Translations under genes and position numbers: made by a program
The notes under the pieces: model-generated
Database searches by the model: none
What the model saw: only the letters and a program-made list of their open reading frames with translations
Told to the model about the DNA's origin: nothing
Shown: positions 1-64,000 of the stretch, in pieces
Layout of the letters: every line of letters starts with the position of its first letter
How positions within the stretch are numbered: the stretch's first letter is position 1
From: Leeuwenhoekiella sp.
GTDB taxonomy: Bacteria > Bacteroidota > Bacteroidia > Flavobacteriales > Flavobacteriaceae
Direction of reading: 5' to 3'
Length of the DNA stretch: 64,000 nucleotides
Assembly (NCBI GenBank): GCA_002708845.1
Contig: PAPI01000022.1
Coordinates: 372,001 to 436,000, forward strand

Positions 1-152
1 TGGATGAGCACGCAATAGCACTCAAAGAGGGAGGTGAAAATCTAGTTAGCGAAGACCTAATCCGGAAAGCTCAGAATTCAAAAGTATCTCCATTTTCGTT
101 TTTCTTACGAAAACTGGTTTTCAGAATTCTTAAGAGATTTTTCAAACTGTAA
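1..152 (+). CDS. C-terminal end of an unidentified protein, cut by the window edge
   Basis: An open frame runs from the window edge (codons in phase with base 3) to a TAA at 150-152, giving about 50 residues. The visible tail is charged, then ends in a basic and aromatic stretch (RILKRFFKL). The stop lies only three bases before the next start, so this is the preceding gene of the same polysaccharide operon. No family can be named from the tail. A glycosyltransferase is a reasonable guess from context only. Confidence 0.6.
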   Translation, partial: DEHAIALKEGGENLVSEDLIRKAQNSKVSPFSFFLRKLVFRILKRFFKL

Positions 153-155
153 TTA

Positions 156-1418
156 TTGGATTTAGACCCAAAGAAAATACTGGTTGTAACCGACTCCATT
201 AACGCCGAAGATAGCAGTGGCTCTAAGGCTAATGTTGCTTTTATTAAAAGTTTGGTTTCTTCTGGTTATAAGGTGAGTGTTATACACTATACCCAGCGTG
301 AATCTCAGGTAATGGGAGCAAGTTGCTTTTTGGCAGAACAACGGAGAACGAATATATTCTATATCCTTGGAGGTATACAGCGTACTGCTCAGCGTAATTT
401 GGATGTAGATTGGTCAGTATTTTTGGAGAACAGCTTTGGATTTAGTTTTACATTCTTCAACGATACTAAATCTCTTGTAAAAAAGATCAAAAGCTTTAAT
501 GTTCGCAATTTTGATTTAGTAATAACCTTAAGTAAAGGGGAAAGTTTTCGACCCCATTATGCATTAGTACAATTACCTGAGTGGCACGAGAAATGGCTGG
601 CTTACGTTCACGATCCATATCCTTTTCAGCATTACCCCAAACCCTATACTTTTGTTCCTAAGGGCGCAAAGCAGAAAGATCATTTTTTTCAAAAGGTAGC
701 TTCTCAGTGTAGATATGCAGGCTTTCCCTCGCGTCTTTTAGCAGAGCATATGATAGGATTTTACCCCTTGTTTAACGAGAAATCGGTGATCATCCCACAT
801 CAATACGATAATGAGATTACAGAGGTTTCACTGCCTTCTTTTTTTAAGGAAAATGTGTTCAACATCCTTCATACAGGGAACTTAATTGGCGGAAGATCTC
901 CACAGGGTTTGCTTGAGGGATTTCAATTATTTTTAGATACTCATCAGGAAGCAAGAGGGAATGCCAATTTATATTTGGTGGGCCCTTCCAGCAATTATAA
1001 ACAATTGATACGATCGTTTGCATCCATTGCGCAGTTTATCTATCACCCGGGCGTTTCCTATGCTGAATCTTTGGCGTTACAACAAGCCGCAACTGTAAAC
1101 CTTATTATTGAAGCGAGTGATACCGACTTTAGTCCGTTTTTACCGGCAAAAATGGCGCACAATGTATTTTGTGATAAACCAATACTTGCGCTAAGTCCAA
1201 AACAGAGCGAGGTTAGAAGACTGCTTGGGGATGAGTACCTCTGGCAGACTGAAGCAGACGACTCAGAGCAGATTGCCAAAATTATCTCTGAGCTTTATTT
1301 CAAATGGAAAAATACAAAGGTAAACTCCTGGCGTTTAGATCGCCCCGATTTACAGGCTTATTTTTCATCGGAATACCTCAATAAACAGATTCAAAGTCTC
1401 CTTGATGCCTCTGCTTGA
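156..1418 (+). CDS. GT4-like (GT-B fold) glycosyltransferase
   Basis: A 420-residue protein that probably transfers a sugar from a nucleotide donor during assembly of the surface polysaccharide. The N-terminus ILVVTDSINAEDSSGS resembles the first Rossmann strand and loop of GT-B enzymes. The C-terminal half has the donor-side pattern: ILHTGNLIGGRSPQGLLEGF, then LYLVGPSSN, then FLPAKMAHNVFCDKPILAL. The start is TTG, chosen because it follows the previous stop by three bases and no upstream alternative exists. It overlaps the next gene. Donor and acceptor cannot be told from sequence alone. Confidence 0.75.
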   Translation: MDLDPKKILVVTDSINAEDSSGSKANVAFIKSLVSSGYKVSVIHYTQRESQVMGASCFLAEQRRTNIFYILGGIQRTAQRNLDVDWSVFLENSFGFSFTFFNDTKSLVKKIKSFNVRNFDLVITLSKGESFRPHYALVQLPEWHEKWLAYVHDPYPFQHYPKPYTFVPKGAKQKDHFFQKVASQCRYAGFPSRLLAEHMIGFYPLFNEKSVIIPHQYDNEITEVSLPSFFKENVFNILHTGNLIGGRSPQGLLEGFQLFLDTHQEARGNANLYLVGPSSNYKQLIRSFASIAQFIYHPGVSYAESLALQQAATVNLIIEASDTDFSPFLPAKMAHNVFCDKPILALSPKQSEVRRLLGDEYLWQTEADDSEQIAKIISELYFKWKNTKVNSWRLDRPDLQAYFSSEYLNKQIQSLLDASA

Positions 1419-2319
1419 TTCCCAACAGGTAAGCATACTGATAACCACGTACAACCGTAAAAAGGAGCTGATTTTCACCCTAAATACCTTGCGAGATGTT
1501 ATTAGTCCTGACGGGATTTACATTTGGGATGATGCCTCTACAGACGGCACTTTTGAATATATTTCTAAAGAATTTCCGGAGATTAATATGTTTCAGAATA
1601 CAGAAAATAAGGGATTGATAGCTAACCGGAATCACCTGATGCAAGCCGTGACTACAGAATATGTTATTTCCCTTGACGATGACGCAAATTTTTTAAATCC
1701 TAAAGAATTAAAAAAAGCAGTATCCTTTATGCGTGAGAACTGCAATTGTGCGGTTTTATCATTCCGACTTTTCTGGGATTTAAATAAACCAGCAAGTCAA
1801 AACACAAGTGAAGAAGTCTATCAGACCGGTAATTTTCTGGGAGGTGCACACCTGATGCGTAAAAAAGCCTGGGATAACTGTATAAAATCCTATCCAGAAT
1901 GGTATCATTTTTACGGAGAGGAAGATTTTGCCTCTATGAAATTATTTAAAGCAGGACAAAGCGTGTTTTATTTTCCAAAAGTGCTCCTTCATCATCGCGT
2001 ATCTCTGAGAAGTCGAAAAAAAAGCGCTGAAAATACCCGCTTAAGAACCAAATGGGCTTTGCAGGCTGCCTGGAGTAATTATTTGATTTTTTACCCAAAA
2101 CAAAAAGCCTGGTTTAAAATTATGTATTCCATAAAGGAACAAGTAAGGCTGAAATTTTTAAAAGGAGATTTCAGTATTCTGAGAACGCTAGGTTCAGCCG
2201 GAATAGCGCTAATTCAAAATAGGCACTATCGCAAAAAGCTGGATTTACGTTTTTCTAACGAAGAACTTCAAACCTATTTGTCACTCCCTCAAGCACCCGT
2301 CTTTTGGAAACCGGAATAA
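1405..2319 (+). CDS. GT2 family glycosyltransferase
   Basis: An inverting GT-A type sugar transferase. The N-terminal nucleotide-binding part reads VSILITTYNRKKEL, followed by a WDDAST segment and the metal-binding acidic cluster DDDANF. A later GEEDF motif fits the catalytic-base region of GT2 enzymes. No membrane segments are seen, so it likely works at the cytoplasmic face on a lipid-linked acceptor. ATG at 1405 is preferred to the TTG immediately before it. It overlaps the previous gene by 14 bp and the next by 16 bp, which suggests translational coupling. Confidence 0.85.
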   Translation: MPLLDSQQVSILITTYNRKKELIFTLNTLRDVISPDGIYIWDDASTDGTFEYISKEFPEINMFQNTENKGLIANRNHLMQAVTTEYVISLDDDANFLNPKELKKAVSFMRENCNCAVLSFRLFWDLNKPASQNTSEEVYQTGNFLGGAHLMRKKAWDNCIKSYPEWYHFYGEEDFASMKLFKAGQSVFYFPKVLLHHRVSLRSRKKSAENTRLRTKWALQAAWSNYLIFYPKQKAWFKIMYSIKEQVRLKFLKGDFSILRTLGSAGIALIQNRHYRKKLDLRFSNEELQTYLSLPQAPVFWKPE

Positions 2320-3125
2320 ACCTTTCGGAAATCGCACTGTTGACTACGGTGGCCAATTTTGATCTGTATAAAAAAACCAGACCTTATCAGCCGGCTGGAA
2401 TTCGAAAAATCGTCATTGATGGTCGGGAAGGTATGTATGGGCTGGATAGTTTACTCTATACATTTGAAAAGTTACCGCTTAGCGGCATCAAATGGTTGAT
2501 CCTGGCAGATGAAGATGTTTTATTTCTGGAAAATAAAGCGCTTGTAGACATCATCAAAGAAATGGATTCGGCTAATTATACAGTCGCGGGTATAAGAGAT
2601 GGTGGGACAATGCCAAATCGCAGGCATAATCCCTATGTTCCGAACACCTTTTTTTGTATTCTTGATTTTCAGGCTATTTCCGGAATTTATTATAGAAAGG
2701 AGATACAAGAACAGCAGTTTATAAACGCTGATGAGTTTCGGGAAGATTTAGCAGGTTTAAAAGTAGGTTTTGACAGGACTTCGCTGTATGAACCCTACTA
2801 TCGGTTCTTTTTATGGCTTAAGCGGAAGGATCACAAATTTCTGTTTCTAGAAGCCGACCTGTTACATCCGGATACAGACGAATTAGCAACGGAAGTATAC
2901 GGGTTAAATAAAAAAAGAATCCTCATTCATACCTGGTATGCGCGGGCTTATGGGAGAAATGAACAGCAGACAAAGCGTATTGATGCCATTATAGAAACTT
3001 ATGCTCCAAGTCTTAATAGTAAACCCGATGAAGCTGAGATTTATAAGGATCATTTTTATAAATATAAGTTAGGTTTCAGAAAGTTGAGAAGAAGAGTTCA
3101 AACCAGAATTGATAAACTATTTTGA
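2304..3125 (+). CDS. unrecognised protein in polysaccharide cluster, possible glycosyltransferase
   Basis: A 273-residue protein that I cannot place in a named family. It contains IKWLILADEDVLF, an acidic motif that could be the DxD-like metal site of a GT-A transferase, and a conserved-looking segment around GGTMPNRRHNPYVPNTFF. The C-terminal 30 residues are strongly basic. It lies between two GT2 genes and overlaps both, with TTG as the only available start near the previous stop. Position suggests a role in the same sugar-assembly pathway, possibly as a transferase with an unusual specificity; this is inference. Confidence 0.55.
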   Translation: METGINLSEIALLTTVANFDLYKKTRPYQPAGIRKIVIDGREGMYGLDSLLYTFEKLPLSGIKWLILADEDVLFLENKALVDIIKEMDSANYTVAGIRDGGTMPNRRHNPYVPNTFFCILDFQAISGIYYRKEIQEQQFINADEFREDLAGLKVGFDRTSLYEPYYRFFLWLKRKDHKFLFLEADLLHPDTDELATEVYGLNKKRILIHTWYARAYGRNEQQTKRIDAIIETYAPSLNSKPDEAEIYKDHFYKYKLGFRKLRRRVQTRIDKLF

Positions 3126-4069
3126 TGAGTGATTTGGTTTCTATAATTATTCCCGTTTACAATCGGGAAGCCTATTTACGACCGACGCTTCAATCAATAC
3201 AAACACAAACTTATGGCAATTGGGAGTGTTTTCTTGTTGATGATCACAGTACAGATACTTCTTTGTATATATTAAAAGAGTTTGAAAAAGAAGATCCTCG
3301 ATTTAAAGTATTGGTTCGCCCCCATAGCCGTCCCAAAGGAGCAAACGCCTGCCGTAATTATGGTTTCGAAAAAGCGTCAGGCAAATACATAAACTGGTTT
3401 GATTCTGATGATCTTATGGAACCGGATTTTATTCGGAATAAGGTTGCTGCTTTAGATGCGCAAACAGATATTGTTTTGTCAAAAACAAAAATCTATTATG
3501 TCACAGATCAAACTGAAGTCTTTGAGAAGCGTACAAACTTGACGTCAAACCTACTTGAAGATTTTATAACCCGTAAGATATCCTGGTATTTACCGGATCC
3601 CATGTATGCCAAAACGTTTTTGGATAGGCATAATCTAGTTTTTGACGAACAGCTTTTAGGTGGACAGGATCGGGATTTTTTTCAGCGAATATTGTTGAAT
3701 GAACCGAAAATGATCGTTATAGATGACTATTTAACTACTTACGTAAAACACGGGGCGAGTATTTCAGAAAAAATATACAAACAAGGGAATTTTAAGATTA
3801 CCCAATCAAGGGTTTGTGCTCTGATTTCCTATATTCAAACCTTGAAATCTAAGGGTAAGTTGTCTCCTTTGCTCAAAACGTTTTATGCTACTGAATTGCG
3901 AAAAATGATCCCGCTGGTTTACAGGGATTCAAAAACTACTCAATCCATTTTAAAAATGTTGATGAGACTAAGTTCTTTCAATTTTGAAACACTTAAAAAT
4001 TGGAGTAAGGTGAGTTTAGGGCTTTCCAGTTTGATGATTACCGGTAAAGGTCAAAAGCTTTTCAAATGA
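3125..4069 (+). CDS. GT2 family glycosyltransferase
   Basis: A 314-residue GT-A transferase. The first 45 residues are classic for the family (VSIIIPVYNREAYL, then ECFLVDDHSTD). The metal-binding DxD equivalent is NWFDSDDLMEPDF near residue 100, and GGQDRDFFQR fits the acceptor and catalytic-base region. ATG at 3125 overlaps the preceding TGA by one base (TGATG), a typical coupled start, and is preferred to the TTG three bases earlier. The gene ends inside the start of neuA. Substrate unknown. Confidence 0.87.
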   Translation: MSDLVSIIIPVYNREAYLRPTLQSIQTQTYGNWECFLVDDHSTDTSLYILKEFEKEDPRFKVLVRPHSRPKGANACRNYGFEKASGKYINWFDSDDLMEPDFIRNKVAALDAQTDIVLSKTKIYYVTDQTEVFEKRTNLTSNLLEDFITRKISWYLPDPMYAKTFLDRHNLVFDEQLLGGQDRDFFQRILLNEPKMIVIDDYLTTYVKHGASISEKIYKQGNFKITQSRVCALISYIQTLKSKGKLSPLLKTFYATELRKMIPLVYRDSKTTQSILKMLMRLSSFNFETLKNWSKVSLGLSSLMITGKGQKLFK

Positions 4070-4725
4070 AAAATTACCTTGTATTAATTCCAGCTCGTGC
4101 CGGTTCGCAAAGACTTCCTGGCAAAAATATACGGCAATTAGGTGATAAACCACTTATTGGTTACAGTATTGACTATGCTAAGGAAAATGATTTGGAAGAT
4201 ATTGTGATAACATCAAATGATACGGGTGTTCTCGATTATGCGGTTAAAAGTGGAGTACAGACTGTAGAGAGACCCCATGCATTAGCCGGTCACCAAGAGC
4301 CGGTAGTCACAGCTATTCAACACGCAGTAAATCAACTCCGTCAGCAATACGATGCGGTTATTTTGTTACAGCCTACAAACCCGTTAAGACCGAAAGGTCT
4401 TCTTAAAGATGCCATCGCGATTTTTGAACGGGAGGATTGTGATAGTCTAATGACCGTTTCCCGAAATGAGCATAAACTGGGAACCATTTCAAATAATCGG
4501 TTTACACCATACAATTATAAAATGGGTCAGCGCAGTCAGGATTTAGAACCCTTGTATTATGAAAATGGACTGCTCTATATTTTTAAAACGGAATTATTAA
4601 AAGAGGGAAAACTTCTCGGGGAAAACAACCATCCCTTAGTTGTTGATCACCCTTTTGCCGAAATCGACATTGATACGGAAGCCGATTTTAAAAAGGCTAA
4701 GTTGTACTTGAAATTTTATAACTAA
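4066..4725 (+). CDS. neuA: acylneuraminate (nonulosonate) cytidylyltransferase
   Basis: Activates a nonulosonic acid (sialic acid or a relative) with CTP to give the CMP-sugar used by a transferase. The signature is at the N-terminus: [16 protein letters not shown], the CTP-binding loop of the CMP-NeuAc/CMP-KDO synthetase family. QPTNPLRP and [10 protein letters not shown] are further family motifs. The length of 219 residues fits the single-domain bacterial enzyme. It overlaps the preceding GT2 by 4 bp and is followed directly by neuB and neuC. Neu5Ac, legionaminic and related acids use very similar enzymes, so the exact sugar is open. Confidence 0.9.
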
Positions 4726-4741
4726 GAATAAAACAAAACTT

Positions 4742-5782
4742 TTGAATCCATACATCCAAATCGAGAATCGTAAAATAGGACGGGATTACCCACCACTGGT
4801 CATAGCCGAAATCGGCATCAATCACGAAGGTTCACTTCAGGTTGCAAAGGAGATGGTTGATGCAGCTTACCGGGCCGGGGCAGAGGTCGTCAAACACCAG
4901 ACACACATTGTTGAAGATGAAATGAGTGGTGCTGCCAAAAAAGTAATACCCGGGAATGCAGCTGTTTCTATTTACGAGATTATGAAGCGTTGCGCGCTTG
5001 ATGAATCCGATGAAATTGCCTTAAAAAACTATGTGGAAGAAAAAGGAATGATTTTCATCTCCACACCATTTTCCCGTGCTGCAGCAAACCGGCTTCAGGC
5101 TATGAATGTTGCGGCCTATAAAATCGGTTCGGGAGAATGCAATAATTATCCCTTACTAAAACACATTGCAGGCTTTGGCAAACCGGTCATCCTTAGTACA
5201 GGTATGAATACCCTTGAAAGTATTTCTAAGGCAGTTCAGATTTTTAAAGATGCCGGTATCTCTTTCGCTTTGCTGCATACTACCAATTTATATCCAACGC
5301 CCACCCATTTAGTCAGACTGGGCGCAATGACTCAAGTTCACGAGGCATTTCCTGATGTACCCTTTGGCTTATCAGATCATACGTTAAATAACAATGCCTG
5401 TCTGGGTGCAGTGGCTTTAGGTGCCTCCATCTTAGAACGTCATTTTACAGATCATATGCAGCGCACAGGTCCGGATATTGTTTGTAGTATGGATGAGAAA
5501 GCTTGCAGCGAACTCATAAAATCCAGTAATGAAATCTGGCAGATGCGCGGGGGCGAAAAAGCTCCGGCAAAGGAAGAACAGGTGACCATTGATTTTGCAT
5601 TCGCCACCCTTTGTACCATCGCTCCGATCGAAAAGGGAGAAGTCTTTACGGAAAAAAACATATGGGTAAAACGGCCGGGAACCGGTGAGATTTTGGCCGA
5701 ACATTTTGAAGATATTCTTGGAAAAAAAGCAACACGCGCAATTGCTGAAGATGAACAGTTGAAAAGGAGCGATATCCTGTGA
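4742..5782 (+). CDS. neuB: N-acetylneuraminate synthase family enzyme
   Basis: Condenses an N-acetylmannosamine-type sugar with phosphoenolpyruvate to form the nine-carbon nonulosonic acid. The TIM-barrel domain (about 1-270) contains [45 protein letters not shown] and HTTNLYPTP; the last 60 residues form the antifreeze-like SAF domain that closes the active site in dimers. From memory the [11 protein letters not shown] segment resembles Campylobacter NeuB1, the Neu5Ac enzyme, more than LegI; this should be tested by phylogeny. TTG start, 16 bp after neuA; it overlaps neuC by 4 bp. Confidence 0.92.
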
Positions 5783-6903
5783 AAAGAAGAATAGCTTTCC
5801 TTAGCGGTACGCGGGCAGATTTTGGGAAATTGAAATCGCTGATACAAGCAGTAAACGATGCCTCAGATTTTGAGTATGGTATTTTTGCTACCGGCATGCA
5901 TTTACTGGAGCAGTATGGTCTAACCGTTATTGAGATCGAAAAGGCCGGTTTTCAAAATATCTATCGCTTTCCAAATCATACCTCTGAGGCTACGATGGAC
6001 CTGACCCTGGCTAAAACCATAGAAGGTTTTTCAACCTATTTAAAGACTTTTCAACCGGACTTGATTATCGTGCACGGCGACCGGGTTGAAGCCTTGGCAG
6101 GGGCGATTGTGGGTTCGTTAAATAATATTTTGGTGGGTCATATTGAAGGCGGTGAACTTTCGGGGACCGTTGACGAACTCATTCGGCATTCAGTCAGTAA
6201 ATTGAGTCACATTCATTTTGTCTCTCACGAGACAGCAGCTAAACGCCTGGTGCAGATGGGCGAACTCGAGAGCAGTATTTTCAATATTGGTTCAGCAGAT
6301 CTGGATGTTTTGTTTAGCGATAGCCTACCGCCTTTAAAAACTGCAAAAGCCTACTACGACATTCCTTTTAAGAATTATGCAGTAGTCTTATTTCATTCCG
6401 TGACCACCGCGCATCAGGAAACAGCGGCTCATGCAGCTGACTTTGTTGAAGCCCTTTTGGAAGATGATCAGGATTATATTGTGATTTATCCCAATAACGA
6501 CCTGGGGTCTTCTGCTATTTTAGAGGGGTATCAGCAATTTGAAGGACATTCCAGATTCAGGCTTTTTCCGTCTTTGCGGTTTGAATATTTTATTACCTTG
6601 CTCAAAAACGCAGCCTTTTTGATAGGAAACAGCAGTGCCGGGATTCACGAGGCACCTTATTTAGGAATACCTACCATTAATGTGGGCAGACGCCAGGAAA
6701 ACCGCGATTTAAAAACGGATAGCATCATTCACGTGGATAATACAAAAGCAGCTATTTCCGCCGGTATTGCTTCCGCAAAAGCACTAAACGTTAATCCAAA
6801 AGGCAAAAAATCGGCTAAAACAGCCGCCTCCGGTTTTCTGGAAGCATTAAGAAGCGAAACATTTTGGCAAATTGATCATCAGAAGCAATTCCGGGATCTT
6901 TAA
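5779..6903 (+). CDS. neuC: hydrolysing UDP-GlcNAc 2-epimerase family enzyme
   Basis: Converts a UDP-N-acetylglucosamine-type sugar to the free 2-epimer (ManNAc or a 2,4-diacetamido analogue) that NeuB uses. GT-B-like epimerase fold: [13 protein letters not shown] at the N-terminus, [30 protein letters not shown] and [19 protein letters not shown] are the family landmarks. The GTG start overlaps the neuB stop by 4 bp, so neuA-neuB-neuC form one block. It could equally be called LegG/NeuC; no genes for making bacillosamine precursors are seen here, which mildly favours Neu5Ac. A palindromic repeat begins four bases after its stop. Confidence 0.88.
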
Positions 6904-6906
6904 AGT

Positions 6907-7061
6907 GTCACTTCGACCTTGTCACTTCGAGTGAATTAAGTGTAGCGATAGTGAAACTTAATTTGTATCGAGAAGTATTCTTTGTTAGAGTAGTTCTTGT
7001 TAAATAGACTTCTCGATACAATTTTTTCGAACTTCCGTTCTCAAAAATCACTCGAAGTGAC
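6907..7061 (+). repeat. nested palindromic element, left copy
   Basis: Outer 14-bp perfect inverted repeat 6921-6934 / 7048-7061 (GTCACTTCGAGTGA). Inner 14-bp perfect inverted repeat 6963-6976 / 7008-7021 (TTGTATCGAGAAGT) with a 31-nt loop. Between the left arms lies a smaller hairpin, ATTAAGT 6935-6941 / ACTTAAT 6956-6962, with TAGCGATAG in its loop; the right side has a weaker GAAC/GTTC hairpin. An extra GTCACTTCGA precedes at 6907-6916. A diverged copy lies at 7416-7571 on the other side of the nuclease gene. Repeats of this look are, to my recollection, dispersed in flavobacterial genomes. Confidence 0.85.
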
Positions 7062-7119
7062 ATTATCGATTTAGATTTTTCATAAGTACTTTTTTCTTTA
7101 AAGATTAATTGATGGTTAT

Positions 7120-7410
7120 ATGAAAGTTTATAGTGTCTACATCCTTAAATGTAGAGATGAAACGTATTATACCGGTATAACGTCTGATCTTTGGGGGCGG
7201 ATTGAACAACATCAATCCGGGAAGTATAAAAACTCCTATACATATAGTAGAAGGCCAATTGAATTGGTTTATTATTGTGAGTTCACAGAGCCGGATTTAG
7301 CAATTGAATTTGAGAAAAGGGTTAAAAATTGGTCGCAGGCAAAGAAAGAAGCTTTAATAAATGGAGAATATGACAAGTTGCCGAATCTGGTTAAAAAGCG
7401 ATTTAAATAA
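7120..7410 (+). CDS. GIY-YIG single-domain nuclease
   Basis: A 96-residue protein made of one GIY-YIG (URI) nuclease domain, which cuts DNA with a metal ion, like the catalytic part of UvrC and some homing enzymes. The two half-motifs are VYIL (residues 6-9) and YYTGI; the arginine of the first helix is in WGRIEQH and the catalytic glutamate is in FEKRVKNW. No extra DNA-binding domain is present. The length is normal for the stand-alone COG2827-type family, whose function is poorly known. It is sandwiched between two related palindromic elements (58 bp and 5 bp away) inside an otherwise gap-free operon. Confidence 0.9.
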   Translation: MKVYSVYILKCRDETYYTGITSDLWGRIEQHQSGKYKNSYTYSRRPIELVYYCEFTEPDLAIEFEKRVKNWSQAKKEALINGEYDKLPNLVKKRFK

Positions 7411-7415
7411 TATTT

Positions 7416-7571
7416 GTTACTTCGAACGTAGTCGAAAAGCGAGTGGCTGGAGCATAGCGATAGCGGAGCTTCAGGCGTATCGAGAAGTCTTCTTTGATAG
7501 GATGTTTTCGCAAACCAAACTTCTCGATACACCAGTCTCGACTTAAGGTCTCGACCGGCACTCGAAGTGAC
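7416..7571 (+). repeat. nested palindromic element, right copy
   Basis: A diverged copy of the element at 6907-7061. The inner inverted repeat is 7477-7488 / 7519-7530 (GTATCGAGAAGT, 12 bp perfect). The outer arms are 7416-7425 (GTTACTTCGA) and 7562-7571 (TCGAAGTGAC), one mismatch. TAGCGATAG recurs at 7455-7463, as in the left copy, and both inner loops begin with TTCTTTG. The right side contains GTCTCGAC twice (7535-7542, 7548-7555). Further related sequence (CACTTCAAGTG at 7614-7624) runs up to the start of the next gene. Confidence 0.8.
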
Positions 7572-7621
7572 ATTCTCGAAACATTTGCTTTCGACTTTTT
7601 GGCCTTAATTAGACACTTCAA

Positions 7622-9061
7622 GTGACACTGAAAAATCAAATAACGCAATCAATTTTGAATTCTGAATCCCCAAAAACTTTAGGAATTGTCATTACAGATG
7701 GTGTCGGTTTTCGCAACTTCGTTTTAAGTACATTTCTTGAAGAGGCGGCACGCTCTTTTCCTAAAATAGTCATCTTTTCCGGACTGCCCTATACTGCTTT
7801 TCCAGAGCTGGATGCAGCGAAATTCACGATTGTTGAACTTCCGGTTTTTACCGAGACTAAGAAGAACTGGTTTTGGCGTAAACTCAAAGAAGTCGCGCAC
7901 CTTCAAAAGCATAAAACCAACCCGGGAATCGCAGATAATTATGAGATGAATAAGGCTAAAAGCTGGAGTCCGCACGGTATTTTAGTTCGTGCAGTTTATG
8001 CGGTCAGTTCGGTTTTTAATAGCGAAAAGAACATTCTTAAGTATGAGCAATTTCAGGAACAAAGCTTTGCAAATGATGCTGTCGTAAAACAGTACGGGCA
8101 ATTAATGCAGGAACACCAACCCGATTTATTGTTTTTCACCCATCAGCGTCCCCCTTTTATTGCTACGCTGGTTTTTTGGGCGAAAAAATTAAAAATACCC
8201 ACCGCATCCTTTATTTTTTCGTGGGATAATCTGGCCTCTAAAGGCAGGATGGCGGCAAGCTTTGACTATTTTTTAGTTTGGAGTGAATTGATGAAAATTG
8301 AGTTGCTTCGGTTTTACCCCTTTACAAAATCCGAAGCCGTTTCCATTGTAGGTACGCCACAATTTGAACCCTATGTATTACCTCAATTTGACATTCCAAA
8401 GGCTGAGTTTTATGAAACTTTCGGGCTAAATTCCAAAGAGAAAATCCTGTGCTACAGCTGTGCCGACGCAACCATTGGCCCCAACGATCCATTGGTGATC
8501 GCAACCCTGGCCGAAGGGATTCGCAACGGAGCGATTAAACCCTGTCAACTCCTGGTACGTACCTCACCTGCGGAAGACGAGAGCCGCTTTGCAGAAACCA
8601 AAGCGAAGTACCCGGAAATCAAATGGAATCACCCCAAATGGGAACTTACCCGTGAGGGGCACCCTGAGCCATGGTCGCAGCGCGTACCAACCCTCGAGGA
8701 TCTGAGTATGCTCAAAGCAATACTTAAATTTTGCGATCTCAACGTCAATATGTTATCTACTATGAGCCTTGACTTTATGTTGTTTGAAAAGCCGGTTGTA
8801 AATACGGCCTTTGGGAATGGGAACAACGGACTCTACAACGATCAGAGGTTTTTACACTACGAGCATTATGATAATGTGGTTAAGAGTGGTGCGGTGAAGA
8901 TTGCAAAGAACCAAGATGAACTTTTTAACGCAGTAAACGCCTATCTGGAAAATCCTGAACTTGATCTGGAAAACCGAAAAAAACTTATCGCAATGCAAGT
9001 GGGTAAACCCCTAGAAAAAACCACCAGGGCTTGTGTTGAAGCATTAAAAGCGAATCTATGA
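7622..9061 (+). CDS. probable GT-B fold transferase of the polysaccharide cluster
   Basis: A 479-residue protein that I do not recognise exactly. TLGIVITDGVGFRNFVL at the N-terminus, the central FIFSWDNLASKGRM and FLVWSELMKIELLRFYP followed by VGTPQFEPY, then a C-terminal half with LEDLSMLKAI and FMLFEKPVVNTAFG resemble the two Rossmann halves of UDP- or CDP-glycerol-type transferases. No signal or membrane segment. The GTG start lies within repeat-like sequence (CACTTCAAGTG); a TTG at 7655 is an alternative. It overlaps the next gene by 4 bp. Whether it handles the CMP-nonulosonate made by neuABC is open. Confidence 0.6.
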   Translation: MTLKNQITQSILNSESPKTLGIVITDGVGFRNFVLSTFLEEAARSFPKIVIFSGLPYTAFPELDAAKFTIVELPVFTETKKNWFWRKLKEVAHLQKHKTNPGIADNYEMNKAKSWSPHGILVRAVYAVSSVFNSEKNILKYEQFQEQSFANDAVVKQYGQLMQEHQPDLLFFTHQRPPFIATLVFWAKKLKIPTASFIFSWDNLASKGRMAASFDYFLVWSELMKIELLRFYPFTKSEAVSIVGTPQFEPYVLPQFDIPKAEFYETFGLNSKEKILCYSCADATIGPNDPLVIATLAEGIRNGAIKPCQLLVRTSPAEDESRFAETKAKYPEIKWNHPKWELTREGHPEPWSQRVPTLEDLSMLKAILKFCDLNVNMLSTMSLDFMLFEKPVVNTAFGNGNNGLYNDQRFLHYEHYDNVVKSGAVKIAKNQDELFNAVNAYLENPELDLENRKKLIAMQVGKPLEKTTRACVEALKANL

Positions 9062-10149
9062 ATACCAAAAGATTAGCGGTAGTTTGTAATTATGTTTTAC
9101 GTCCGGATCGTATTGGCGGGATGGATCGTTTTTTTGTGGCCTATGATCGGGCTGCAAAGGCTAAAGGTTATGACGTTGACTGGTTTTTTCCGGATGTACT
9201 TGAGTTGGATTTTTATACGGATGTTAATGTGTTTTCGGCGGAAGGAAACTCGAGTGTTGAAGCTTTTTTTCTAGAACACCTTCAAGAAACGGGCAAGCTA
9301 TATACCGCACTGGTCACGCATTTTACCGAACTCTGCACACCATTCTATAAAAAAGCCAAACAGGGCGGAATGATCAAAACAGTAATCGCCGTAGATCACA
9401 ATCCACGTCCATTAAACGGTTTTCCTATTAAAAAACAGCTCAAAAATAGACTTAAAGGTTATTTGCATCATAAGGCAATAGACCGGTTTATAGGGGTGAG
9501 CAGCTATACGGCCCGGCATATTGTAAAGGATCTGGGCAAAGTAGTGGCCCGTAAAACCGGGGTGATTTACAACGGGATTGATACTTCTGTCTTTAAAAAG
9601 AGAAAAAGTCACGACCTGAAACCGGAAGGCAAGGTTCAGTTTGTTGTGGTTTCCCATCTGAGGGAATCTAAAGGGCTACAGGATTTAATCGATGCCTTGT
9701 CGATGCTAAAGCCTGAGGTGCAAAATGAGTTACACATAACGGTTTACGGTGAAGGTCCGCTGGAAGAAGGTCTTAAACAGCAGGCCAAAGATAAAGCGGT
9801 TGATCATTTATTGACATTTAGAGGCAGTTCTTCAGAGATTCCGAAGATTCTAGCCGATTATGAGTACCTCATTCAACCTACGTATATGGAATGCTTCAGT
9901 CTTTCAATTCTGGAAAGTTTATCTGCAAATGTTCCTGTGATTACCACAACTGTTGGCGGCAATCCTGAGATTATTACAGATGGAGAAAACGGGTTTTTAT
10001 TTCGCCCAAAAGATAAAGACGCTCTTGCCCGTATTATTTCTGAAGTTGTAACAGGTGAGCGTGATATAAATAGCGATACTTCATTACTCATAGAAAAAGA
10101 GTATTTCCTGGGCCGTATGGTCGCAGAACATATAAATTTACTGGACTGA
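9058..10149 (+). CDS. GT4 family glycosyltransferase
   Basis: A 363-residue retaining GT-B transferase. The N-terminal acceptor domain starts RLAVVCNYVLRPDRIGGMDRF; the C-terminal donor domain has VVVSHLRESKGLQDLIDAL, VYGEGPLEEGL and the family motif MECFSLSILESLSANVPVI with the E-x7-E spacing, followed by TTVGGNPEII. ATG overlaps the previous stop by 4 bp (ATGA). Probably adds one sugar of the repeat unit in the cytoplasm. The linkage cannot be read from sequence. Confidence 0.88.
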   Translation: MNTKRLAVVCNYVLRPDRIGGMDRFFVAYDRAAKAKGYDVDWFFPDVLELDFYTDVNVFSAEGNSSVEAFFLEHLQETGKLYTALVTHFTELCTPFYKKAKQGGMIKTVIAVDHNPRPLNGFPIKKQLKNRLKGYLHHKAIDRFIGVSSYTARHIVKDLGKVVARKTGVIYNGIDTSVFKKRKSHDLKPEGKVQFVVVSHLRESKGLQDLIDALSMLKPEVQNELHITVYGEGPLEEGLKQQAKDKAVDHLLTFRGSSSEIPKILADYEYLIQPTYMECFSLSILESLSANVPVITTTVGGNPEIITDGENGFLFRPKDKDALARIISEVVTGERDINSDTSLLIEKEYFLGRMVAEHINLLD

Positions 10150-11288
10150 TGCATATTGCTTTTTTAACTCCTGAATATCCTCATCCCGATTTTAATCGTA
10201 GCGGAGGTTTGGGGACCAGCATTAAAAATCTGGCTGCTAGTCTCGTGGAAGCCGGGGAAACCGTGACGGTTTTTGTGTACAGTCAGGCACAGGATAAACA
10301 ATTTGAAGATCAGGGTATTCATATTCATAGTATCGCAAAGCGGAAGTATAAATTCGCTGGCTGGTATTTGCACCGCAAGTTTTTACAGCGTTACATCAAC
10401 CGGGTGATCTTACTACATAAAATTGATGTGCTTGAGGCACCAGATTGGACCGGGATTACTGCTTTAATGCGTTTCAAATGCCCTTTGGTCATTCGTTGTA
10501 ACGGCAGCGACGGTTATTTTTGCCATTTAGATAATCGAAAGCAAAAGCCTAAAAACCGGTGGTTTGAACATCGGGCCCTTAAAAATGCTGATCATATACT
10601 GGCAGTAAGTGCATTTACTGGTAAGCTGACAAAAGAAATTTTTGAATTGAATAAGGAAATACAGGTGATTCCCAATTCGATTGACGTGGAACAGTTTAGG
10701 CCCATGGAAGCACCTCAAATTCCGAATCGTATTTTGTATTACGGAAGTATTATTCGTAAAAAAGGAGTTTTGGAACTCGCCAAAATTTGCAATTTCATTT
10801 TTGAACAGAATCCTGATGCACGACTTATTCTTGCCGGTAATGATGTCAACGATGTATTTACAGGAAGATCTACTCAGGAACTTTTTATGGAAAGTGTCAG
10901 GCCTGAATTTCGCAAACATATCAAGTTTAAAGGATTATTGGCTTATGAGGGAGTTCAGGAAGAAATTGCCAAAGCTGCCGTAATTGTATTGCCCAGTTTT
11001 GCAGAGGCACTGCCGATGACCTGGATAGAAGCAATGGCGATGGAAAAAGCTTTAGTAACTTCTGATATTGGTTGGGCAAACGAGGTAATGCGAGATGGTG
11101 AAACCGGATATACAGTTGATCCTAAAAACCATAAGTATTATGCCGATGCTGTTCTAAAATTACTGGATTCTAAAGATTTGAGAAGTCAAATGGGAGGTAA
11201 TGCTAGAAAACGAGTCATTGAAAAATTTGCAACAGCTATAGTGGTTAAACAAAATCTGGAATTTTATAAAAGCGTCCTAAAAGCGTGA
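10149..11288 (+). CDS. GT4 family glycosyltransferase
   Basis: A 379-residue GT-B transferase. The glycine-rich acceptor loop is GGLGTSIKNLAASLVEAG; NSIDVEQF precedes the donor domain, which contains LYYGSIIRKKGVLEL and PSFAEALPMTWIEAMAMEKAL with the two catalytic-site glutamates. SDIGWANEVMRDGETG is the nucleotide-sugar region. The start codon shares one base with the previous stop (TGATG). It belongs to the same coupled gene string as its neighbours. Confidence 0.88.
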   Translation: MHIAFLTPEYPHPDFNRSGGLGTSIKNLAASLVEAGETVTVFVYSQAQDKQFEDQGIHIHSIAKRKYKFAGWYLHRKFLQRYINRVILLHKIDVLEAPDWTGITALMRFKCPLVIRCNGSDGYFCHLDNRKQKPKNRWFEHRALKNADHILAVSAFTGKLTKEIFELNKEIQVIPNSIDVEQFRPMEAPQIPNRILYYGSIIRKKGVLELAKICNFIFEQNPDARLILAGNDVNDVFTGRSTQELFMESVRPEFRKHIKFKGLLAYEGVQEEIAKAAVIVLPSFAEALPMTWIEAMAMEKALVTSDIGWANEVMRDGETGYTVDPKNHKYYADAVLKLLDSKDLRSQMGGNARKRVIEKFATAIVVKQNLEFYKSVLKA

Positions 11289-12826
11289 TTCTTTTAAAAC
11301 ATACCGGGAGTAAACCTGTCGCTGTTTCAAAAGACGGGCAGCCTCTGGAATTCCAATTTCAAAATCAAGCGGTAAGTGCCGCTTGTTTTCTTTTAGCCGA
11401 AAAGTTTCCGGATGAATCTCTGATATGGTTTCACGAGGATGTAGAACACAACCTGAATCTCGAATTCATTCAAAATCTTTCGAGTAAATTGGAAATGCTG
11501 AGTTATGCTGCAAAACAACCTTTGGCAATAGCAGAAGTAATGGGGTTTGTAGATCAAAGTGTTTTTTTTAGAATTCAGCCCGACGTAAAATATCCAACCT
11601 GGTTGATGAGCAGTGCCGTAGGTTCAGTAAGCTGTAAAGCGCTACTACATTTTAAGAAAGACATTCCTGCCTATCCTAATTTTGATTTATTTCTATGCGT
11701 GCTGGCAAAAACCGGTATGCTCAAAGGATTAAGGGTATATAGCGAGCCGAGACTGATCAGGAATTCTGCAGAAAATGCAGTTTCATTCACAAAAAATCTG
11801 AATACAACCTATACCATTATAGCCGCTCTTATGGGTGCGAAATGGCTGCTACTTTTTGAGCTGCAACGCTTACTATACCAGAAAAAACAGAATATTCTTC
11901 GATTGCTAAAATCGTTTCAAATCAGGCGAATTAATAGCGCTGCAATCCCGGAATTGACTATCGATACATCAGAATTAGATGAGGTAAAGAATGAGTTAAA
12001 CTTTGACGTCGTTATTCCTACGTTGGGCCGTAAGCAGGCTTTAAAACAAACGCTAGACGATCTTTCAAGCCAGATTCTAGTGCCTCAATGCGTAATCCTA
12101 ATTGAGCAAAATCCCGAAGTGAACGCTGTGTCAGAACTTGATTATTTACAAACCGAAAGCTGGCCTTTTGAAGTCAAGCATACTTTTACCCATCAAACCG
12201 GAGCCTGTAACGCGCGTAATTTGGCACTGGATCAGGTTGAGGCAGACTGGGTTTTTTTAGCCGATGACGATTTACGCATACCTAAAGATTTTTTAAAACA
12301 GGCCCAGGCGTTTATTCAGGCTGAAAAGCCTCAGGCTTTTACCGTAAGTTGTCTGCAGGACGGAGAAATCGAACCCGAAAAAACAGTAATTCAATGGCCT
12401 GCTTTTGGTTCGGGTTGCAGTTTTGTCAAAGCTTCAACTGTGAAAACTATACGTTTTGATCTGGCGCTCGAACATGGCTTTGGAGAAGATGCCGATTTTG
12501 GGATGCAATTACGCAAAGCAGGTGTCGATATTTTGTACAATCCGTTTTTAAAACTTATTCATTTAAAGGCTCCGTCTGGAGGTTTTAGAAAACCGATTGA
12601 GAAACCCTGGGATAAAGAGAATCCTGCTCCCAAACCTGCGCCAACCGTGTTGGCTTCTATAATCAAGCACGCAACACCTGCTCAGATTCTCGGGTATAAG
12701 ACCCTATTATTTCTAAAATTTTATAAGCTTCAGCAGATTAAAAATCCGTTTTCCTATATTCGGCAAATGCGTAAAAGATGGGAGGTGAGTTTGTTTTGGG
12801 CTAAAAAATTGTTGAATACGAAATGA
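11285..12826 (+). CDS. two-domain protein with C-terminal GT2 glycosyltransferase
   Basis: A 513-residue protein. Residues from about 237 on form a GT2 domain: NFDVVIPTLGRKQALKQTL, then FLADDDLRIP (DxD), and FGEDADFGMQLRKAG in the catalytic-base region. The first 230 residues are not a recognisable family; they have their own acidic segment (LIWFHEDVEHNL) and could be a second, degenerate transferase-like domain, since WFHEDVE sits where a DxD would be. GTG start overlapping the previous stop by 4 bp; the gene overlaps the next by 4 bp. The function of the N-terminal domain is unknown. Confidence 0.78.
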   Translation: MILLKHTGSKPVAVSKDGQPLEFQFQNQAVSAACFLLAEKFPDESLIWFHEDVEHNLNLEFIQNLSSKLEMLSYAAKQPLAIAEVMGFVDQSVFFRIQPDVKYPTWLMSSAVGSVSCKALLHFKKDIPAYPNFDLFLCVLAKTGMLKGLRVYSEPRLIRNSAENAVSFTKNLNTTYTIIAALMGAKWLLLFELQRLLYQKKQNILRLLKSFQIRRINSAAIPELTIDTSELDEVKNELNFDVVIPTLGRKQALKQTLDDLSSQILVPQCVILIEQNPEVNAVSELDYLQTESWPFEVKHTFTHQTGACNARNLALDQVEADWVFLADDDLRIPKDFLKQAQAFIQAEKPQAFTVSCLQDGEIEPEKTVIQWPAFGSGCSFVKASTVKTIRFDLALEHGFGEDADFGMQLRKAGVDILYNPFLKLIHLKAPSGGFRKPIEKPWDKENPAPKPAPTVLASIIKHATPAQILGYKTLLFLKFYKLQQIKNPFSYIRQMRKRWEVSLFWAKKLLNTK

Positions 12827-13815
12827 TAGTTTCACTTATAGTTTGCACCTACCAGCGTGCCGAAGCATTAAACAGACTTTTAGCTTCAGTGGTTACGCAA
12901 GATATTTATCCGGATGAGATTTTGATTATTGACGGATCACGGGACAATAAAACCCGCGAAAGCCTTTCGCAGCAAGACATTAAAAATCTCAGGTATTTTC
13001 AAGTGCAGGATGCAGACCGCGGACTTACCCGCCAGCGGAATTTTGGTATTGAAAAATTAAATCCCGAAGCCGAGATCGTTTGCTTTTTAGATGATGATGT
13101 GGTTTTAGAACCCGGTTACTTTACTGCGGTTCTTGATGCTTTTGATTCTGATCCTGATATTGTGGGTGTAGGAGGTGTGGCAATCAATGAAAACCTTTGG
13201 AAACCCAGTGAGCGCAAAACTTCTACGGACAAAATCTATGTACTGGAGGGCTTTGAGCGCAAGGAGTCTCAGCGTTTTTATCTGCGGAATAAACTGGGTT
13301 TACAATCCCCAGATCTTCCAGGAATAATGCCTGCTTTTTCACACGGCAGAACCTATGGCTATCCGTTAACCGGAAAAAATTATGAGGTTGATTTATTGAT
13401 AGGGATGGCGATGAGTTTTCGTCGTGAGGTGATTGATGCTGAAAAATTCAGCCTTTATTTTGATGGATACGGACTCTATGAAGATGCAGATTACAGCCTG
13501 CGTGCTCTAAACTATGGGAAAAACGTGCTATGTACTGCAGCTCGTTTAGAACACCATCATGATCCGGCGGGAAGACCAGATCTTTATAAATACGGCAAAA
13601 TGGTCATCCGTAACGGTTGGTACGTATGGCGCGTAAAATACCCCAGCCCGAACCTTAAGGCTCGATTCAAATGGAACGCAACAGCATTGGTGCTAACCTT
13701 GATCCGGTATAGCAATGTGCTGACAGCTTCTGACAAAAAAGGAGCGTTTAACGAAGCAACCGGCAGGGTCGTGGGTTGGTGGAGTTTACTATTTAACAAG
13801 CCTAAATACAGGTGA
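12823..13815 (+). CDS. GT2 family glycosyltransferase
   Basis: A 330-residue GT-A enzyme. MIVSLIVCTYQRAEALNRLL and ILIIDGSRDN form the nucleotide-binding half; FLDDDVVLEPGYF is the metal-binding DxD; FDGYGLYEDADYSLRA carries the ED pair expected for the catalytic base. The region around HHHDPAGRPDLYKYGKM is conserved-looking but unassigned. ATG in the ATGA overlap with the preceding gene; it overlaps the next by 4 bp. Likely adds a sugar to the lipid-linked repeat unit. Confidence 0.88.
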   Translation: MIVSLIVCTYQRAEALNRLLASVVTQDIYPDEILIIDGSRDNKTRESLSQQDIKNLRYFQVQDADRGLTRQRNFGIEKLNPEAEIVCFLDDDVVLEPGYFTAVLDAFDSDPDIVGVGGVAINENLWKPSERKTSTDKIYVLEGFERKESQRFYLRNKLGLQSPDLPGIMPAFSHGRTYGYPLTGKNYEVDLLIGMAMSFRREVIDAEKFSLYFDGYGLYEDADYSLRALNYGKNVLCTAARLEHHHDPAGRPDLYKYGKMVIRNGWYVWRVKYPSPNLKARFKWNATALVLTLIRYSNVLTASDKKGAFNEATGRVVGWWSLLFNKPKYR

Positions 13816-14924
13816 AATTTGCAGTAATCACCCATATCAAGCATTTTAAGAAGAACGGCGAATATTATTCCTATGCGCCTTATGTGCGGGAGATGAATCT
13901 TTGGTTTCAGCACGTTGATGAAGTTCTGGTGGTGGGTACTTTTAGTCCAGAAAAACCGGGTGCAATTGACTTGCCTTATAGCGCGAAGAATCTTCAATTT
14001 AAATCGTTACCGGATTTTGATATCCTCAGTTTAAAATCTGTTTTCAAAACGCTGAGGCTGCTTCCTTCAGTTTTAAAAATTATTTATAAAACGATGCAAG
14101 AAGCAGATCACATCCATTTGCGTTGTCCCGGAAACGTGGGCTTGCTGGGTGCATTGGTTCAGATTTTTTTTCCGCATAAACCCAAAACTGCAAAATATGC
14201 CGGTAACTGGCAACCCGGTGCGAAACAGCCCTGGAGCTACCGTCTTCAAAAATGGATACTAAGTAATACCTTTTTGACCAAAAATATGCAGGTGCTGGTC
14301 TATGGAGAATGGGCCAATCAGAGCCCAAATGTCAAAGCCTTTTTTACGGCCACATATAGTGAAAAGGATAAGACGGAAATCCCCAGGCGCAAGTACGATT
14401 TACCCTTGCGTTTTCTTTTTGTAGGCAGCCTTTCATCCGGTAAGCAACCGGTTTATGCTTTAGAATTGGTAGCTGAATTGATTGAACGAGGCTTTCCTTC
14501 AGAATTGCACGTGTATGGGGAAGGCCCAGAGCGCGAGCATTTGAATAAAGTGGCTAAGGAATTAAAAGTGGAGCACCAGTTATTTTTGCACGGGAATCAG
14601 CCTTCGGAAGCAGTAAAGGAAGCCTACAAAAAGAGTCATTTTTTGATGCTTCCCTCAAAAAGTGAAGGCTGGCCAAAAGTGGTTGCTGAAGCCATGTGGT
14701 GGGGTGTGATACCTATTGCCACTCCGGTTTCTTGCGTGCCGTGGATGTTGGATTCCGGAAAACGCGGAGTGCTTTTAGAAATGGACTTAGATAGCGATGC
14801 TAAAAAGCTTCAGGAACAGTTGCTCGATAAAGAAAAACTTAAAACAACGGCTGCTGAAGCCGCGATTTGGTCCAGAAACTATACCTTAGAGCGTTTTGAC
14901 TCTGAAATTAAAAAACTGCTTTAA
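13812..14924 (+). CDS. GT4 family glycosyltransferase
   Basis: A 370-residue GT-B transferase. The C-terminal donor domain is clear: LRFLFVGSLSSGKQPVYALEL, ELHVYGEGPEREHL, and LPSKSEGWPKVVAEAMWWG with the E-x7-E pair. The N-terminal half contains HLRCPGNVGLLGALV and is more variable, as expected for the acceptor domain. GTG start overlapping the previous stop by 4 bp. A possible TTG start of the following gene lies inside its 3' end. Confidence 0.87.
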   Translation: MKFAVITHIKHFKKNGEYYSYAPYVREMNLWFQHVDEVLVVGTFSPEKPGAIDLPYSAKNLQFKSLPDFDILSLKSVFKTLRLLPSVLKIIYKTMQEADHIHLRCPGNVGLLGALVQIFFPHKPKTAKYAGNWQPGAKQPWSYRLQKWILSNTFLTKNMQVLVYGEWANQSPNVKAFFTATYSEKDKTEIPRRKYDLPLRFLFVGSLSSGKQPVYALELVAELIERGFPSELHVYGEGPEREHLNKVAKELKVEHQLFLHGNQPSEAVKEAYKKSHFLMLPSKSEGWPKVVAEAMWWGVIPIATPVSCVPWMLDSGKRGVLLEMDLDSDAKKLQEQLLDKEKLKTTAAEAAIWSRNYTLERFDSEIKKLL

Positions 14925-14925
14925 C

Positions 14926-15996
14926 GTGCGTGTCTTGCAACTTATAGATAGTTTGGAAATTGGTGGTGCAGAGCGTATGGCGGTTAACTATGCAAATGCT
15001 TTGCATAAAAGAATTGAAGTCTCTGCATTATGCACAACAAGAAATGAGGGACCTTTAAAGGAGTTGATTAAATCTGAAGTTCCTTATTTGTATTTGGAGC
15101 GAAAGCGTAGATTAGATATTGGAGCGGTATTCCGACTGAAGCGTTTCATTCAAAAGCATAAAATAGAAATCATTCAGGCGCATGGAAGCAGTTTTTTTAT
15201 AGGTGTTTTGGTCAAGATGGTGACGCCCGGGCTTAAATTAATCTGGCACGATCATTACGGGAAAAGTGAATTTCTAACAGATCGAAAAGCAACCTCATTA
15301 AAAATGCTGAGTGTCTTTTTTGATGCTGTTTTTGCTGTCAATGATAAACTCGCTCATTGGTCTAAAGAAAAATTGAATGTTGAGAATACCTTCTACATTA
15401 AAAATTTTATTGCGGAAGCTTTACCCGTGGATTCAGATTTTGAATTTTTTGGAACCGAAGGTAAACGTATTGTTTGTGTTGCCAATTTACGACCACAAAA
15501 GAACCACCATTTGCTACTAGATGCTTTTAAACTGGTTTTAGAACAGGATGCAGCTTTTACCATGTACCTTTTTGGGCATGCAGCAGATAGTCTTTACACC
15601 GATTCACTTTTTGAGCGCATAGAAGCGGAACCTTTCTCGAAAAGCGTTTTTTATCACGGGACACATTTAAAAATGTCAGCCATTTTACCGCATTTTGATA
15701 TCGGCGTTCTATCTTCAGACTCTGAAGGTTTACCTTTGGCTCTTTTAGAGTATGGTCAGGCAGGGCTCTCTGTAGTAGCAACTGACGTTGGGCAGTGTAA
15801 AGCAGTACTCGGTGATTATGGGAGGTTGGTTCCTGCTAAAAATCATGTAGCACTGGCTCAGGCTATTATGGCATTAGGCTACGAGAAAACCGATATTCAG
15901 GAAAGCGCGAAAAAATTAAAAGATAGAATTCTTTTAGAATACGGGGAACAAGCAGTGATTCAGGAGGTTATTTCAAAGTATGCTGAAATTATTTAA
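14926..15996 (+). CDS. GT4 family glycosyltransferase
   Basis: A GT-B transferase of about 356 residues. The acceptor loop is LEIGGAERMAVNYANAL; the donor domain has VANLRPQKNHHLLLDAF and SSDSEGLPLALLEYGQAGL, then ATDVGQCKAVLGDYG. The open frame extends to a TTG at 14896, but the GTG at 14926, one base after the upstream stop, gives the standard short N-terminus before VLQLIDSLEIGG and is preferred. It overlaps the membrane-protein gene downstream by 17 bp. Confidence 0.86.
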   Translation: MRVLQLIDSLEIGGAERMAVNYANALHKRIEVSALCTTRNEGPLKELIKSEVPYLYLERKRRLDIGAVFRLKRFIQKHKIEIIQAHGSSFFIGVLVKMVTPGLKLIWHDHYGKSEFLTDRKATSLKMLSVFFDAVFAVNDKLAHWSKEKLNVENTFYIKNFIAEALPVDSDFEFFGTEGKRIVCVANLRPQKNHHLLLDAFKLVLEQDAAFTMYLFGHAADSLYTDSLFERIEAEPFSKSVFYHGTHLKMSAILPHFDIGVLSSDSEGLPLALLEYGQAGLSVVATDVGQCKAVLGDYGRLVPAKNHVALAQAIMALGYEKTDIQESAKKLKDRILLEYGEQAVIQEVISKYAEII

Positions 15997-17350
15997 AAAC
16001 CATAATAAATTATACCTGCAACTGGTGGCATTGCACATCGGGATAGGTTTTGCTATTTATTTATTTCGGTTTTTAGGGCTTTTTTATTTTTTAGGTTCTA
16101 TTGGTTTTTTTGTGCTCTGGGTTTTTCAATCAGGGAACAAACAAAATCAGGCACTTCTGGCGGCTGCGTATATGACCGCCGGGGAGGTGTTTTTTAGAAT
16201 GACCGGGGGAAGTATCATTCCTTGGGAAGCTGGTAAGTATTCGGTTATCTGTTTTATTCTGTTGGGATTGTTTTTCAGCGGAACATCCCGTAAATCTGCT
16301 CCGTATTGGTTGTATTTACTATTGCTTATTCCAGGAGTGATTTATGGAGCATCCATGCTTAATTTTGACACCAATGTGCGGAAGGCAATCATTTTTAACC
16401 TGAGCGGACCTTTTTGTTTGGGGATTGCAGCCTTATATTGTTACGATAGGCGGATTTCAAAAATGCAATTGCACTACCTGGTGTGGTGTTTGTTAATGCC
16501 CGTACTGTCTTTAGGGATTTATTTGTTTTTTTATACACCCGATACCCGTGAGGTTTTAAACGGGACGCAGTCTAATTTCGCGTTATCAGGAGGTTATGGA
16601 CCTAATCAGGTGTCCACTGCTTTAGGCCTGGGTATGTTTGCTTTGGTAGTGCAGATTTTTGTGAATAGTAAGAATAAGCTAATTTTCTTTCTGAATCTGG
16701 GATTGCTGATGTTTCTTACATACAGGGCGATCATAACTTTTTCTCGCGGAGGGGTGCTCACCGCTGCACTAATAAGCATTGCCTTTATTGTAATTTATTT
16801 TCAGGGAGTTCCTGCGCGAAAAAAAAGTGCTATTTCATTTTACCTGATGGTTATAGGAGGGGCTATAGCAATGACCTGGCTCATATCTTCAGTGCGCACA
16901 ATGGGACTTATTGACTTGCGTTATGCTAATAAAGATGCAGCAGGCCGTATTAAAGAAGATCTTTCAACAGGTAGACAGGAATTGATTACTTCAGAATTAA
17001 CCTTTTTTGTCAATAACCCCATACTGGGAATAGGTGTGGGAAAAACCAGAGAATACCGGGAAGAAAAGTTAGATATTCTCGCAGCTTCTCATAACGAAAT
17101 CAGTAGGTTGTTGTCTGAACATGGCGTTTTTGGCCTCATCGCTTTAATCATTTTGATTGTTACTCCGCTGTTTTACCGTATTGGCAATCGTAAAAATTAT
17201 CTGTTCTATTCCTTTTTTGGATTTTGGTTTTTAACCATCAACCACTCCTCAATGCGTGTGGCCGCACCGGCCTTTATCTACGCACTTTCCCTTTTAAATG
17301 TTGTATATGAAAAGAAGAATACTTTACCTGGGAAACAAATTAGCAGCTAA
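15980..17350 (+). CDS. O-antigen polymerase/ligase-like membrane protein
   Basis: A 456-residue integral membrane protein with about ten or more hydrophobic helices and a larger extracytoplasmic loop between the last helices. The Wzy_C type region reads TFSRGGVLTAALISI, then a loop with GRQELITSELTFFVNNPILGIGVG and SHNEISRLLSEHGVFGL. These are hallmarks of the WaaL/Wzy family, which polymerises or ligates undecaprenyl-linked repeat units in the periplasm. Polymerase and ligase cannot be separated by sequence; the position in the transferase cluster favours polymerase (Wzy). No Wzx flippase is seen in this window. Confidence 0.8.
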   Translation: MLKLFKNHNKLYLQLVALHIGIGFAIYLFRFLGLFYFLGSIGFFVLWVFQSGNKQNQALLAAAYMTAGEVFFRMTGGSIIPWEAGKYSVICFILLGLFFSGTSRKSAPYWLYLLLLIPGVIYGASMLNFDTNVRKAIIFNLSGPFCLGIAALYCYDRRISKMQLHYLVWCLLMPVLSLGIYLFFYTPDTREVLNGTQSNFALSGGYGPNQVSTALGLGMFALVVQIFVNSKNKLIFFLNLGLLMFLTYRAIITFSRGGVLTAALISIAFIVIYFQGVPARKKSAISFYLMVIGGAIAMTWLISSVRTMGLIDLRYANKDAAGRIKEDLSTGRQELITSELTFFVNNPILGIGVGKTREYREEKLDILAASHNEISRLLSEHGVFGLIALIILIVTPLFYRIGNRKNYLFYSFFGFWFLTINHSSMRVAAPAFIYALSLLNVVYEKKNTLPGKQISS

Positions 17351-18323
17351 AGGCTTTACTCCCACAAACATTGATACCCTGGGGCCACTGCTAGAACAGG
17401 AGGGGTATGAATTGTTTTACGCGGGCACAAAAAAGTCTAAACAGTTGCGCTTTGCACAGATGATTTTGATGATTATAAAGTGTCGTAAACAGGTTGATTA
17501 CATACTCCTGGATACCTACAGTACGCAGTATTTTTGGTTTGCCTATACCGCAGCACGCTTGTGTTATTTTTTTAATCTAAAATACATCCCGATCCTTCAT
17601 GGTGGTGATTTGCCCAAACGACTTTCTCAAAGCCCTAAATCTTCTCGGTTCCTGTTTGAAAATAGTTTTCAAAATGTATCTCCTTCGCTCTATTTAAAAG
17701 ATGCCTTTGAAAAGGCAGGTTTTCGAAATATAGAGGTAATTCCAAACAGTATTAGTCTGGCAGATTATCCATTCCACAGGGAACGAAGTTACAAGCAGCC
17801 GAAAATTTTGTGGGTGCGCTCGTTTGCTGCTATTTACAATCCTATGCTGGCTTTACGGTTAGTTGAAGAACTTATTAGTCAGTATCCCGGCATCCATTTG
17901 ACTATGGTGGGGCCTGATAAAGACGGAAGTCTGAAACGCTGTCAGGAATACGCATTAGAGCACAAACTGCCGGTAAACTTTACTGGTAAACTTTCTAAGA
18001 CGGAATGGATTTCACGGTCCATGGACTTTGATATTTTTCTCAATACCACACATTACGATAATACTCCGGTTAGTGTAATTGAAGCCATGGCTTTAGGCCT
18101 GCCCGTATTGTCAACGCGTGTAGGAGGGATTCCCTTCCTACTCAAACACGGTAAGACGGGTTTATTATATGAAGACAGTGACCTGACAGGTCTTTTAGAA
18201 CAGGTTGAAAGAGTAGTTAAAGATCAGGATAAGAGGGAAGAGATAATTAGCAGGGCGCGATTAAAAGCTGAAGAATACGACTGGTGTAGAGTAAAAAACA
18301 AGTGGCATAAGCTTTTGACCTGA
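17307..18323 (+). CDS. GT4 family glycosyltransferase
   Basis: A GT-B transferase of about 338 residues. The donor domain contains PKILWVRSFAAIYNPMLAL, HLTMVGPDKDGSL, and NTTHYDNTPVSVIEAMALG with the E-x7-E-like arrangement, then STRVGGIPFLLKHGKTG. The frame opens at an ATG at 17298, but the ATG at 17307 gives MKRRILYLGNKLAAKG, a better match to GT4 N-termini, and is preferred. It overlaps the polymerase-like gene by 44 bp and is the last of the coupled string before a new promoter-like box. Confidence 0.84.
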   Translation: MKRRILYLGNKLAAKGFTPTNIDTLGPLLEQEGYELFYAGTKKSKQLRFAQMILMIIKCRKQVDYILLDTYSTQYFWFAYTAARLCYFFNLKYIPILHGGDLPKRLSQSPKSSRFLFENSFQNVSPSLYLKDAFEKAGFRNIEVIPNSISLADYPFHRERSYKQPKILWVRSFAAIYNPMLALRLVEELISQYPGIHLTMVGPDKDGSLKRCQEYALEHKLPVNFTGKLSKTEWISRSMDFDIFLNTTHYDNTPVSVIEAMALGLPVLSTRVGGIPFLLKHGKTGLLYEDSDLTGLLEQVERVVKDQDKREEIISRARLKAEEYDWCRVKNKWHKLLT

Positions 18324-18330
18324 AATAAGT

Positions 18331-18338
18331 TATATTTG
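18331..18338 (+). promoter_or_regulatory. Bacteroidota -7 promoter box (TATATTTG)
   Basis: TATATTTG matches the TAnnTTTG -7 element of the Bacteroidota primary sigma factor and lies 20 bp before the ATG of the phosphotransferase gene, just after the upstream stop. No convincing TTG was seen at the usual -33 distance, so the site may be weak. Confidence 0.5.
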
Positions 18339-18357
18339 CGGCAAAGCCCATCTCTAA

Positions 18358-19746
18358 ATGAATTGGATTCCTAAAATCCATTTTGAAATCTCAGAGCGTA
18401 AGGTTCTGCTGCGCTTATTTGATGTTGTGTTCATCTTTTCAATGCTGGCTCTGGTATCAGGACTCTTTGATTTTGACTATTTCTACCTCTCTACGACGCG
18501 CTGGACCTGGGCGTTATTGCTGCTACTTTACTACTTTATTTTTGCAGCAATATTCGAGTTGTATGATTTACAGAAGGCAGCATCGTTTCAAAGTACGCTC
18601 AAGAGTGGAGTTTTAGCAATAAGCTCTACCGTTTTATTCTTTATTCTTACCCCATTTTTCTCTCCGGTTTTACCCGAAAACAGGCTTCAAATAGTCTTTT
18701 TCTTTATGGCGATGGTCAGTGGACTTTTAATCTGGCGATATGCTTACATCAGCCTGATTTCTGCACCGCGATTCAATAAACGCATTCTTTTGGTAGGCAA
18801 CAGTTTTGATATCAATCTTATAGCACAAAACCTGCATAAGGCAGATCCCAATTATCGGGTTATAGGTTTTGTAAATACAGACAACATCAAGGCGTCTGGT
18901 TTTGACCGAAGATTAAAATCAATTGAAGTAGGTGAACTTATTAAATCAATAAGGCGTTACTCGGTTTCTGAGATTGTGGTTTCCAGTACATCTAAAGGGG
19001 TGAGCGTAGAACTCTATAACCAGCTGATCAAGCTGCTCGAAGAGGGTTTTCCCATTAGAGAGTACACTCAGGTTTATGAGGAGATCACCCATCGCGTACC
19101 GGTGCAACACGTAGAGCGGGATTTTTATAAATACTTCCCGTTTAGCCGAAGCAATAAAAACCGATTTTATCTATTTATAAGCGGATTTTTCAATGCATTC
19201 TTCGCTATTGTAGTTCTTGTTTTGACCTTGGTTTTATTGCCCTTAATCCTTCTGGGAAACTTAATCGCAAACCCCGGACCGCTCATTTACCGGCAGAAGC
19301 GGGTAGGTATGAATGGTAAAGTTTTTGAAATTCTAAAATTTCGTACCATGGTTATTGATGCGGAAGCTGATGGAGCTCAGTACGCCAAAAAGAAAGACAG
19401 ACGCATAACACCTTTTGGAAAAATACTTAGAAATACACGCCTGGATGAGATACCTCAGTGTATTAATATTTTAAAAGGAGATATGAGTCTAATTGGCCCC
19501 AGACCCGAACGCCCGGTATTTGTTAAAAAACTTTCGGAAGAAATTCCCTTTTACGAAATACGACACGTGGTTAAGCCGGGATTAACCGGTTGGGCACAGG
19601 TGCGCGGTCGTTATGCGGAGTCTGTAGACGACACTCTTGAGAAATTACAGTACGACCTGTATTACATCAAGCACCGTTCATTTTTTCTCGATCTGAATAT
19701 TCTGCTTAAAACCATAAGTACGGTTATTTACTACCGCGGTCAGTAA
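18358..19746 (+). CDS. polyprenyl-phosphate sugar-1-phosphate transferase (WcaJ/WbaP type)
   Basis: Starts repeat-unit synthesis by moving a sugar-1-phosphate from a UDP-sugar to undecaprenyl phosphate in the inner membrane. 462 residues: four N-terminal membrane helices, a Rossmann-like CoA-binding-type domain (KRILLVGNSFDINLIAQNL), a fifth helix near 280 and the C-terminal catalytic domain. The catalytic domain shows GPLIYRQKRVGMNGK, FEILKFRTM, LRNTRLDEIPQ, LKGDMSLIGPRPE and KPGLTGWAQVRGRY, all diagnostic. It has its own -7 box and ends 23 bp inside the convergent lnt gene. The sugar is not determined. Confidence 0.93.
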   Translation: MNWIPKIHFEISERKVLLRLFDVVFIFSMLALVSGLFDFDYFYLSTTRWTWALLLLLYYFIFAAIFELYDLQKAASFQSTLKSGVLAISSTVLFFILTPFFSPVLPENRLQIVFFFMAMVSGLLIWRYAYISLISAPRFNKRILLVGNSFDINLIAQNLHKADPNYRVIGFVNTDNIKASGFDRRLKSIEVGELIKSIRRYSVSEIVVSSTSKGVSVELYNQLIKLLEEGFPIREYTQVYEEITHRVPVQHVERDFYKYFPFSRSNKNRFYLFISGFFNAFFAIVVLVLTLVLLPLILLGNLIANPGPLIYRQKRVGMNGKVFEILKFRTMVIDAEADGAQYAKKKDRRITPFGKILRNTRLDEIPQCINILKGDMSLIGPRPERPVFVKKLSEEIPFYEIRHVVKPGLTGWAQVRGRYAESVDDTLEKLQYDLYYIKHRSFFLDLNILLKTISTVIYYRGQ

Positions 19747-21346
19747 GTGGTTTTTTTGATTTTTTAAAAAATGACCAGACCAAAACAATCAATACAAGGA
19801 GCGCTGCGAGACGTGCCAGATAATCCCCATAACGTACATAGAAAGTAATTTTATCGTTGGCATTAATCGTTCCTTTTAAGCTTCCCTGCAGTTTGTAACC
19901 CAGGGTTTGAGTTATTGTACCTTTTTGATCAATAAAGGCTGAAATCCCGGTGTTCGCGCTTCGGGCGATACTGCGGCGGGTTTCAATTGCCCGTAATCGT
20001 GCATAGCTTAAATGTTGTTTGTGCCCTTGTGTATCACCCCACCATGCATCATTGGTTATGATTGCCAGAAACTGCGCTCCTTCCTGCACATAACCGGTGA
20101 CAAATTCACCAAAAACCGATTCGTAACAGATAACCGGTCCTACCGTAACGCCTTCAATTCCTTTGAATATACCGCGATTTTCTTGAGTGGTTTTCATAGA
20201 AACCGTTCCGCCTAAATCGATCATTACATCACCTAGAATAGGTTTTAAGATGTTTTGGTACGGAAAGTTTTCAACACCTACCACAAGCTTGCTCTTGTGG
20301 TAGATTTGTGTTGAATCGGAACGATTTAGCATAAATGCCGAATTGAAAAAATCGGCATAGACGGGGTTTCCTATACGGTTGTAGCCCATAAAATTGGTGG
20401 AGGGCAAAATATCTTTTTCGTTGTCGTAAAGCCTGAAAAATTGAATACCCGCCAGATAGTTGAGGTTTGGGTATTGTGATACATATTCCAAAGCGCGTGA
20501 CCGCTCAGGGCTGTAATTAAAATCCCGAAGGTTCACGCCTTCTGCCAATACCGTTTCAGGAGCAATGACGAAATCGGTACTTTGAGTAATAGTAGAGTCT
20601 GACAAACTAAACAGTAAATCTGCAATGCGCTCATTGGTTGTATTGTATTTTTCGCTGTAAGGATCAATATTGGGTTGAAGCAAAACCACTTCTACAGGAT
20701 TTTCTTCTTCGACATAGGTGTGAAAAAGAGTCTGGCTTATCCCTATTGGAATCAAAATTACTAGAGCAGCAATGACAACTTGTTTGACACTCTTTTTCCG
20801 GTCTCTGGTTTTCGCATAGTGAAAAAACGCTGTAAATAAAATGCCATTTAAAATCCATACCCAAAGTGTACCGCCAAAAGTGCCCGTGTATTCATACCAC
20901 TGAATCCACCCTGGGTAATTAGCAAAACCATTACCCAGATTGAGCCAGGGCCAGGCAAATTCCCAATTGAGGTGCATAAACTCATAAAGCATCCAGGTTG
21001 CTGCAAGAAATACGAGACTAAGGTTTTGGCTAAATCTCTTGCGAATGCGTACATAGAGCAGCCATACAAAAGTCATAAGGAGGGCATTTGCCAGAACGGC
21101 AAACCACATTCCAAAAGCGGTCGAATTGTAGAGCCACCAGGTTGTGATGATATTAAAAATAAAAAAGGCCAGATAGGCAAGGCCAAAGATCTTCAGAGTT
21201 GGTTTGGATACGGTTGAGCTCAAAAGTTCTTCAGTAACCCAGAGCAGGGGTATGAATCCAAAAAACAGAAGCGCAGGAAAACCATAGGTGGGCCAGCCCA
21301 GGGCAAGCAAGATTCCGGAAAGAAAAGCCAGAAGCAGATTTTTCAT
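19724..21346 (-). CDS. lnt: apolipoprotein N-acyltransferase
   Basis: Adds the third acyl chain to the N-terminal cysteine of lipoproteins in the inner membrane. 540 residues with about seven hydrophobic helices in the first 200 residues and one at the C-terminus, surrounding a nitrilase-like domain. The Glu-Lys-Cys triad is visible: APETVLAEG (Glu), YHKSKLVVGVENFPY (Lys) and GPVICYESVFGEF (Cys). TNDAWWGDTQGHKQH is also typical. Fits the many lipoproteins encoded in this window. Its 3' end overlaps the convergent phosphotransferase gene by 23 bp. Confidence 0.93.
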   Translation of the reverse strand: MKNLLLAFLSGILLALGWPTYGFPALLFFGFIPLLWVTEELLSSTVSKPTLKIFGLAYLAFFIFNIITTWWLYNSTAFGMWFAVLANALLMTFVWLLYVRIRKRFSQNLSLVFLAATWMLYEFMHLNWEFAWPWLNLGNGFANYPGWIQWYEYTGTFGGTLWVWILNGILFTAFFHYAKTRDRKKSVKQVVIAALVILIPIGISQTLFHTYVEEENPVEVVLLQPNIDPYSEKYNTTNERIADLLFSLSDSTITQSTDFVIAPETVLAEGVNLRDFNYSPERSRALEYVSQYPNLNYLAGIQFFRLYDNEKDILPSTNFMGYNRIGNPVYADFFNSAFMLNRSDSTQIYHKSKLVVGVENFPYQNILKPILGDVMIDLGGTVSMKTTQENRGIFKGIEGVTVGPVICYESVFGEFVTGYVQEGAQFLAIITNDAWWGDTQGHKQHLSYARLRAIETRRSIARSANTGISAFIDQKGTITQTLGYKLQGSLKGTINANDKITFYVRYGDYLARLAALLVLIVLVWSFFKKSKKPLTDRGSK

Positions 21347-21354
21347 AATAAAAC

Positions 21355-21384
21355 TAAAAGTATAGGATGTGCAAGTTACATCAA
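21355..21384 (-). promoter_or_regulatory. possible lnt promoter
   Basis: On the minus strand TTG (21384-21382) is followed after 19 bases by TACTTTTA (21362-21355), seven of eight matches to TAnnTTTG, and the lnt start codon follows closely. The spacing fits Bacteroidota -33/-7 promoters; the last base of the -7 box does not match. Confidence 0.35.
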
Positions 21385-21482
21385 TCTGTCATAAGTGAGC
21401 GAGAACATATAAGGCTGTTAAACCTATATAAAAAAGGAATTATACTAACTATCTAAGTGCTAACTTGGGTAAAAATACTACT

Positions 21483-22385
21483 ATGAAAGTTTTGATTACC
21501 GGCGCAACCGGCCTCATCGGTCAGCATCTTACAGCACAGCTGCACCAGGATAATATTGATGTGCATTACCTTACCACCAGTCGTAATAAAATTGAACAGC
21601 AACCCAATTACCAAGGTTTTTTTTGGGATGCTAAAACTCAGGAAATTGATACTGCCTGTCTGAAGGGTGTTACAACGATAGTTCATTTAGCAGGCGCAAG
21701 CATTGCTGAGCGTTGGACAGAAGATTATAAAGAAACAATACTGAAAAGCCGTACGGAAACCGCAGATTTGCTGCGAAAGACTCTGAAGGAAAATGAACAC
21801 ACCGTGACTCACTTTATTTCCGCTAGTGCTATAGGAGCTTACCCTTCCTCAAAAACTGAAATCTATACCGAATCATACCCTGATTATAACCCGGGTTTTC
21901 TGGGTGAGGTTGTCGAAGTCTGGGAAGCCGCGGCAGACCGTTTTAAAGATTTGGGATTAAAAGTTTCTAAAGTACGTGTAGGTGTGGTTCTGGCCGAGAA
22001 GGGAGGTGCACTCGAAAAACTGATTCAGCCTATAAAAATGTATGTGGGAGCGCCTTTGGGGGATGGTGAGCAATGGCAATCCTGGATTCACGTAACCGAT
22101 CTTGCGAGCATCTTTAAGACGATTATTCAAAAAGGTTTGGAAGGTGTTTATAATGCTGTTGCGCCTAACCCGGTGACAAATGAGACCTTGACGAAAGAGG
22201 CGGCAAAGATTTTAAACAAACCACTCATAGTACCAAAGGTTCCGCGTTTTGCATTGAAGCTACTGCTAGGGGAGATGGCGGCTATTGTATTAGAGAGTCA
22301 AAAGGTTTCCAGTTCTAAAGCTGAATCGGTTTATGAATATAAATTCAACCAGTTGCATCGGGCTTTAAAAGACTTATTGGCCTAA
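21483..22385 (+). CDS. TIGR01777 family NAD(P)-dependent epimerase-like protein
   Basis: A 300-residue extended short-chain dehydrogenase of the YfcH/TIGR01777 group; biochemical role unsettled in the family. The N-terminal nucleotide-binding motif is KVLITGATGLIGQHL (GxxGxxG). TTIVHLAGASIAERW, FISASAIGAYP and a C-terminal DUF1731-like region (PRFALKLLLGEMAAIVLESQKVSS) follow. ATG at 21483 gives the usual start directly before the Rossmann strand; a TTG 18 bp upstream is less likely. It stands alone, with a bidirectional terminator after it. Confidence 0.88.
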   Translation: MKVLITGATGLIGQHLTAQLHQDNIDVHYLTTSRNKIEQQPNYQGFFWDAKTQEIDTACLKGVTTIVHLAGASIAERWTEDYKETILKSRTETADLLRKTLKENEHTVTHFISASAIGAYPSSKTEIYTESYPDYNPGFLGEVVEVWEAAADRFKDLGLKVSKVRVGVVLAEKGGALEKLIQPIKMYVGAPLGDGEQWQSWIHVTDLASIFKTIIQKGLEGVYNAVAPNPVTNETLTKEAAKILNKPLIVPKVPRFALKLLLGEMAAIVLESQKVSSSKAESVYEYKFNQLHRALKDLLA

Positions 22386-22387
22386 AC

Positions 22388-22418
22388 AAAAAAAGCTGCC
22401 TTTAAAGGCAGCTTTTAA
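22388..22418. terminator. bidirectional rho-independent terminator
   Basis: A 10-bp perfect stem AAAAGCTGCC / GGCAGCTTTT (22391-22400 and 22407-22416) with loop TTTAAA, flanked by A and T runs. It lies between two convergent genes and can serve both strands. Confidence 0.85.
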
Positions 22419-22435
22419 AATTTAATTGTCAGGAT

Positions 22436-23107
22436 TTACATTTGTTGACTTGCAACGATTGTAAATTCTAATTGAATATCGTCATTGATAAATTTATCAC
22501 CAAGGTTGTCAAATACAGATTTAGATCCGTAGTTTACTCCCCATTCGGTACGATCAATAGTGAAAGGCTCTGACTTTAAAGTCATTGTGTTACCAGCAAC
22601 TTCATACATTACCGGGAATTCAATGTTTTTCTTGGTCTCTTTTAAAGTAAGGTTACCAGACATCATCTTCTTACCGTCTTTTTCGGTAACTCCGGTGATT
22701 TCAAAAGCAGCAGTAGGATATTTCTGTACATTGAAAAAATCGCCTTCTTTCCCCTCAACAGTACCTTTAAGGTGATCTTCAAGACTTGTTTTTTGATCTC
22801 CTTCAAGATCTGTAACCAAGATTGAAGTCATATCGATTAAAAAGCTTCCGCTTAATACGCTGTCTTCAAGACGTATAACACCTGATTCCAGTTTTACAGT
22901 ACCCGTGTGAGTTCCGGTAGGCTTTTCACCTTCCCAGGCAATCTCAGATTCATTTTTATCAACCATGTATTTTGCAGCTTCTGTAGAAACTTCAGCAGCA
23001 GCTTCTGCATCGGCAGCTTCCGTTTCATTTTTAGCTTCATTCTTACAGGATACCAAAGCTGTAAAGAGCACAGCCATAGTAAAAAGGCTTAGAAATTTAA
23101 TTTTCAT
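22436..23107 (-). CDS. YceI-like lipoprotein
   Basis: A 223-residue secreted lipoprotein. The signal peptide ends in a lipobox with Cys at residue 21 (FTALVSC), followed by an acidic, Ala- and Glu-rich linker. From about residue 47 it matches the YceI lipocalin-like domain, which binds isoprenoid-like molecules: VDKNESEIAWEGEKPTGTHTG, FLIDMTSI, FNVQKYPTAAFEITGV and FTIDRTEWGVNYG. Probably anchored in a cell membrane facing the periplasm. Transcribed away from grpE and ends at a shared terminator. Confidence 0.87.
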   Translation of the reverse strand: MKIKFLSLFTMAVLFTALVSCKNEAKNETEAADAEAAAEVSTEAAKYMVDKNESEIAWEGEKPTGTHTGTVKLESGVIRLEDSVLSGSFLIDMTSILVTDLEGDQKTSLEDHLKGTVEGKEGDFFNVQKYPTAAFEITGVTEKDGKKMMSGNLTLKETKKNIEFPVMYEVAGNTMTLKSEPFTIDRTEWGVNYGSKSVFDNLGDKFINDDIQLEFTIVASQQM

Positions 23108-23200
23108 TATGATGTTTTTTTTAAGTGTTAATTAAGCGGTAAAATTAACAGAATCACGTGTAGTTCTTCTTAAATAATGCATAAAATATATGCCGTGACA

Positions 23201-23234
23201 TTTTGACATTTTTGTATTAATGGCAGTACTTTTG
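23201..23234 (+). promoter_or_regulatory. grpE-dnaJ promoter (Bacteroidota type)
   Basis: TTTTG (23201-23205) is followed after 21 bases by TACTTTTG (23227-23234), matching the -33 TTG and -7 TAnnTTTG elements at suitable spacing. The ATG of grpE is 37 bp further on. No CIRCE-like inverted repeat was seen, so heat control, if present, is by other means. Confidence 0.6.
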
Positions 23235-23271
23235 CCTCTTTGAAACCAATACGAAGAAAAGAATATATCAT

Positions 23272-23838
23272 ATGAGTTCAGAAAATAAAGAACAGACTAT
23301 AAACGAGCACGACGAGAATGAAGTTGTAGATACTCAGGCCGAAGAGCAACAGGCGCAATCAGAAGCTGATGGCCAGGAAAACGAAGCTGATGAATTGAAG
23401 CGTTATAAGGAAGAACTTGAGAAAGAGAAAGATAAATTCTTGCGTCTTTTTGCAGAGTTTGAAAACTATAAACGTCGCACCAGCAAGGAGCGCATAGAAA
23501 TGTTTAAGACCGCCGGGCAGGAGGTTATGCAGGCTATGCTTCCGGTGCTTGATGATTTTGACCGTGCTTCTGTTGAGATTGAAAAGGCTAAAGATAAAAA
23601 TCTGAAAAAAGGAGTTGATCTAATCAGCAACAAACTTCGGGAGACGCTTAAATCTAAGGGTTTGAAGCAGATGGAAGTTAAGCAGGGTGACGCCTTTGAT
23701 GCCGAAATACACGAGGCGATTACTCAGATTCCGGCTCCAAAAGACAGCCTTAAAGGAAAAATTGTTGATGTAGTTGAAAAAGGCTATCAGCTGGGAGATA
23801 AAATCATTCGATATCCAAAAGTTGTCGTAGGGCAGTAA
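23272..23838 (+). CDS. grpE: nucleotide exchange factor GrpE
   Basis: Releases ADP from DnaK in the Hsp70 chaperone cycle. 188 residues: an acidic, Gln- and Glu-rich N-terminal tail (1-45), the long dimerisation helix (about 45-105, with FLRLFAEFENYKRRTSKER) and the C-terminal beta domain containing GLKQMEVKQGDAFDAEIHEA and GYQLGDKIIRYPKVVVG, the GrpE signature. Followed by dnaJ after 45 bp and very likely co-transcribed; dnaK is not in this window. Confidence 0.96.
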   Translation: MSSENKEQTINEHDENEVVDTQAEEQQAQSEADGQENEADELKRYKEELEKEKDKFLRLFAEFENYKRRTSKERIEMFKTAGQEVMQAMLPVLDDFDRASVEIEKAKDKNLKKGVDLISNKLRETLKSKGLKQMEVKQGDAFDAEIHEAITQIPAPKDSLKGKIVDVVEKGYQLGDKIIRYPKVVVGQ

Positions 23839-23883
23839 GAAGTGACTGAAGAATTGAATTAAAGCATTTAAGAAGAAAGAGGG

Positions 23884-25005
23884 ATGAAAGAAGATTATTA
23901 CGACATACTGGGAATTAGCAAAAATGCCACAGCGGCAGAAATTAAAAAGGCGTATCGCAAGAAAGCAATACAATATCACCCTGATAAAAATCCGGGAGAT
24001 GAGAAGGCTGAAGATATGTTTAAAAAAGCCGCAGAAGCATACGAAATCCTTGGTGATGAGAACAAACGCGCACGCTACGATCAGTATGGCCATCAGGCAT
24101 TTGAAGGTGGCGGTTTTGGCGGTGGCGGTATGAATATGGATGACATATTCAGCCAGTTTGGTGACATTTTCGGTAGTGCCTTTGGCGGCGGAGGTGGCTT
24201 TGGTGGTTTTGGCGGCGGCTTTGGCGGTCAGCGCAGAACTAAAGGAAGCAACCTGCGTATCCGCGTTAAACTCACCTTAGAAGAAATAGCTAACGGCGCA
24301 GAAAAGAAGATTAAGGTCAAGCGCAAAAAGCAAGCTTCTGGAACAAAATTTAAAACCTGTACCACATGTAACGGAAGCGGTCAGGTAACCCGTATTACCA
24401 ATACTATCCTGGGTCGTATGCAAACGGCATCGCCCTGTACCACCTGTGGCGGTAGTGGGCAAATTATTGAGTCAAAACCGGCTGATGCCGATGCTCAGGG
24501 AATGAAAACGGAAGAAGAAACCGTTTCAATAAAAATTCCAGCGGGTGTTGTTGACGGCATGCAGCTTAAAGTTACCGGTAAGGGTAATGAAGCTCCGGGT
24601 AATAATGGCATTCCGGGAGATTTACTGGTTGTTATTGAAGAAGCTCAGCACGATACCTTGAGTCGCGAAGGAGATAATCTACATTACGATCTTTATATTA
24701 GTGTCCCTGAAGCTATTTTAGGAACGAGTAAAGAAATTGACACCGTGGGAGGTAAAGTGCGTATTAAAATTGAAGAAGGCACGCAAAGCGGAAAAATTTT
24801 GCGCCTGCGCAGTAAGGGAATCCCATCGATAAATGGATACGGTAAGGGAGATTTACTGGTTCATGTAAATGTTTGGACACCGAAGAATCTCAATAAAGAA
24901 CAACGTGAGTTTTTTGAGACTATGCTTGATGATGAGCGCTTTTCACCACAGCCTCAGCGCGAGGATAAATCCTTTTTTGAAAAAGTAAAAGACATGTTTT
25001 CTTAG
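23884..25005 (+). CDS. dnaJ: chaperone DnaJ with reduced zinc finger
   Basis: Hsp40 co-chaperone that delivers substrates to DnaK and triggers its ATPase. 373 residues: J domain with HPD at 32-34, a Gly/Phe-rich linker at about 74-116, and two C-terminal beta domains (IKIPAGVVDGMQLKVTGKG onward). Where typical DnaJ has four CxxCxGxG motifs and two zinc sites, only two are seen, C159-TTC-162 and C185-TTC-188, so one zinc site is expected. To my recollection other flavobacterial DnaJ proteins share this form. Otherwise full length, with a hairpin terminator after the stop. Confidence 0.95.
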   Translation: MKEDYYDILGISKNATAAEIKKAYRKKAIQYHPDKNPGDEKAEDMFKKAAEAYEILGDENKRARYDQYGHQAFEGGGFGGGGMNMDDIFSQFGDIFGSAFGGGGGFGGFGGGFGGQRRTKGSNLRIRVKLTLEEIANGAEKKIKVKRKKQASGTKFKTCTTCNGSGQVTRITNTILGRMQTASPCTTCGGSGQIIESKPADADAQGMKTEEETVSIKIPAGVVDGMQLKVTGKGNEAPGNNGIPGDLLVVIEEAQHDTLSREGDNLHYDLYISVPEAILGTSKEIDTVGGKVRIKIEEGTQSGKILRLRSKGIPSINGYGKGDLLVHVNVWTPKNLNKEQREFFETMLDDERFSPQPQREDKSFFEKVKDMFS

Positions 25006-25041
25006 ATTTTAAGACCTTATTAAGAAAAATGTGTATATTTG

Positions 25042-25080
25042 AATATCACTAATCACTAGTTAGTGATATTTTTCTTTTTC
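25042..25080 (+). terminator. grpE-dnaJ terminator
   Basis: An 11-bp perfect stem AATATCACTAA (25042-25052) / TTAGTGATATT (25060-25070) with a 7-nt loop, followed by TTTCTTTTTC. It lies 37 bp after the dnaJ stop. Confidence 0.75.
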
Positions 25081-25094
25081 ATAGCAATTTTTTT

Positions 25095-25131
25095 CCCATC
25101 CTTGATTTACGTTAAGGGTGGGTTTTTGTTT
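25095..25131 (+). terminator. second terminator-like hairpin
   Basis: CCCATCCTT (25095-25103) pairs with AAGGGTGGG (25114-25122) with one wobble, followed by TTTTTGTTTT. Its place right after the first hairpin suggests a tandem terminator. Confidence 0.6.
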
Positions 25132-25348
25132 TGAGGCAATTCCATCTTCAAAAAACGATACAATCAGCACAAAGCAACTTTTTTGACTATGGAGACTTTA
25201 AAAATCTGCGTTATAAATAATTCTTAACTTGCCTCTAGGCTGTTAGCTTTTCAATATCTTTGAAAGCATTACAGGATGCGCCTCTAAATTGCTTCCGGAG
25301 TAGTTGAATTTCGCACATCCTTTTATCTTATTTTGATTTTACGTATAG

Positions 25349-26305
25349 ATGACAGACCTTCTTGTTGCTGAGCATATTAAGAAACAATACGGTACATATA
25401 CAGCCCTTAATGACCTTTCTATTACTGTCCCTAAGGGCAGTGTTTTTGGCCTTTTAGGACCTAATGGTGCTGGTAAGACTACTCTTATACGCATCATTAA
25501 CCAAATCACAATGCCCGATTCGGGTAAGGTTTTTCTAGATGGAGAGCCACTTGATCCTAAACACGTGATGAATATTGGTTATATGCCCGAAGAGCGCGGC
25601 TTGTATAAATCCATGAAAGTAGGAGAACAGGTGATTTACCTGGCCAGACTAAAAGGCCTAAGTCTTGACGAAGCCAAAAAACGCAGCAGGTATTGGTTTG
25701 AACGTTTAGGTATGATGGACTGGTGGAACCGAAAAATTCAGGAGTTGTCAAAAGGACAGGCACAAAAGGTTCAATTTATTGTTACTGTTCTTCACCGTCC
25801 TAAACTGCTCATCTTTGATGAACCTTTTAGTGGTTTTGACCCCATAAATGCCAGTCTGATTAAAGATGAAATTCTTCAGCTTAGAAATGATGGTGCCACT
25901 ATTCTCTTCTCAACCCACAGAATGGAATCTGTAGAACAGATGTGCGATCATATCGCTTTGATGCATAAAAGCAATAAAGTTCTTGACGGGAAACTGATCG
26001 ATATCAAGCGGGCATTTCGTACCAATACCTACGAGATAGGTATTGAAACTCCTGATGATACTTTTGAAAGTAAGACACGTTTGCATGCAGACGTGATGAA
26101 CGAATTGTCAGATTCGTGGGAAGTAACGCCGGCTCATTTTAAAACCATAAACGAAAACGACCTGAAAATCAAAGTGAAAATCCCTGAGAATCAAACATCA
26201 AATAATTTGCTCAGTTACCTTTCTTCAAAAGGGCTCATCAATCACTTTGTAGAAGTGATACCTACGGTAGATGATATTTTTATTCAAACCATAAACGCAA
26301 ATTAA
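25349..26305 (+). CDS. ABC transporter ATP-binding protein, NatA-like
   Basis: ATPase subunit of an ABC-2 type exporter, working with the permease encoded next. 318 residues: Walker A GPNGAGKT at about 37-44, signature ELSKGQAQKVQF (LSKGQ in place of LSGGQ), Walker B LLIFDEPFSGFDP, and the switch histidine in STHRME. The last 80 residues form the extra C-terminal domain seen in NatA-like proteins. The stop overlaps the permease start by one base. The substrate is unknown; sodium or a drug-like export role is only a family guess. Confidence 0.9.
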   Translation: MTDLLVAEHIKKQYGTYTALNDLSITVPKGSVFGLLGPNGAGKTTLIRIINQITMPDSGKVFLDGEPLDPKHVMNIGYMPEERGLYKSMKVGEQVIYLARLKGLSLDEAKKRSRYWFERLGMMDWWNRKIQELSKGQAQKVQFIVTVLHRPKLLIFDEPFSGFDPINASLIKDEILQLRNDGATILFSTHRMESVEQMCDHIALMHKSNKVLDGKLIDIKRAFRTNTYEIGIETPDDTFESKTRLHADVMNELSDSWEVTPAHFKTINENDLKIKVKIPENQTSNNLLSYLSSKGLINHFVEVIPTVDDIFIQTINAN

Positions 26306-27594
26306 TGGGAGCTTTAGGTTTAATAATAAAAAGAGAGTACAAAGCGCGGGTGAGTAATCGCTCGTTTATTATCATGACTTTTCTGAGTCCCTTGATTGTA
26401 GTGGGTATGATCATGTTGATTACCTATTTGACCAGTCTCAATCAGGCAGGAAGACAAACCATTGTAGTGGTTGATGAAAGCGGATTGTTTTATAAGGAAT
26501 TTGAAAGTACAGCCGATATTGATTTTTTAGATCTTTCGCCTGCGGGAATAGAGCTTGCAAAAAGTGAAGTTGAGGATAAGAATTATTTCGGACTGCTTTA
26601 CATTCCGCAGAATATAAAAAATAATACTTCGGGAGTACGGTTTTATGGAAACGAAGCCCCTGCCATTTCGGTTCTGGAGGGCATAGAAGAGCAAATACAA
26701 ACCAAACTTACAAATGAAAAGCTCCTGGATCGAGGGGTTGACCTCGATTTAATTGATGAATCTCAGACTACCGTTTCAATAAGCATTGAAGACTTTAAAG
26801 GAGAACGCACCTCAAAAATTTCAAGCTGGATCAAAGCCGGTGCCGGTGGCGGAGCAGGTTATCTGCTGATGATGTTTATAATTATCTATGGAAATATGGT
26901 AATGCGGTCGGTAATCGAAGAAAAAACAAACCGCATCATTGAAGTTATTATTTCTTCGGTAAAACCTTTTAAACTGATGATGGGTAAAATCATTGGTACC
27001 ACGCTTGCCGGAATTACCCAATTTGTGATCTGGCTGCTTATAGGTGGGGGCTTGTTGTTGTTTTTAGCGCTGTATCTTGATTTAAATCCTTTAGAAAATC
27101 ATTCTGCAGTCGGCAATATGGCGGTTACAAAAATGGATAAAATTGAGCTGGTGGTTTTAGATATACTAAACCTGCCATTGCTTAAGCTCGCATTTTTCTT
27201 TTTGATCTACTTTATAGGGGGCTATTTTTTATACAGCTCAATCTATGCTGCCATCGGTGCCGCAGTAGATAGCGAGACCGATACCCAGCAGTTTATGCTT
27301 CCGGTGATTATGCCGCTTATGCTTGCAATTTATGTAGGCTTTTTTGCAGTAATTGAAAACCCCGACGGTTCTATAGCTACTGCTTTTTCAATGATTCCGC
27401 TGACGTCTCCTATTGTTATGTTGATGCGTATTCCTTTTGGAGTACCCTGGTGGCAGTTGGCCTTATCGGTGGGCATACTCGTAGCCTCTTTTATATTTAC
27501 AGTATGGTTTGGCTCAAAAATTTACCGGGTAGGAATATTGATGTATGGCAAAAAGCCTACTTACAAAGAAATTTTAAAATGGATTAAGTACTAG
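26305..27594 (+). CDS. ABC-2 type permease, NatB-like
   Basis: A 429-residue membrane subunit for the ATPase upstream. One N-terminal helix (IIMTFLSPLIVVGMIMLITYL) is followed by a long extracytoplasmic domain (about 45-185) and five or six helices in the C-terminal half, the layout of the ABC-2/NatB group. VIEEKTNRIIEVIISSVKPF is the typical coupling segment. Start and previous stop overlap (TAATG). Likely exports an unknown substrate across the inner membrane. Confidence 0.88.
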   Translation: MGALGLIIKREYKARVSNRSFIIMTFLSPLIVVGMIMLITYLTSLNQAGRQTIVVVDESGLFYKEFESTADIDFLDLSPAGIELAKSEVEDKNYFGLLYIPQNIKNNTSGVRFYGNEAPAISVLEGIEEQIQTKLTNEKLLDRGVDLDLIDESQTTVSISIEDFKGERTSKISSWIKAGAGGGAGYLLMMFIIIYGNMVMRSVIEEKTNRIIEVIISSVKPFKLMMGKIIGTTLAGITQFVIWLLIGGGLLLFLALYLDLNPLENHSAVGNMAVTKMDKIELVVLDILNLPLLKLAFFFLIYFIGGYFLYSSIYAAIGAAVDSETDTQQFMLPVIMPLMLAIYVGFFAVIENPDGSIATAFSMIPLTSPIVMLMRIPFGVPWWQLALSVGILVASFIFTVWFGSKIYRVGILMYGKKPTYKEILKWIKY

Positions 27595-27600
27595 CGCAAC

Positions 27601-28533
27601 ATGATTCAGGATAAATTAGAGGAAACACTAAAAGAAGGTGCTGAAAAAGCCAAAGATATCCCGGAAGATATCTGGCAAACTATTAAGAGTTTTCTGAATT
27701 TCGGTTTTCATTTTGGGACAGATGCGAACCCAATTAATCTTACCATAGGACATCTTCTACTGGTAATTATCGCATTTATAGTTGCCACAGTGGTATTAAG
27801 ACTGGTACGTAGTCTTATTACACGTAAAATGGATACTGAAAACGAACTGAAATTCAAGAGTATCTTCAAGTTCATCAGATATATCGTTTATATCGCGGTT
27901 GTCTTATTTACGCTTAGTGCTTCGGGCGTTGACATAACGGTTTTACTAACCGCATCTGCTGCGCTGTTTGTAGGTCTGGGTCTTGCTTTACAGGATTTGT
28001 TTACAGACATTATTGGAGGAATCTTTATAATGGTAGATAAGTCTCTTTCTGTAGGAGACGTGGTAGAAATTGACGGAAAAGTAGGACGTATTTTTGAAAT
28101 TAAGTTACGTACCACCCGTGCACTTACCCGGGATGATAAGGTTATCATTATCCCAAACCATCACTTTATAAGTGATATTGTTTACAACTACACTCAAAAC
28201 CACCGCACTACGCGTGAAGCTGTAAAAGTAGGCGTAGCTTATGGAAGCGATACCGCATTGGTGCGTAAAATTCTTATAGATTGTGCCTCAAAGCAAAATG
28301 GCATTCTTAAGAGTCCTAAACCTTTTGTGCTTTTTGAAGATTTTGGAGATTCTTCTTTAAACTTCGGAATTTACTTTTTTATCAACGATAGTTTTTCTGA
28401 TCCGCGTATCAAGAGTGAATTACGCTTTCGTATTGATGAGCAATTTAGGGCTAATAAGGTTACCATCCCATTCCCGCAACGCGATGTACATTTTTATCCC
28501 ACAACCCCTACGCAACCTAAATCTGATGCTTAG
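27601..28533 (+). CDS. MscS family mechanosensitive channel
   Basis: A pressure-release channel of the inner membrane. 310 residues: amphipathic N-terminus, three hydrophobic helices at about 50-70, 85-105 and 112-140, and the cytoplasmic beta and alpha/beta domains. The pore-lining third helix continues into GLGLALQDLFTDIIGGIFI, and VGDVVEIDGKVGRIFEIKLRTT plus IIIPNHHFISDIVYNYT are family signatures. It follows the ABC permease gene by six bases and overlaps the next gene start by 8 bp, so co-expression is likely. Confidence 0.93.
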   Translation: MIQDKLEETLKEGAEKAKDIPEDIWQTIKSFLNFGFHFGTDANPINLTIGHLLLVIIAFIVATVVLRLVRSLITRKMDTENELKFKSIFKFIRYIVYIAVVLFTLSASGVDITVLLTASAALFVGLGLALQDLFTDIIGGIFIMVDKSLSVGDVVEIDGKVGRIFEIKLRTTRALTRDDKVIIIPNHHFISDIVYNYTQNHRTTREAVKVGVAYGSDTALVRKILIDCASKQNGILKSPKPFVLFEDFGDSSLNFGIYFFINDSFSDPRIKSELRFRIDEQFRANKVTIPFPQRDVHFYPTTPTQPKSDA

Positions 28534-29413
28534 ATATTTTTTGTTATTATGTTTTTTTGGAATGAGCTTTATAAACCACGCGCAAACCACAGATATTGCG
28601 CGGGTAGAATATATGCATATTCCGTTTAGCCAGTCTGATAATAACGTAGGTCGTTTTAGGGCTTTGCTACAGGTACCCATTCCGCTTGATAAAGACTTGA
28701 ATAAAATTCTGGTTGCGGGTTTTGAGTACCGCAACACGAGTATTGATATCAATGACCCGGTACCTGCCGGATTTAATTTGCAGGATGTGGGAACCTTACA
28801 TCGTATTGCAGGATATCTGGGTTACACCTGGAAACTCAATAATAACTGGCGTCTGGGTGTTAAAGCAGGGGCTCGTATAAACTCTAATCTAGAAGGAAGT
28901 CTGGTTGCTGATGACTGGATATATACTGCTTCGGTTTATGCCATCAACGATATGAAAGATGCCGAAGTAGGCAAGCCCTATCGCTGGATTTTTGGCCTGG
29001 ATTACTCCAGTACCCCAGGACGTAGTTTTCCGCTACCACTGGTAAACTATTACCGGGAATTTCATCCCAATTGGACCTATACTTTAGGTGTGCCCAAAAC
29101 AAACATTCGTCACTATTTAAATGACGATCATAAAGATGCATTACAGGCATTTGTTACACTTGATAATTTTTTTGCCAACATTCAAAACAATATGATTATC
29201 GATGGTCGTACGGCTGAAAATATCTCGATGACTATCGTCTTGGGAGGTTTGGGTTACGAGCATTATTTTACCAAGCATTTGCTATATTACGCCTACGGAA
29301 GCTATTCGTTTACCAATGATTTCAGGCTCCGGGACAATACGCGTGAAGATATTTATACGATAAACAGCGCCAATACGGTTTATTTTAGGTCGGGCGTTAA
29401 ATTTAAATTTTAG
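28526..29413 (+). CDS. predicted outer-membrane beta-barrel protein (DUF6268-like)
   Basis: A 295-residue secreted protein. A clear signal peptide (MLRYFLLLCFFGMSFINHAQ) is followed by alternating hydrophobic and polar beta strands ending in FRSGVKFKF, an outer-membrane barrel type C-terminus. The pattern resembles the DUF6268 group of Bacteroidota; I am not certain of the exact family. ATG at 28526 is chosen because it gives the signal peptide directly; the frame extends further upstream only inside the mscS gene. It ends two bases before the response regulator gene. Confidence 0.7.
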   Translation: MLRYFLLLCFFGMSFINHAQTTDIARVEYMHIPFSQSDNNVGRFRALLQVPIPLDKDLNKILVAGFEYRNTSIDINDPVPAGFNLQDVGTLHRIAGYLGYTWKLNNNWRLGVKAGARINSNLEGSLVADDWIYTASVYAINDMKDAEVGKPYRWIFGLDYSSTPGRSFPLPLVNYYREFHPNWTYTLGVPKTNIRHYLNDDHKDALQAFVTLDNFFANIQNNMIIDGRTAENISMTIVLGGLGYEHYFTKHLLYYAYGSYSFTNDFRLRDNTREDIYTINSANTVYFRSGVKFKF

Positions 29414-29415
29414 AC

Positions 29416-30579
29416 ATGTCAAAGATTTTAATCATTGAAGACGAAGCCGCAATTCGTCGGGTTCTTAATAAAATTCTTTCTGAAGAAAATAAAAACTATC
29501 AGGTAGAAGAAGCCGAAGATGGTCTGGAAGGCATGGAAAAAATCAAAGACAACGATTATGATCTCGTACTTTGCGATATCAAAATGCCAAAAATGGATGG
29601 GGTTGAAGTACTCGAAGCAACCCGTAAAATAAAGCCCGAAATACCCGTGGTAATGATTTCAGGCCACGGCGATCTGGATACTGCGGTAAATACCATGCGT
29701 CTGGGGGCATTTGATTACATCTCTAAGCCGCCCGATCTTAACAGGCTGCTTAATACTGTGCGCAATGCTTTAGACCGAAAAAGTCTGGTGGTTGAAAATA
29801 CGCGCCTCAAGAAGAAAGTGAGCAAACAATATGAGATGATTGGCGAGAGTGAGCCTATCATCAAAATCAAGGAAATCATAGAGAAAGTTGCTCCTACAGA
29901 AGCCCGAGTGCTTATTACCGGTTCTAATGGTACGGGCAAAGAGTTGGTGGCACACTGGCTGCATGAAAAAAGCGAGCGTGCCAACGGACCCATGGTTGAG
30001 GTAAACTGCGCGGCGATCCCTTCCGAATTGATAGAAAGCGAATTGTTTGGTCACGTAAAAGGCGCCTTTACTTCAGCCAATAAAGACCGCGCCGGGAAGT
30101 TTGAAGCTGCAAATGGCGGGACAATTTTTCTGGATGAGATAGGCGATATGAGTCTTTCGGCTCAGGCTAAAGTATTACGAGCCCTGCAGGAGAGTAAAGT
30201 GTCTCGCGTAGGTAGCGATAAAGACATTAAGGTTGACGTACGTGTGTTGGCTGCAACCAATAAAAACTTGAAAAAGGAGATCGAAGACGGAAAATTCAGG
30301 GAAGATTTATACCATCGTTTGGCGGTGATTTTAATTCCGGTACCGGCTCTTAACGACCGTCGCGATGATATCCCGCTTCTGGTAGATCATTTCTCCAATA
30401 AAGTGGCTCAGGAGCAGGGTACAGCCGTTAAAAACTTTACGTCAGATGCAATTAAAAAGCTTCAGGAATACGACTGGACGGGTAACATTCGCGAACTGCG
30501 TAATGTGGTAGAGCGTCTGATTATTCTGGGAGGTATTGAGGTTTCAGAAGAAGACGTAAAACTTTTTGCGAGTAAATAA
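29416..30579 (+). CDS. NtrC-like response regulator without DNA-binding domain
   Basis: 387 residues: receiver domain (1-120, phospho-acceptor Asp54 in LVLCDIKMP, Lys104), linker helix, and a sigma-54-type AAA+ domain (about 141-370) with Walker A GSNGTGKE (169-176) and Walker B GGTIFLDEIGD. Two deviations: the sigma-54 contact loop reads GAFTSA (216-221) rather than GAFTGA, and the protein stops about 20 residues after GNIRELRNVVERL, so the usual Fis-type helix-turn-helix is missing. It may act from solution. No histidine kinase is encoded nearby. Confidence 0.9.
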   Translation: MSKILIIEDEAAIRRVLNKILSEENKNYQVEEAEDGLEGMEKIKDNDYDLVLCDIKMPKMDGVEVLEATRKIKPEIPVVMISGHGDLDTAVNTMRLGAFDYISKPPDLNRLLNTVRNALDRKSLVVENTRLKKKVSKQYEMIGESEPIIKIKEIIEKVAPTEARVLITGSNGTGKELVAHWLHEKSERANGPMVEVNCAAIPSELIESELFGHVKGAFTSANKDRAGKFEAANGGTIFLDEIGDMSLSAQAKVLRALQESKVSRVGSDKDIKVDVRVLAATNKNLKKEIEDGKFREDLYHRLAVILIPVPALNDRRDDIPLLVDHFSNKVAQEQGTAVKNFTSDAIKKLQEYDWTGNIRELRNVVERLIILGGIEVSEEDVKLFASK

Positions 30580-30590
30580 ATTTAGCGATT

Positions 30591-31460
30591 ATGAAAGCAT
30601 CAGATTATCAGGTAACCCAGCCTATCAAACTTACAGATTATAAAACTCACGAAGACTTCGGAAAAAAAAGCAAGCTCGAAGACGAACTCGATGAGGTAAG
30701 TAAAGCCATTGCCGAAATTCAAAATGCGATGTACGCCCACGGTAAATATGCTGTGCTTATTTGCATTCAGGGGATGGATACGGCGGGGAAAGATAGTTTG
30801 ATTCGCGAAGTGTTCAAAAATTTGAATCCGCGCGGACTGGTGGTTCACAGCTTTAAAGTGCCTACGCCACTTGAGCTGGGTCACGATTACCTCTGGCGAC
30901 ACTATGTTGCTTTACCCGCACGTGGGAAATTTGGCATATTTAACCGGACGCATTACGAGAATGTTTTGGTAACCCGCGTGCATCCCGAGTATATTTTGGG
31001 CGAAAACATTCCGGGAATCGATGATGTTTCAGATATTGATGAGGCATTCTGGGCAAAACGTTTTGAGCAAATCAATAATTTTGAGCAACACATCGCTGAA
31101 AATGGGACGATCATTTTTAAATTTTTCCTGAATCTTTCCAAAGAAGAACAAAAAAATCGTCTCTTGCGTCGCCTTGATAAACCCAATAAAAACTGGAAAT
31201 TCTCTCCTGCTGATCTTTCCGAGCGCAAACTCTGGGACGACTACCAACACTGCTACGAAGAGGCAATCAATAACACCTCTAAATTTCACGCGCCCTGGTA
31301 CATTATTCCGGCCGATGACAAGCCTACAGCCCGACTGATTTTGGCCAAAATCCTTTTAGAAAAGCTCTCCCAGTACACCGACATCAAAGAGCCTGAACTG
31401 GACGATAAAACCAAAGGCAATATTGATAAATACCGCAAAGAGCTGGAAGACGAGAAGTAG
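30591..31460 (+). CDS. polyphosphate kinase 2 family protein
   Basis: Transfers phosphate between polyphosphate and nucleotides. 289 residues with a P-loop kinase fold: Walker A IQGMDTAGKDSLIREVF (GMDTAGKDS at 61-69), a Walker B-like segment FGIFNRTHYENVLVTRV, and LDKPNKNWKFSPADLSERKLWDDY forming the lid region. The length fits the one-domain PPK2 type. It starts 11 bp after the regulator stop, so the two may share a transcript. Class I, II or III, and so the preferred nucleotide, cannot be decided here. Confidence 0.9.
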   Translation: MKASDYQVTQPIKLTDYKTHEDFGKKSKLEDELDEVSKAIAEIQNAMYAHGKYAVLICIQGMDTAGKDSLIREVFKNLNPRGLVVHSFKVPTPLELGHDYLWRHYVALPARGKFGIFNRTHYENVLVTRVHPEYILGENIPGIDDVSDIDEAFWAKRFEQINNFEQHIAENGTIIFKFFLNLSKEEQKNRLLRRLDKPNKNWKFSPADLSERKLWDDYQHCYEEAINNTSKFHAPWYIIPADDKPTARLILAKILLEKLSQYTDIKEPELDDKTKGNIDKYRKELEDEK

Positions 31461-31870
31461 TTTTTAAATTAGAAAGTAGAAATACAAAATCGGAAATATA
31501 ACCCTTAGAAATGGGCAGTAGCAGCTGGTATTACGCAATTGCCTTCTTTAAAACTGTATTTTCTATTTAACCGAAAGTTTAAAATGGATTTCATTCCTTA
31601 GGACGCTTTGACGGAGTACCGGCATCCTAAGAAATACTTTATTCAAGGGAATGGTTTGAAGTAGTTAATCGTTGGTTAATTTGATTTTCTCTAAAAGTAT
31701 CTATATTTCAAATTATAAACAATCAAGCTCCCTTCTCCGGCCGGAGAAGGGCTGGGGGATGAGGCGATCTTTTAGTTTTTGTACTCTTTTGAATATTAAA
31801 TTTTGAATTCGATTACCCGTTTACCATCAGAGAATAGTACTTTTAGAATTCGACATTAAAAACACGTATT
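31461..31870. other. intergenic region with one palindromic repeat
   Basis: A 410-bp AT-rich gap after ppk2. Apart from the palindromic element at 31727-31764 nothing gene-like was found. CGTATTTTG just before the next start resembles a -7 box but is one base short. Confidence 0.55.
31727..31764 (+). repeat. palindromic repeat family 2, copy A
   Basis: A perfect 22-bp palindrome at 31730-31751 (half-site CCCTTCTCCGG), followed by CTGGGGGATGAGG. A diverged copy in the same orientation is at 34089-34125. The form is that of REP-like elements found in spacers of many bacteria. Confidence 0.75.
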
Positions 31871-33286
31871 TTGAAAAAACTATTCACTTTTATTTTGGCA
31901 GTTTCCTGCTGTTTTGCCGTGCAAGCGCAAACTCCAAAAGACTCAACCCAACTCCGCAATTTTTACGATTTATCTTTATTAGACGGTCATAGCTATCAAT
32001 GGCTTGATGCCCTTTCAAACGATATTGGTGCGCGACTTAGCGGCAGTAAAGGTGCCGAGAAGGCGGTACAATGGGCTAAAGCCGAGTTAGAATCTATTGG
32101 CCTCGATAAAGTATGGCTGCAGCCGGTAATGGTGCCCAAATGGGAACGCGGGGCTCCTGAAAAAGCATGGATAGAAGGACCGGATGGGAAAATTGATGTG
32201 CCGGTTTGTGCACTGGGTGGTTCTATTGCAACTGCTACAGCAGGTATAACAGCTCCCGTTATAGAAGTGCAGGGACTTGAAGATTTGGCTCAATATGGTG
32301 AAGATCAAATCAAAGGTAAAATAGTATTCTACAACCGCCCCATGCAGGCTGATTTGATTCAGACGTTTTCAGCGTATGGCGGTTGTGTAGATCAGCGATA
32401 TTCCGGTGCTCGGGAGGCTGCAAAATACGGAGCTGTTGGTGTTATTGTACGCTCTATGAACCTGCGTATGGATGATCTACCGCATACGGGTGCGATGTCT
32501 TACGGCGACTTGCCTAACGATCAACGTATTCCCGCGGCAGCCATTAGTACAAACGGTGCTGCTTTGTTGAGCAAGATGCTGAAGAAAAATAAAGACACGG
32601 AGTTTTATTTAAAAATGAATTGTGCGAACTACGAAGATGTACCTTCATTTAATGTGATTGGAGAGATTACCGGAAGCGAAAAACCTAACGAATTTATGGT
32701 TGTAGGTGGCCACCTCGATAGTTGGGATCTTGGAGACGGTAGCCACGACGATGGCGCTGGTGTCGTACAAAGTATGGAAGTACTGCGCCTGATGAAAGCT
32801 GCTAACTACAAACCCAAACACAGTATTAGAGTAGTGCTGTTTATGAATGAAGAAAACGGCCTTCGTGGTGGAAATAAATACGCTGAAGTTGCAAAAGAAA
32901 AGGGAGAGCGCCACGTCTTTGCCTTAGAAAGTGATGCCGGTGGTTTTACGCCACGCGGATTTCAGTTTGATACCAATGAGGCTAATTTTGAGCAGGTGCA
33001 AAGCTGGATTCCATTATTCAAACCGTATTTGATTCATTATTTTGAGATGGGCGGTAGCGGCGCAGATATTGGTCCGTTGAAGGGTGAAGGCACTGTTTTA
33101 GCCGGTTTACGTCCTGATTCGCAGCGTTATTTTGACCATCATCACGCGAGTAACGATACCTTTGACGCGGTTAATAAGCGCGAACTCGAATTGGGAGCTG
33201 CGACAATGACCAGCCTGGTGTACCTGATGGATACCTATGGTGTTAAACCTGCACCAATTACAAATGATACCGAATTGAAAGATTAA
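31871..33286 (+). CDS. secreted M28 family zinc peptidase (carboxypeptidase Q-like)
   Basis: A 471-residue exported aminopeptidase/carboxypeptidase-type enzyme. Signal peptide MKKLFTFILAVSCCFAVQAQ; an inserted PA-like domain at about 110-215; and the di-zinc catalytic domain: GGHLDSWDLGDGSHDDGAG (His and bridging Asp), NEENGLRGG (catalytic Glu pair), ESDAGG (Asp) and FDHHHASNDTFD (terminal His). TTG is the start, as it gives the signal peptide directly. It likely releases amino acids from peptides in the periplasm or outside. A small LURP-like gene follows after 30 bp. Confidence 0.92.
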   Translation: MKKLFTFILAVSCCFAVQAQTPKDSTQLRNFYDLSLLDGHSYQWLDALSNDIGARLSGSKGAEKAVQWAKAELESIGLDKVWLQPVMVPKWERGAPEKAWIEGPDGKIDVPVCALGGSIATATAGITAPVIEVQGLEDLAQYGEDQIKGKIVFYNRPMQADLIQTFSAYGGCVDQRYSGAREAAKYGAVGVIVRSMNLRMDDLPHTGAMSYGDLPNDQRIPAAAISTNGAALLSKMLKKNKDTEFYLKMNCANYEDVPSFNVIGEITGSEKPNEFMVVGGHLDSWDLGDGSHDDGAGVVQSMEVLRLMKAANYKPKHSIRVVLFMNEENGLRGGNKYAEVAKEKGERHVFALESDAGGFTPRGFQFDTNEANFEQVQSWIPLFKPYLIHYFEMGGSGADIGPLKGEGTVLAGLRPDSQRYFDHHHASNDTFDAVNKRELELGAATMTSLVYLMDTYGVKPAPITNDTELKD

Positions 33287-33316
33287 TTTCCCCAAAAAAC
33301 AGTTCAAGATTTCTTT

Positions 33317-33913
33317 ATGAAAAACCTCCAATTTCCCATTGATTTTGTGTTTAGAATCAGCACGTTTTCTAACGACTTTACAGCGACTGATGCCTTTGGT
33401 CATACCGTAGGATACATCCGCCAAAAGATGTTTAAGCTCAAGGAAGAAATCAAGATTTACGCAGACACCTCTCAAAACCAGCTTAACTATACCATAAAGG
33501 CAGATCGCTGGCTTGATTTTTCGGCAGCTTATGCATTTTATGATGCAAATGGAAACGAGTTTGGTAAGATTGTGCGTAAAGGTTGGCGCTCCATCTGGAA
33601 AGCCAAGTACCAGATTGTTGATGATAATGGCACTCCTGAGTATACCATTGAAGAAGAAAACGGTTGGGTAAAAGTAGCTGATTCCCTTTTTGGCGAAGTC
33701 CCGGTTGCGGGAATGTTAACAGGGTATTTCTTCAATCCGGCGTATAAAGTAACCGATAAAAGCGGAACCAAAATCGCCCGACTCAAAAAGCAACCGTCTT
33801 TTTTTGGTAGAAAATTTCAGGTTACTAAAGAAGGGCCTATGGATGAAGGCGACAGCGAACGCATAATGTTGGGCTTGATGATGATGATTTTGTTGGAGCG
33901 TAGAAGGGGGTAA
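33317..33913 (+). CDS. LURP-one/scramblase-like (tubby C-terminal fold) protein
   Basis: A 198-residue protein with no signal peptide. Its repeating beta-strand pattern (FRISTFSNDFTATDAFGHTVGYIRQKMFKLKEEI is the first unit, then YAFYDANGNEFGKIVRKGW, then YKVTDKSGTKIARLKKQ) matches the tubby-like/LURP-one-related fold. A short hydrophobic helix lies at the C-terminus (IMLGLMMMILLE), as in scramblase-type proteins. The function in bacteria is unknown. It follows the peptidase closely and precedes a long repeat-bearing spacer. Confidence 0.6.
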   Translation: MKNLQFPIDFVFRISTFSNDFTATDAFGHTVGYIRQKMFKLKEEIKIYADTSQNQLNYTIKADRWLDFSAAYAFYDANGNEFGKIVRKGWRSIWKAKYQIVDDNGTPEYTIEEENGWVKVADSLFGEVPVAGMLTGYFFNPAYKVTDKSGTKIARLKKQPSFFGRKFQVTKEGPMDEGDSERIMLGLMMMILLERRRG

Positions 33914-34088
33914 AATTTATTTTTATTACTATTATTATTTAAATTGAAAAGCTCTGCTTAGGTAGTATTTCAATTCAATCTTCAAAATTTTAAATTCAAG
34001 GTTCACTTCAATAATTAAGAAAGAACATAGCATCTTGATTAACTAGCAAAGCCAAATATTTTTTGCAAAGTTTCAATTGTGCAGTTTA

Positions 34089-34250
34089 GCTTCCTTCTCC
34101 GGCGGGAGAATGGGCGGGGTTGAGGAGAACGCGTGAGGGATAGCAGCGTAAATCCTGACATTGCGGAAGGTTTACCTGGCGTCAAAGGAAAATTGCAGCG
34201 AATAGCCTGCCTTTGCCGGCAGGCAGGCCCGACTCAGAGCACGCCCAAAT
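34089..34250 (+). repeat. compound repeat block, including palindromic family 2 copy B
   Basis: 34089-34125 is a diverged copy of the 31727 element (AGCTTCCTTCTCCGGC, then GGGAGAATGGGCGGGG). It continues into GCGTGAGGGATAGCAGCG and a second palindrome, GCCTGCC (34205-34211) / GGCAGGC (34222-34228), around a GCCGGC core. Its base composition is richer in G and C than the surrounding spacer. From memory, such blocks are dispersed in Bacteroidota genomes. Confidence 0.65.
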
Positions 34251-34326
34251 AATAATTGCAATATCAATACAAATAATCTGTTGTTAAACTTCTGATAAGT
34301 AACGGCCTCGTTTTTACGGGGTCGTT

Positions 34327-34334
34327 TAATTTTG
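34327..34334 (+). promoter_or_regulatory. -7 promoter box of the GH3 gene (TAATTTTG)
   Basis: TAATTTTG fits TAnnTTTG and lies 24 bp before the ATG at 34359. It overlaps a TTG at 34332 that would otherwise be the first possible start codon, which supports the downstream ATG. Confidence 0.5.
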
Positions 34335-34358
34335 AATACAATCAAAAGCAGAAAAACG

Positions 34359-35894
34359 ATGGCAATTTTAGGCGCACTCATAAAAGGAATTATTGATCTT
34401 TCAGACAAGGTTATACCCGAGTCAAATCCTATAGAAGAACAGCAAGAAGTTTTAGAGCAATTACTTAAAAAAGCCAAAAATACCCAGTTTGGTAAATACT
34501 ATGGTTTTGAGTCTATCTTAGAATCTGAGAATCCGGCAAAGACCTTTGCGGAGGAAGTTCCTTTTTTTGACTACAACAGCATTAATGAGGAGTGGTGGTC
34601 TAAAATGCACAGTGGTGAGGAAGACGTGACCTGGCCTGGAATGCCGCATTATTTTGCTTTGAGTAGCGGTACCACCGGTAAAAGCAGCAAGCGCATTCCG
34701 GTGACTGATGCAATGATTGACGCCATTCGCACAGCCGGAATCAAGCAGGTGGGTGCGCTGGCACATTTTGATTTGGAGTCCGATTTTTTTGAAAAAGAAA
34801 TCATGATGCTGGGCAGTTCTACCGATCTGGCAAAGCGAAATGGTCACGAGGAAGGTGAAATTAGCGGGATCAGTGCGAGCAATATTCCGTTTTGGTTTAG
34901 GGGCTATTACAAACCCGGCGAAGACATTGCAAAAATTGAGGACTGGGATGAGCGTGTGCAGCATATCGCCGAAAAAGCCGAAGAATGGGATATTGGTGCT
35001 TTAAGCGGAATCCCGAGTTGGATTGAGCTGATGCTTGAGAAAGTCATTGAGCATCATAACCTGAAAAATATTCACGAAATCTGGCCGAATTTGCAGGTTT
35101 ACACTTCTGGAGGGGTGGCTTTTCAGCCTTACGAAAAGAGTTTTAATGCGTTGCTTGGTAAACCCATCACTGTGATTGATACCTATCTGGCCTCTGAAGG
35201 TTTTATCGCGTTTCAGGCAAGACCAGAAACTGAAGCTATGAAACTGGTAACCGACAACGGTATTTATTTTGAGTTCGTACCTATGAACCCTGACTACATC
35301 AATGAGGATGGTTCTATTGTTCAGGATGCACCGGTTATAGGCTTGGCAGATGTAGAAGAAGAGCAAGATTATATCTTGATTATTTCTACGGTTTCGGGAG
35401 CGTGGAGATACCTCATTGGTGATACCATTGCCTTTACCGATAAAGAACGTGCCGAAATCAAGATTACCGGTCGTACCAAATTCTTCTTGAATACGGTAGG
35501 TTCACAGCTTTCGGTTAATAAAATGGAAGCGGCCGTACAGGAACTCGAAGAGCAATTTGATATCAAAATACCTGAGTTTACCATTGCCGCAAAGCGGAAT
35601 CCGGAAGATGACGAGTTTTACCACTATTGGTATTTAGGTACCGAAACTTCAGCGTCAAATGAAGAATTGGCGGAAGCTCTTGATAAAAGTCTGCAGGAAG
35701 CCAATAAAAATTACGGTGTTGCCCGAAGCAAAGCTTTAAAAGGAGTAGTTGTAAACACGGTAAAACCAGAAATCTTCTACGAGTGGAGTGGCGCAAACAA
35801 GAAAAAAGGTGGTCAGGTCAAGATGGAAAAGGTAATGAACGAAGAAAAATTCGCGGAGTGGGAGGCCTTTGTAAAGGAGCACGCGGGTAGCTAA
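34359..35894 (+). CDS. GH3 auxin-responsive promoter family protein (adenylating enzyme)
   Basis: A 511-residue member of the GH3 branch of the adenylate-forming enzymes. In plants these conjugate acids such as auxin or jasmonate to amino acids; bacterial members are mostly uncharacterised. Visible motifs: the ATP-binding loop FALSSGTTGKSSKRIP, LQVYTSGGVAFQPYEKSF, and the C-terminal TGRTKFFLNTVGSQLSVNKME. No signal peptide. It has its own promoter-like box and no obvious partner genes. Confidence 0.88.
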   Translation: MAILGALIKGIIDLSDKVIPESNPIEEQQEVLEQLLKKAKNTQFGKYYGFESILESENPAKTFAEEVPFFDYNSINEEWWSKMHSGEEDVTWPGMPHYFALSSGTTGKSSKRIPVTDAMIDAIRTAGIKQVGALAHFDLESDFFEKEIMMLGSSTDLAKRNGHEEGEISGISASNIPFWFRGYYKPGEDIAKIEDWDERVQHIAEKAEEWDIGALSGIPSWIELMLEKVIEHHNLKNIHEIWPNLQVYTSGGVAFQPYEKSFNALLGKPITVIDTYLASEGFIAFQARPETEAMKLVTDNGIYFEFVPMNPDYINEDGSIVQDAPVIGLADVEEEQDYILIISTVSGAWRYLIGDTIAFTDKERAEIKITGRTKFFLNTVGSQLSVNKMEAAVQELEEQFDIKIPEFTIAAKRNPEDDEFYHYWYLGTETSASNEELAEALDKSLQEANKNYGVARSKALKGVVVNTVKPEIFYEWSGANKKKGGQVKMEKVMNEEKFAEWEAFVKEHAGS

Positions 35895-35963
35895 ACGTTA
35901 ATCTTGAAAGGCATCTGTTGACGATTATTTCCAATACTCCCACCATTTCTTGGGTACTTCATT

Positions 35964-36563
35964 TTATTCATTTTTTGGAAATACCTTGTATTCCTCAAGT
36001 AGTTGACCATCATAGTCAAACTTATATCTATTGTATTCCCAATCTGTGGCCAAAATGTAGTCCTCATAAATGGCAAAATAATCGTGCGCTTCTGGCGTAG
36101 TCCAAATGTCCCGTCCACTTTGTTTCCAAACTATTTTTCCGTCTTTATCAAGTCTTGTTAATTCAAGTTCTCCGTGAACCAAATAGTCTTCGTTAAGATT
36201 ATAAATACCAAAACAAGTCGCAGGATCAGCAATTCTATACCATTCTAAATTTAAGCCAGGTAATGACAATTTGAATATAGCGTTTGAACAACATACTAGA
36301 ATTCTGCCGTAACTTATTAATGTTGAATCCAAATTTATTCCTGTTGCACCAGCTTTAGCTCCAATTAGACAGTCTGAAATCAGTTTGTCATCATTATCAT
36401 AGACTTTAAGTCCAATGAGCGAGGTCGGTCTGAATTCATTTGTGCTCAAAAAAATATTTGAATACGTATACCAATTATCTAAAGAACTGATTTGATAATC
36501 ATTTTCCTCATATAGCTTTACCTTGTATTTTTCAAGAAGTAGTATTTCAGATGGCTTCTTCAA
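35964..36563 (-). CDS. unrecognised protein, possibly beta-propeller-like
   Basis: A 199-residue protein of no family I can name. It is rich in Trp, Tyr and Asp, and one segment, LTRLDKDGKIVWKQSGRDIW, resembles a PQQ-type beta-propeller blade; the rest could be two or three similar strands sets. No signal peptide or membrane helix. The only nearby start is TTG. Its DNA looks more AT-rich than neighbouring genes, which hints at recent acquisition. Such orphans are sometimes immunity proteins, but nothing here shows that. Confidence 0.55.
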   Translation of the reverse strand: MKKPSEILLLEKYKVKLYEENDYQISSLDNWYTYSNIFLSTNEFRPTSLIGLKVYDNDDKLISDCLIGAKAGATGINLDSTLISYGRILVCCSNAIFKLSLPGLNLEWYRIADPATCFGIYNLNEDYLVHGELELTRLDKDGKIVWKQSGRDIWTTPEAHDYFAIYEDYILATDWEYNRYKFDYDGQLLEEYKVFPKNE

Positions 36564-36598
36564 TTTGCTTTTAATTAGCTGTAATTTTTAACCAGTAA

Positions 36599-37153
36599 TT
36601 AGTCTTCATTAATCAATCTCATGATCTCTTCCGGAGAAAGATAAAGGCGTTTAATACGCGCTTTGTAGGGTTCTGAAATGTGCGCGTGATTGAGGATGAA
36701 GTCTTTGGTCTTTAAGATGTATTCGCCCATCCCATGAGCCACGGCAAAAGTATCTGCAGCACGTTCTGCTTCTCGTATAAAATTAGGAACATACAGGTAT
36801 TTAATTCCAAACCAAATTAATCCCAAACTGCTCCGATTACGATAATCCATCACATGGCCCAGTTCGTGACCCAACCAACCGATCAACACGTCAGATGGGA
36901 TGTCTGTAATTTTAAAGGATTCATCTTCAATCTTTACTTTTTTACTGATAAAGATTACGTACTCTCGATTTTTTCGAGATTTGAAAAGGGATTTAAAAAC
37001 CGGCTGCGCCTGCATCGTCGATTTCTTAATGTTTTTTTTAAACTGAAATCGTATTGAAGTTTCCTGAAGCTGTGGGTAATACGACAGCGCGGTTTGTGCT
37101 TCGTTTTTTAGGACTTCCGGAATGATTTTGTTAGAAAAGGCGCTCGAATTCAT
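36599..37153 (-). CDS. small HExxH metallopeptidase-like protein
   Basis: A 184-residue protein with a zinc-binding HELGH motif at about 96-100, followed some 30 residues later by REAERAADTFA, where a glutamate can be the third ligand, as in M48-type peptidases. A short hydrophobic stretch (LGLIWFGIKYLYVP) lies between. No signal peptide. ATG at 37153 is preferred to an upstream TTG six bases before. Substrate unknown; the enzyme is likely cytoplasmic or membrane-associated. Confidence 0.72.
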   Translation of the reverse strand: MNSSAFSNKIIPEVLKNEAQTALSYYPQLQETSIRFQFKKNIKKSTMQAQPVFKSLFKSRKNREYVIFISKKVKIEDESFKITDIPSDVLIGWLGHELGHVMDYRNRSSLGLIWFGIKYLYVPNFIREAERAADTFAVAHGMGEYILKTKDFILNHAHISEPYKARIKRLYLSPEEIMRLINED

Positions 37154-37256
37154 ATGCAAAGTAAATGTACGCTAAATCGTATTTTTTGGCTGTTAAGGCA
37201 CTTGTAAATTAACAAAGATGACTCTGGTCATCGTCTGCTATCTTAAACTTAAAAGG

Positions 37257-37264
37257 TATTTTTG
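37257..37264 (+). promoter_or_regulatory. -7 promoter box (TATTTTTG)
   Basis: TATTTTTG fits TAnnTTTG and stands in front of the MATE gene. It overlaps the first in-frame TTG (37262), which argues that translation begins further downstream. No clear -33 TTG. Confidence 0.45.
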
Positions 37265-37285
37265 CACTTCCCAAAAATAGCAGGT

Positions 37286-38644
37286 TTGTTAACTAATTAC
37301 ACACAGGAATTTCGTCAAAATTTAAAGATCGCCTATCCGGTTATGCTCGGACAATTGGGGCATATTCTCGTTGCTCTGGCCGATAATCTGATGGTAGGTC
37401 GCCTGGGTGCTGCGCAGCTTGCAGCGGTTTCGCTCGGCAACAGCCTCATCTTTATTGCGCTGTCTTTGGGTATCGGATTTTCATTTGCGATTACACCATT
37501 AGTGGCAGAAGCAGATGGTGCCGGCGATACACAAATGGGCCGTAATTACTTTCACCATGGCATCGTGATGTGTGGCATAAATGGTGTTTTACTATTTGCA
37601 TTATTGCTCCTCGCAAAGCCAATCATGTACATGTTGGATCAGCCGGTTGAAGTGGTTGAACTCGCCCTGCCGTATATGGATATTGTTGCGTTTTCTTTAA
37701 TACCATTGATGGTTTTTCAGGCTTTTAAACAGTTTGCAGACGGCTTGTCCAACACCCGTTATGCGATGTACGCGACGCTGGTTGCTAATGTGGTAAACGT
37801 ATTTTTCAACTTTATTCTCATTTACGGCTTTTGGATTTTTCCCAGGCTGGAGTTGGTGGGCGCGGCTTATGGTACCTTGATTTCCAGATTCTTTATGCTC
37901 TGGATGCTCTATTATATTTTAAAACGCAAAGCGAAATTTAAACCCTACTTTATCTGGACGCGCCGAAAAGCATTCCAACTTCTCATATTTAAACGATTAT
38001 TTGATTTGGGTTTTCCCACGGCGATGCAGATGCTGTTTGAAGTGTCTTTATTTACTTCCTGTATTTTTCTTTCAGGTCTTTTGGGCACCAATGCACAGGC
38101 GGCCAATCAAATTGCGCTCAATCTGGCTGCAATGACCTTTATGATTGCGGTAGGCCTTGGTGTAACGGCGACGATTCGGGTGGGGAATCAAAAAGGCAAA
38201 GCCGACTTTAAAAATATGCGTCGTATTGCATTCTCGCTGTTTTTACAGGTGTTTCTTATTGAAGCGGTTTTTGCTTTAGGCTTTATTTTACTGAAAGATA
38301 TTTTGCCCACATTTTATCTGGATAATATCGAGGTAATCGCACTTGCTGCCCAATTGCTGATTGTGGCCGCGCTTTTTCAATTGAGTGATGGTTTGCAGGT
38401 GGTGATTTTAGGAGCATTGCGCGGGTTGCAGGACGTAAACATTCCCACAGGTATTTGTTTTATTGCCTACTGGCTGGTTGGGTTTCCGGTGGCCTGGTAC
38501 TTTGGGCAGGAAGATCAGGCGGGGAGTCAGGGTATTTGGTACGGTCTGCTGGCCGGACTTAGTGCTTCGGCGGTCTTGTTGTATATTCGTTTTGATTATT
38601 TAAGCCGAAAATTGATTCGGTTGAAACAGGCTGAAAATTCCTAA
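37286..38644 (+). CDS. MATE family efflux pump
   Basis: A multidrug/toxin extrusion transporter of about 452 residues with twelve predicted helices in two similar halves. Landmarks: AYPVMLGQLGHILVALADNLMVGRLG in the first helices, QAFKQFADGLSNTRYAM, and the second-half counterparts GFPTAMQMLFEVSLF and QVVILGALRGLQDVNIPT. It would use a proton or sodium gradient to export cationic compounds. The frame opens at TTG 37262 within a promoter box; TTG 37286, giving LTNYTQEFRQNLKIAYP, is more plausible. A pentapeptide-repeat gene follows after three bases. Confidence 0.9.
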   Translation: MLTNYTQEFRQNLKIAYPVMLGQLGHILVALADNLMVGRLGAAQLAAVSLGNSLIFIALSLGIGFSFAITPLVAEADGAGDTQMGRNYFHHGIVMCGINGVLLFALLLLAKPIMYMLDQPVEVVELALPYMDIVAFSLIPLMVFQAFKQFADGLSNTRYAMYATLVANVVNVFFNFILIYGFWIFPRLELVGAAYGTLISRFFMLWMLYYILKRKAKFKPYFIWTRRKAFQLLIFKRLFDLGFPTAMQMLFEVSLFTSCIFLSGLLGTNAQAANQIALNLAAMTFMIAVGLGVTATIRVGNQKGKADFKNMRRIAFSLFLQVFLIEAVFALGFILLKDILPTFYLDNIEVIALAAQLLIVAALFQLSDGLQVVILGALRGLQDVNIPTGICFIAYWLVGFPVAWYFGQEDQAGSQGIWYGLLAGLSASAVLLYIRFDYLSRKLIRLKQAENS

Positions 38645-38647
38645 ATC

Positions 38648-39214
38648 ATGAACGAACTGATTACAGACGAGCTATTTGAAGGGCATAATTTCACCGAAAA
38701 ACCTCTGGAAGCCGATTTTGAGGAGTGCATCTTTAGAAATTGTGTTTTTGCAAAAGCCAATCTTTCGGGGTTGAGTTTTACTAATTGTACGTTTGAAAAC
38801 TGCGATTTAAGCGGGGCGAAACTCATTAAAACCGCCATTCAGGAATGTGAGTTTATTGATTGTAAAATGCTGGGACTTGCTTTTGAAAATTGTGCTCCCA
38901 TACTTTTTCAAATGGCCTGCACACGTTGCGTGCTTAATGTCAGCAGTTTTTATCAGGTAGACCTGACGAACTCAGGCTTTGATGCATGTAAACTGGTTGA
39001 GGCCGATTTTACTGAAGCCGATCTTTCGGGTGTTTCCCTTGCCGGTTGTAATCTTTCGGGAGCTACTTTTGACCACACGCGTCTGGAGCGAACCGATTTT
39101 TCTTCCGCAGCAAACTACACGATTAATCCGCAGCTCAATAAAATTACCGGAGCCATTTTTGGTAAAGAAGGTCTGGCAGGATTACTTTCGGCTTTCAACA
39201 TTAAAATCGTCTGA
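38648..39214 (+). CDS. Qnr/McbG-like pentapeptide repeat protein
   Basis: A 188-residue right-handed beta-helix protein made of A(D/N)LXX-type units: FEECIFRNCVFAKANLSGL, FTNCTFENCDLSGAKL and, later, VEADFTEADLSGVSLAGCNLSGATF. A break of about 20 residues in the middle and the end LERTDFSSAANYTINPQLN resemble the Qnr and McbG families, which mimic DNA and protect DNA gyrase. It starts three bases after the MATE stop, so pump and protector are co-transcribed. Actual quinolone protection is not shown by sequence. Confidence 0.85.
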   Translation: MNELITDELFEGHNFTEKPLEADFEECIFRNCVFAKANLSGLSFTNCTFENCDLSGAKLIKTAIQECEFIDCKMLGLAFENCAPILFQMACTRCVLNVSSFYQVDLTNSGFDACKLVEADFTEADLSGVSLAGCNLSGATFDHTRLERTDFSSAANYTINPQLNKITGAIFGKEGLAGLLSAFNIKIV

Positions 39215-39217
39215 TTT

Positions 39218-39466
39218 TTGGATCCCGAAAAACTCATAGAGCTCGCGCATTATAAAATGCCTTTTGGTAAATATCAGAATCGGTATCTGGTAGATCTGCC
39301 TGAATATTACTTTACATGGTTTAAGCAAAAAGGCTTTCCGGAAGGTAAACTGGGCCTGATGATGCAGCAGATGTATGAGATTAAAGTGAACGGATTGGAA
39401 GAATTGATCTACAAAATCAAGCGTCAATATCCTGCGGCCCAACCAAAAAGAAAACCCAAAAAATAA
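39218..39466 (+). CDS. DUF3820 family protein
   Basis: An 82-residue protein with the pattern MPFGKYQNRYLVDLPEYYFTWF, typical of DUF3820, a family of unknown function whose members are sometimes linked to nuclease-like proteins. The C-terminus is basic (KRKPKK). TTG start three bases after the pentapeptide gene stop, so it forms the last gene of a three-gene unit with the MATE pump. Confidence 0.8.
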   Translation: MDPEKLIELAHYKMPFGKYQNRYLVDLPEYYFTWFKQKGFPEGKLGLMMQQMYEIKVNGLEELIYKIKRQYPAAQPKRKPKK

Positions 39467-39503
39467 TACCGAAAAGGGCTAAAAGGGTTCGCCAATAAAT
39501 CCC

Positions 39504-39511
39504 TACCTTTG
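39504..39511 (+). promoter_or_regulatory. -7 promoter box of pyrG (TACCTTTG)
   Basis: TACCTTTG matches TAnnTTTG and lies 57 bp before the pyrG ATG, leaving a short leader. No good -33 TTG was seen. Confidence 0.5.
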
Positions 39512-39550
39512 CATCCCGTAGACGCGCTCATTATGTTAAAAAGAGCTTAA

Positions 39551-41197
<1,647 letters not shown>

Positions 41198-41383
41198 CTG
41201 CTAATCTCAGGATAATTTAATGTTTGACAGTATTTTAGACTATCGTTGCGCCAATGTGGCATAAAACAAATTGCTGGGCTTATTCTTGAATGCATCAGAG
41301 ACCGTATATTCGCGGGCGGAAAATTTTCGCAAGGAATTAGAGTAAAGACAATTGAAAAAAGGCAGTGATTGCCTCAATAACTT

Positions 41384-43246
41384 ATGGAAGAAAAGAAATT
41401 TGACAAACAATCGATGATAGGCTTCCTGCTTATAGGAGCTATTTTATTGTTTATGTTATGGCAAAATCAGCCTACGCCAGAAGAGCTGGAAGCAGAAAAA
41501 GCTAAAGAAGAGCAGGTTGATGCAGAGCAGCGGGAGACTGCAATCACACCGGTAGATAATACCATGCCTGATACTGAAACCGGTAATGATTCTCTGGCTT
41601 TAGAGCGTTATAAAGCAACTTTAGGAAGTTTTGCTTATTCTGCCACACTGCCTTCAGCAACAGATGAAATTACTGAAATCGAGAATGAGGTTTTAGCTTT
41701 AAAAGTGAGTAACAAGGGAGGCTTTATCACAGAAGCAAAGCTGAAAAATTACAAGAGTTACGACTCGGTACCTGTTTATTTGATCAAGGACGGAAACACC
41801 CGTTTTAACCTGAACTTCAGTACTACCGATAACCGAACGCTAAATAGTGAAAACCTATATTTCGAGCCTAAGCTAACCACTGAAGGGGAAAATCAGGTAC
41901 TTTCTATGAAGCTGAAAGTTTCAGATTCTGAATATCTGGAATACCGCTATACCCTAAAGCCTGATGATTATATGATGGGCTTTGGCATTAAAACTGTGGG
42001 ACTTCAAAATGTGGTAAATACTTCACAACCCCTTAATCTGGATTGGGAATTAAAAGGCTATCGCCACGCGAAAAGTATTACCTATGAAAACCGCTATACC
42101 CGTCTTACCTACGAATATGAAGGCGGCGATCACGATAAGTTGAGTCAGAGCGGCGATGATGACGCGATTGAAACCGATGTAGACTGGTTTAATTTTCGTC
42201 AGCATTTCTTCAGTTCTATTTTGTTGACCGATCAACCTTTTGAACAGGTTACGTTCAAGTCTCAGAATTTAGTGGAAGACGAAGAAGTAGATACGGTTTT
42301 TACTAAAAAATATGCGGCAAATATTCAGCTTAAGCCGGTTAATGGCGAACTGAATAACGCGATGAATTTCTATTTTGGACCTACCGATTATCAGGTGTTG
42401 AATAGCTACGACCGGGGTCTTGATGAGGCGATGCCTTTAGGTTGGGGTATTTTTGGATGGATTAACAAATACCTGATTATACCATTTTTCAATATTCTGG
42501 TAGCTTATTTCCCTGCGGGAATCGCTATCATTTTATTGACGGTTTCGATTAAATTATTGCTTTCACCTGTACAGTACAAGCAATACCTGTCACAGGCCAA
42601 GATGAAGGTGCTGCGTCCCGAGATCAACGAGATCAATGAGAAGTATGCAGACAACCCAATGAAAAAGCAGCAGGAAACGATGAAGCTGTATAGCAAAGCT
42701 GGCGCGAGTCCGTTGAGCGGGTGTATTCCCGGTTTGCTTCAGATCCCGGTGTTTTATGCTTTGTTTACCTTTTTCCCTTCGGCATTTGTTTTAAGACAAA
42801 AAAGCTTCCTGTGGGCAGACGATTTATCAAGCTATGATAAAATTGCAGATCTTCCGTTTCACATTCCGTTCTATGGTGACCACGTGAGTTTATTCCCAAT
42901 TCTGGCTTCGATCGCGATCTTTATTTATATGACGATGACTACAGGGCAGACGATGCAACAAACCAGTCAGCCGGGAATGCCGAATATGAAATTCCTGATG
43001 TATCTGTCTCCTATAATGATGTTGTTTTTCTTTAACAACTATGCTAGTGGATTGAGTTTGTACTATTTCGTTTCAAACCTTATTACAATCGGGATTATGC
43101 TGGTGATCAAGAATTTTATTCTTGATGAGCAAAGAATCCACGCTAAAATAGAGACTGCTAAGGCAAAGCCGAAAAAGCAAAATCGTTTCAGTAAGAAGTT
43201 CTCAGAAATGATGGAGCAGGCTGAAAAGCAGCAGAAGAATAAATAA
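41384..43246 (+). CDS. yidC: membrane protein insertase YidC
   Basis: Inserts and folds inner-membrane proteins, alone or with SecYEG. 620 residues: an N-terminal membrane anchor (MIGFLLIGAILLFMLW), a large periplasmic beta domain (about 60-360), and the conserved C-terminal five-helix core with ILLTVSIKLLLSPVQYKQYLSQAKM, ASPLSGCIPGLLQIPVFYALF and YYFVSNLITIG. The C-terminal tail is basic. The size is usual for Bacteroidota. A strong bidirectional terminator follows. Confidence 0.95.
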   Translation: MEEKKFDKQSMIGFLLIGAILLFMLWQNQPTPEELEAEKAKEEQVDAEQRETAITPVDNTMPDTETGNDSLALERYKATLGSFAYSATLPSATDEITEIENEVLALKVSNKGGFITEAKLKNYKSYDSVPVYLIKDGNTRFNLNFSTTDNRTLNSENLYFEPKLTTEGENQVLSMKLKVSDSEYLEYRYTLKPDDYMMGFGIKTVGLQNVVNTSQPLNLDWELKGYRHAKSITYENRYTRLTYEYEGGDHDKLSQSGDDDAIETDVDWFNFRQHFFSSILLTDQPFEQVTFKSQNLVEDEEVDTVFTKKYAANIQLKPVNGELNNAMNFYFGPTDYQVLNSYDRGLDEAMPLGWGIFGWINKYLIIPFFNILVAYFPAGIAIILLTVSIKLLLSPVQYKQYLSQAKMKVLRPEINEINEKYADNPMKKQQETMKLYSKAGASPLSGCIPGLLQIPVFYALFTFFPSAFVLRQKSFLWADDLSSYDKIADLPFHIPFYGDHVSLFPILASIAIFIYMTMTTGQTMQQTSQPGMPNMKFLMYLSPIMMLFFFNNYASGLSLYYFVSNLITIGIMLVIKNFILDEQRIHAKIETAKAKPKKQNRFSKKFSEMMEQAEKQQKNK

Positions 43247-43270
43247 TACTTTTTTGTCCCAACTTTAATT

Positions 43271-43308
43271 AAAAAGTCCTTCAGTATTGTACTGAAGGGC
43301 TTTTTGTT
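43271..43308. terminator. bidirectional rho-independent terminator
   Basis: A stem of AAAAAGTCCTTCAGT (43271-43285) with ACTGAAGGGCTTTTT (43291-43305), loop ATTGT, and flanking A/T runs. It separates the convergent yidC and fasciclin genes. Confidence 0.85.
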
Positions 43309-43328
43309 TTCTAAGTAATAGGGATAAT

Positions 43329-45173
43329 TTAATTTCCAGGCATTAGGACACCATCAATAGCGTGTACCACACCATTAGTTGCAGTGATGTTGGTTGCAAT
43401 AATATCATAAGTGGCTCCCGAACCATCTGTTATAGTAGGAGGTGTTGCAGTGGCGTCAATACTTAAATCAGGGCCAAAAAGCGGCGGTGCCGTAGTGGCT
43501 TCTGTCGTACTCAAATCTTCTGCACGCACGATCATATCGAGCACGTGATGTCTCAAAATGTTGTCTAAAGTACTGGTCTCGCTTGTGGCTCCGTCTCCTA
43601 ATGCCAGAATATCAGCTGCACTCGAAATACCATCATTAGGGTCAGCATCTATTAGAGCTGTAAAAGCCGCATTTGTTGGAGCAAAAACGGTAAACGTACC
43701 CGCTCCGGAAAGCGTTCCTGCGAGCTGCTCCTGAGCTACCGCTGCTAATAATGTCGAAAATTGCGGATCTGCCGTGGCAAAGGTAGCTATACTTGGCAAT
43801 TCAATTACCGCGCTTACCGGATGAATGACACCATTATTAAAGGTAAGATCTGTATCAGTTATAGTTGATGCACCATTAATAGTTGGCGTTGTTTCTTCAA
43901 AATTTAGAAACATATCAATATTAGCATCAGTATCTGCATAGGTTGCCAAAGTTTTCTCGTAACCTGTACCCAAATCAGCCGCCATTTTAATTTCACCTAA
44001 AACGTGATTTAATAAAATTTGAGCTACCTCTTCTTTAGTAAAATCAGTCAATGCAGCTCCACCCAGAAAGGTCGTAAATGCTGCATTATTTGGTGCAAAA
44101 ACCGTAAATGTTCCTTCTCCCGCCAGAGTAGCATCAAGTTCTGCGTATTCTAAAGCTGCCAGTAACAAGCTGTAATCTTCAGTTGAAGAAACAAAACCGG
44201 CAATAGACTGGTATACTTCGGGTAATTCAGGCATAATTACCGCATCTATCGCGTGAACTACACCATTACCGGCCTGTACGTCTGTAACTATAATATTAAT
44301 TACCCGACCATTGGCATCTGTAATTGTAGCATCATCTGCATTGATTTCGATGGTTCCACCTAAGGTAGTTTCAGTTCCCGTTTGAAGATCTGCTGCGCGT
44401 ACGTTGCTTCCTGAAATAACATGCAAATTAAGGGCTGCGGCAATAGTTTCTGGATCCAAATCTCCAAGGCCACTAGCATCTAAATCTTCTAAGAGAGCTG
44501 CGAATGCTGCATTTGTGGGAGCAAAGACCGTAAATGTACCGCCCATATCAGACAGTGTGGAAGCATAAGTAAAAGACGCATCAGCAGTAAGTGCAGATTC
44601 CAGTGAATCAAATGTGGGATCTGCCGTTGCAAATGTGGCAACAGATGGTATATCTATCACAGCACTAACGGTGTGTACCACACCATTAGTAAATACGTTA
44701 TCGGGTGATTCAACTGTAGACGTACCATTTACAACCACAGTTCCTCCATCAGTGTTTACAAACATATTAATATTAGCGTCGGTATCTGCATAAGTTGCAA
44801 GTGTTGCCTCGTAGCCTGTAGTTAGGTCACTACTGGTTTTTACGTTACCCAATACGTGATTTAATAATAGATTGGTGAGATCTTCAACTGGAACATCAGC
44901 TAAAGGAGTGCCTCCTAAGTAACTGTCAAAAGCGTCATTATCTGGAGCAAAAACAGTAAAGGTTCCTGCTGCATCCAAGGTAGCGGTAAGGCTGGTGCGC
45001 TCCAAAGCTGCAGCTAAAGAGGAGTAATTGGGATTTTGAGCAACAAATTCCGCAATCGTTTGCGGCTGAGGTTCAATAATGTTTCCGTTATCGTCATCAT
45101 CACTACAGGAACTTAAACCAGTTGTGATTAGAACGAATAACAAAATACGGAGAGTTTGTTTAAAATGTTTCAT
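43329..45173 (-). CDS. four-domain fasciclin lipoprotein
   Basis: A 614-residue lipoprotein (lipobox ending at Cys23, then an Asp-rich linker) with four fasciclin (FAS1) domains, a fold used in cell adhesion and surface attachment. Domains lie at about 40-174, 176-315, 322-457 and 460-612; each has GTFTVFAP and a closing NGVVHxxxAVI-like segment. Domains 1 and 3 share TGYE-TLATYADTDANI, and 2 and 4 share IATFATADP, so the protein looks like a duplicated pair. It is transcribed alone, with a promoter-like box and inverted repeat upstream. Confidence 0.92.
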   Translation of the reverse strand: MKHFKQTLRILLFVLITTGLSSCSDDDDNGNIIEPQPQTIAEFVAQNPNYSSLAAALERTSLTATLDAAGTFTVFAPDNDAFDSYLGGTPLADVPVEDLTNLLLNHVLGNVKTSSDLTTGYEATLATYADTDANINMFVNTDGGTVVVNGTSTVESPDNVFTNGVVHTVSAVIDIPSVATFATADPTFDSLESALTADASFTYASTLSDMGGTFTVFAPTNAAFAALLEDLDASGLGDLDPETIAAALNLHVISGSNVRAADLQTGTETTLGGTIEINADDATITDANGRVINIIVTDVQAGNGVVHAIDAVIMPELPEVYQSIAGFVSSTEDYSLLLAALEYAELDATLAGEGTFTVFAPNNAAFTTFLGGAALTDFTKEEVAQILLNHVLGEIKMAADLGTGYEKTLATYADTDANIDMFLNFEETTPTINGASTITDTDLTFNNGVIHPVSAVIELPSIATFATADPQFSTLLAAVAQEQLAGTLSGAGTFTVFAPTNAAFTALIDADPNDGISSAADILALGDGATSETSTLDNILRHHVLDMIVRAEDLSTTEATTAPPLFGPDLSIDATATPPTITDGSGATYDIIATNITATNGVVHAIDGVLMPGN

Positions 45174-45223
45174 AGCTATTAGATTTGTTAATTGAAATTT
45201 AAAACTAAACCTAAAGCCTAAGT

Positions 45224-45263
45224 ATTTTGTTTAAGATTAAGTTAAAAAAGTTAAACAAAATTA
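45224..45263 (-). promoter_or_regulatory. promoter -7 box overlapping an 11-bp inverted repeat
   Basis: ATTTTGTTTAA (45224-45234) and TTAAACAAAAT (45251-45261) form a perfect 11-bp inverted repeat with a 16-nt spacer. On the minus strand TAATTTTG (45263-45256) fits the TAnnTTTG -7 box and lies inside one arm. The layout could be an operator or a 5' UTR hairpin of the fasciclin gene. Confidence 0.45.
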
Positions 45264-45331
45264 TAATTAACATCACTAAACCCTTTTAGCTCAATGATTT
45301 GTGCAGAACTCAAAGTCGGCTAATAGTTTTG

Positions 45332-45339
45332 TAAATTTG
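45332..45339 (+). promoter_or_regulatory. -7 promoter box of mnmA (TAAATTTG)
   Basis: TAAATTTG matches TAnnTTTG and lies 43 bp before the mnmA ATG. A -33 element at the usual distance was not obvious. Confidence 0.5.
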
Positions 45340-45382
45340 CAGTTTTAAAAGCGACAGAATTGTCCACATGTAAAAATGACTT

Positions 45383-46588
45383 ATGAAAACAGTGGTTGTA
45401 GGTTTAAGCGGGGGAGTAGACAGTAGTGTTTCGGCCTATTTACTTAAGGAGGCAGGATACCGTGTAATTGGTCTTTTTATGAAGAATTGGCACGATGATT
45501 CTGTTACGATTTCTGACGAATGCCCGTGGCTTGACGACAGTAATGATGCGATGCTTGTTGCGGAAAAGCTTGGAATTCCCTTTCAAACAGTTGACCTGAG
45601 TGAGCAATACAAAGAACGTATCGTAGATTATATGTTCCGGGAATACGAAAAAGGACGCACCCCAAACCCGGATGTACTCTGTAATCGCGAAATTAAATTT
45701 GATGTGTTTATGAAAATCGCACTCGATTTGGGTGCAGATTATGTAGCGACCGGGCACTATTGTCAAAAAGGGGAAGTTGAAGTTAATGGTAAACCGGTTT
45801 ATCAATTGCTTGCCGGAGCAGATGCTAATAAAGATCAGTCTTATTTCCTGTGTCAATTATCGCAGGATCAGCTTGCAAAAACCTTGTTCCCAATTGGACA
45901 TCTTAAGAAAAGTGAAGTTCGTAAAATTGCTAAAGAACAGGATTTAGTTACTGCAGAAAAGAAAGATTCTCAGGGATTGTGTTTTATAGGAAAAGTACGT
46001 CTGCCTGATTTCCTTCAGCAAAAATTAAAGCCAAAAGAAGGGGTTATAGTAGAGATTGGTGCAGAAACTGCCCGTCAAAAAATCGAAGCCCTACAACAGG
46101 ATTCTAAAGAGGATATAGCAGTAGCCTTAAGTGATGTTGCGACTTTGGCTAAAAAGCCAAAGTATAAATTAACAGATGGTAAAATTGTTGGGAAACATCA
46201 GGGAGCTCATTATTTTACTAAAGGTCAACGCAAGGGACTTGCGGTAGGAGGTACTCCAGAACCTTTATTTGTGATTGATACAGACGTTGATGAAAATGTG
46301 ATCTATACCGGTCAGGGAAAAGAACATCCCGGTTTGTTGCGCTCTGCTTTATTTGTAGCAGAAGATGAGGTGCATTATATACGAGAAGATTTAAAATTAG
46401 AAAATGGAGAGGTACGCGAGGTCGAAGCACGTATCCGCTATAGACAGCCTTTACAAAAAGCAATGCTTCATAAGGTAGAGGAAGGTATGTATGTATCGTT
46501 TGATGAACCCCAGTCTGCCATTAGCGAGGGCCAGTTTGTGGCCTGGTACGATGGAGCGGAATGTTTGGGTTCAGGAGTAATTTCATAA
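45383..46588 (+). CDS. mnmA: tRNA 2-thiouridine(34) synthase
   Basis: Places sulfur on the wobble uridine of Lys, Glu and Gln tRNAs. 401 residues: PP-loop GLSGGVDSS (SGGVDSS at 9-15), the tRNA-binding domain, and a C-terminal beta barrel. The two catalytic cysteines are visible: Cys100 in [12 protein letters not shown] and Cys200 in [11 protein letters not shown]. There is an insertion of about 30 residues at 220-245 ([15 protein letters not shown]), making it longer than the Escherichia coli enzyme. Followed by a nitronate monooxygenase gene after nine bases. Confidence 0.95.
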
Positions 46589-46597
46589 AAGCCGGTT

Positions 46598-47530
46598 TTG
46601 AATAGAATTACATCACTTTTCAATATAAAATATCCCATAATTCAGGGCGGAATGGTCTGGAACAGCGGTTGGGAACTGGCTTCAGCGGTAAGTAATGCTG
46701 GTGGCTTGGGACTCATTGGTGCAGGCTCTATGTATCCTGAAATTTTGCGAGAACATATCCACAAATGTAAGGCTGCAACTGACAAACCTTTTGGGGTCAA
46801 TGTTCCGCTTTTATATCCTGATATTGATTTGTTGATGCAAATCATCATCGAAGAAAAAATTCAGGTCGTTTTTACCAGCGCCGGAAATCCAAAAAGCTGG
46901 ACTTCGCATTTAAAAGAACAGGGTATAACCGTTGTTCACGTGGTAAGTAGTGTGAAGTTTGCTCTGAAGGCTCAGGAAGCCGGGGTAGACGCCGTAGTAG
47001 CCGAAGGATTTGAAGCCGGTGGACATAACGGCCGTGAAGAAACTACCACCTTTACGCTTATCCCAATTGTAAAAGAGCAATTAGACATACCTTTGATAGC
47101 AGCAGGAGGTATCGCGACAGGACGGGGAATGCTAGCCGCAATGATTCTGGGTGCAGATGGCGTGCAAATGGGAAGTCGGTTTGTTGCTACCGTAGAAGGT
47201 AGTGGGCATCAGGCATTCAAAGATATGGTTGTTCAGGCCAAGGAAGGGGATACCGAACTTACTTTAAAAGAACTCGCACCTGTTCGATTATTAAAAAATA
47301 AATTTTACGAGGATATAAAAGAGCTGTATGCCAAAGCACCAACAAAAGAGGAATTGAGTGATTTATTGGGAAGAGCCCGGGCAAAAAGAGGCATGTTTGA
47401 AGGAGATCTGGAAGAGGGTGAACTTGAAATAGGCCAGGTGAGTGCCCTTATTCAAGATATAAAACCGGTCGCTCGGGTCATAAATGATATCGTTTCCGAA
47501 TTTCGTGCTTTGTCATTACCAAAGATCTAA
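46598..47530 (+). CDS. nitronate monooxygenase family flavoprotein
   Basis: An FMN-dependent TIM-barrel enzyme that oxidises nitronates, or a close relative of enoyl-ACP reductase FabK. 310 residues: IIQGGMVWNSGWELASAVSN, FGVNVPLLYPD, EGFEAGGHNG (with the catalytic His) and AAGGIATGRGMLAAMILGADGVQMGSRFVAT, the FMN phosphate site. TTG start nine bases after mnmA stop, so it is probably co-transcribed. The physiological substrate is unclear, as for most of the family. Confidence 0.85.
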   Translation: MNRITSLFNIKYPIIQGGMVWNSGWELASAVSNAGGLGLIGAGSMYPEILREHIHKCKAATDKPFGVNVPLLYPDIDLLMQIIIEEKIQVVFTSAGNPKSWTSHLKEQGITVVHVVSSVKFALKAQEAGVDAVVAEGFEAGGHNGREETTTFTLIPIVKEQLDIPLIAAGGIATGRGMLAAMILGADGVQMGSRFVATVEGSGHQAFKDMVVQAKEGDTELTLKELAPVRLLKNKFYEDIKELYAKAPTKEELSDLLGRARAKRGMFEGDLEEGELEIGQVSALIQDIKPVARVINDIVSEFRALSLPKI

Positions 47531-47533
47531 AAT

Positions 47534-47564
47534 AAATAAGGCGCCCGAAGGCGCCTTATTTGCT
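47534..47564. terminator. bidirectional rho-independent terminator
   Basis: A 12-bp perfect stem AAATAAGGCGCC / GGCGCCTTATTT (47534-47545, 47550-47561) with a CGAA loop, between two convergent genes. Confidence 0.85.
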
Positions 47565-47577
47565 GTTTTCTATCAAC

Positions 47578-48174
47578 TTATTGTTCTGTAGCTACAGGTT
47601 CCCAACGCATAGATTCCAGAATATCTGTAATCATTTCGTTATACGCTGCTTTCGATTTACCACGAACGGATGTCGCAAAGTCAATGTAAGCAGTTTCCGC
47701 ATCAGGCGATTCTTCTATGGGAATCAAAATATGATCAACCTGTGCAGACCCGATACTGTTTAGAGCTTTATAACGGTAAATCGTGTAATCACCCATTTCT
47801 TCGGAATTCTTAGCGATTATATGGGTATTTGCTTCTTCTGCATTCATCCAGGTCATATTCATAATAAACCCATCAGTAAGGCCGCCGTAAAATGAATTAT
47901 CTTCTCCTGAATATTTAATTGTAAGTCCATTACCTGCTGTTTCAACAGAAGCGCGATCCGGATGCATAAAACTCAGATTCCACTGTCCATTCATTTTCGG
48001 ACTTTTATAAACTTCATAACCTTCAGGAATGATATCCTCTGCAGGAGGTTCCGGTTTTTCAATTTTAGTTTCTGTTTTATTTTCAGCCAGATCTTTTTTA
48101 GATTCATTCTGATCACAAGCAGTAAAAAATACAAGTGAAAGGCTCATTCCGGTATATAAAATTAGTTTTCTCAT
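47578..48174 (-). CDS. hypothetical lipoprotein
   Basis: A 198-residue exported lipoprotein. The lipobox ends at Cys20 (LVFFTAC), followed by a charged Lys- and Glu-rich linker to about residue 50. The globular part (GYEVYKSPKMNGQWNLSFMHP to MRWEP) has alternating strands and a final helix. I do not recognise the family. It is transcribed alone and ends at a strong terminator. Likely membrane-anchored and facing the periplasm. Confidence 0.75.
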   Translation of the reverse strand: MRKLILYTGMSLSLVFFTACDQNESKKDLAENKTETKIEKPEPPAEDIIPEGYEVYKSPKMNGQWNLSFMHPDRASVETAGNGLTIKYSGEDNSFYGGLTDGFIMNMTWMNAEEANTHIIAKNSEEMGDYTIYRYKALNSIGSAQVDHILIPIEESPDAETAYIDFATSVRGKSKAAYNEMITDILESMRWEPVATEQ

Positions 48175-48499
48175 CTTTTTTGATTTTAAAAGTTGAGACT
48201 AAAGTAGAGCTATTTGGGCGGTGCTTATTTTTAAGAATTGCTAAAAAAAATTGGAAGCTGTTAAGTTCTGTTAAGGACAAATTCTAAAATTTCAGATAAA
48301 TTAATATTTTAAAAATTTGATATTCAGCACGTTAATTCAGCAATAAATCTTTAATGAGGCTAATGTTAAAATATTTGTATGTAACGATTCTCAAACTGCT
48401 ATATAGTTTTTTGGACTCTTAAAAATTTAGAAAATAGTAATGAAAATAAAAAGAGAGACCTTTAAAGGGCTCTCTTTAAGTAGCTGATTCAATAAATTT
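48175..48499. other. AT-rich intergenic region
   Basis: A 325-bp spacer between two minus-strand lipoprotein genes. It holds the terminator of the upstream gene at 48449-48478; TACTTTAG on the minus strand near 48204 is a weak -7 candidate for the lipoprotein. Nothing else recognised. Confidence 0.5.
48449..48478 (-). terminator. rho-independent terminator
   Basis: AAAGAGAG pairs with CTCTCTTT around an inner CC/GG step and a TTTAAA-type loop, with an A run on the plus strand that gives a T run after the hairpin in the minus transcript. It lies just downstream of the DUF4998-like lipoprotein gene. Confidence 0.75.
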
Positions 48500-49690
48500 T
48501 TAACTTCCGGGAACAATTGTAAAGGATGAGATTTGTCCATATCGTCCGGCGTCAGATTGAGTGGTTAAAAAACCAACCGTAATATCAGATTCTTCATCAA
48601 GGGTAAAAGGGACGCTATAATTTAAAGTTGCTTTATCTACACGCTGATATGCGATAACTTCCGGAGCTGTATCAAGATTTTCAACATCGGGAATACCATC
48701 ACCTTTAGTAATAACGAAATAAGTACCTCCTTCGTCAGCATTAGAATAGTTAGTATATAAAATTTTAACTTCTAAAGCATAGCTTCCGGCGTCTGCTTTT
48801 ACCATTTGATATATTTTACCATTTGTAACTGCCGGTGCTCCCCATCCTGATTCAACGTTAAAGATGTTGTTATACTTCTGGTCCCATCCACCGTAACCGC
48901 CGTGATTTTTTACAGCTTCATTCGATGTCCATACAGCTAATGTTCCCCAGCGACCTGAAGAAGAAGTGGCCTCAAAGGGTACAGCTGCGTTCTGAAGCAC
49001 AGGAAACGGTATAGGTTGAAAGGATGATGATGCAGTGTAAATGGTATCAATGGCTGCCTGACTGGGTTTGTAAAGAGAACGATAATTTACATCTGTACCT
49101 TTCTTGTACTCGGGTAAAGTAACTGTGGTCTGAGTGGCACCTATAAATACTTTCTGAGTCATTCCATCTGTATCCTCATAAGTTATTTCTGTACCTAAGG
49201 CTCCAAGATCTGAGTTGAGTTTGCTATAATTAACAACGAGCTTTTCTTCAGAAAGAATTTTTGAGACCAAAGTCCTATTATAAATTTTATCTACATATGA
49301 CTCTCCGTAAACCTGTGTTCCGCCAGCAAGAACAGGAGAGGTTTTGCCGGAGGCGTCTGTTGTTTGTACTTCGAAATTGTAGAAGTCTTCAGTTAAATTT
49401 TCCATTGTTCTCGTAAATTCAAAATTTCCTGAAGTTTGAGGGATATCTATACTCACGGAACCGTCATTGGGAGACCATTTAATTTGCACTTCAGTAATGG
49501 AAGACCTCGCAGGTATAGATCCTTTGATTTGAACACGATTCATACCGGGCAAAACCGCAAAGGACTCAAGATTTGCCAGTGAGGTCTCAGATTCATCTGT
49601 ATTAAGTGTGTCGTCAGAATCGCAGGAAATGATGCTGGAAACGAAAACTATACTCAAAAGAAGTATTAGGCTTGGCGTAATTCTTTTCAT
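48500..49690 (-). CDS. lipoprotein with DUF4998-like and DUF5013-like domains
   Basis: A 396-residue surface-type lipoprotein. The lipobox ends at a Cys near residue 23 (FVSSIISC). The N-terminal part with GMNRVQIKGSIPARSSITEVQIKW looks like DUF4998 (two fibronectin-like repeats); the C-terminal part with KNHGGYGGWDQKYNNIFNVESGWG and FTLDEESDITVGFLTT looks like DUF5013, a jelly-roll carbohydrate-binding-type domain. Such proteins often accompany polysaccharide utilisation systems. ATG at 49690 is chosen over a TTG six bases upstream. A LacI-type palindrome lies 22 bp before the start. Confidence 0.75.
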   Translation of the reverse strand: MKRITPSLILLLSIVFVSSIISCDSDDTLNTDESETSLANLESFAVLPGMNRVQIKGSIPARSSITEVQIKWSPNDGSVSIDIPQTSGNFEFTRTMENLTEDFYNFEVQTTDASGKTSPVLAGGTQVYGESYVDKIYNRTLVSKILSEEKLVVNYSKLNSDLGALGTEITYEDTDGMTQKVFIGATQTTVTLPEYKKGTDVNYRSLYKPSQAAIDTIYTASSSFQPIPFPVLQNAAVPFEATSSSGRWGTLAVWTSNEAVKNHGGYGGWDQKYNNIFNVESGWGAPAVTNGKIYQMVKADAGSYALEVKILYTNYSNADEGGTYFVITKGDGIPDVENLDTAPEVIAYQRVDKATLNYSVPFTLDEESDITVGFLTTQSDAGRYGQISSFTIVPGS

Positions 49691-49712
49691 AATCAATATT
49701 TTACAAAGTACA

Positions 49713-49728
49713 GCGAAATCGATTTCGC
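49713..49728. promoter_or_regulatory. LacI-type operator-like palindrome
   Basis: GCGAAATCGATTTCGC is a perfect 16-bp palindrome with the central CG pair and GAAA/TTTC arms usual for LacI/GalR family operators. It lies 22 bp upstream of the lipoprotein start on the minus strand, where it would overlap or sit close to the promoter. No LacI-type gene is encoded in this window. Confidence 0.6.
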
Positions 49729-49841
49729 AACTATTAAACTCTTGTAAAAATAACGATTTTGATCTGTACGACTTACCTGTAGTGTCCTGCTACAAAACTG
49801 AAAAACAGAAGTTTCTAAAACTTAATTTTAATACGCTACTA

Positions 49842-50366
49842 TTATAAAAGTTCTATAGAATCAATCTCCAGTTTAAAATCCTGCACTTTACCATTACCAA
49901 TTAAAAAAGTGATTTGCTCAATTTGATCTTTATCAAAATTAGGTCTGCGTAAACGCTGCCCGCGATACTGTGGGTACATATTTTTTAATGATATGTGTAA
50001 TGTTTGCCAGGCTCCAGTAGTTTCAAATTCTGAGATGTATGAATGATCTGTTGACCTTTTATCTTTTACCCGAAACTGGTAGGTCTTACCATCGCCTTTT
50101 ACGCGCAGCAAAATAGTGTCATCAGGTGAAACATCTAAGGTTTTAAAAGCATACTGTACGGAAGAAAATCCGCCATTGTTTTCCAGAGATACGTGTCCTT
50201 CAAATACTCCGTTTCCCGCGTCATTAAGTCTGAATTTAGCATTTGACTCTCCTCCCATGACCGTATCGTTGACCACGCGCCAGGATGAGATATCGCTTTC
50301 TTTTGAAAAATTGAAAATAACCGTATTCATGATAATAACTAATATTAATAGTGTGAATAATTTCAT
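49842..50366 (-). CDS. CIA30 family protein
   Basis: A 174-residue protein. A short hydrophobic N-terminus (FTLLILVIIM) may be a signal or anchor; an internal ATG before VIFNFSKESD is an alternative start. The rest matches the CIA30/NDUFAF1-like galactose-binding-type jelly roll: SSWRVVNDTVMGGESNAKF, GFSSVQYAF, YQFRVKD and ITFLIGN. In mitochondria the relative helps assemble complex I; bacterial members have unknown roles. It follows the DUF421 gene by ten bases. Confidence 0.82.
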   Translation of the reverse strand: MKLFTLLILVIIMNTVIFNFSKESDISSWRVVNDTVMGGESNAKFRLNDAGNGVFEGHVSLENNGGFSSVQYAFKTLDVSPDDTILLRVKGDGKTYQFRVKDKRSTDHSYISEFETTGAWQTLHISLKNMYPQYRGQRLRRPNFDKDQIEQITFLIGNGKVQDFKLEIDSIELL

Positions 50367-50376
50367 AATCGTGATT

Positions 50377-50913
50377 TTAGGCGTGTTTACGTTTTACATC
50401 ACCCATTATATAATCCTCCAGTTGGAGAGTCTCGTCTGTGGTATGCATAACGCTGATTTCGCCGGTTGTTTCCAGAATTACAGCTTTGACTTCAGAAAGT
50501 CTGATAACGTTTGCCTCCCTTAACTTAGACTGAAGTTCAGCCTCGGTCACTTTACTGGCTTTCATATTATCCCAGAGCACCTTGCCATTTTCCATGATAA
50601 GCAATGGATCGTTATCAATAAGATCTTCTATTTTTTCAGATTTAAAACGTAACAGGGTTACTAAATAATTCAGGCTAAAAAGCGCTATAAGAATAACCGC
50701 TCCAAGTAAAATTGAAGGTTTACTTGAGTTGATGCTCATTCCCAGAATACTACCTATGGCTACGGTAATTACAAAGTCGAACCCTGTCATTTTGCTGAAG
50801 CTCTTCAACCCAAAAATGCGGGTAAGTACCACAATGAGTATAAAAATAAGCACGGTGCCCAGCACCGACTCCAGAATGAGGTCGTCATTTCTGAAAAAAT
50901 AAGAAGAATCCAT
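50377..50913 (-). CDS. DUF421 (YetF-like) membrane protein
   Basis: A 178-residue membrane protein with three N-terminal helices (about 15-35, 45-62, 68-88) and a soluble C-terminal YetF-type domain with DPLLIMENGKVLWDNMKASKVTEAELQSKLRE. RIFGLKSFSKMTGFDFVITVAIGSILG is the family signature. The function is unknown. It is co-directional and closely spaced with the CIA30 gene, suggesting one transcript. Confidence 0.88.
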   Translation of the reverse strand: MDSSYFFRNDDLILESVLGTVLIFILIVVLTRIFGLKSFSKMTGFDFVITVAIGSILGMSINSSKPSILLGAVILIALFSLNYLVTLLRFKSEKIEDLIDNDPLLIMENGKVLWDNMKASKVTEAELQSKLREANVIRLSEVKAVILETTGEISVMHTTDETLQLEDYIMGDVKRKHA

Positions 50914-51001
50914 AAGTCGTTGTTTCCGGTTAGTTTAACAAGGTACAACGGGCACGTACAGATTCTTCTTTAGCCGATCATAAATATTAATTAATTCAAC
51001 C

Positions 51002-52750
51002 TTAATTCTTTGCCAAAATCACGGCCTGATAGGGTTTTAATATGGCGCTGGTTCCGGTTTTTTCCAGAGTGTCGTAATTATTGATCAGGATATTGCCATA
51101 GGTATGCAGATCGTTGATACCCACCGCCGCATCTCTATCACTAAAATTTAGTATAATCATCAAGTTTTGATTGTCCAGACTTCGGGTGTAAGCATACACC
51201 TGTTTGTGCTCTTTTTGTATGAGTTCGTATTCGCCGTAAACTAAAACGGGATTGCCAGCACGTAGAGCAGTCATTTCCTTAAAATGATTGAGTACACTTT
51301 GGGAATTTTCCTCTTCAACCTTAACGTTAACAGTAGTGTAATTGGGATTTACAGGAAGCCAGGGCGTTCCGGTTGTAAAGCCAGCATTTTTGGAGTCGTC
51401 CCACTGCATGGGCGTGCGACCATGATCGCGCGAACCAAAGCGCAGGCTGCGCATAAACACATCCATATCTTCACCTTCGCTTTTCGCTTTTTTATAGCCA
51501 TTTCGAGCAGCAATGTCCTGAAAGTCTTCAATATCCCGTAATTCTGGGTTGTTAGTCATCCCCTGTTCATCACCAAAATAACAATACGGCGTGCCGCGCA
51601 TACTCAGGATAAAGGTATTGAGCATTTTTGCAGATGGTGCTCTAAACGGAAGACTGTCGCTGGCATACCTGCTCACCATTCGAGCCTGATCGTGGTTAGA
51701 AAGAAAAATCGAAATCCATCCTTTTTTCGCGAAAGCGCTGTCCCATTTTGTAAAGGTTTCTTTAAAGGTTGAAAGATCATAACCGTCAACTTTTGGGATA
51801 TCAACTCCGTCAAAAGCATAAGCCATATTGATCTCGTTTCGGTCTGCATCTACCAGTTCGTGAGCTTCTTCCAGCGTTCGCCCGGCCCCTTCAGCAACAC
51901 TCATCACGTCGTATTTACTAAACACTTCTGCATTCATTTCTTTTAAATACTCGTGCAAACCGTCCTGCATCGCATAATACTGAATAAAGTTTTTCTCAAA
52001 ACCATCAGGGAATTTGGGGAAGGTGGTGTCTTTAGCCGCAAACTGAAACGCATCCAATCTAAACCCGTCAACACCCTTGTCTGCCCAGAACTTCATAATA
52101 TCATAAACTTCCTGACGCACTTTTGGGTTTTCCCAGTTGAGGTCGGGTTGCTTTTGCGAAAAATAATGCAGGTAATAGGCATCAGTTTGCTCGTCGTATT
52201 TCCAGGCATTACCTGCTTCATCAAAAAGGCTGTAGCGGTAAGGCGGCTCGCCTTTTTCGGCTGGCCACCAGTGGTAATAATCCCGATACGGATTGTCGCG
52301 CGAACTGCGGCTTTCTTTAAACCAGGGATGCTCATCACTACTGTGATTAACCACAATATCCATCACCAGTTTAAGGTCACGTGCGTGCATCTCGGTAAGC
52401 ATGGTGTCAAAATCTTCCATGGTACCAAAATCACTCATTATATCCCGGTAATCGCTTACATCGTAACCGTTGTCGTCGTTAGGCGAACTGTAAATAGGAT
52501 TGAGCCATACGGCTGTAACGCCCAGACTTTTTACATAATCCAGCCGGTCAATAATTCCTCGTAAATCGCCCACACCGTCACCATCTGTATCCTGAAAACT
52601 GCGCGGATAAATTTGATAGACAATGGCTTCTTTCCACCACTTTTTATCTAATTCATCCTCCTGATTCATTTGCATAGGTGTTTTTTCTTTTTTCTCTGCA
52701 CAGCTGATTATAGCTAGCAGAATAATACCTAATAATGTAATTTTTTTCAT
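51002..52750 (-). CDS. GH13 alpha-glucosidase, lipoprotein
   Basis: A 582-residue membrane-anchored glucosidase of the oligo-1,6-glucosidase/alpha-glucosidase group. Lipobox ending LLAIISC; catalytic (beta/alpha)8 barrel from about residue 45 with VYQIYPRSFQDTDGDG, DIVVNHSSDEH, and the triad in DGFRLDAF (Asp), MSVAEGAG (Glu) and FLSNHDQARM (Asp). QPDLNWENP is typical for enzymes acting on short glucosides. ATG at 52750 gives the lipobox directly and is preferred to a start 21 bp upstream. It follows the other GH13 gene by 79 bp; together they degrade starch-like glucans. Confidence 0.92.
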   Translation of the reverse strand: MKKITLLGIILLAIISCAEKKEKTPMQMNQEDELDKKWWKEAIVYQIYPRSFQDTDGDGVGDLRGIIDRLDYVKSLGVTAVWLNPIYSSPNDDNGYDVSDYRDIMSDFGTMEDFDTMLTEMHARDLKLVMDIVVNHSSDEHPWFKESRSSRDNPYRDYYHWWPAEKGEPPYRYSLFDEAGNAWKYDEQTDAYYLHYFSQKQPDLNWENPKVRQEVYDIMKFWADKGVDGFRLDAFQFAAKDTTFPKFPDGFEKNFIQYYAMQDGLHEYLKEMNAEVFSKYDVMSVAEGAGRTLEEAHELVDADRNEINMAYAFDGVDIPKVDGYDLSTFKETFTKWDSAFAKKGWISIFLSNHDQARMVSRYASDSLPFRAPSAKMLNTFILSMRGTPYCYFGDEQGMTNNPELRDIEDFQDIAARNGYKKAKSEGEDMDVFMRSLRFGSRDHGRTPMQWDDSKNAGFTTGTPWLPVNPNYTTVNVKVEEENSQSVLNHFKEMTALRAGNPVLVYGEYELIQKEHKQVYAYTRSLDNQNLMIILNFSDRDAAVGINDLHTYGNILINNYDTLEKTGTSAILKPYQAVILAKN

Positions 52751-52829
52751 GTATTTAAAATTTATTATCAACAGATAATCAGCGTCTTAATTCTGCCTAT
52801 AGCAATTACTTTGTTGTTGTAGACTTGCT

Positions 52830-54494
52830 TTATTTTCTTTCAAGTAAAACCAGCGTTTCAGAATTGTTGAGCATGACTATTCCGTTTTCAACGGTTACTT
52901 CGGTATTGGAATAGGTGTCTTTTAGCTTTGTGCCTTCGGCGAAAATAGCTCCTACCGGTATACGTTTTTCGCCCACAGGAAGATCAAGACCTATCACAAC
53001 AGCATCTTCAACGCCATTTTTAGCATAGGTTCTTGAAAATACATAAGGCTCTTGCTGAAGCATCTGATGCTGACCAGCTCCCACTGCAGGATGATCTCTG
53101 CGGAAGGTTCCGAGCTTTTGCCAATGCTTTAGGATATTTTTGGTTTCAGTAGAGTCAAGAGTATTCCAGGGCATCATTCCACGTAAGGTGGCATCGCCTT
53201 CTGTACCCTCTATGGTCAAATCTCGGGCAAGTTCATCTCCGTAATAAACCTGGGAAATTCCGGGAGTAAGCAGCAATTTAGTGCCGGTTTCGTAGGCTTT
53301 GCTTCGGTCTTTATCAAAAGGATCACCATCATCATGCGATGTCGCATAATTTAAAATACTTTTTCCTTCAAGGCTGTGATGCAGGATAGAATCGTAGGTT
53401 TTAAACATCGTCTCATAATCGCCTTTAGCATCGTATTTAAACTGAAAATTGATGAGGTTGTCAAAACCGTTCGCGAAGTAATCAACGGTGTTGTCGCCAA
53501 AATTATAGTCGCGTCCACCGCCGATGCCGTAGCCGTACACTTCGCCCAGCATAAAAAACGGATTATCATCTAAAATGGCTTCGGGATTGTTTTCTTTGTA
53601 ATCTGCAAAAGCCAAATCGGCCTGAGTTCTCAGGTCAGTCCAGGCGCTTTCGTCTACGTGCTTGACGGTATCTACTCTAAAGGCATCAATGCCTAACTCA
53701 CGAATGTAATCTGTCAACCATTTGATGATGTAATTGCGCGGAGTCCGGGGAAGATTCGTTTCTGCAAAATAAGTGTCGAGCTCCTGGATTTCGGTATCGT
53801 AACGGCCTTCATCTTTCCATTTTTGGATTAGAAATTCAGGGAGTTCTACTTCTACTTCGCTATCCGTTTTAATATCGGGTAAGTTGGCGACCAGCGTACA
53901 GGGAATAGTCGTGTCGTATCCTGTATAGGTACATTGAGGTTCTTGTCTTGTCCAGTTTTCGCCCCAGAAAGGATCCTGATCGGTTACAGGGCCGGTGTGG
54001 TTGAGCACAACATCCATTACGATACGGATGCCTTTTTTATGCGCAGCTTTTACTAATTCTTGCAATTCTGCATAAGTACCAAAATTAGGGTCAAGGGCCG
54101 TCCAGTCTTTTGCCCAGTAGCCGTGGTACGCGTAGGTATTACCTGTTCCCTCATCAACTGCGTCGTGTATTTGTTCAACAACAGGCGTAAACCAGATCGC
54201 ATTAATCCCTAAATCGGTAAAATAGCCATCTTTTATTTTTTGCGTAATACCGGCAAGATCACCGCCCTTAAAGTCCCGTAGTAAGCCCGTTTCTTTTGTG
54301 CGGTCAAAGTTTACATCGTTCTCGGTATTGCCGTTATTAAACCGGTCGGTGAGCAAGAAATAAAGGTTAGCACCTTCCCACACAAATGCGTTTTCAGTTT
54401 TTGCATCTGCTTTAGGCTCAATAGATTTCGTTTCTTTTTTACAGCTGAGGATAAGCCAAAAGCAGCAAAGCAGCCAAATAAAGGGTTTTTGCAT
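52830..54494 (-). CDS. GH13 alpha-amylase-type enzyme, lipoprotein
   Basis: A 554-residue lipoprotein (lipobox ending LILSC, Cys18) with a GH13 catalytic barrel: YFLLTDRFNNGNTENDVNF, GINAIWFTPVVEQIHD, DVVLNHTG, and the triad in DAFRVDTVKH (Asp), FMLGEVYGYG (Glu) and ATSHDDGDPF (Asp). YHGYWAKDWTALDPNFG is characteristic of this alpha-amylase/cyclomaltodextrinase branch. An all-beta domain closes the C-terminus. First of the two amylase genes in transcription order. No SusC/SusD pair is adjacent. Confidence 0.92.
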   Translation of the reverse strand: MQKPFIWLLCCFWLILSCKKETKSIEPKADAKTENAFVWEGANLYFLLTDRFNNGNTENDVNFDRTKETGLLRDFKGGDLAGITQKIKDGYFTDLGINAIWFTPVVEQIHDAVDEGTGNTYAYHGYWAKDWTALDPNFGTYAELQELVKAAHKKGIRIVMDVVLNHTGPVTDQDPFWGENWTRQEPQCTYTGYDTTIPCTLVANLPDIKTDSEVEVELPEFLIQKWKDEGRYDTEIQELDTYFAETNLPRTPRNYIIKWLTDYIRELGIDAFRVDTVKHVDESAWTDLRTQADLAFADYKENNPEAILDDNPFFMLGEVYGYGIGGGRDYNFGDNTVDYFANGFDNLINFQFKYDAKGDYETMFKTYDSILHHSLEGKSILNYATSHDDGDPFDKDRSKAYETGTKLLLTPGISQVYYGDELARDLTIEGTEGDATLRGMMPWNTLDSTETKNILKHWQKLGTFRRDHPAVGAGQHQMLQQEPYVFSRTYAKNGVEDAVVIGLDLPVGEKRIPVGAIFAEGTKLKDTYSNTEVTVENGIVMLNNSETLVLLERK

Positions 54495-54611
54495 AGGTAC
54501 AGTTATGAGTAAGTGAAAAATAATAATTTATTTACGGGCTACAACGCTTTCGCTATACTTTTTACGAAGAGGGCATTGATTTTTGAGATTTTAAATGGTG
54601 CATAGAAAGTT

Positions 54612-54619
54612 TACTTTTG
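54612..54619 (+). promoter_or_regulatory. -7 promoter box of menA (TACTTTTG)
   Basis: TACTTTTG fits TAnnTTTG and lies 16 bp before the menA ATG in a divergent intergenic region. A -33 TTG at standard spacing was not found. Confidence 0.5.
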
Positions 54620-54635
54620 CAATCAAATTAGATTT

Positions 54636-55538
54636 ATGAAACGAGTTAAAGCATGGGTTTCTGCCGCGCGTCTACGCACATTACCCTTGTCTATTTCCGG
54701 AATTATTGTGGGTAGTGCGCTGGCGTATAACGCCGGGGCATTTCGTTGGGATATTTGTGTTTTGGCTTTGCTGGCTACCCTTGGTTTTCAAATTTTATCC
54801 AATTTTGCAAACGATTATGGCGATGGGGTAAAAGGTACTGATAATCACGAACGCATAGGGCCTGCACGTGCAATGCAAAGTGGCTTGCTTACTGCGGCCC
54901 AACTTAAAAAAGGAATCATTTTTACCGCTTTACTCACCTGTTTATTGAGTTTAGCACTCATCTTTACCGCATTTGGCTCAACCGAATTTTTAAAATCGCT
55001 GGTGTTTTTTATTCTTGGACTTTCGGCCATTATCGCGGCAGTAAAATATACGGTGGGTCGCGGGGCATACGGTTATCGCGGACTGGGAGACTTTTTTGTT
55101 TTTGTATTTTTTGGTCTCGTGGCTGTAAAAGGCACCTATTATATGTTTACTCAGGATTGGAATCCGGTAGTCCTCTTACCGGCAGTTACCGTTGGATTGC
55201 TTAGTGTTGCGGTACTTAACCTGAATAACATGCGTGACCGTCAAAGCGATGCACGGGTCAACAAAAATACGCTAGCTGTGATCATGGGGGAGAAAAAGGT
55301 GAAATTCTATCATTATGCACTCATTGGCATTGCTTTTCTTTCTGTTCTGATATTCTTCTCTAATACAAATACCTGGAAATGGTCTGCAATCGCACTGCTT
55401 GTATTCATTATTCTGATTAAGCACGTGGTTTATGTGATGCGCAATACCAGTCCGGCGCTGTTAGATCCTGAGTTGAAAAAAGTGGCTTTATCTACATTCT
55501 TCTTTTCCATCTTATTTGCCTTTGGCTTTTTGTTTTAG
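54636..55538 (+). CDS. menA: 1,4-dihydroxy-2-naphthoate polyprenyltransferase
   Basis: Attaches the isoprenoid tail in menaquinone synthesis at the inner membrane. 300 residues with about eight helices (UbiA fold). The two Asp-rich motifs are NFANDYGDGVKGTDN and NNMRDRQSDARVNKNTLAV; RTLPLSISGIIVGSALA at the N-terminus is also family-typical. It begins the menaquinone cluster; menC and menE follow, with two non-men genes interleaved. Full length. Confidence 0.94.
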   Translation: MKRVKAWVSAARLRTLPLSISGIIVGSALAYNAGAFRWDICVLALLATLGFQILSNFANDYGDGVKGTDNHERIGPARAMQSGLLTAAQLKKGIIFTALLTCLLSLALIFTAFGSTEFLKSLVFFILGLSAIIAAVKYTVGRGAYGYRGLGDFFVFVFFGLVAVKGTYYMFTQDWNPVVLLPAVTVGLLSVAVLNLNNMRDRQSDARVNKNTLAVIMGEKKVKFYHYALIGIAFLSVLIFFSNTNTWKWSAIALLVFIILIKHVVYVMRNTSPALLDPELKKVALSTFFFSILFAFGFLF

Positions 55539-55618
55539 GTATTTTAACGAAAACTTATCGTACAGGATTTTTTGATTCGCTTTCGCTTGGCGAAATTTAG
55601 TTGATAAAAATTCACGTT

Positions 55619-56299
55619 ATGAAAATCACATTTTACGGGCAAAACTGTTTTGCCCTGGAAACCGAAGAAGTAAAAATTCTCACTGATCCATTTATCACCG
55701 GAAACGATCTGGCCAAGGATAAAGTTGATATCAAAACTTTAAATCCCGACTATATTTTTCTTACGCATGCTCATCAGGATCATACGCTGGATGCCGAAGC
55801 AATTGCAAAGCAAAGCGGTGCTACAATTGTAAGCAATTTTGAGATTGCCAATCACTATGAAGAAAAAGGTATTGAAGTACACCCGATGAATCATGGCGGT
55901 AGCTGGGCATTTCCTTTTGGGAAAGTAAAATATGTAAATGCTATTCACACCAGTTCTTTCCCCGATGGAAGCTATGGCGGCCAACCCGGCGGCTTTGTAT
56001 TTTCTATAGCAGGAAAAACAATATATATGGCCGGGGATACTGCATTAACGATGGACATGAAACTCATTCCGATGGAGTTTGATCTTGATCTGGCCATTCT
56101 GCCAATAGGTGATAATTTTACAATGGGTATTGCAGACGCAGTACGCGCCAGTGATTTTATTGAGTGTAATAAAATTTTAGGCTGTCATTACGATACCTTT
56201 GGTTACATCGAGATTGATCACGAGGAAGCTCAAAAAGCTTTTAAAGCCGTCGAAAAAGATTTAACGCTTTTAGAGATTGGCAACTCGATGACTCTTTAA
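55619..56299 (+). CDS. UPF0173 family metal-dependent hydrolase
   Basis: A 226-residue metallo-beta-lactamase-fold protein. The metal site is FLTHAHQDHTLDAEA (HxHxDH); further ligands are in MNHGG, MAGDTALTMDM and LGCHYDTFG. The family has no firm substrate. ATG at 55619 gives MKITFYGQNCF, the usual start; an upstream TTG is less likely. It lies between menA and menC, and the menC start follows its stop by 11 bases, so it is probably co-expressed with menaquinone genes. Confidence 0.88.
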   Translation: MKITFYGQNCFALETEEVKILTDPFITGNDLAKDKVDIKTLNPDYIFLTHAHQDHTLDAEAIAKQSGATIVSNFEIANHYEEKGIEVHPMNHGGSWAFPFGKVKYVNAIHTSSFPDGSYGGQPGGFVFSIAGKTIYMAGDTALTMDMKLIPMEFDLDLAILPIGDNFTMGIADAVRASDFIECNKILGCHYDTFGYIEIDHEEAQKAFKAVEKDLTLLEIGNSMTL

Positions 56300-56310
56300 A
56301 CCAAAAGCGG

Positions 56311-57345
56311 GTGCAGGCAACATATAAAAAACACGTTTTAGAATTTAAACGCCCCAGCGGGACTTCGCGGGGCGTTCTCAATACTAAGGAAACCTGGTTC
56401 ATAAAAATTGAAGAAGCTGGTGCTGTAGGCTATGGAGAATGCGGAATTCTGCGCGGACTCAGTATTGACGATCGGCCTGATTATGAAGAAACACTTCAAT
56501 GGACTTGTGAACATATTCATCTGGGCGAACAAAAATTGTACGATAGCTTAGAAGGTTTTCCCAGTATTCAGTTTGGGGTAGAAATGGCTTTCAGATCGTT
56601 AAAAGCTGAAAATCCTTTTGAATTGTTCCCGTCGGCATTTACGCAGGGCGAAAAGGGCATAGCAATTAATGGACTGATCTGGATGGGAGAAGCCTCATTT
56701 ATGCAGGAGCAAATCGCCGAAAAATTGGAAGCTGGTTTTGATTGCATCAAGATGAAAATTGGAGCTATTGACTTTGATACCGAAATCAAATTGCTTGAGC
56801 AAATTCGTAAGAACTATTCGGCTGAAGAAATAACGCTTCGGGTAGATGCTAATGGAGCTTTCAAACCTGACGAAGCCCTTGATAAACTGAAACGTCTTGC
56901 AGCCTTAGATATTCATTCCATAGAACAACCCATTAAACAGGGCCAGCCGGAAGCGATGGCTCAATTGTGTAAAGAAACCCCGTTGCCTATTGCTTTAGAT
57001 GAAGAGTTGATAGGCGTTTTTGGCTATGCCAGACAAAAAGAGTTGCTGCAGCAACTAAAACCTCAATATATTATTCTGAAGCCCAGTCTCGTGGGAGGTT
57101 TTCGTGGAAGCGATACCTGGATTCAATTAGCGGAAGAGCAGGGCATTGACTGGTGGATTACGTCAGCTCTTGAAAGCAACATTGGCCTCAATGCCATAGC
57201 ACAATATACCTTTCAAAAAGAGACAACAATTCCTCAGGGTCTGGGTACTGGCGCATTATATACAAATAATGTATCTTCCCCACTTAATATCAGGCACGGG
57301 GAGTTGTGGTATGATGCACAGCAAAACTGGAGCTTTCAATTTTAA
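56311..57345 (+). CDS. menC: o-succinylbenzoate synthase
   Basis: Dehydrates SHCHC to o-succinylbenzoate in menaquinone synthesis. 344 residues of the enolase superfamily (muconate-lactonizing-enzyme subgroup): catalytic Lys in IKMKIGAIDFD, metal ligands in RVDANGAF (Asp), HSIEQPIKQG (Glu) and IALDEELIG (Asp), second Lys in IILKPSLVGGF. GTG start, 11 bases after the UPF0173 stop. Some members instead racemise N-acyl amino acids, but the men context supports this call. Confidence 0.92.
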   Translation: MQATYKKHVLEFKRPSGTSRGVLNTKETWFIKIEEAGAVGYGECGILRGLSIDDRPDYEETLQWTCEHIHLGEQKLYDSLEGFPSIQFGVEMAFRSLKAENPFELFPSAFTQGEKGIAINGLIWMGEASFMQEQIAEKLEAGFDCIKMKIGAIDFDTEIKLLEQIRKNYSAEEITLRVDANGAFKPDEALDKLKRLAALDIHSIEQPIKQGQPEAMAQLCKETPLPIALDEELIGVFGYARQKELLQQLKPQYIILKPSLVGGFRGSDTWIQLAEEQGIDWWITSALESNIGLNAIAQYTFQKETTIPQGLGTGALYTNNVSSPLNIRHGELWYDAQQNWSFQF

Positions 57346-57348
57346 TTT

Positions 57349-58302
57349 ATGTTTATAGCACAAGCGTATAAATCATTAAATGATTTTTGGAGATATCTTG
57401 TAGGTTCGATGCTTATCTTTTTTGCATCACTCATAGGTCAAATGCCTTTGGTTGTTGCCATTATCTTTAAAAAGGGGCCTAATGCGCTTCAGGGCATTGA
57501 CGAAACGGCGATCTACAGTACGTTAAGTAAAAACCTAACCTTCTTTTTAATACTCATCTCTTTTGTTTTCGCCCTTGGCGGAATTCTTTTTGCTGTAAAA
57601 TTTTTACATCAGCAAAAATTTAAAGATATGGTTACGACCCGGCCCAGATTTGACTGGAGTCGGGCCTGGTTTGCTTTTGTACTGGTAACGCTCTACACCG
57701 TGATCATGACGCTTGCGGCGTATTTCTACAGTCCGGAAGATATGCTGCTTACTTTTGACCCGGTACCCTTTGCTATTCTTTTTGTGATCGCTATTCTTTT
57801 GGTACCCATACAGACCAGTGTTGAAGAATTTGTGTTTAGAGGCTATTTGATGCAAGGTTTTGGAATTTTAGCTAAAAATCGTTGGTTTCCACTGGTTATG
57901 ACTTCAGTAATTTTTGGTGGCATGCATTATTTCAATCCAGAGATTGGTGCAATGGGAGATATCGTGATGGTTTTCTATATCGGCACCGGTTTTCTCTTGG
58001 GCATAATGACCCTAATGGATGAAGGAATGGAACTTGCTTTAGGTTTTCATGCCGGTAATAATTTAATCACGGCATTATTAGTAACCGCCGATTGGACTGC
58101 GTTTCAGACCGATTCTATTTTTAAAGATATCTCAGATCCTCGTGCAGATTTTACCGATGTGCTTCCGGTTTTCATAATTTATCCTATCTTTTTAGGGATT
58201 TTAGCCTATAAATATAAATGGACGGGCTGGAAAGAAAAATTATTTGGACCTGTAGAACCACCGCAGCAGCCTTCACTTGAAGACCATCTGGCGGCAGATT
58301 AA
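57349..58302 (+). CDS. CPBP family intramembrane protease
   Basis: A 317-residue membrane protein with about eight helices. The CPBP/Abi active-site motifs are present in order: EEFVFRGYLMQGFG (EExxxR), FGGMHYFNPE (second His) and GFHAGNNLITAL (third motif). Family members process prenylated or other membrane proteins, or act in bacteriocin self-immunity. It starts three bases after menC and overlaps the upstream part of the menE frame, so it is in the men transcript. A link to prenyl or quinone metabolism is only inference. Confidence 0.9.
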   Translation: MFIAQAYKSLNDFWRYLVGSMLIFFASLIGQMPLVVAIIFKKGPNALQGIDETAIYSTLSKNLTFFLILISFVFALGGILFAVKFLHQQKFKDMVTTRPRFDWSRAWFAFVLVTLYTVIMTLAAYFYSPEDMLLTFDPVPFAILFVIAILLVPIQTSVEEFVFRGYLMQGFGILAKNRWFPLVMTSVIFGGMHYFNPEIGAMGDIVMVFYIGTGFLLGIMTLMDEGMELALGFHAGNNLITALLVTADWTAFQTDSIFKDISDPRADFTDVLPVFIIYPIFLGILAYKYKWTGWKEKLFGPVEPPQQPSLEDHLAAD

Positions 58303-58318
58303 TCCTAAACCCAACGTG

Positions 58319-59395
58319 ATGTCAAAGTATCCTGTACATACAGATTTTCAACTCAATGGCATGTCACTTAAAGCTCCTGCATTACGGGAGTTAGCGGTCA
58401 ACTTTCAGGAGACCGGTGAATTGTATGAGCAGGAGCTGGGTACTTTTATTCTGGACTGGCTTAACGATAAGGAATACGTTTTAGTCAATACTTCGGGTTC
58501 TACCGGAGATCCCAAAAGCATTAAGCTGCTTAAAAAGCATATGATAAACAGTGCAAAAGCCACTGCAAAGCGTTTTAAGCTTGATGCGGGGACAACTGCT
58601 TTACATTGTTTGCCTACGCGTTTTATTGCGGGTAAAATGATGTTTGTACGGGCCGCCACATTAGGCTGGAAACTCGATGTCATTCCGCCAAAATCCAATC
58701 CGCTGGATCAGGTTTTCAAACGTTATGATTTTTCAGCGATGACGCCTTTTCAACTCGATAACAGTATTGCACGTTTACATCTGTTGGGTAAACTCATTAT
58801 TGGAGGCGGACCGTTTTCACAAAGCCTTAAAAATCATGTGCAGGATACGCCTACAAAAATTTATGAGACCTATGGCATGACTGAGACCATCACCCATATA
58901 GCGGTTAGGCGGGTGAATTCAAAGAAGGCCCGGGAAGAAGAATTGCCTTTTCGCACATTGAATAAAGTTACGGTAAGCAAGGACGATCGGGGTTGTCTGA
59001 TCATCAAAGCACCTAAGGTTACTACAGATCCTATTGTTACCAATGATCTGGTGGAACTTATCTCCTATAAAAAGTTTTATTGGCTGGGTCGACTTGATAA
59101 TGTGGTAAACAGTGGCGGAATTAAATTATATCCAGAAAGTATTGAGAAAAAACTGGCACATCAGATTGATGTTCCTTTTATTGTTGGGGGTGAACCCGAC
59201 GAAAAACTGGGAGAACGACTTATTCTAATTATTGAATGCGATAGTTTTGATGCTTCGCGTCTTGATTTTGAAGTTTTAGATAAGTACGAGGTGCCCAAAG
59301 AAATCTACTGCATACCCACTTTTGCCCGCACGCCTAACGGAAAAATAAAGCGCAGCGACATCCTTACCGGCCTTGATGCGGGCTCGAGGATATAG
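58319..59395 (+). CDS. menE: o-succinylbenzoate-CoA ligase
   Basis: Adenylates o-succinylbenzoate and loads it onto CoA. 358 residues, shorter than the usual 450-490 because the N-terminal subdomain is reduced, as in many Bacteroidota menE proteins to my recollection. ATP loop NTSGSTGDPKSIKLLKK, then YETYGMTETITHIA, WLGRLDNVVNSGGIKLYPE and the final catalytic Lys in RTPNGKIKRSDI. ATG at 58319 is preferred to one 42 bp upstream inside the CPBP gene. Confidence 0.9.
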   Translation: MSKYPVHTDFQLNGMSLKAPALRELAVNFQETGELYEQELGTFILDWLNDKEYVLVNTSGSTGDPKSIKLLKKHMINSAKATAKRFKLDAGTTALHCLPTRFIAGKMMFVRAATLGWKLDVIPPKSNPLDQVFKRYDFSAMTPFQLDNSIARLHLLGKLIIGGGPFSQSLKNHVQDTPTKIYETYGMTETITHIAVRRVNSKKAREEELPFRTLNKVTVSKDDRGCLIIKAPKVTTDPIVTNDLVELISYKKFYWLGRLDNVVNSGGIKLYPESIEKKLAHQIDVPFIVGGEPDEKLGERLILIIECDSFDASRLDFEVLDKYEVPKEIYCIPTFARTPNGKIKRSDILTGLDAGSRI

Positions 59396-59490
59396 CCATT
59401 TCCACCTTGAATTTCTTTCTAGACTTATCGTTTTCAGATTGTTGGCAGGATACTTGATATTCGTTTCAGGTAATCTTTAAAACAAGTTCG

Positions 59491-61320
59491 ATGAAAAAAA
59501 CTACATTTTTGCTGTGGGTTCTCTTTTGCACAGCCCTCGCAGTACCAACAAACGCACAGGAACTTTTTACACTTAAAGGCAAGGTTACTTCGGAAGGAAG
59601 TTTATTGCCGGGAGCCAATGTGATGAGTAAAAACACAATTACAAAAGCAGTTACTGATTTTGATGGGAAATTTGAAATCGAGACCTATGTGGGAGATGTG
59701 CTTGAAATTAGTTACGTAGGCTTTAAATCCAAGGAAATCAAAGTGAAAAACAGAGATAACCTTAATGTGGTGCTTAACGAATCTCAAAACACGCTTGATG
59801 AAGTAGTGGTTGTAGGTTACGGCGCGGAGACTAAAGTGAGTTTTACAAGCAGTGTAATCAGTACAAGGGTGCCGGGGCTTTCTATTCAAAACACATCCTA
59901 TCATCAGCAAAATTCAGAAAGCTACGCAAAGCTTGAAGAAAATGAATTTCATCATGTAAAAGCCCAGCCGCTTTCTACCTTTTCTATTGATGTAGACCGT
60001 GCGGCATACAGCAACATTCGCCGAATGATCAACAACGGTCAGGATATCCCGGCAGATGCGGTGCGTATTGAGGAGATGATCAATTATTTTAACTACGATT
60101 ATCCAAAACCTGAAGGTGATGAACCATTTTGTATAGACACCGAAGTTGTACAAACCCCCTGGAATCCTGATACCCGACTCGTAAAAGTAGGGATTCAGGG
60201 GAAAGAGATTCCGCTGGAAAATTTGCCTTCTTCCAATCTGGTATTCCTGCTTGATGTATCGGGTTCGATGGGAGCTTCTAATAAATTACCGCTGCTTAAA
60301 TCGGCTTTTAAACTTTTGGTCAATCAATTACGTGAAGAAGATAAGGTTTCTATCGTGGTGTATGCAGGTGCCGCAGGAACAGTCTTAGAACCTACAAACG
60401 GCTCTAATAAAACGCAGATTTTAAATGCATTGAATAACCTAAATGCCGGAGGTAGTACAGCCGGTGGCGCAGGGCTTCAATTGGCGTATAAACTGGCAGA
60501 AGAACAATTTATTGACGGCGGCAATAACCGTATTATTTTGGCAACAGACGGAGATTTTAACGTAGGGCTGAGCAGTGACAGCGCGATGGAAGATTTGATT
60601 ACCGAAAAACGTAAAACGGGTATTTTCTTCACCGCTTTGGGTTTTGGAATGGGCAATTACAAAGATTCAAAGCTCGAAAATTTGGCAGATAAGGGTAACG
60701 GCAATTATGCGTATATCGACACGATGCAAGAAGCCCGAAAAGTGCTGGGTACCGAGTTTGGCGGTACGTTATACACCATAGCAAAAGATGTCAAAATTCA
60801 GGTGGAATTCAATCCCGCTCTGGTTCAGGGATATCGTTTAATAGGTTATGAAAACCGCATGTTAAATGCTGAAGATTTTCAGGATGATACTAAAGATGCC
60901 GGAGAGATCGGCAGTGGTCATACGGTGACCGCGTTATACGAAGTCGTTCCGACAGGAGTAAAAACCCCTTTTTTAAAGCCGGTTGACGATTTAAAATACA
61001 GTACAACTATTCCTTCTGGTGAAGCTGATGCAAATGAATTGATGCAGGTTAAAGTGCGTTATAAAAAGCCAGATGGCGATCACAGTATGCTGGTGGAGCA
61101 ACCAGTTCCCAATACGTTTAAAGCAATGGAAAATGCTTCGGCAGATTTTAATTTTATGGCAGGGGTGGCACTTTTTGGGATGCAGTTGCGGGATTCTCCA
61201 TTCAGTAATGGCGCAGACCAGGCTGTAACGCTCAATTTGGCCGAAAAGGGCAGGGCTACAGATGCAGAAGGTTTTCGGGCAGAATTTATACGTTTGGTAA
61301 AAGCGGCTAATTCATTGTAA
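59491..61320 (+). CDS. VWA (YfbK-type) protein with CarboxypepD_reg/SusC-like N-terminus
   Basis: A 609-residue exported protein. Signal peptide to about 22; a carboxypeptidase-regulatory-like beta domain at 25-97 with LPGANV and DFDGKFEIET; then LDEVVVVGYG at 102-111, the sequence that ends this domain in SusC/TonB-dependent receptors; YfbK-type N domain at 160-240; a VWA domain from about 248 with MIDAS DVSGSMGAS (Asp255); and a DUF3520-like C-terminal part. No barrel follows the SusC-like part. Probably a surface or periplasmic adhesion/scaffold protein; ligand unknown. Confidence 0.85.
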   Translation: MKKTTFLLWVLFCTALAVPTNAQELFTLKGKVTSEGSLLPGANVMSKNTITKAVTDFDGKFEIETYVGDVLEISYVGFKSKEIKVKNRDNLNVVLNESQNTLDEVVVVGYGAETKVSFTSSVISTRVPGLSIQNTSYHQQNSESYAKLEENEFHHVKAQPLSTFSIDVDRAAYSNIRRMINNGQDIPADAVRIEEMINYFNYDYPKPEGDEPFCIDTEVVQTPWNPDTRLVKVGIQGKEIPLENLPSSNLVFLLDVSGSMGASNKLPLLKSAFKLLVNQLREEDKVSIVVYAGAAGTVLEPTNGSNKTQILNALNNLNAGGSTAGGAGLQLAYKLAEEQFIDGGNNRIILATDGDFNVGLSSDSAMEDLITEKRKTGIFFTALGFGMGNYKDSKLENLADKGNGNYAYIDTMQEARKVLGTEFGGTLYTIAKDVKIQVEFNPALVQGYRLIGYENRMLNAEDFQDDTKDAGEIGSGHTVTALYEVVPTGVKTPFLKPVDDLKYSTTIPSGEADANELMQVKVRYKKPDGDHSMLVEQPVPNTFKAMENASADFNFMAGVALFGMQLRDSPFSNGADQAVTLNLAEKGRATDAEGFRAEFIRLVKAANSL

Positions 61321-61351
61321 TTTTATTTCTTTGTACTCTAAAATCTGGAAA

Positions 61352-61801
61352 ATGAGAACACTATTGATCGTAATAACTCTGGTTTTGTTAGGAATCTATG
61401 ATGCTTCGGCACAATATGGATATGGCAGGGGTTATGGACGCAGCCGAATGGGAAGCAGTATGATGGGGCAGACAGGACCTTCGGGACCTACAGAAGAGCC
61501 GCCAACGGCTTCTGAGATTGCAGAAGAGCGTATGCCTGAGTATGTAGCTGAGTTTAAACTGGATCCCTTTGAAACTGAAGTTTTGCGCACCTATCTTGAA
61601 GATCATTTCAATAAAATTATGGCGCTTCAAAAGGAAAAAGGAAAAGATGCAGAGACAATGCGCAAAGATTTTGAGCGTATGCAGAATGATTTTAAAGCAA
61701 ATTTAAAATCGATCCTGACCGATGAAGAAATAGAAAAATTTATAGCGATGGACTTTTCAAGTTCTGCGGTAAGAAAGCGGAAAAAGGAACGCGACAACTA
61801 A
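61352..61801 (+). CDS. small secreted protein, unknown function
   Basis: A 149-residue protein with a signal peptide (MRTLLIVITLVLLGIYDASAQ), a Gly-, Tyr- and Arg-rich stretch (YGYGRGYGRSRMG) and a helical C-terminal half with LDPFETEVLRTYLEDHFNKI and FKANLKSILTDEEIEKF. The helical part resembles the Spy/CpxP-like or DUF4890-type helical repeats, but the match is weak. ATG at 61352 gives the signal peptide directly. It follows the VWA gene by 31 bp and is closed by a terminator, so the two are likely one unit. Confidence 0.7.
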   Translation: MRTLLIVITLVLLGIYDASAQYGYGRGYGRSRMGSSMMGQTGPSGPTEEPPTASEIAEERMPEYVAEFKLDPFETEVLRTYLEDHFNKIMALQKEKGKDAETMRKDFERMQNDFKANLKSILTDEEIEKFIAMDFSSSAVRKRKKERDN

Positions 61802-61803
61802 TT

Positions 61804-61832
61804 TAAAAAGGTGCTTTGAGCACCTTTTTTTA
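61804..61832 (+). terminator. rho-independent terminator
   Basis: AAAAAGGTGC pairs with GCACCTTTTTT around a short TTTGA loop, followed by a T run, right after the small secreted protein gene. Confidence 0.85.
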
Positions 61833-61871
61833 TGCATTAGGATGATTAACTTAAGGCTCTAAAATTCCACT

Positions 61872-63191
61872 ATGATAAAATATTTTTTCTTCCTGAGCTT
61901 CATGACTTTTTCTACGGTAACGATTAGCGCACAGATTTTACCAGAACGCGAACGCGCTCAAAAAGTAGATCAGATTTTAAAACAGCGCTTTGAAGAGGTG
62001 ATGCCTCCCATTATGGAGCGTGCCGGTATTGATATGTGGATTTTGATTACCCGCGAGTATAATGAAGATCCGGTAGTGCGTACGATGCTTCCGGCAACCT
62101 GGCTCAATGCGAGACGCAGAACGATTTTGGTTTTTAATAAAAATCCCGGGACTGATGAGGTAGAACGTATGGCCGTGGCGCGTTACAACTTTGGAGATAA
62201 TATTCAGTCGGTTTGGGATAAAGAAAAACAACAAGACCAGTGGCAGGCTTTGGCCGATCTCGTTGAAGCACGTGACCCTAAAACCATCGGACTCAATTTC
62301 TCTGAAGATTATGGAATCGCCGATGGAATAACAAAAACAGATTATGAAGGCCTAATGCAAGCGCTTCCTTCAAAATATAAGGAGCGTATAGTTTCTGCAG
62401 AGCCGCTCGCTGTGGGTTGGATAGAAACCCGAACCGAACTTGAAATGGAAATCTTTGAAGAGCTCGTGGCTACTACGCACGCCGTTATTGCAGAAGCCTT
62501 TAGCAATAAGGTCATCACGCCGGGAGAGACCACGACAGAAGACGTGGTTTGGTTTTTACGTCAAAAAGTGACCGATCTGGGCTATGACACCTGGTTTCAC
62601 CCTACGGTTGATATTCAACGAACTAATGAGGAACTCGAAAGCCATATCACAGCCTTTAGCAATACTCCCGATGGCAAGGTCATTTTACCGGGTGATTTGT
62701 TGCACTGCGACTTTGGTATTTCCTATTTAAGACTGAATACAGACTGCCAGCAGCATGTCTATGTTTTAAAAGAAGGAGAAACCGAAGCTCCACAATTCTT
62801 GGTTGACGCATTCGCGAAAGGAAACCGGGTACAGGATATTTTTACCGCTAATTTTGAAACCGGAAAATCCGGAAATGAGATTTTACTCGAGTCATTAACT
62901 GAAGCTAAAGCTGAAGGTTTACGTCCATCCATTTATACGCATCCGCTTGGGCTTTACGGACATTCGGCAGGACCAACCATCGGGATGTGGGATGCACAGG
63001 AAGGCGTTCCAGGCAGTGGAGATTATCCACTTTATGAGAATACCGCTTACGCCATTGAACTCAATACCACCGTCAACATCCCGGAATGGAATAAAGACAT
63101 TCGCATTATGCTTGAGGAAGCCGGTTTTTGGGGTCCGGAAGGCTTCCGTTATGTAAATGAGAGACAGGAAAACTTGATACTTATTGACTAA
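61872..63191 (+). CDS. exported M24 family metallopeptidase (aminopeptidase P-like)
   Basis: A 439-residue pita-bread-fold metallopeptidase. Signal peptide FFFLSFMTFSTVTISAQ; creatinase-like N-terminal domain (about 30-190); catalytic domain with the metal ligands in HCDFGISYLRLNTDCQQ (two Asp), YTHPLGLYGHSAGP (His) and YAIELNTTV (Glu), and a final Glu near the C-terminus. Family members remove residues before proline; some relatives are prolidases. It stands alone after the terminator, and its stop overlaps the convergent MFS gene by four bases. Confidence 0.85.
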   Translation: MIKYFFFLSFMTFSTVTISAQILPERERAQKVDQILKQRFEEVMPPIMERAGIDMWILITREYNEDPVVRTMLPATWLNARRRTILVFNKNPGTDEVERMAVARYNFGDNIQSVWDKEKQQDQWQALADLVEARDPKTIGLNFSEDYGIADGITKTDYEGLMQALPSKYKERIVSAEPLAVGWIETRTELEMEIFEELVATTHAVIAEAFSNKVITPGETTTEDVVWFLRQKVTDLGYDTWFHPTVDIQRTNEELESHITAFSNTPDGKVILPGDLLHCDFGISYLRLNTDCQQHVYVLKEGETEAPQFLVDAFAKGNRVQDIFTANFETGKSGNEILLESLTEAKAEGLRPSIYTHPLGLYGHSAGPTIGMWDAQEGVPGSGDYPLYENTAYAIELNTTVNIPEWNKDIRIMLEEAGFWGPEGFRYVNERQENLILID

Positions 63192-64000
63192 GCGTGTTGC
63201 AGACTGTAATATCCTGTTTTCTTACGTTTTTTCCTTAGAACAATAACGCTTAGGCTAAAGGCAACTCCACAAATGGCAAGACCTGTACCTACCAGTTCGG
63301 GAGCGGTATACCCATAACCTGCTGCAATGGGTAATCCACCCAAAAAGGCTCCCAGGGCATTTGCAATATTAAACGCCGCCTGGTTTACAGAAGATGCCAA
63401 CATCTCTGATTCTTTAGCCGATTTAATCATCAGCATTTGTATGGAGGGCGCTGTTGCAAAAGCAAAGGCTCCGGTAACAAAAACCATAGTCAGCATCATC
63501 CACTGTATCGGGGCGATGAAGAAAATAATGAGCAGACACATAGCCATAGCGGTTAATAAAAAAGCCGTTGCTTTTATAGGAGATACACGATCGGCTAGTT
63601 TACCACCCAGAATGTTGCCAAAGGTCATCCCAAGGCCGGCCAGCATAAGGATAAAAATCACCATTCCATCTGCAAAACCACTTACGTCAGTAAGCAGCGG
63701 AGTGATGTAGCTGTACCAGCAAAAGAAACCACCGGTACCAATACCGGTAATAGCGAGAATAAGCCACAATTCAGTACGTTTAAAGATTTTAAGCGCGTGT
63801 TTAATAGGGATCGGAGCTGCTTTTTCAATTTTTGGAAGCCAAAAATAGATCGATACCATCGTTAACAAACCAATGGCGACGACGATCATAAAGGTATAGC
63901 GCCAGGAGATGGTATGCCCCACATAAGTTCCCAGTGGAATCCCAATAACATTGGCTACCGTAAGGCCGCTAAACATAACAGCAACAGCGCTGGCAGCTTT
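63188..64000 (-). CDS. MFS transporter, C-terminal part (cut by window edge)
   Basis: The open frame continues beyond the window end: codons upstream of the apparent Met at 63976 read KAASAVAV without a stop, so the N-terminal helices are missing. About 270 residues are visible with nine hydrophobic helices; ANVIGIPLGTYVGHTISWRYTF is the conserved region of helices 4-5 of the arabinose-efflux/DHA1 group, and GGKLADRVSPIKA is the central-loop counterpart in the second half. The basic C-terminus follows the last helix. The substrate is unknown; sugar or drug efflux is the usual role of this group. Confidence 0.88.
   Translation of the reverse strand, partial: KAASAVAVMFSGLTVANVIGIPLGTYVGHTISWRYTFMIVVAIGLLTMVSIYFWLPKIEKAAPIPIKHALKIFKRTELWLILAITGIGTGGFFCWYSYITPLLTDVSGFADGMVIFILMLAGLGMTFGNILGGKLADRVSPIKATAFLLTAMAMCLLIIFFIAPIQWMMLTMVFVTGAFAFATAPSIQMLMIKSAKESEMLASSVNQAAFNIANALGAFLGGLPIAAGYGYTAPELVGTGLAICGVAFSLSVIVLRKKRKKTGYYSLQHA

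Follow-up and report, generated by a model that had tools for sequence, protein, structure and literature searches.

The analysed stretch of 64,000 nucleotides from Leeuwenhoekiella sp., here called the window, carries a GIY-YIG nuclease gene surrounded by palindromic REP units within a tight gene cluster. All other plus-strand junctions between positions 156 and 14924 are overlaps or gaps of at most 16 bp, as had been stated in the original prediction. The insert (6906..7627, no strand assigned) begins with TGTCACTT and ends with AAGTGACA, and its limits were set by junction comparison with relatives and by the terminal inverted repeat I7. It lies between an upstream gene (5779..6903, plus strand), an ORF for a putative NeuC-like epimerase of which 11 of the 13 genus genomes have an orthologue, and a downstream ORF (7622..9061, plus strand), whose longest-ORF start at 7622 falls within the end of the element. 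A repeat-nuclease-repeat insertion had been proposed, and this organization stands; its proposed limits of 6907-7625 were replaced by 6906-7627 on the basis of the terminal repeats and the empty sites described below.

The left end of the insert is a truncated REP unit, TGTCACTTCGACCT (6906..6919, plus strand), recognized from the sequence. It is followed by unit 1 (6920..6976, plus strand; exact motif site G000:C22:378920), with the tag TGTC, the stem ACTTCGA...TCGAGAAGT, and an inner hairpin. Unit 1 forms palindromic element 1 together with unit 2 (7008..7062, minus strand; motif site G000:C22:379049), which has the right-hand tag TGACA. The gene for the 96-residue nuclease follows (7120..7410, plus strand). 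Palindromic element 2 consists of unit 3 (7415..7488, plus strand), identified from the sequence and having the variant tag TGTT and a small internal insertion, and unit 4 (7519..7572, minus strand; motif site G000:C22:379559). Further degenerate units are found at both insert ends; the right one, unit 5 (7573..7627, minus strand, from the sequence), ends with AAGTGACA and is of a type that also occurs in relatives. The prediction that a 96-residue GIY-YIG protein is encoded between two homologous palindromic elements was thus borne out, with element stretches that are 75-77% identical, and the elements are indeed close to the gene, except that the second begins about 4 bp past the stop codon rather than after the proposed 5 bp. 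With two complete element pairs, the window gene is flanked unlike its relatives with the commonest layout, seen in 56 of 141 Bacteroidota genes, in which the gene lies inside one pair and the nearest units have their tags outward. The 4.35-Mb genome contains seven exact TGTCASTTCGAGTG sites, three of them at the window locus, which is more clustering than expected by chance.

Comparison of the orthologous junction showed that empty sites exist in close relatives, as anticipated. The junction is empty in eight of the 11 genus genomes that carry the upstream gene, including two relatives in which this gene is 95% identical; relatives without any palindrome at the site are among them. Relative to the empty site of one relative (G002), the net length gain is 686 nt. 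No target-site duplication was visible in the comparison of the window junction with the empty sites; some transposon families do not generate such duplications.

The 96-residue protein matches the Pfam GIY-YIG family PF01541 with an E value of 1.2e-16, and no other domain was found. The GIY-YIG superfamily motif comprises the GIY and YIG tyrosines, an arginine, and a metal-binding glutamate, all of which are present in the protein family of the window. Among 217 aligned homologues, Y7, Y17, R27, H31, and E65 are each found in 212 or more (Y7 in 212, Y17 in 215, R27 in 214, and E65 in 213). The AlphaFold2 model (pLDDT 77) has the order strand-strand-helix-strand-helix-helix, and its best match among solved structures is a UPF0213 protein (E 7e-6), followed by Slx1 branched-DNA nucleases with E values of 2e-3 and above. 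The single-domain UPF0213/COG2827 proteins (YhbQ, YazA; PDB 1zg2, 1ywl) are alike in fold and size but differ in context, as yazA of B. subtilis lies in a compact gene row without flanking repeats. GIY-YIG enzymes are not known to become covalently linked to DNA, and therefore transposition by such an enzyme would need host steps.

Element 1 (6920-7061), folded as single-stranded DNA, reached -33.1 kcal/mol (z -8.35), with none of 200 shuffled sequences as good, while element 2 (7416-7560) folded more weakly (z -2.58; 1 of 200). The stem of the window units is interrupted, with an inner hairpin, and the five single units folded alone were unremarkable (z -0.93 to -1.85; 8 to 41 of 200 shuffles as good). 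Across copies, compensatory base changes demonstrate that the repeat hairpins are under constraint. In the outer stem, 202 of 214 cells were paired as compared to 75 after shuffling (maximum 108), and in the clade-A units 242 of 257 as compared to 120, with copies rather than events being counted in both cases. In Sphingomonadales, the stem-loop ACCCCGGG-CTTGA-CCCGGGGT occurs in 57 of 107 distinct units from a search that itself required such a stem.

The expectation that such elements cluster around GIY-YIG genes was clearly supported by arm tests and by genome co-occurrence. The arm score uses no motif, and its cut-offs were set following an initial look. With 18 as the minimum score, inverted arms lay on both sides of 84 of 141 GIY-YIG genes from Bacteroidota as compared to 11 of 160 neighbouring ORFs, and these controls rule out chance pairing of arms. 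This test excluded L013 and L019, which lie within longer loci, as well as alignments of fewer than 55 residues, overlapping matches, and duplicate flanks. Sixteen of 25 further Bacteroidota genes also scored at least 18. In a second set, nearly all from Sphingomonadales, 47 of 53 genes had arms, which are CGTC-tagged REPs, as compared to 3 of 76 controls. All samples were picked by similarity to the window protein, with 28 new loci and 60 more stretches coming from one search, loci and 20 stretches from another, and plasmid batches comprising 10 of 49 and 12 of 34 records. When arms from different loci were mispaired, 599 of 2800 combinations also scored at least 18, as loci have repeats of one type in common, but true pairs still scored higher.

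The association is not a general property of GIY-YIG genes, since repeat-free examples exist. In the first plasmid batch, no repeats were seen by eye in five of the 10 loci (B. subtilis yazA, two from Cupriavidus, and those of Acetoanaerobium and Sphingomonas paeninsulae). Two larger GIY-YIG frames of the window genome scored 10 and 14.5, and a third ran off its locus. Genes less similar to the window gene often lack repeats, and below 48% identity 10 of 24 scored at least 18. Repeats of this kind enclose members of the gene family in Bacteroidota, Alpha- and Betaproteobacteria, and a cyanobacterium, and more weakly in Aeromonas, and the genetic link between repeats and GIY-YIG genes is in our view strong and general.

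Grouping by shared flanking genes divided the 158 Bacteroidota loci into 80 groups, with 15 loci in that of the window, and the 53 loci of the second set into 41 groups, which rules out a single vertically inherited locus. This distribution also bears on a purely cellular role, in which the enzyme would clear cruciforms or stalled structures formed by palindromes and would be kept nearby for its benefit to the host without mobilizing anything. Slx1 nucleases, the closest folds of known function, would fit such a role. However, the gene travels with the repeats, is missing at the window site in eight of the 11 relatives, decays into frameshifted and deleted copies, and has no common flanking gene across those 41 groups, so that we regard this explanation as highly improbable.

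The repeat type follows the enzyme clade, even between two enzymes of one genome. On a quick enzyme tree, repeat type required 36 changes as compared to 121.9 after shuffling. The expressions for repeat types, used also for the layout count among the 141 genes and for the genomes with two enzymes, were written with the flanks already seen. In the 16 genomes that contain a clade-A gene and another GIY gene, non-A repeats were near none of 18 clade-A genes and near 15 of 20 others. Type B is picked up by the loose clade-A expression as well (5 of the 20 others), so that the specificity rests on this non-A count. Of the 51 genomes with a clade-A enzyme, 43 contained the exact clade-A motif and eight lacked it, as compared to 75 of 248 others with the motif (Fisher 7e-13). 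Repeats also occur without a detected partner, since at least five motif sites are present in 24 of the 248 genomes in which no clade-A enzyme reached E<=1e-32; in one of these 24 (G179), the enzyme falls just over the cut-off.

Such REP-rich genomes could indicate that another factor, such as an IS200/IS605-type transposase or replication slippage, spreads the arrays, and that the small nuclease gene was captured or is tolerated as a passenger. Arrays recombine easily, which would give tandem copies, and in G621 a head-to-head pair 1127 bp apart encloses other sequence without any nuclease match. However, one gene family recurs inside repeats across phyla with clade-by-clade matching, and among the sites listed, each of the eight head-to-head pairs separated by 300-1000 bp shows a spacing of 368-375 bp, which is that of the nuclease unit. 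We therefore consider a passenger role of the gene very unlikely, if slightly less so than the purely cellular role.

Copies within one genome were found at unrelated sites, and their homology stops about 6-47 bp outside the tags, giving sharply bounded copies as in transposable elements. L182 and L296, and likewise L297 and L298, have in common the unit and about 17-47 bp on each side, with unrelated flanks. In Sphingobium and Sphingomonas genomes, units with the gene occur alongside a triple tandem and gene-less repeat pairs in which remnants of the nuclease gene persist. Such remnants were detected in 3 of 11 delimited gene-less pairs, with E values of 6e-47 and 8e-15 and, weakly, 3e-4; at 1e-3, none of 550 shuffled sequences matched and the other eight pairs had no remnant. 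The pairs with remnants are MITE-like internal deletions. For two solo elements on contig C15, no clean orthologous empty junction was found, and their surroundings are repeat-rich.

At one Sphingobium site, strains with the gene between two REPs, strains with a solo palindrome, and strains with neither were found. In TomTYG64 and TomTYG74, the palindrome is solo and the segment between two ACCCCGGG copies is missing. This pattern, and the frequent position of the gene between both units of a pair, would be expected if the nuclease cut gene-less palindromes and repair from a gene-bearing copy installed the gene, with the palindromes spreading by other means. The direction of change at this site is not polarized, and simple deletion explains the pattern as well. 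Moreover, whole gene-bearing units occur at sites that are palindrome-free in relatives, both at the window junction and at the Sphingobium site, where TomTYG72 and TomTYG65 have no palindrome, and the copies within one genome share the unit and not the flanks. Homing into pre-existing palindromes is thus unlikely, although it deserves somewhat more weight than the two alternatives above.

Our preferred reading, to which we assign a probability of roughly two in three, is that of a very small REPtron-like, REP-bounded mobile unit in which a GIY-YIG nuclease takes the place of RAYT as the dedicated partner of the repeat family. According to Nunvar (2010; PMC2817692), RAYT genes are always flanked by two inverted REPs, gene-less REP pairs are dispersed, and repeat and enzyme co-vary. 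The analogy to RAYT and REPs drawn in the original prediction is therefore apt, as the gene analysed here also lies between two inverted REPs. The difference is that REPtrons encode RAYT, an IS200/IS605-related Y1 HUH tyrosine transposase, and have GTAG tags, whereas the units described here encode a PF01541 nuclease of about 96-100 residues and have TGTC or CGTC tags. The single-domain nuclease, whose gene sits between palindromic REP units tagged TGTC (CGTC in alphaproteobacterial examples), would serve these repeats as RAYT transposases serve GTAG REPs. In REPtrons, the enzyme binds REPs in single-stranded form and cleaves them at the tag. Most likely, the GIY-YIG nuclease would recognize the folded unit, either a hairpin or a cruciform built from a head-to-head pair, and would nick or cut the DNA at the tag or close to it. 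New copies elsewhere would then arise through host repair, replication, and recombination, and gene-less palindromes would be deletion derivatives carried along in trans. That the nuclease cuts, that it does so at the tag, and that it causes the copying are inferences.

The CGTC REPs are one of two REP superfamilies, and were defined by Di Nocera et al. (2013; PMC3733652), according to whom they "apparently lack a dedicated transposase" and have no association with RAYT or other transposase genes. The same study gives the tag CGTC (variants TGTC and CCTC), an 8-9 bp stem with A-T first, a 4-5 nt loop, a CCA-like tail, and a predominance of head-to-head dimers, and includes Neisseria dRS3 and Rickettsia RPE-4/RPE-6. 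Here, the tag is TGTC in the window, CGTC in Sphingomonadales, Rhizobiaceae, Azospirillum, and Neisseria, and CCTC in Methylobacterium. The Sphingomonadales loci have the described stem and loop, head-to-head dimers are seen in window elements 1 and 2, in the tag-outward layout, and in the Sphingomonadales pairs among the sites listed, and units from Sphingobium, S. meliloti, A. lipoferum, and Neisseria fit the superfamily by eye. Azospirillum lipoferum, Sinorhizobium meliloti, and Neisseria, which are among the taxa listed in that study, have GIY-YIG genes flanked by CGTC REPs. The repeats differ from that description in carrying a candidate gene, and the flavobacterial units of the window are longer and have an inner hairpin. 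We found no paper after 2013 naming a mobilizing enzyme for CGTC REPs. The presumed novelty of a GIY-YIG-based REP system survived literature searches that covered few subscription papers and preprints, and none of the matches listed tied GIY-YIG to RAYT, REP/REPIN, MITE, palindromes, or CGTC-tagged repeats.

The recurrence of this pairing in several unrelated bacterial groups suggests that this class of hairpin repeats owes its spread to the enzyme as its missing partner. We lean slightly towards the wider proposal that REP-GIY-YIG-REP units of about 0.4-0.7 kb are a new element class whose nuclease cuts folded CGTC/TGTC hairpins and thereby created and spread the CGTC REP superfamily across several phyla. 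REP repeats are widespread non-coding bacterial repeats, and such units would be a non-homologous counterpart of RAYT and GTAG REPs; few autonomous mobile elements would be smaller. GIY-YIG nucleases would then join the short list of folds driving REP-type mobile elements, here with a co-varying structured target. At about 100 residues, the candidate is easily expressed, and matched substrates exist in cultured species, including those of Sphingobium and Sinorhizobium.

Free-standing GIY-YIG homing endonucleases are likewise small mobile genes with presence/absence polymorphism, but no intron or gene target was seen here, and the gene is enclosed by repeats of its own family, copies of which are also present without it. 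MITEs resemble the gene-less elements in being short internal deletions of gene-bearing parents; the difference is that the parent enzyme here is not a known transposase and that no target duplication was seen. Speaking against the REPtron-like reading, among the sites listed for the Sphingomonadales genomes searched, the dispersed units are mostly of the subtype CGGACTTGA and the gene-linked ones mostly CGGGCTTGA.

The plus-strand gene run of the window is tight apart from one wide junction of 718 bp, which separates a gene end at 6903 from a gene start at 7622 (ORF calls). Besides a plus-strand GIY-YIG gene of 96 aa (7120-7410; Pfam GIY-YIG, E 1.2e-16), this junction contains five REP-like units and one truncated unit. 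A unit starts with the tag TGTC, which precedes the stem ACTTCGA...TCGAGAAGT and its inner hairpin. Units 1 and 2 together form a palindrome with a DNA folding z of -8.35; the window's single units were unremarkable when folded alone. The 4.35-Mb genome, in which the window lies on contig C22, has one small GIY-YIG gene and three further matches in frames of 453-604 codons, and three of its seven exact TGTCASTTCGAGTG sites are at the GIY-YIG locus of the window. Taken as its longest ORF, the downstream gene has its start at the GTG at 7622, within the end of the inserted element, and an in-frame TTG is found past the element end at 7655. The start codon may be supplied by the element, or the start call may be wrong.

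As indicated by the comparison with the genus, the REP/GIY-YIG block at this junction is an insertion. The upstream gene was found in 11 of 13 genus genomes, the window's own included, and of these 11, three have a filled junction (the window's genome, G005, and G010) and eight an empty one, with G010 and G011 taken from a separate junction comparison, as the next-gene pattern missed both. For G002 and G009 (95% identity in the upstream gene), the distance to the next-gene motif is 167-168 nt, compared with 853 nt in the window. G005 has an additional copy at the junction preceding the upstream gene; in G003 and G004, copies are located another gene upstream. No target duplication was visible at the window junction in the comparison with genus relatives.

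The window protein had matches in 31 of 60 relatives (E<=1e-5), 134 of 299 family genomes (E<=1e-12), and 72 of 296 phylum genomes (E<=1e-10). We scored inverted arms without reference to any motif, as the best complementarity between the 200 nt upstream and the 200 nt downstream of a gene. The median score was 20 for 141 distinct GIY-YIG genes and 11.5 for 160 neighbouring ORFs, and scores of at least 18 were reached by 84/141 GIY-YIG genes versus 11/160 neighbouring ORFs, as well as by 16 of 25 additional Bacteroidota GIY-YIG genes. Based on motifs, a recognised unit lay no more than 300 nt from 120 of the 141 genes, and the most frequent arrangement (56/141) was that of two tag-outward units with the gene between them. 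A unit lay within 200 nt of the gene in 66/69 cases at 57% or more identity to the window protein, in 57/73 at 48-57%, and in 11/24 below 48%.

The repeat arms vary with the enzyme clade, for example TGTCACTTCGAGTG, TGTCTCCTCGAGCGCAGTCGAGA, TGTCAGGCTGAGCGCAGTCGAAG, and TGTCACCCTGAGCTTGTCGAAG. On a quick tree of 217 enzymes with many unresolved forks, the repeat type required 36 changes versus a shuffled mean of 121.9. In 16 genomes encoding a clade-A enzyme together with another one, non-clade-A repeats flank 0/18 of the clade-A genes and 15/20 of the other genes. We found the exact clade-A motif in 118/299 genomes (its reversed control pattern gave three matches overall): it is present in 43/51 of those encoding a clade-A enzyme at E<=1e-32 versus 75/248 of the rest. 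By hand count, 26 of 55 motif sites in ten fully enumerated genomes with enzyme and motif lie within 1 kb of a clade-A gene, with G296 contributing 0/2.

The repeat hairpin is constrained: across 107 distinct CTGAGC...GTCGAAG-type units, 202 of the 214 cells at the two outer stem positions were paired (shuffled mean 75, maximum 108), and ten or more fully paired combinations occurred. Among 257 clade-A units, 242 were paired versus 120 after shuffling. The catalytic residues Y7 (212), Y17 (215), R27 (214), H31 (214), and E65 (213) are conserved among 217 proteins. As the AlphaFold2 model of the window protein (pLDDT 77) is nearest to UPF0213 proteins and next to Slx1 branched-DNA nucleases (E 2e-3 and above), we infer that the substrate would be branched or hairpin DNA.

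In a first plasmid set, 10 of 49 matches were examined by eye: units were on both sides in two Methylobacterium loci, Planktothrix, and Sphingobium, on one side in a Sphingomonas parapaucimobilis plasmid, and absent at five of the ten loci, including B. subtilis yazA. The Planktothrix agardhii plasmid gene (L165, NZ_LR882964.1) is surrounded by TGTCATTCTGAG repeats, with a type IIL restriction enzyme gene on one side and DISARM drmA on the other. With the Sphingobium protein as query, 84,980 species genomes yielded 53 loci; apart from one Caulobacter MAG and a few more broadly labelled MAGs, all bear a Sphingomonadales label. Arm scores of at least 18 were found at 47/53 of these loci versus 3/76 neighbouring ORFs, and scores of at least 25 at 44/53 versus 0/76. 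The typical Sphingomonadales layout is CGTC-ACCCCGGG-CTTGA-CCCGGGGT-CCCGCT, then the gene, then an inverted copy, mostly 0-20 bp away from the gene. This unit is the CGTC REP of Di Nocera et al. (2013; PMC3733652), and the repeats studied here carry the tag of the CGTC superfamily. In a second plasmid set (12 of 34 records examined), 10/12 were flanked on each side by palindromic units of the CGTC/TGTC type or a related one, as judged by eye, including Azospirillum lipoferum 4B, Sinorhizobium meliloti, and Neisseria gonorrhoeae, and 8 of 11 scored records reached at least 18; an Aeromonas locus was positive by eye with a score of 12, and the Photobacterium and Rhizobium tumorigenes records were negative. 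In Sinorhizobium sp. K101 (L266), the nuclease gene lies between direct repeats of ~110 bp containing a CACAGGAAT-type palindrome, a layout unlike the inverted pairs.

Together, the nuclease gene and the flanking repeats make up one unit, which some orthologous sites have and others lack. It is copied within genomes, also occurs in tandem, and degenerates into pairs without the gene. On Sphingobium plasmids, the site between fnrL and a response regulator occurs in three states: gene-bearing (in the aligned TomTYG46, TomMM7A, TomTYG73 with a frameshifted gene, and TomMM15), with a solo palindrome (TomTYG64 and TomTYG74), and with neither (TomTYG72 and TomTYG65). In Sphingobium sp. DEHP117, two sites carry gene-bearing units, and at one of them three full units lie in tandem. 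Homology between within-genome copies stops ~6-47 bp beyond the tags, and the flanks are unrelated. We retrieved 12 short repeat pairs without a gene from five genomes and could set the boundaries of 11. Remnants of the nuclease gene are present in three of the 11 (in DEHP117 and Sphingomonas cavernae), with E of 6e-47, 8e-15, and 3e-4 (the last a weak 16-nt match), and no remnant was found in the other eight. None of 550 shuffled queries gave a match at or below 1e-3. The clear cases are internal-deletion derivatives, as a MITE is to its parent. Seven loci (L042, L043, L074, L078, L094, L233, and L297) have two to three same-orientation nuclease copies ~0.5-2.9 kb apart; tandem duplication of the unit recurs across several genomes.

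Some findings count against a unit moved by its nuclease. Firstly, 24 genomes without a clade-A enzyme (E<=1e-32) carry at least five clade-A sites, one of them having an enzyme just above this line. Secondly, dispersed CGTC units in the searched Sphingomonadales genomes (G614-G623) are mostly of subtype CGGACTTGA, unlike the gene-linked subtype; dispersed units are mostly CGTCACCCCGGACTTGA and those adjoining the nuclease gene mostly CGTCACCCCGGGCTTGA, which makes two sub-families, perhaps with different enzymes. Because of this mismatch, mobilisation by the enzyme may be limited to its own subtype, and the remaining units may be old or depend on other clades. Thirdly, one head-to-head pair with a spacing of 1127 bp had no nuclease match.

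For a mobile unit, we propose that the enzyme would recognise the folded unit and cut near the tag, and that host repair or replication would complete the copying. GIY-YIG enzymes are not known to form a covalent intermediate, and a mechanism unlike that of RAYTs is therefore to be expected. The mode of working resembles that of a REPtron, but the enzyme is not the RAYT that defines a REPtron, and the element is therefore not classed as one. We found no literature link between GIY-YIG enzymes and REPs among the matches listed, and the term GIY-YIG (in one case GIY) does not occur in the text-searched parts of the 2025 RepRanger and 2018 HUH-endonuclease papers and a 2024 MITE review. We put the chance that the REP and GIY-YIG unit is a new element class slightly above even, at about 55%.

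In three genus genomes, clade-A unit matches occur every few kb (G011:C1 295-322 kb, G010:C8 588-622 kb, and G005:C38 53-91 kb), as if these stretches were accumulation zones. On contig C15 of the window's genome, two solo elements lie 3.5 kb apart (L002 and L003, ~95.9-96.2 kb and 99.4-99.7 kb), each followed by a different repeat type, CTTCTCGACTGCGCTC...GTGACA, and both look like chimeras of clade-A and clade-B repeat types.
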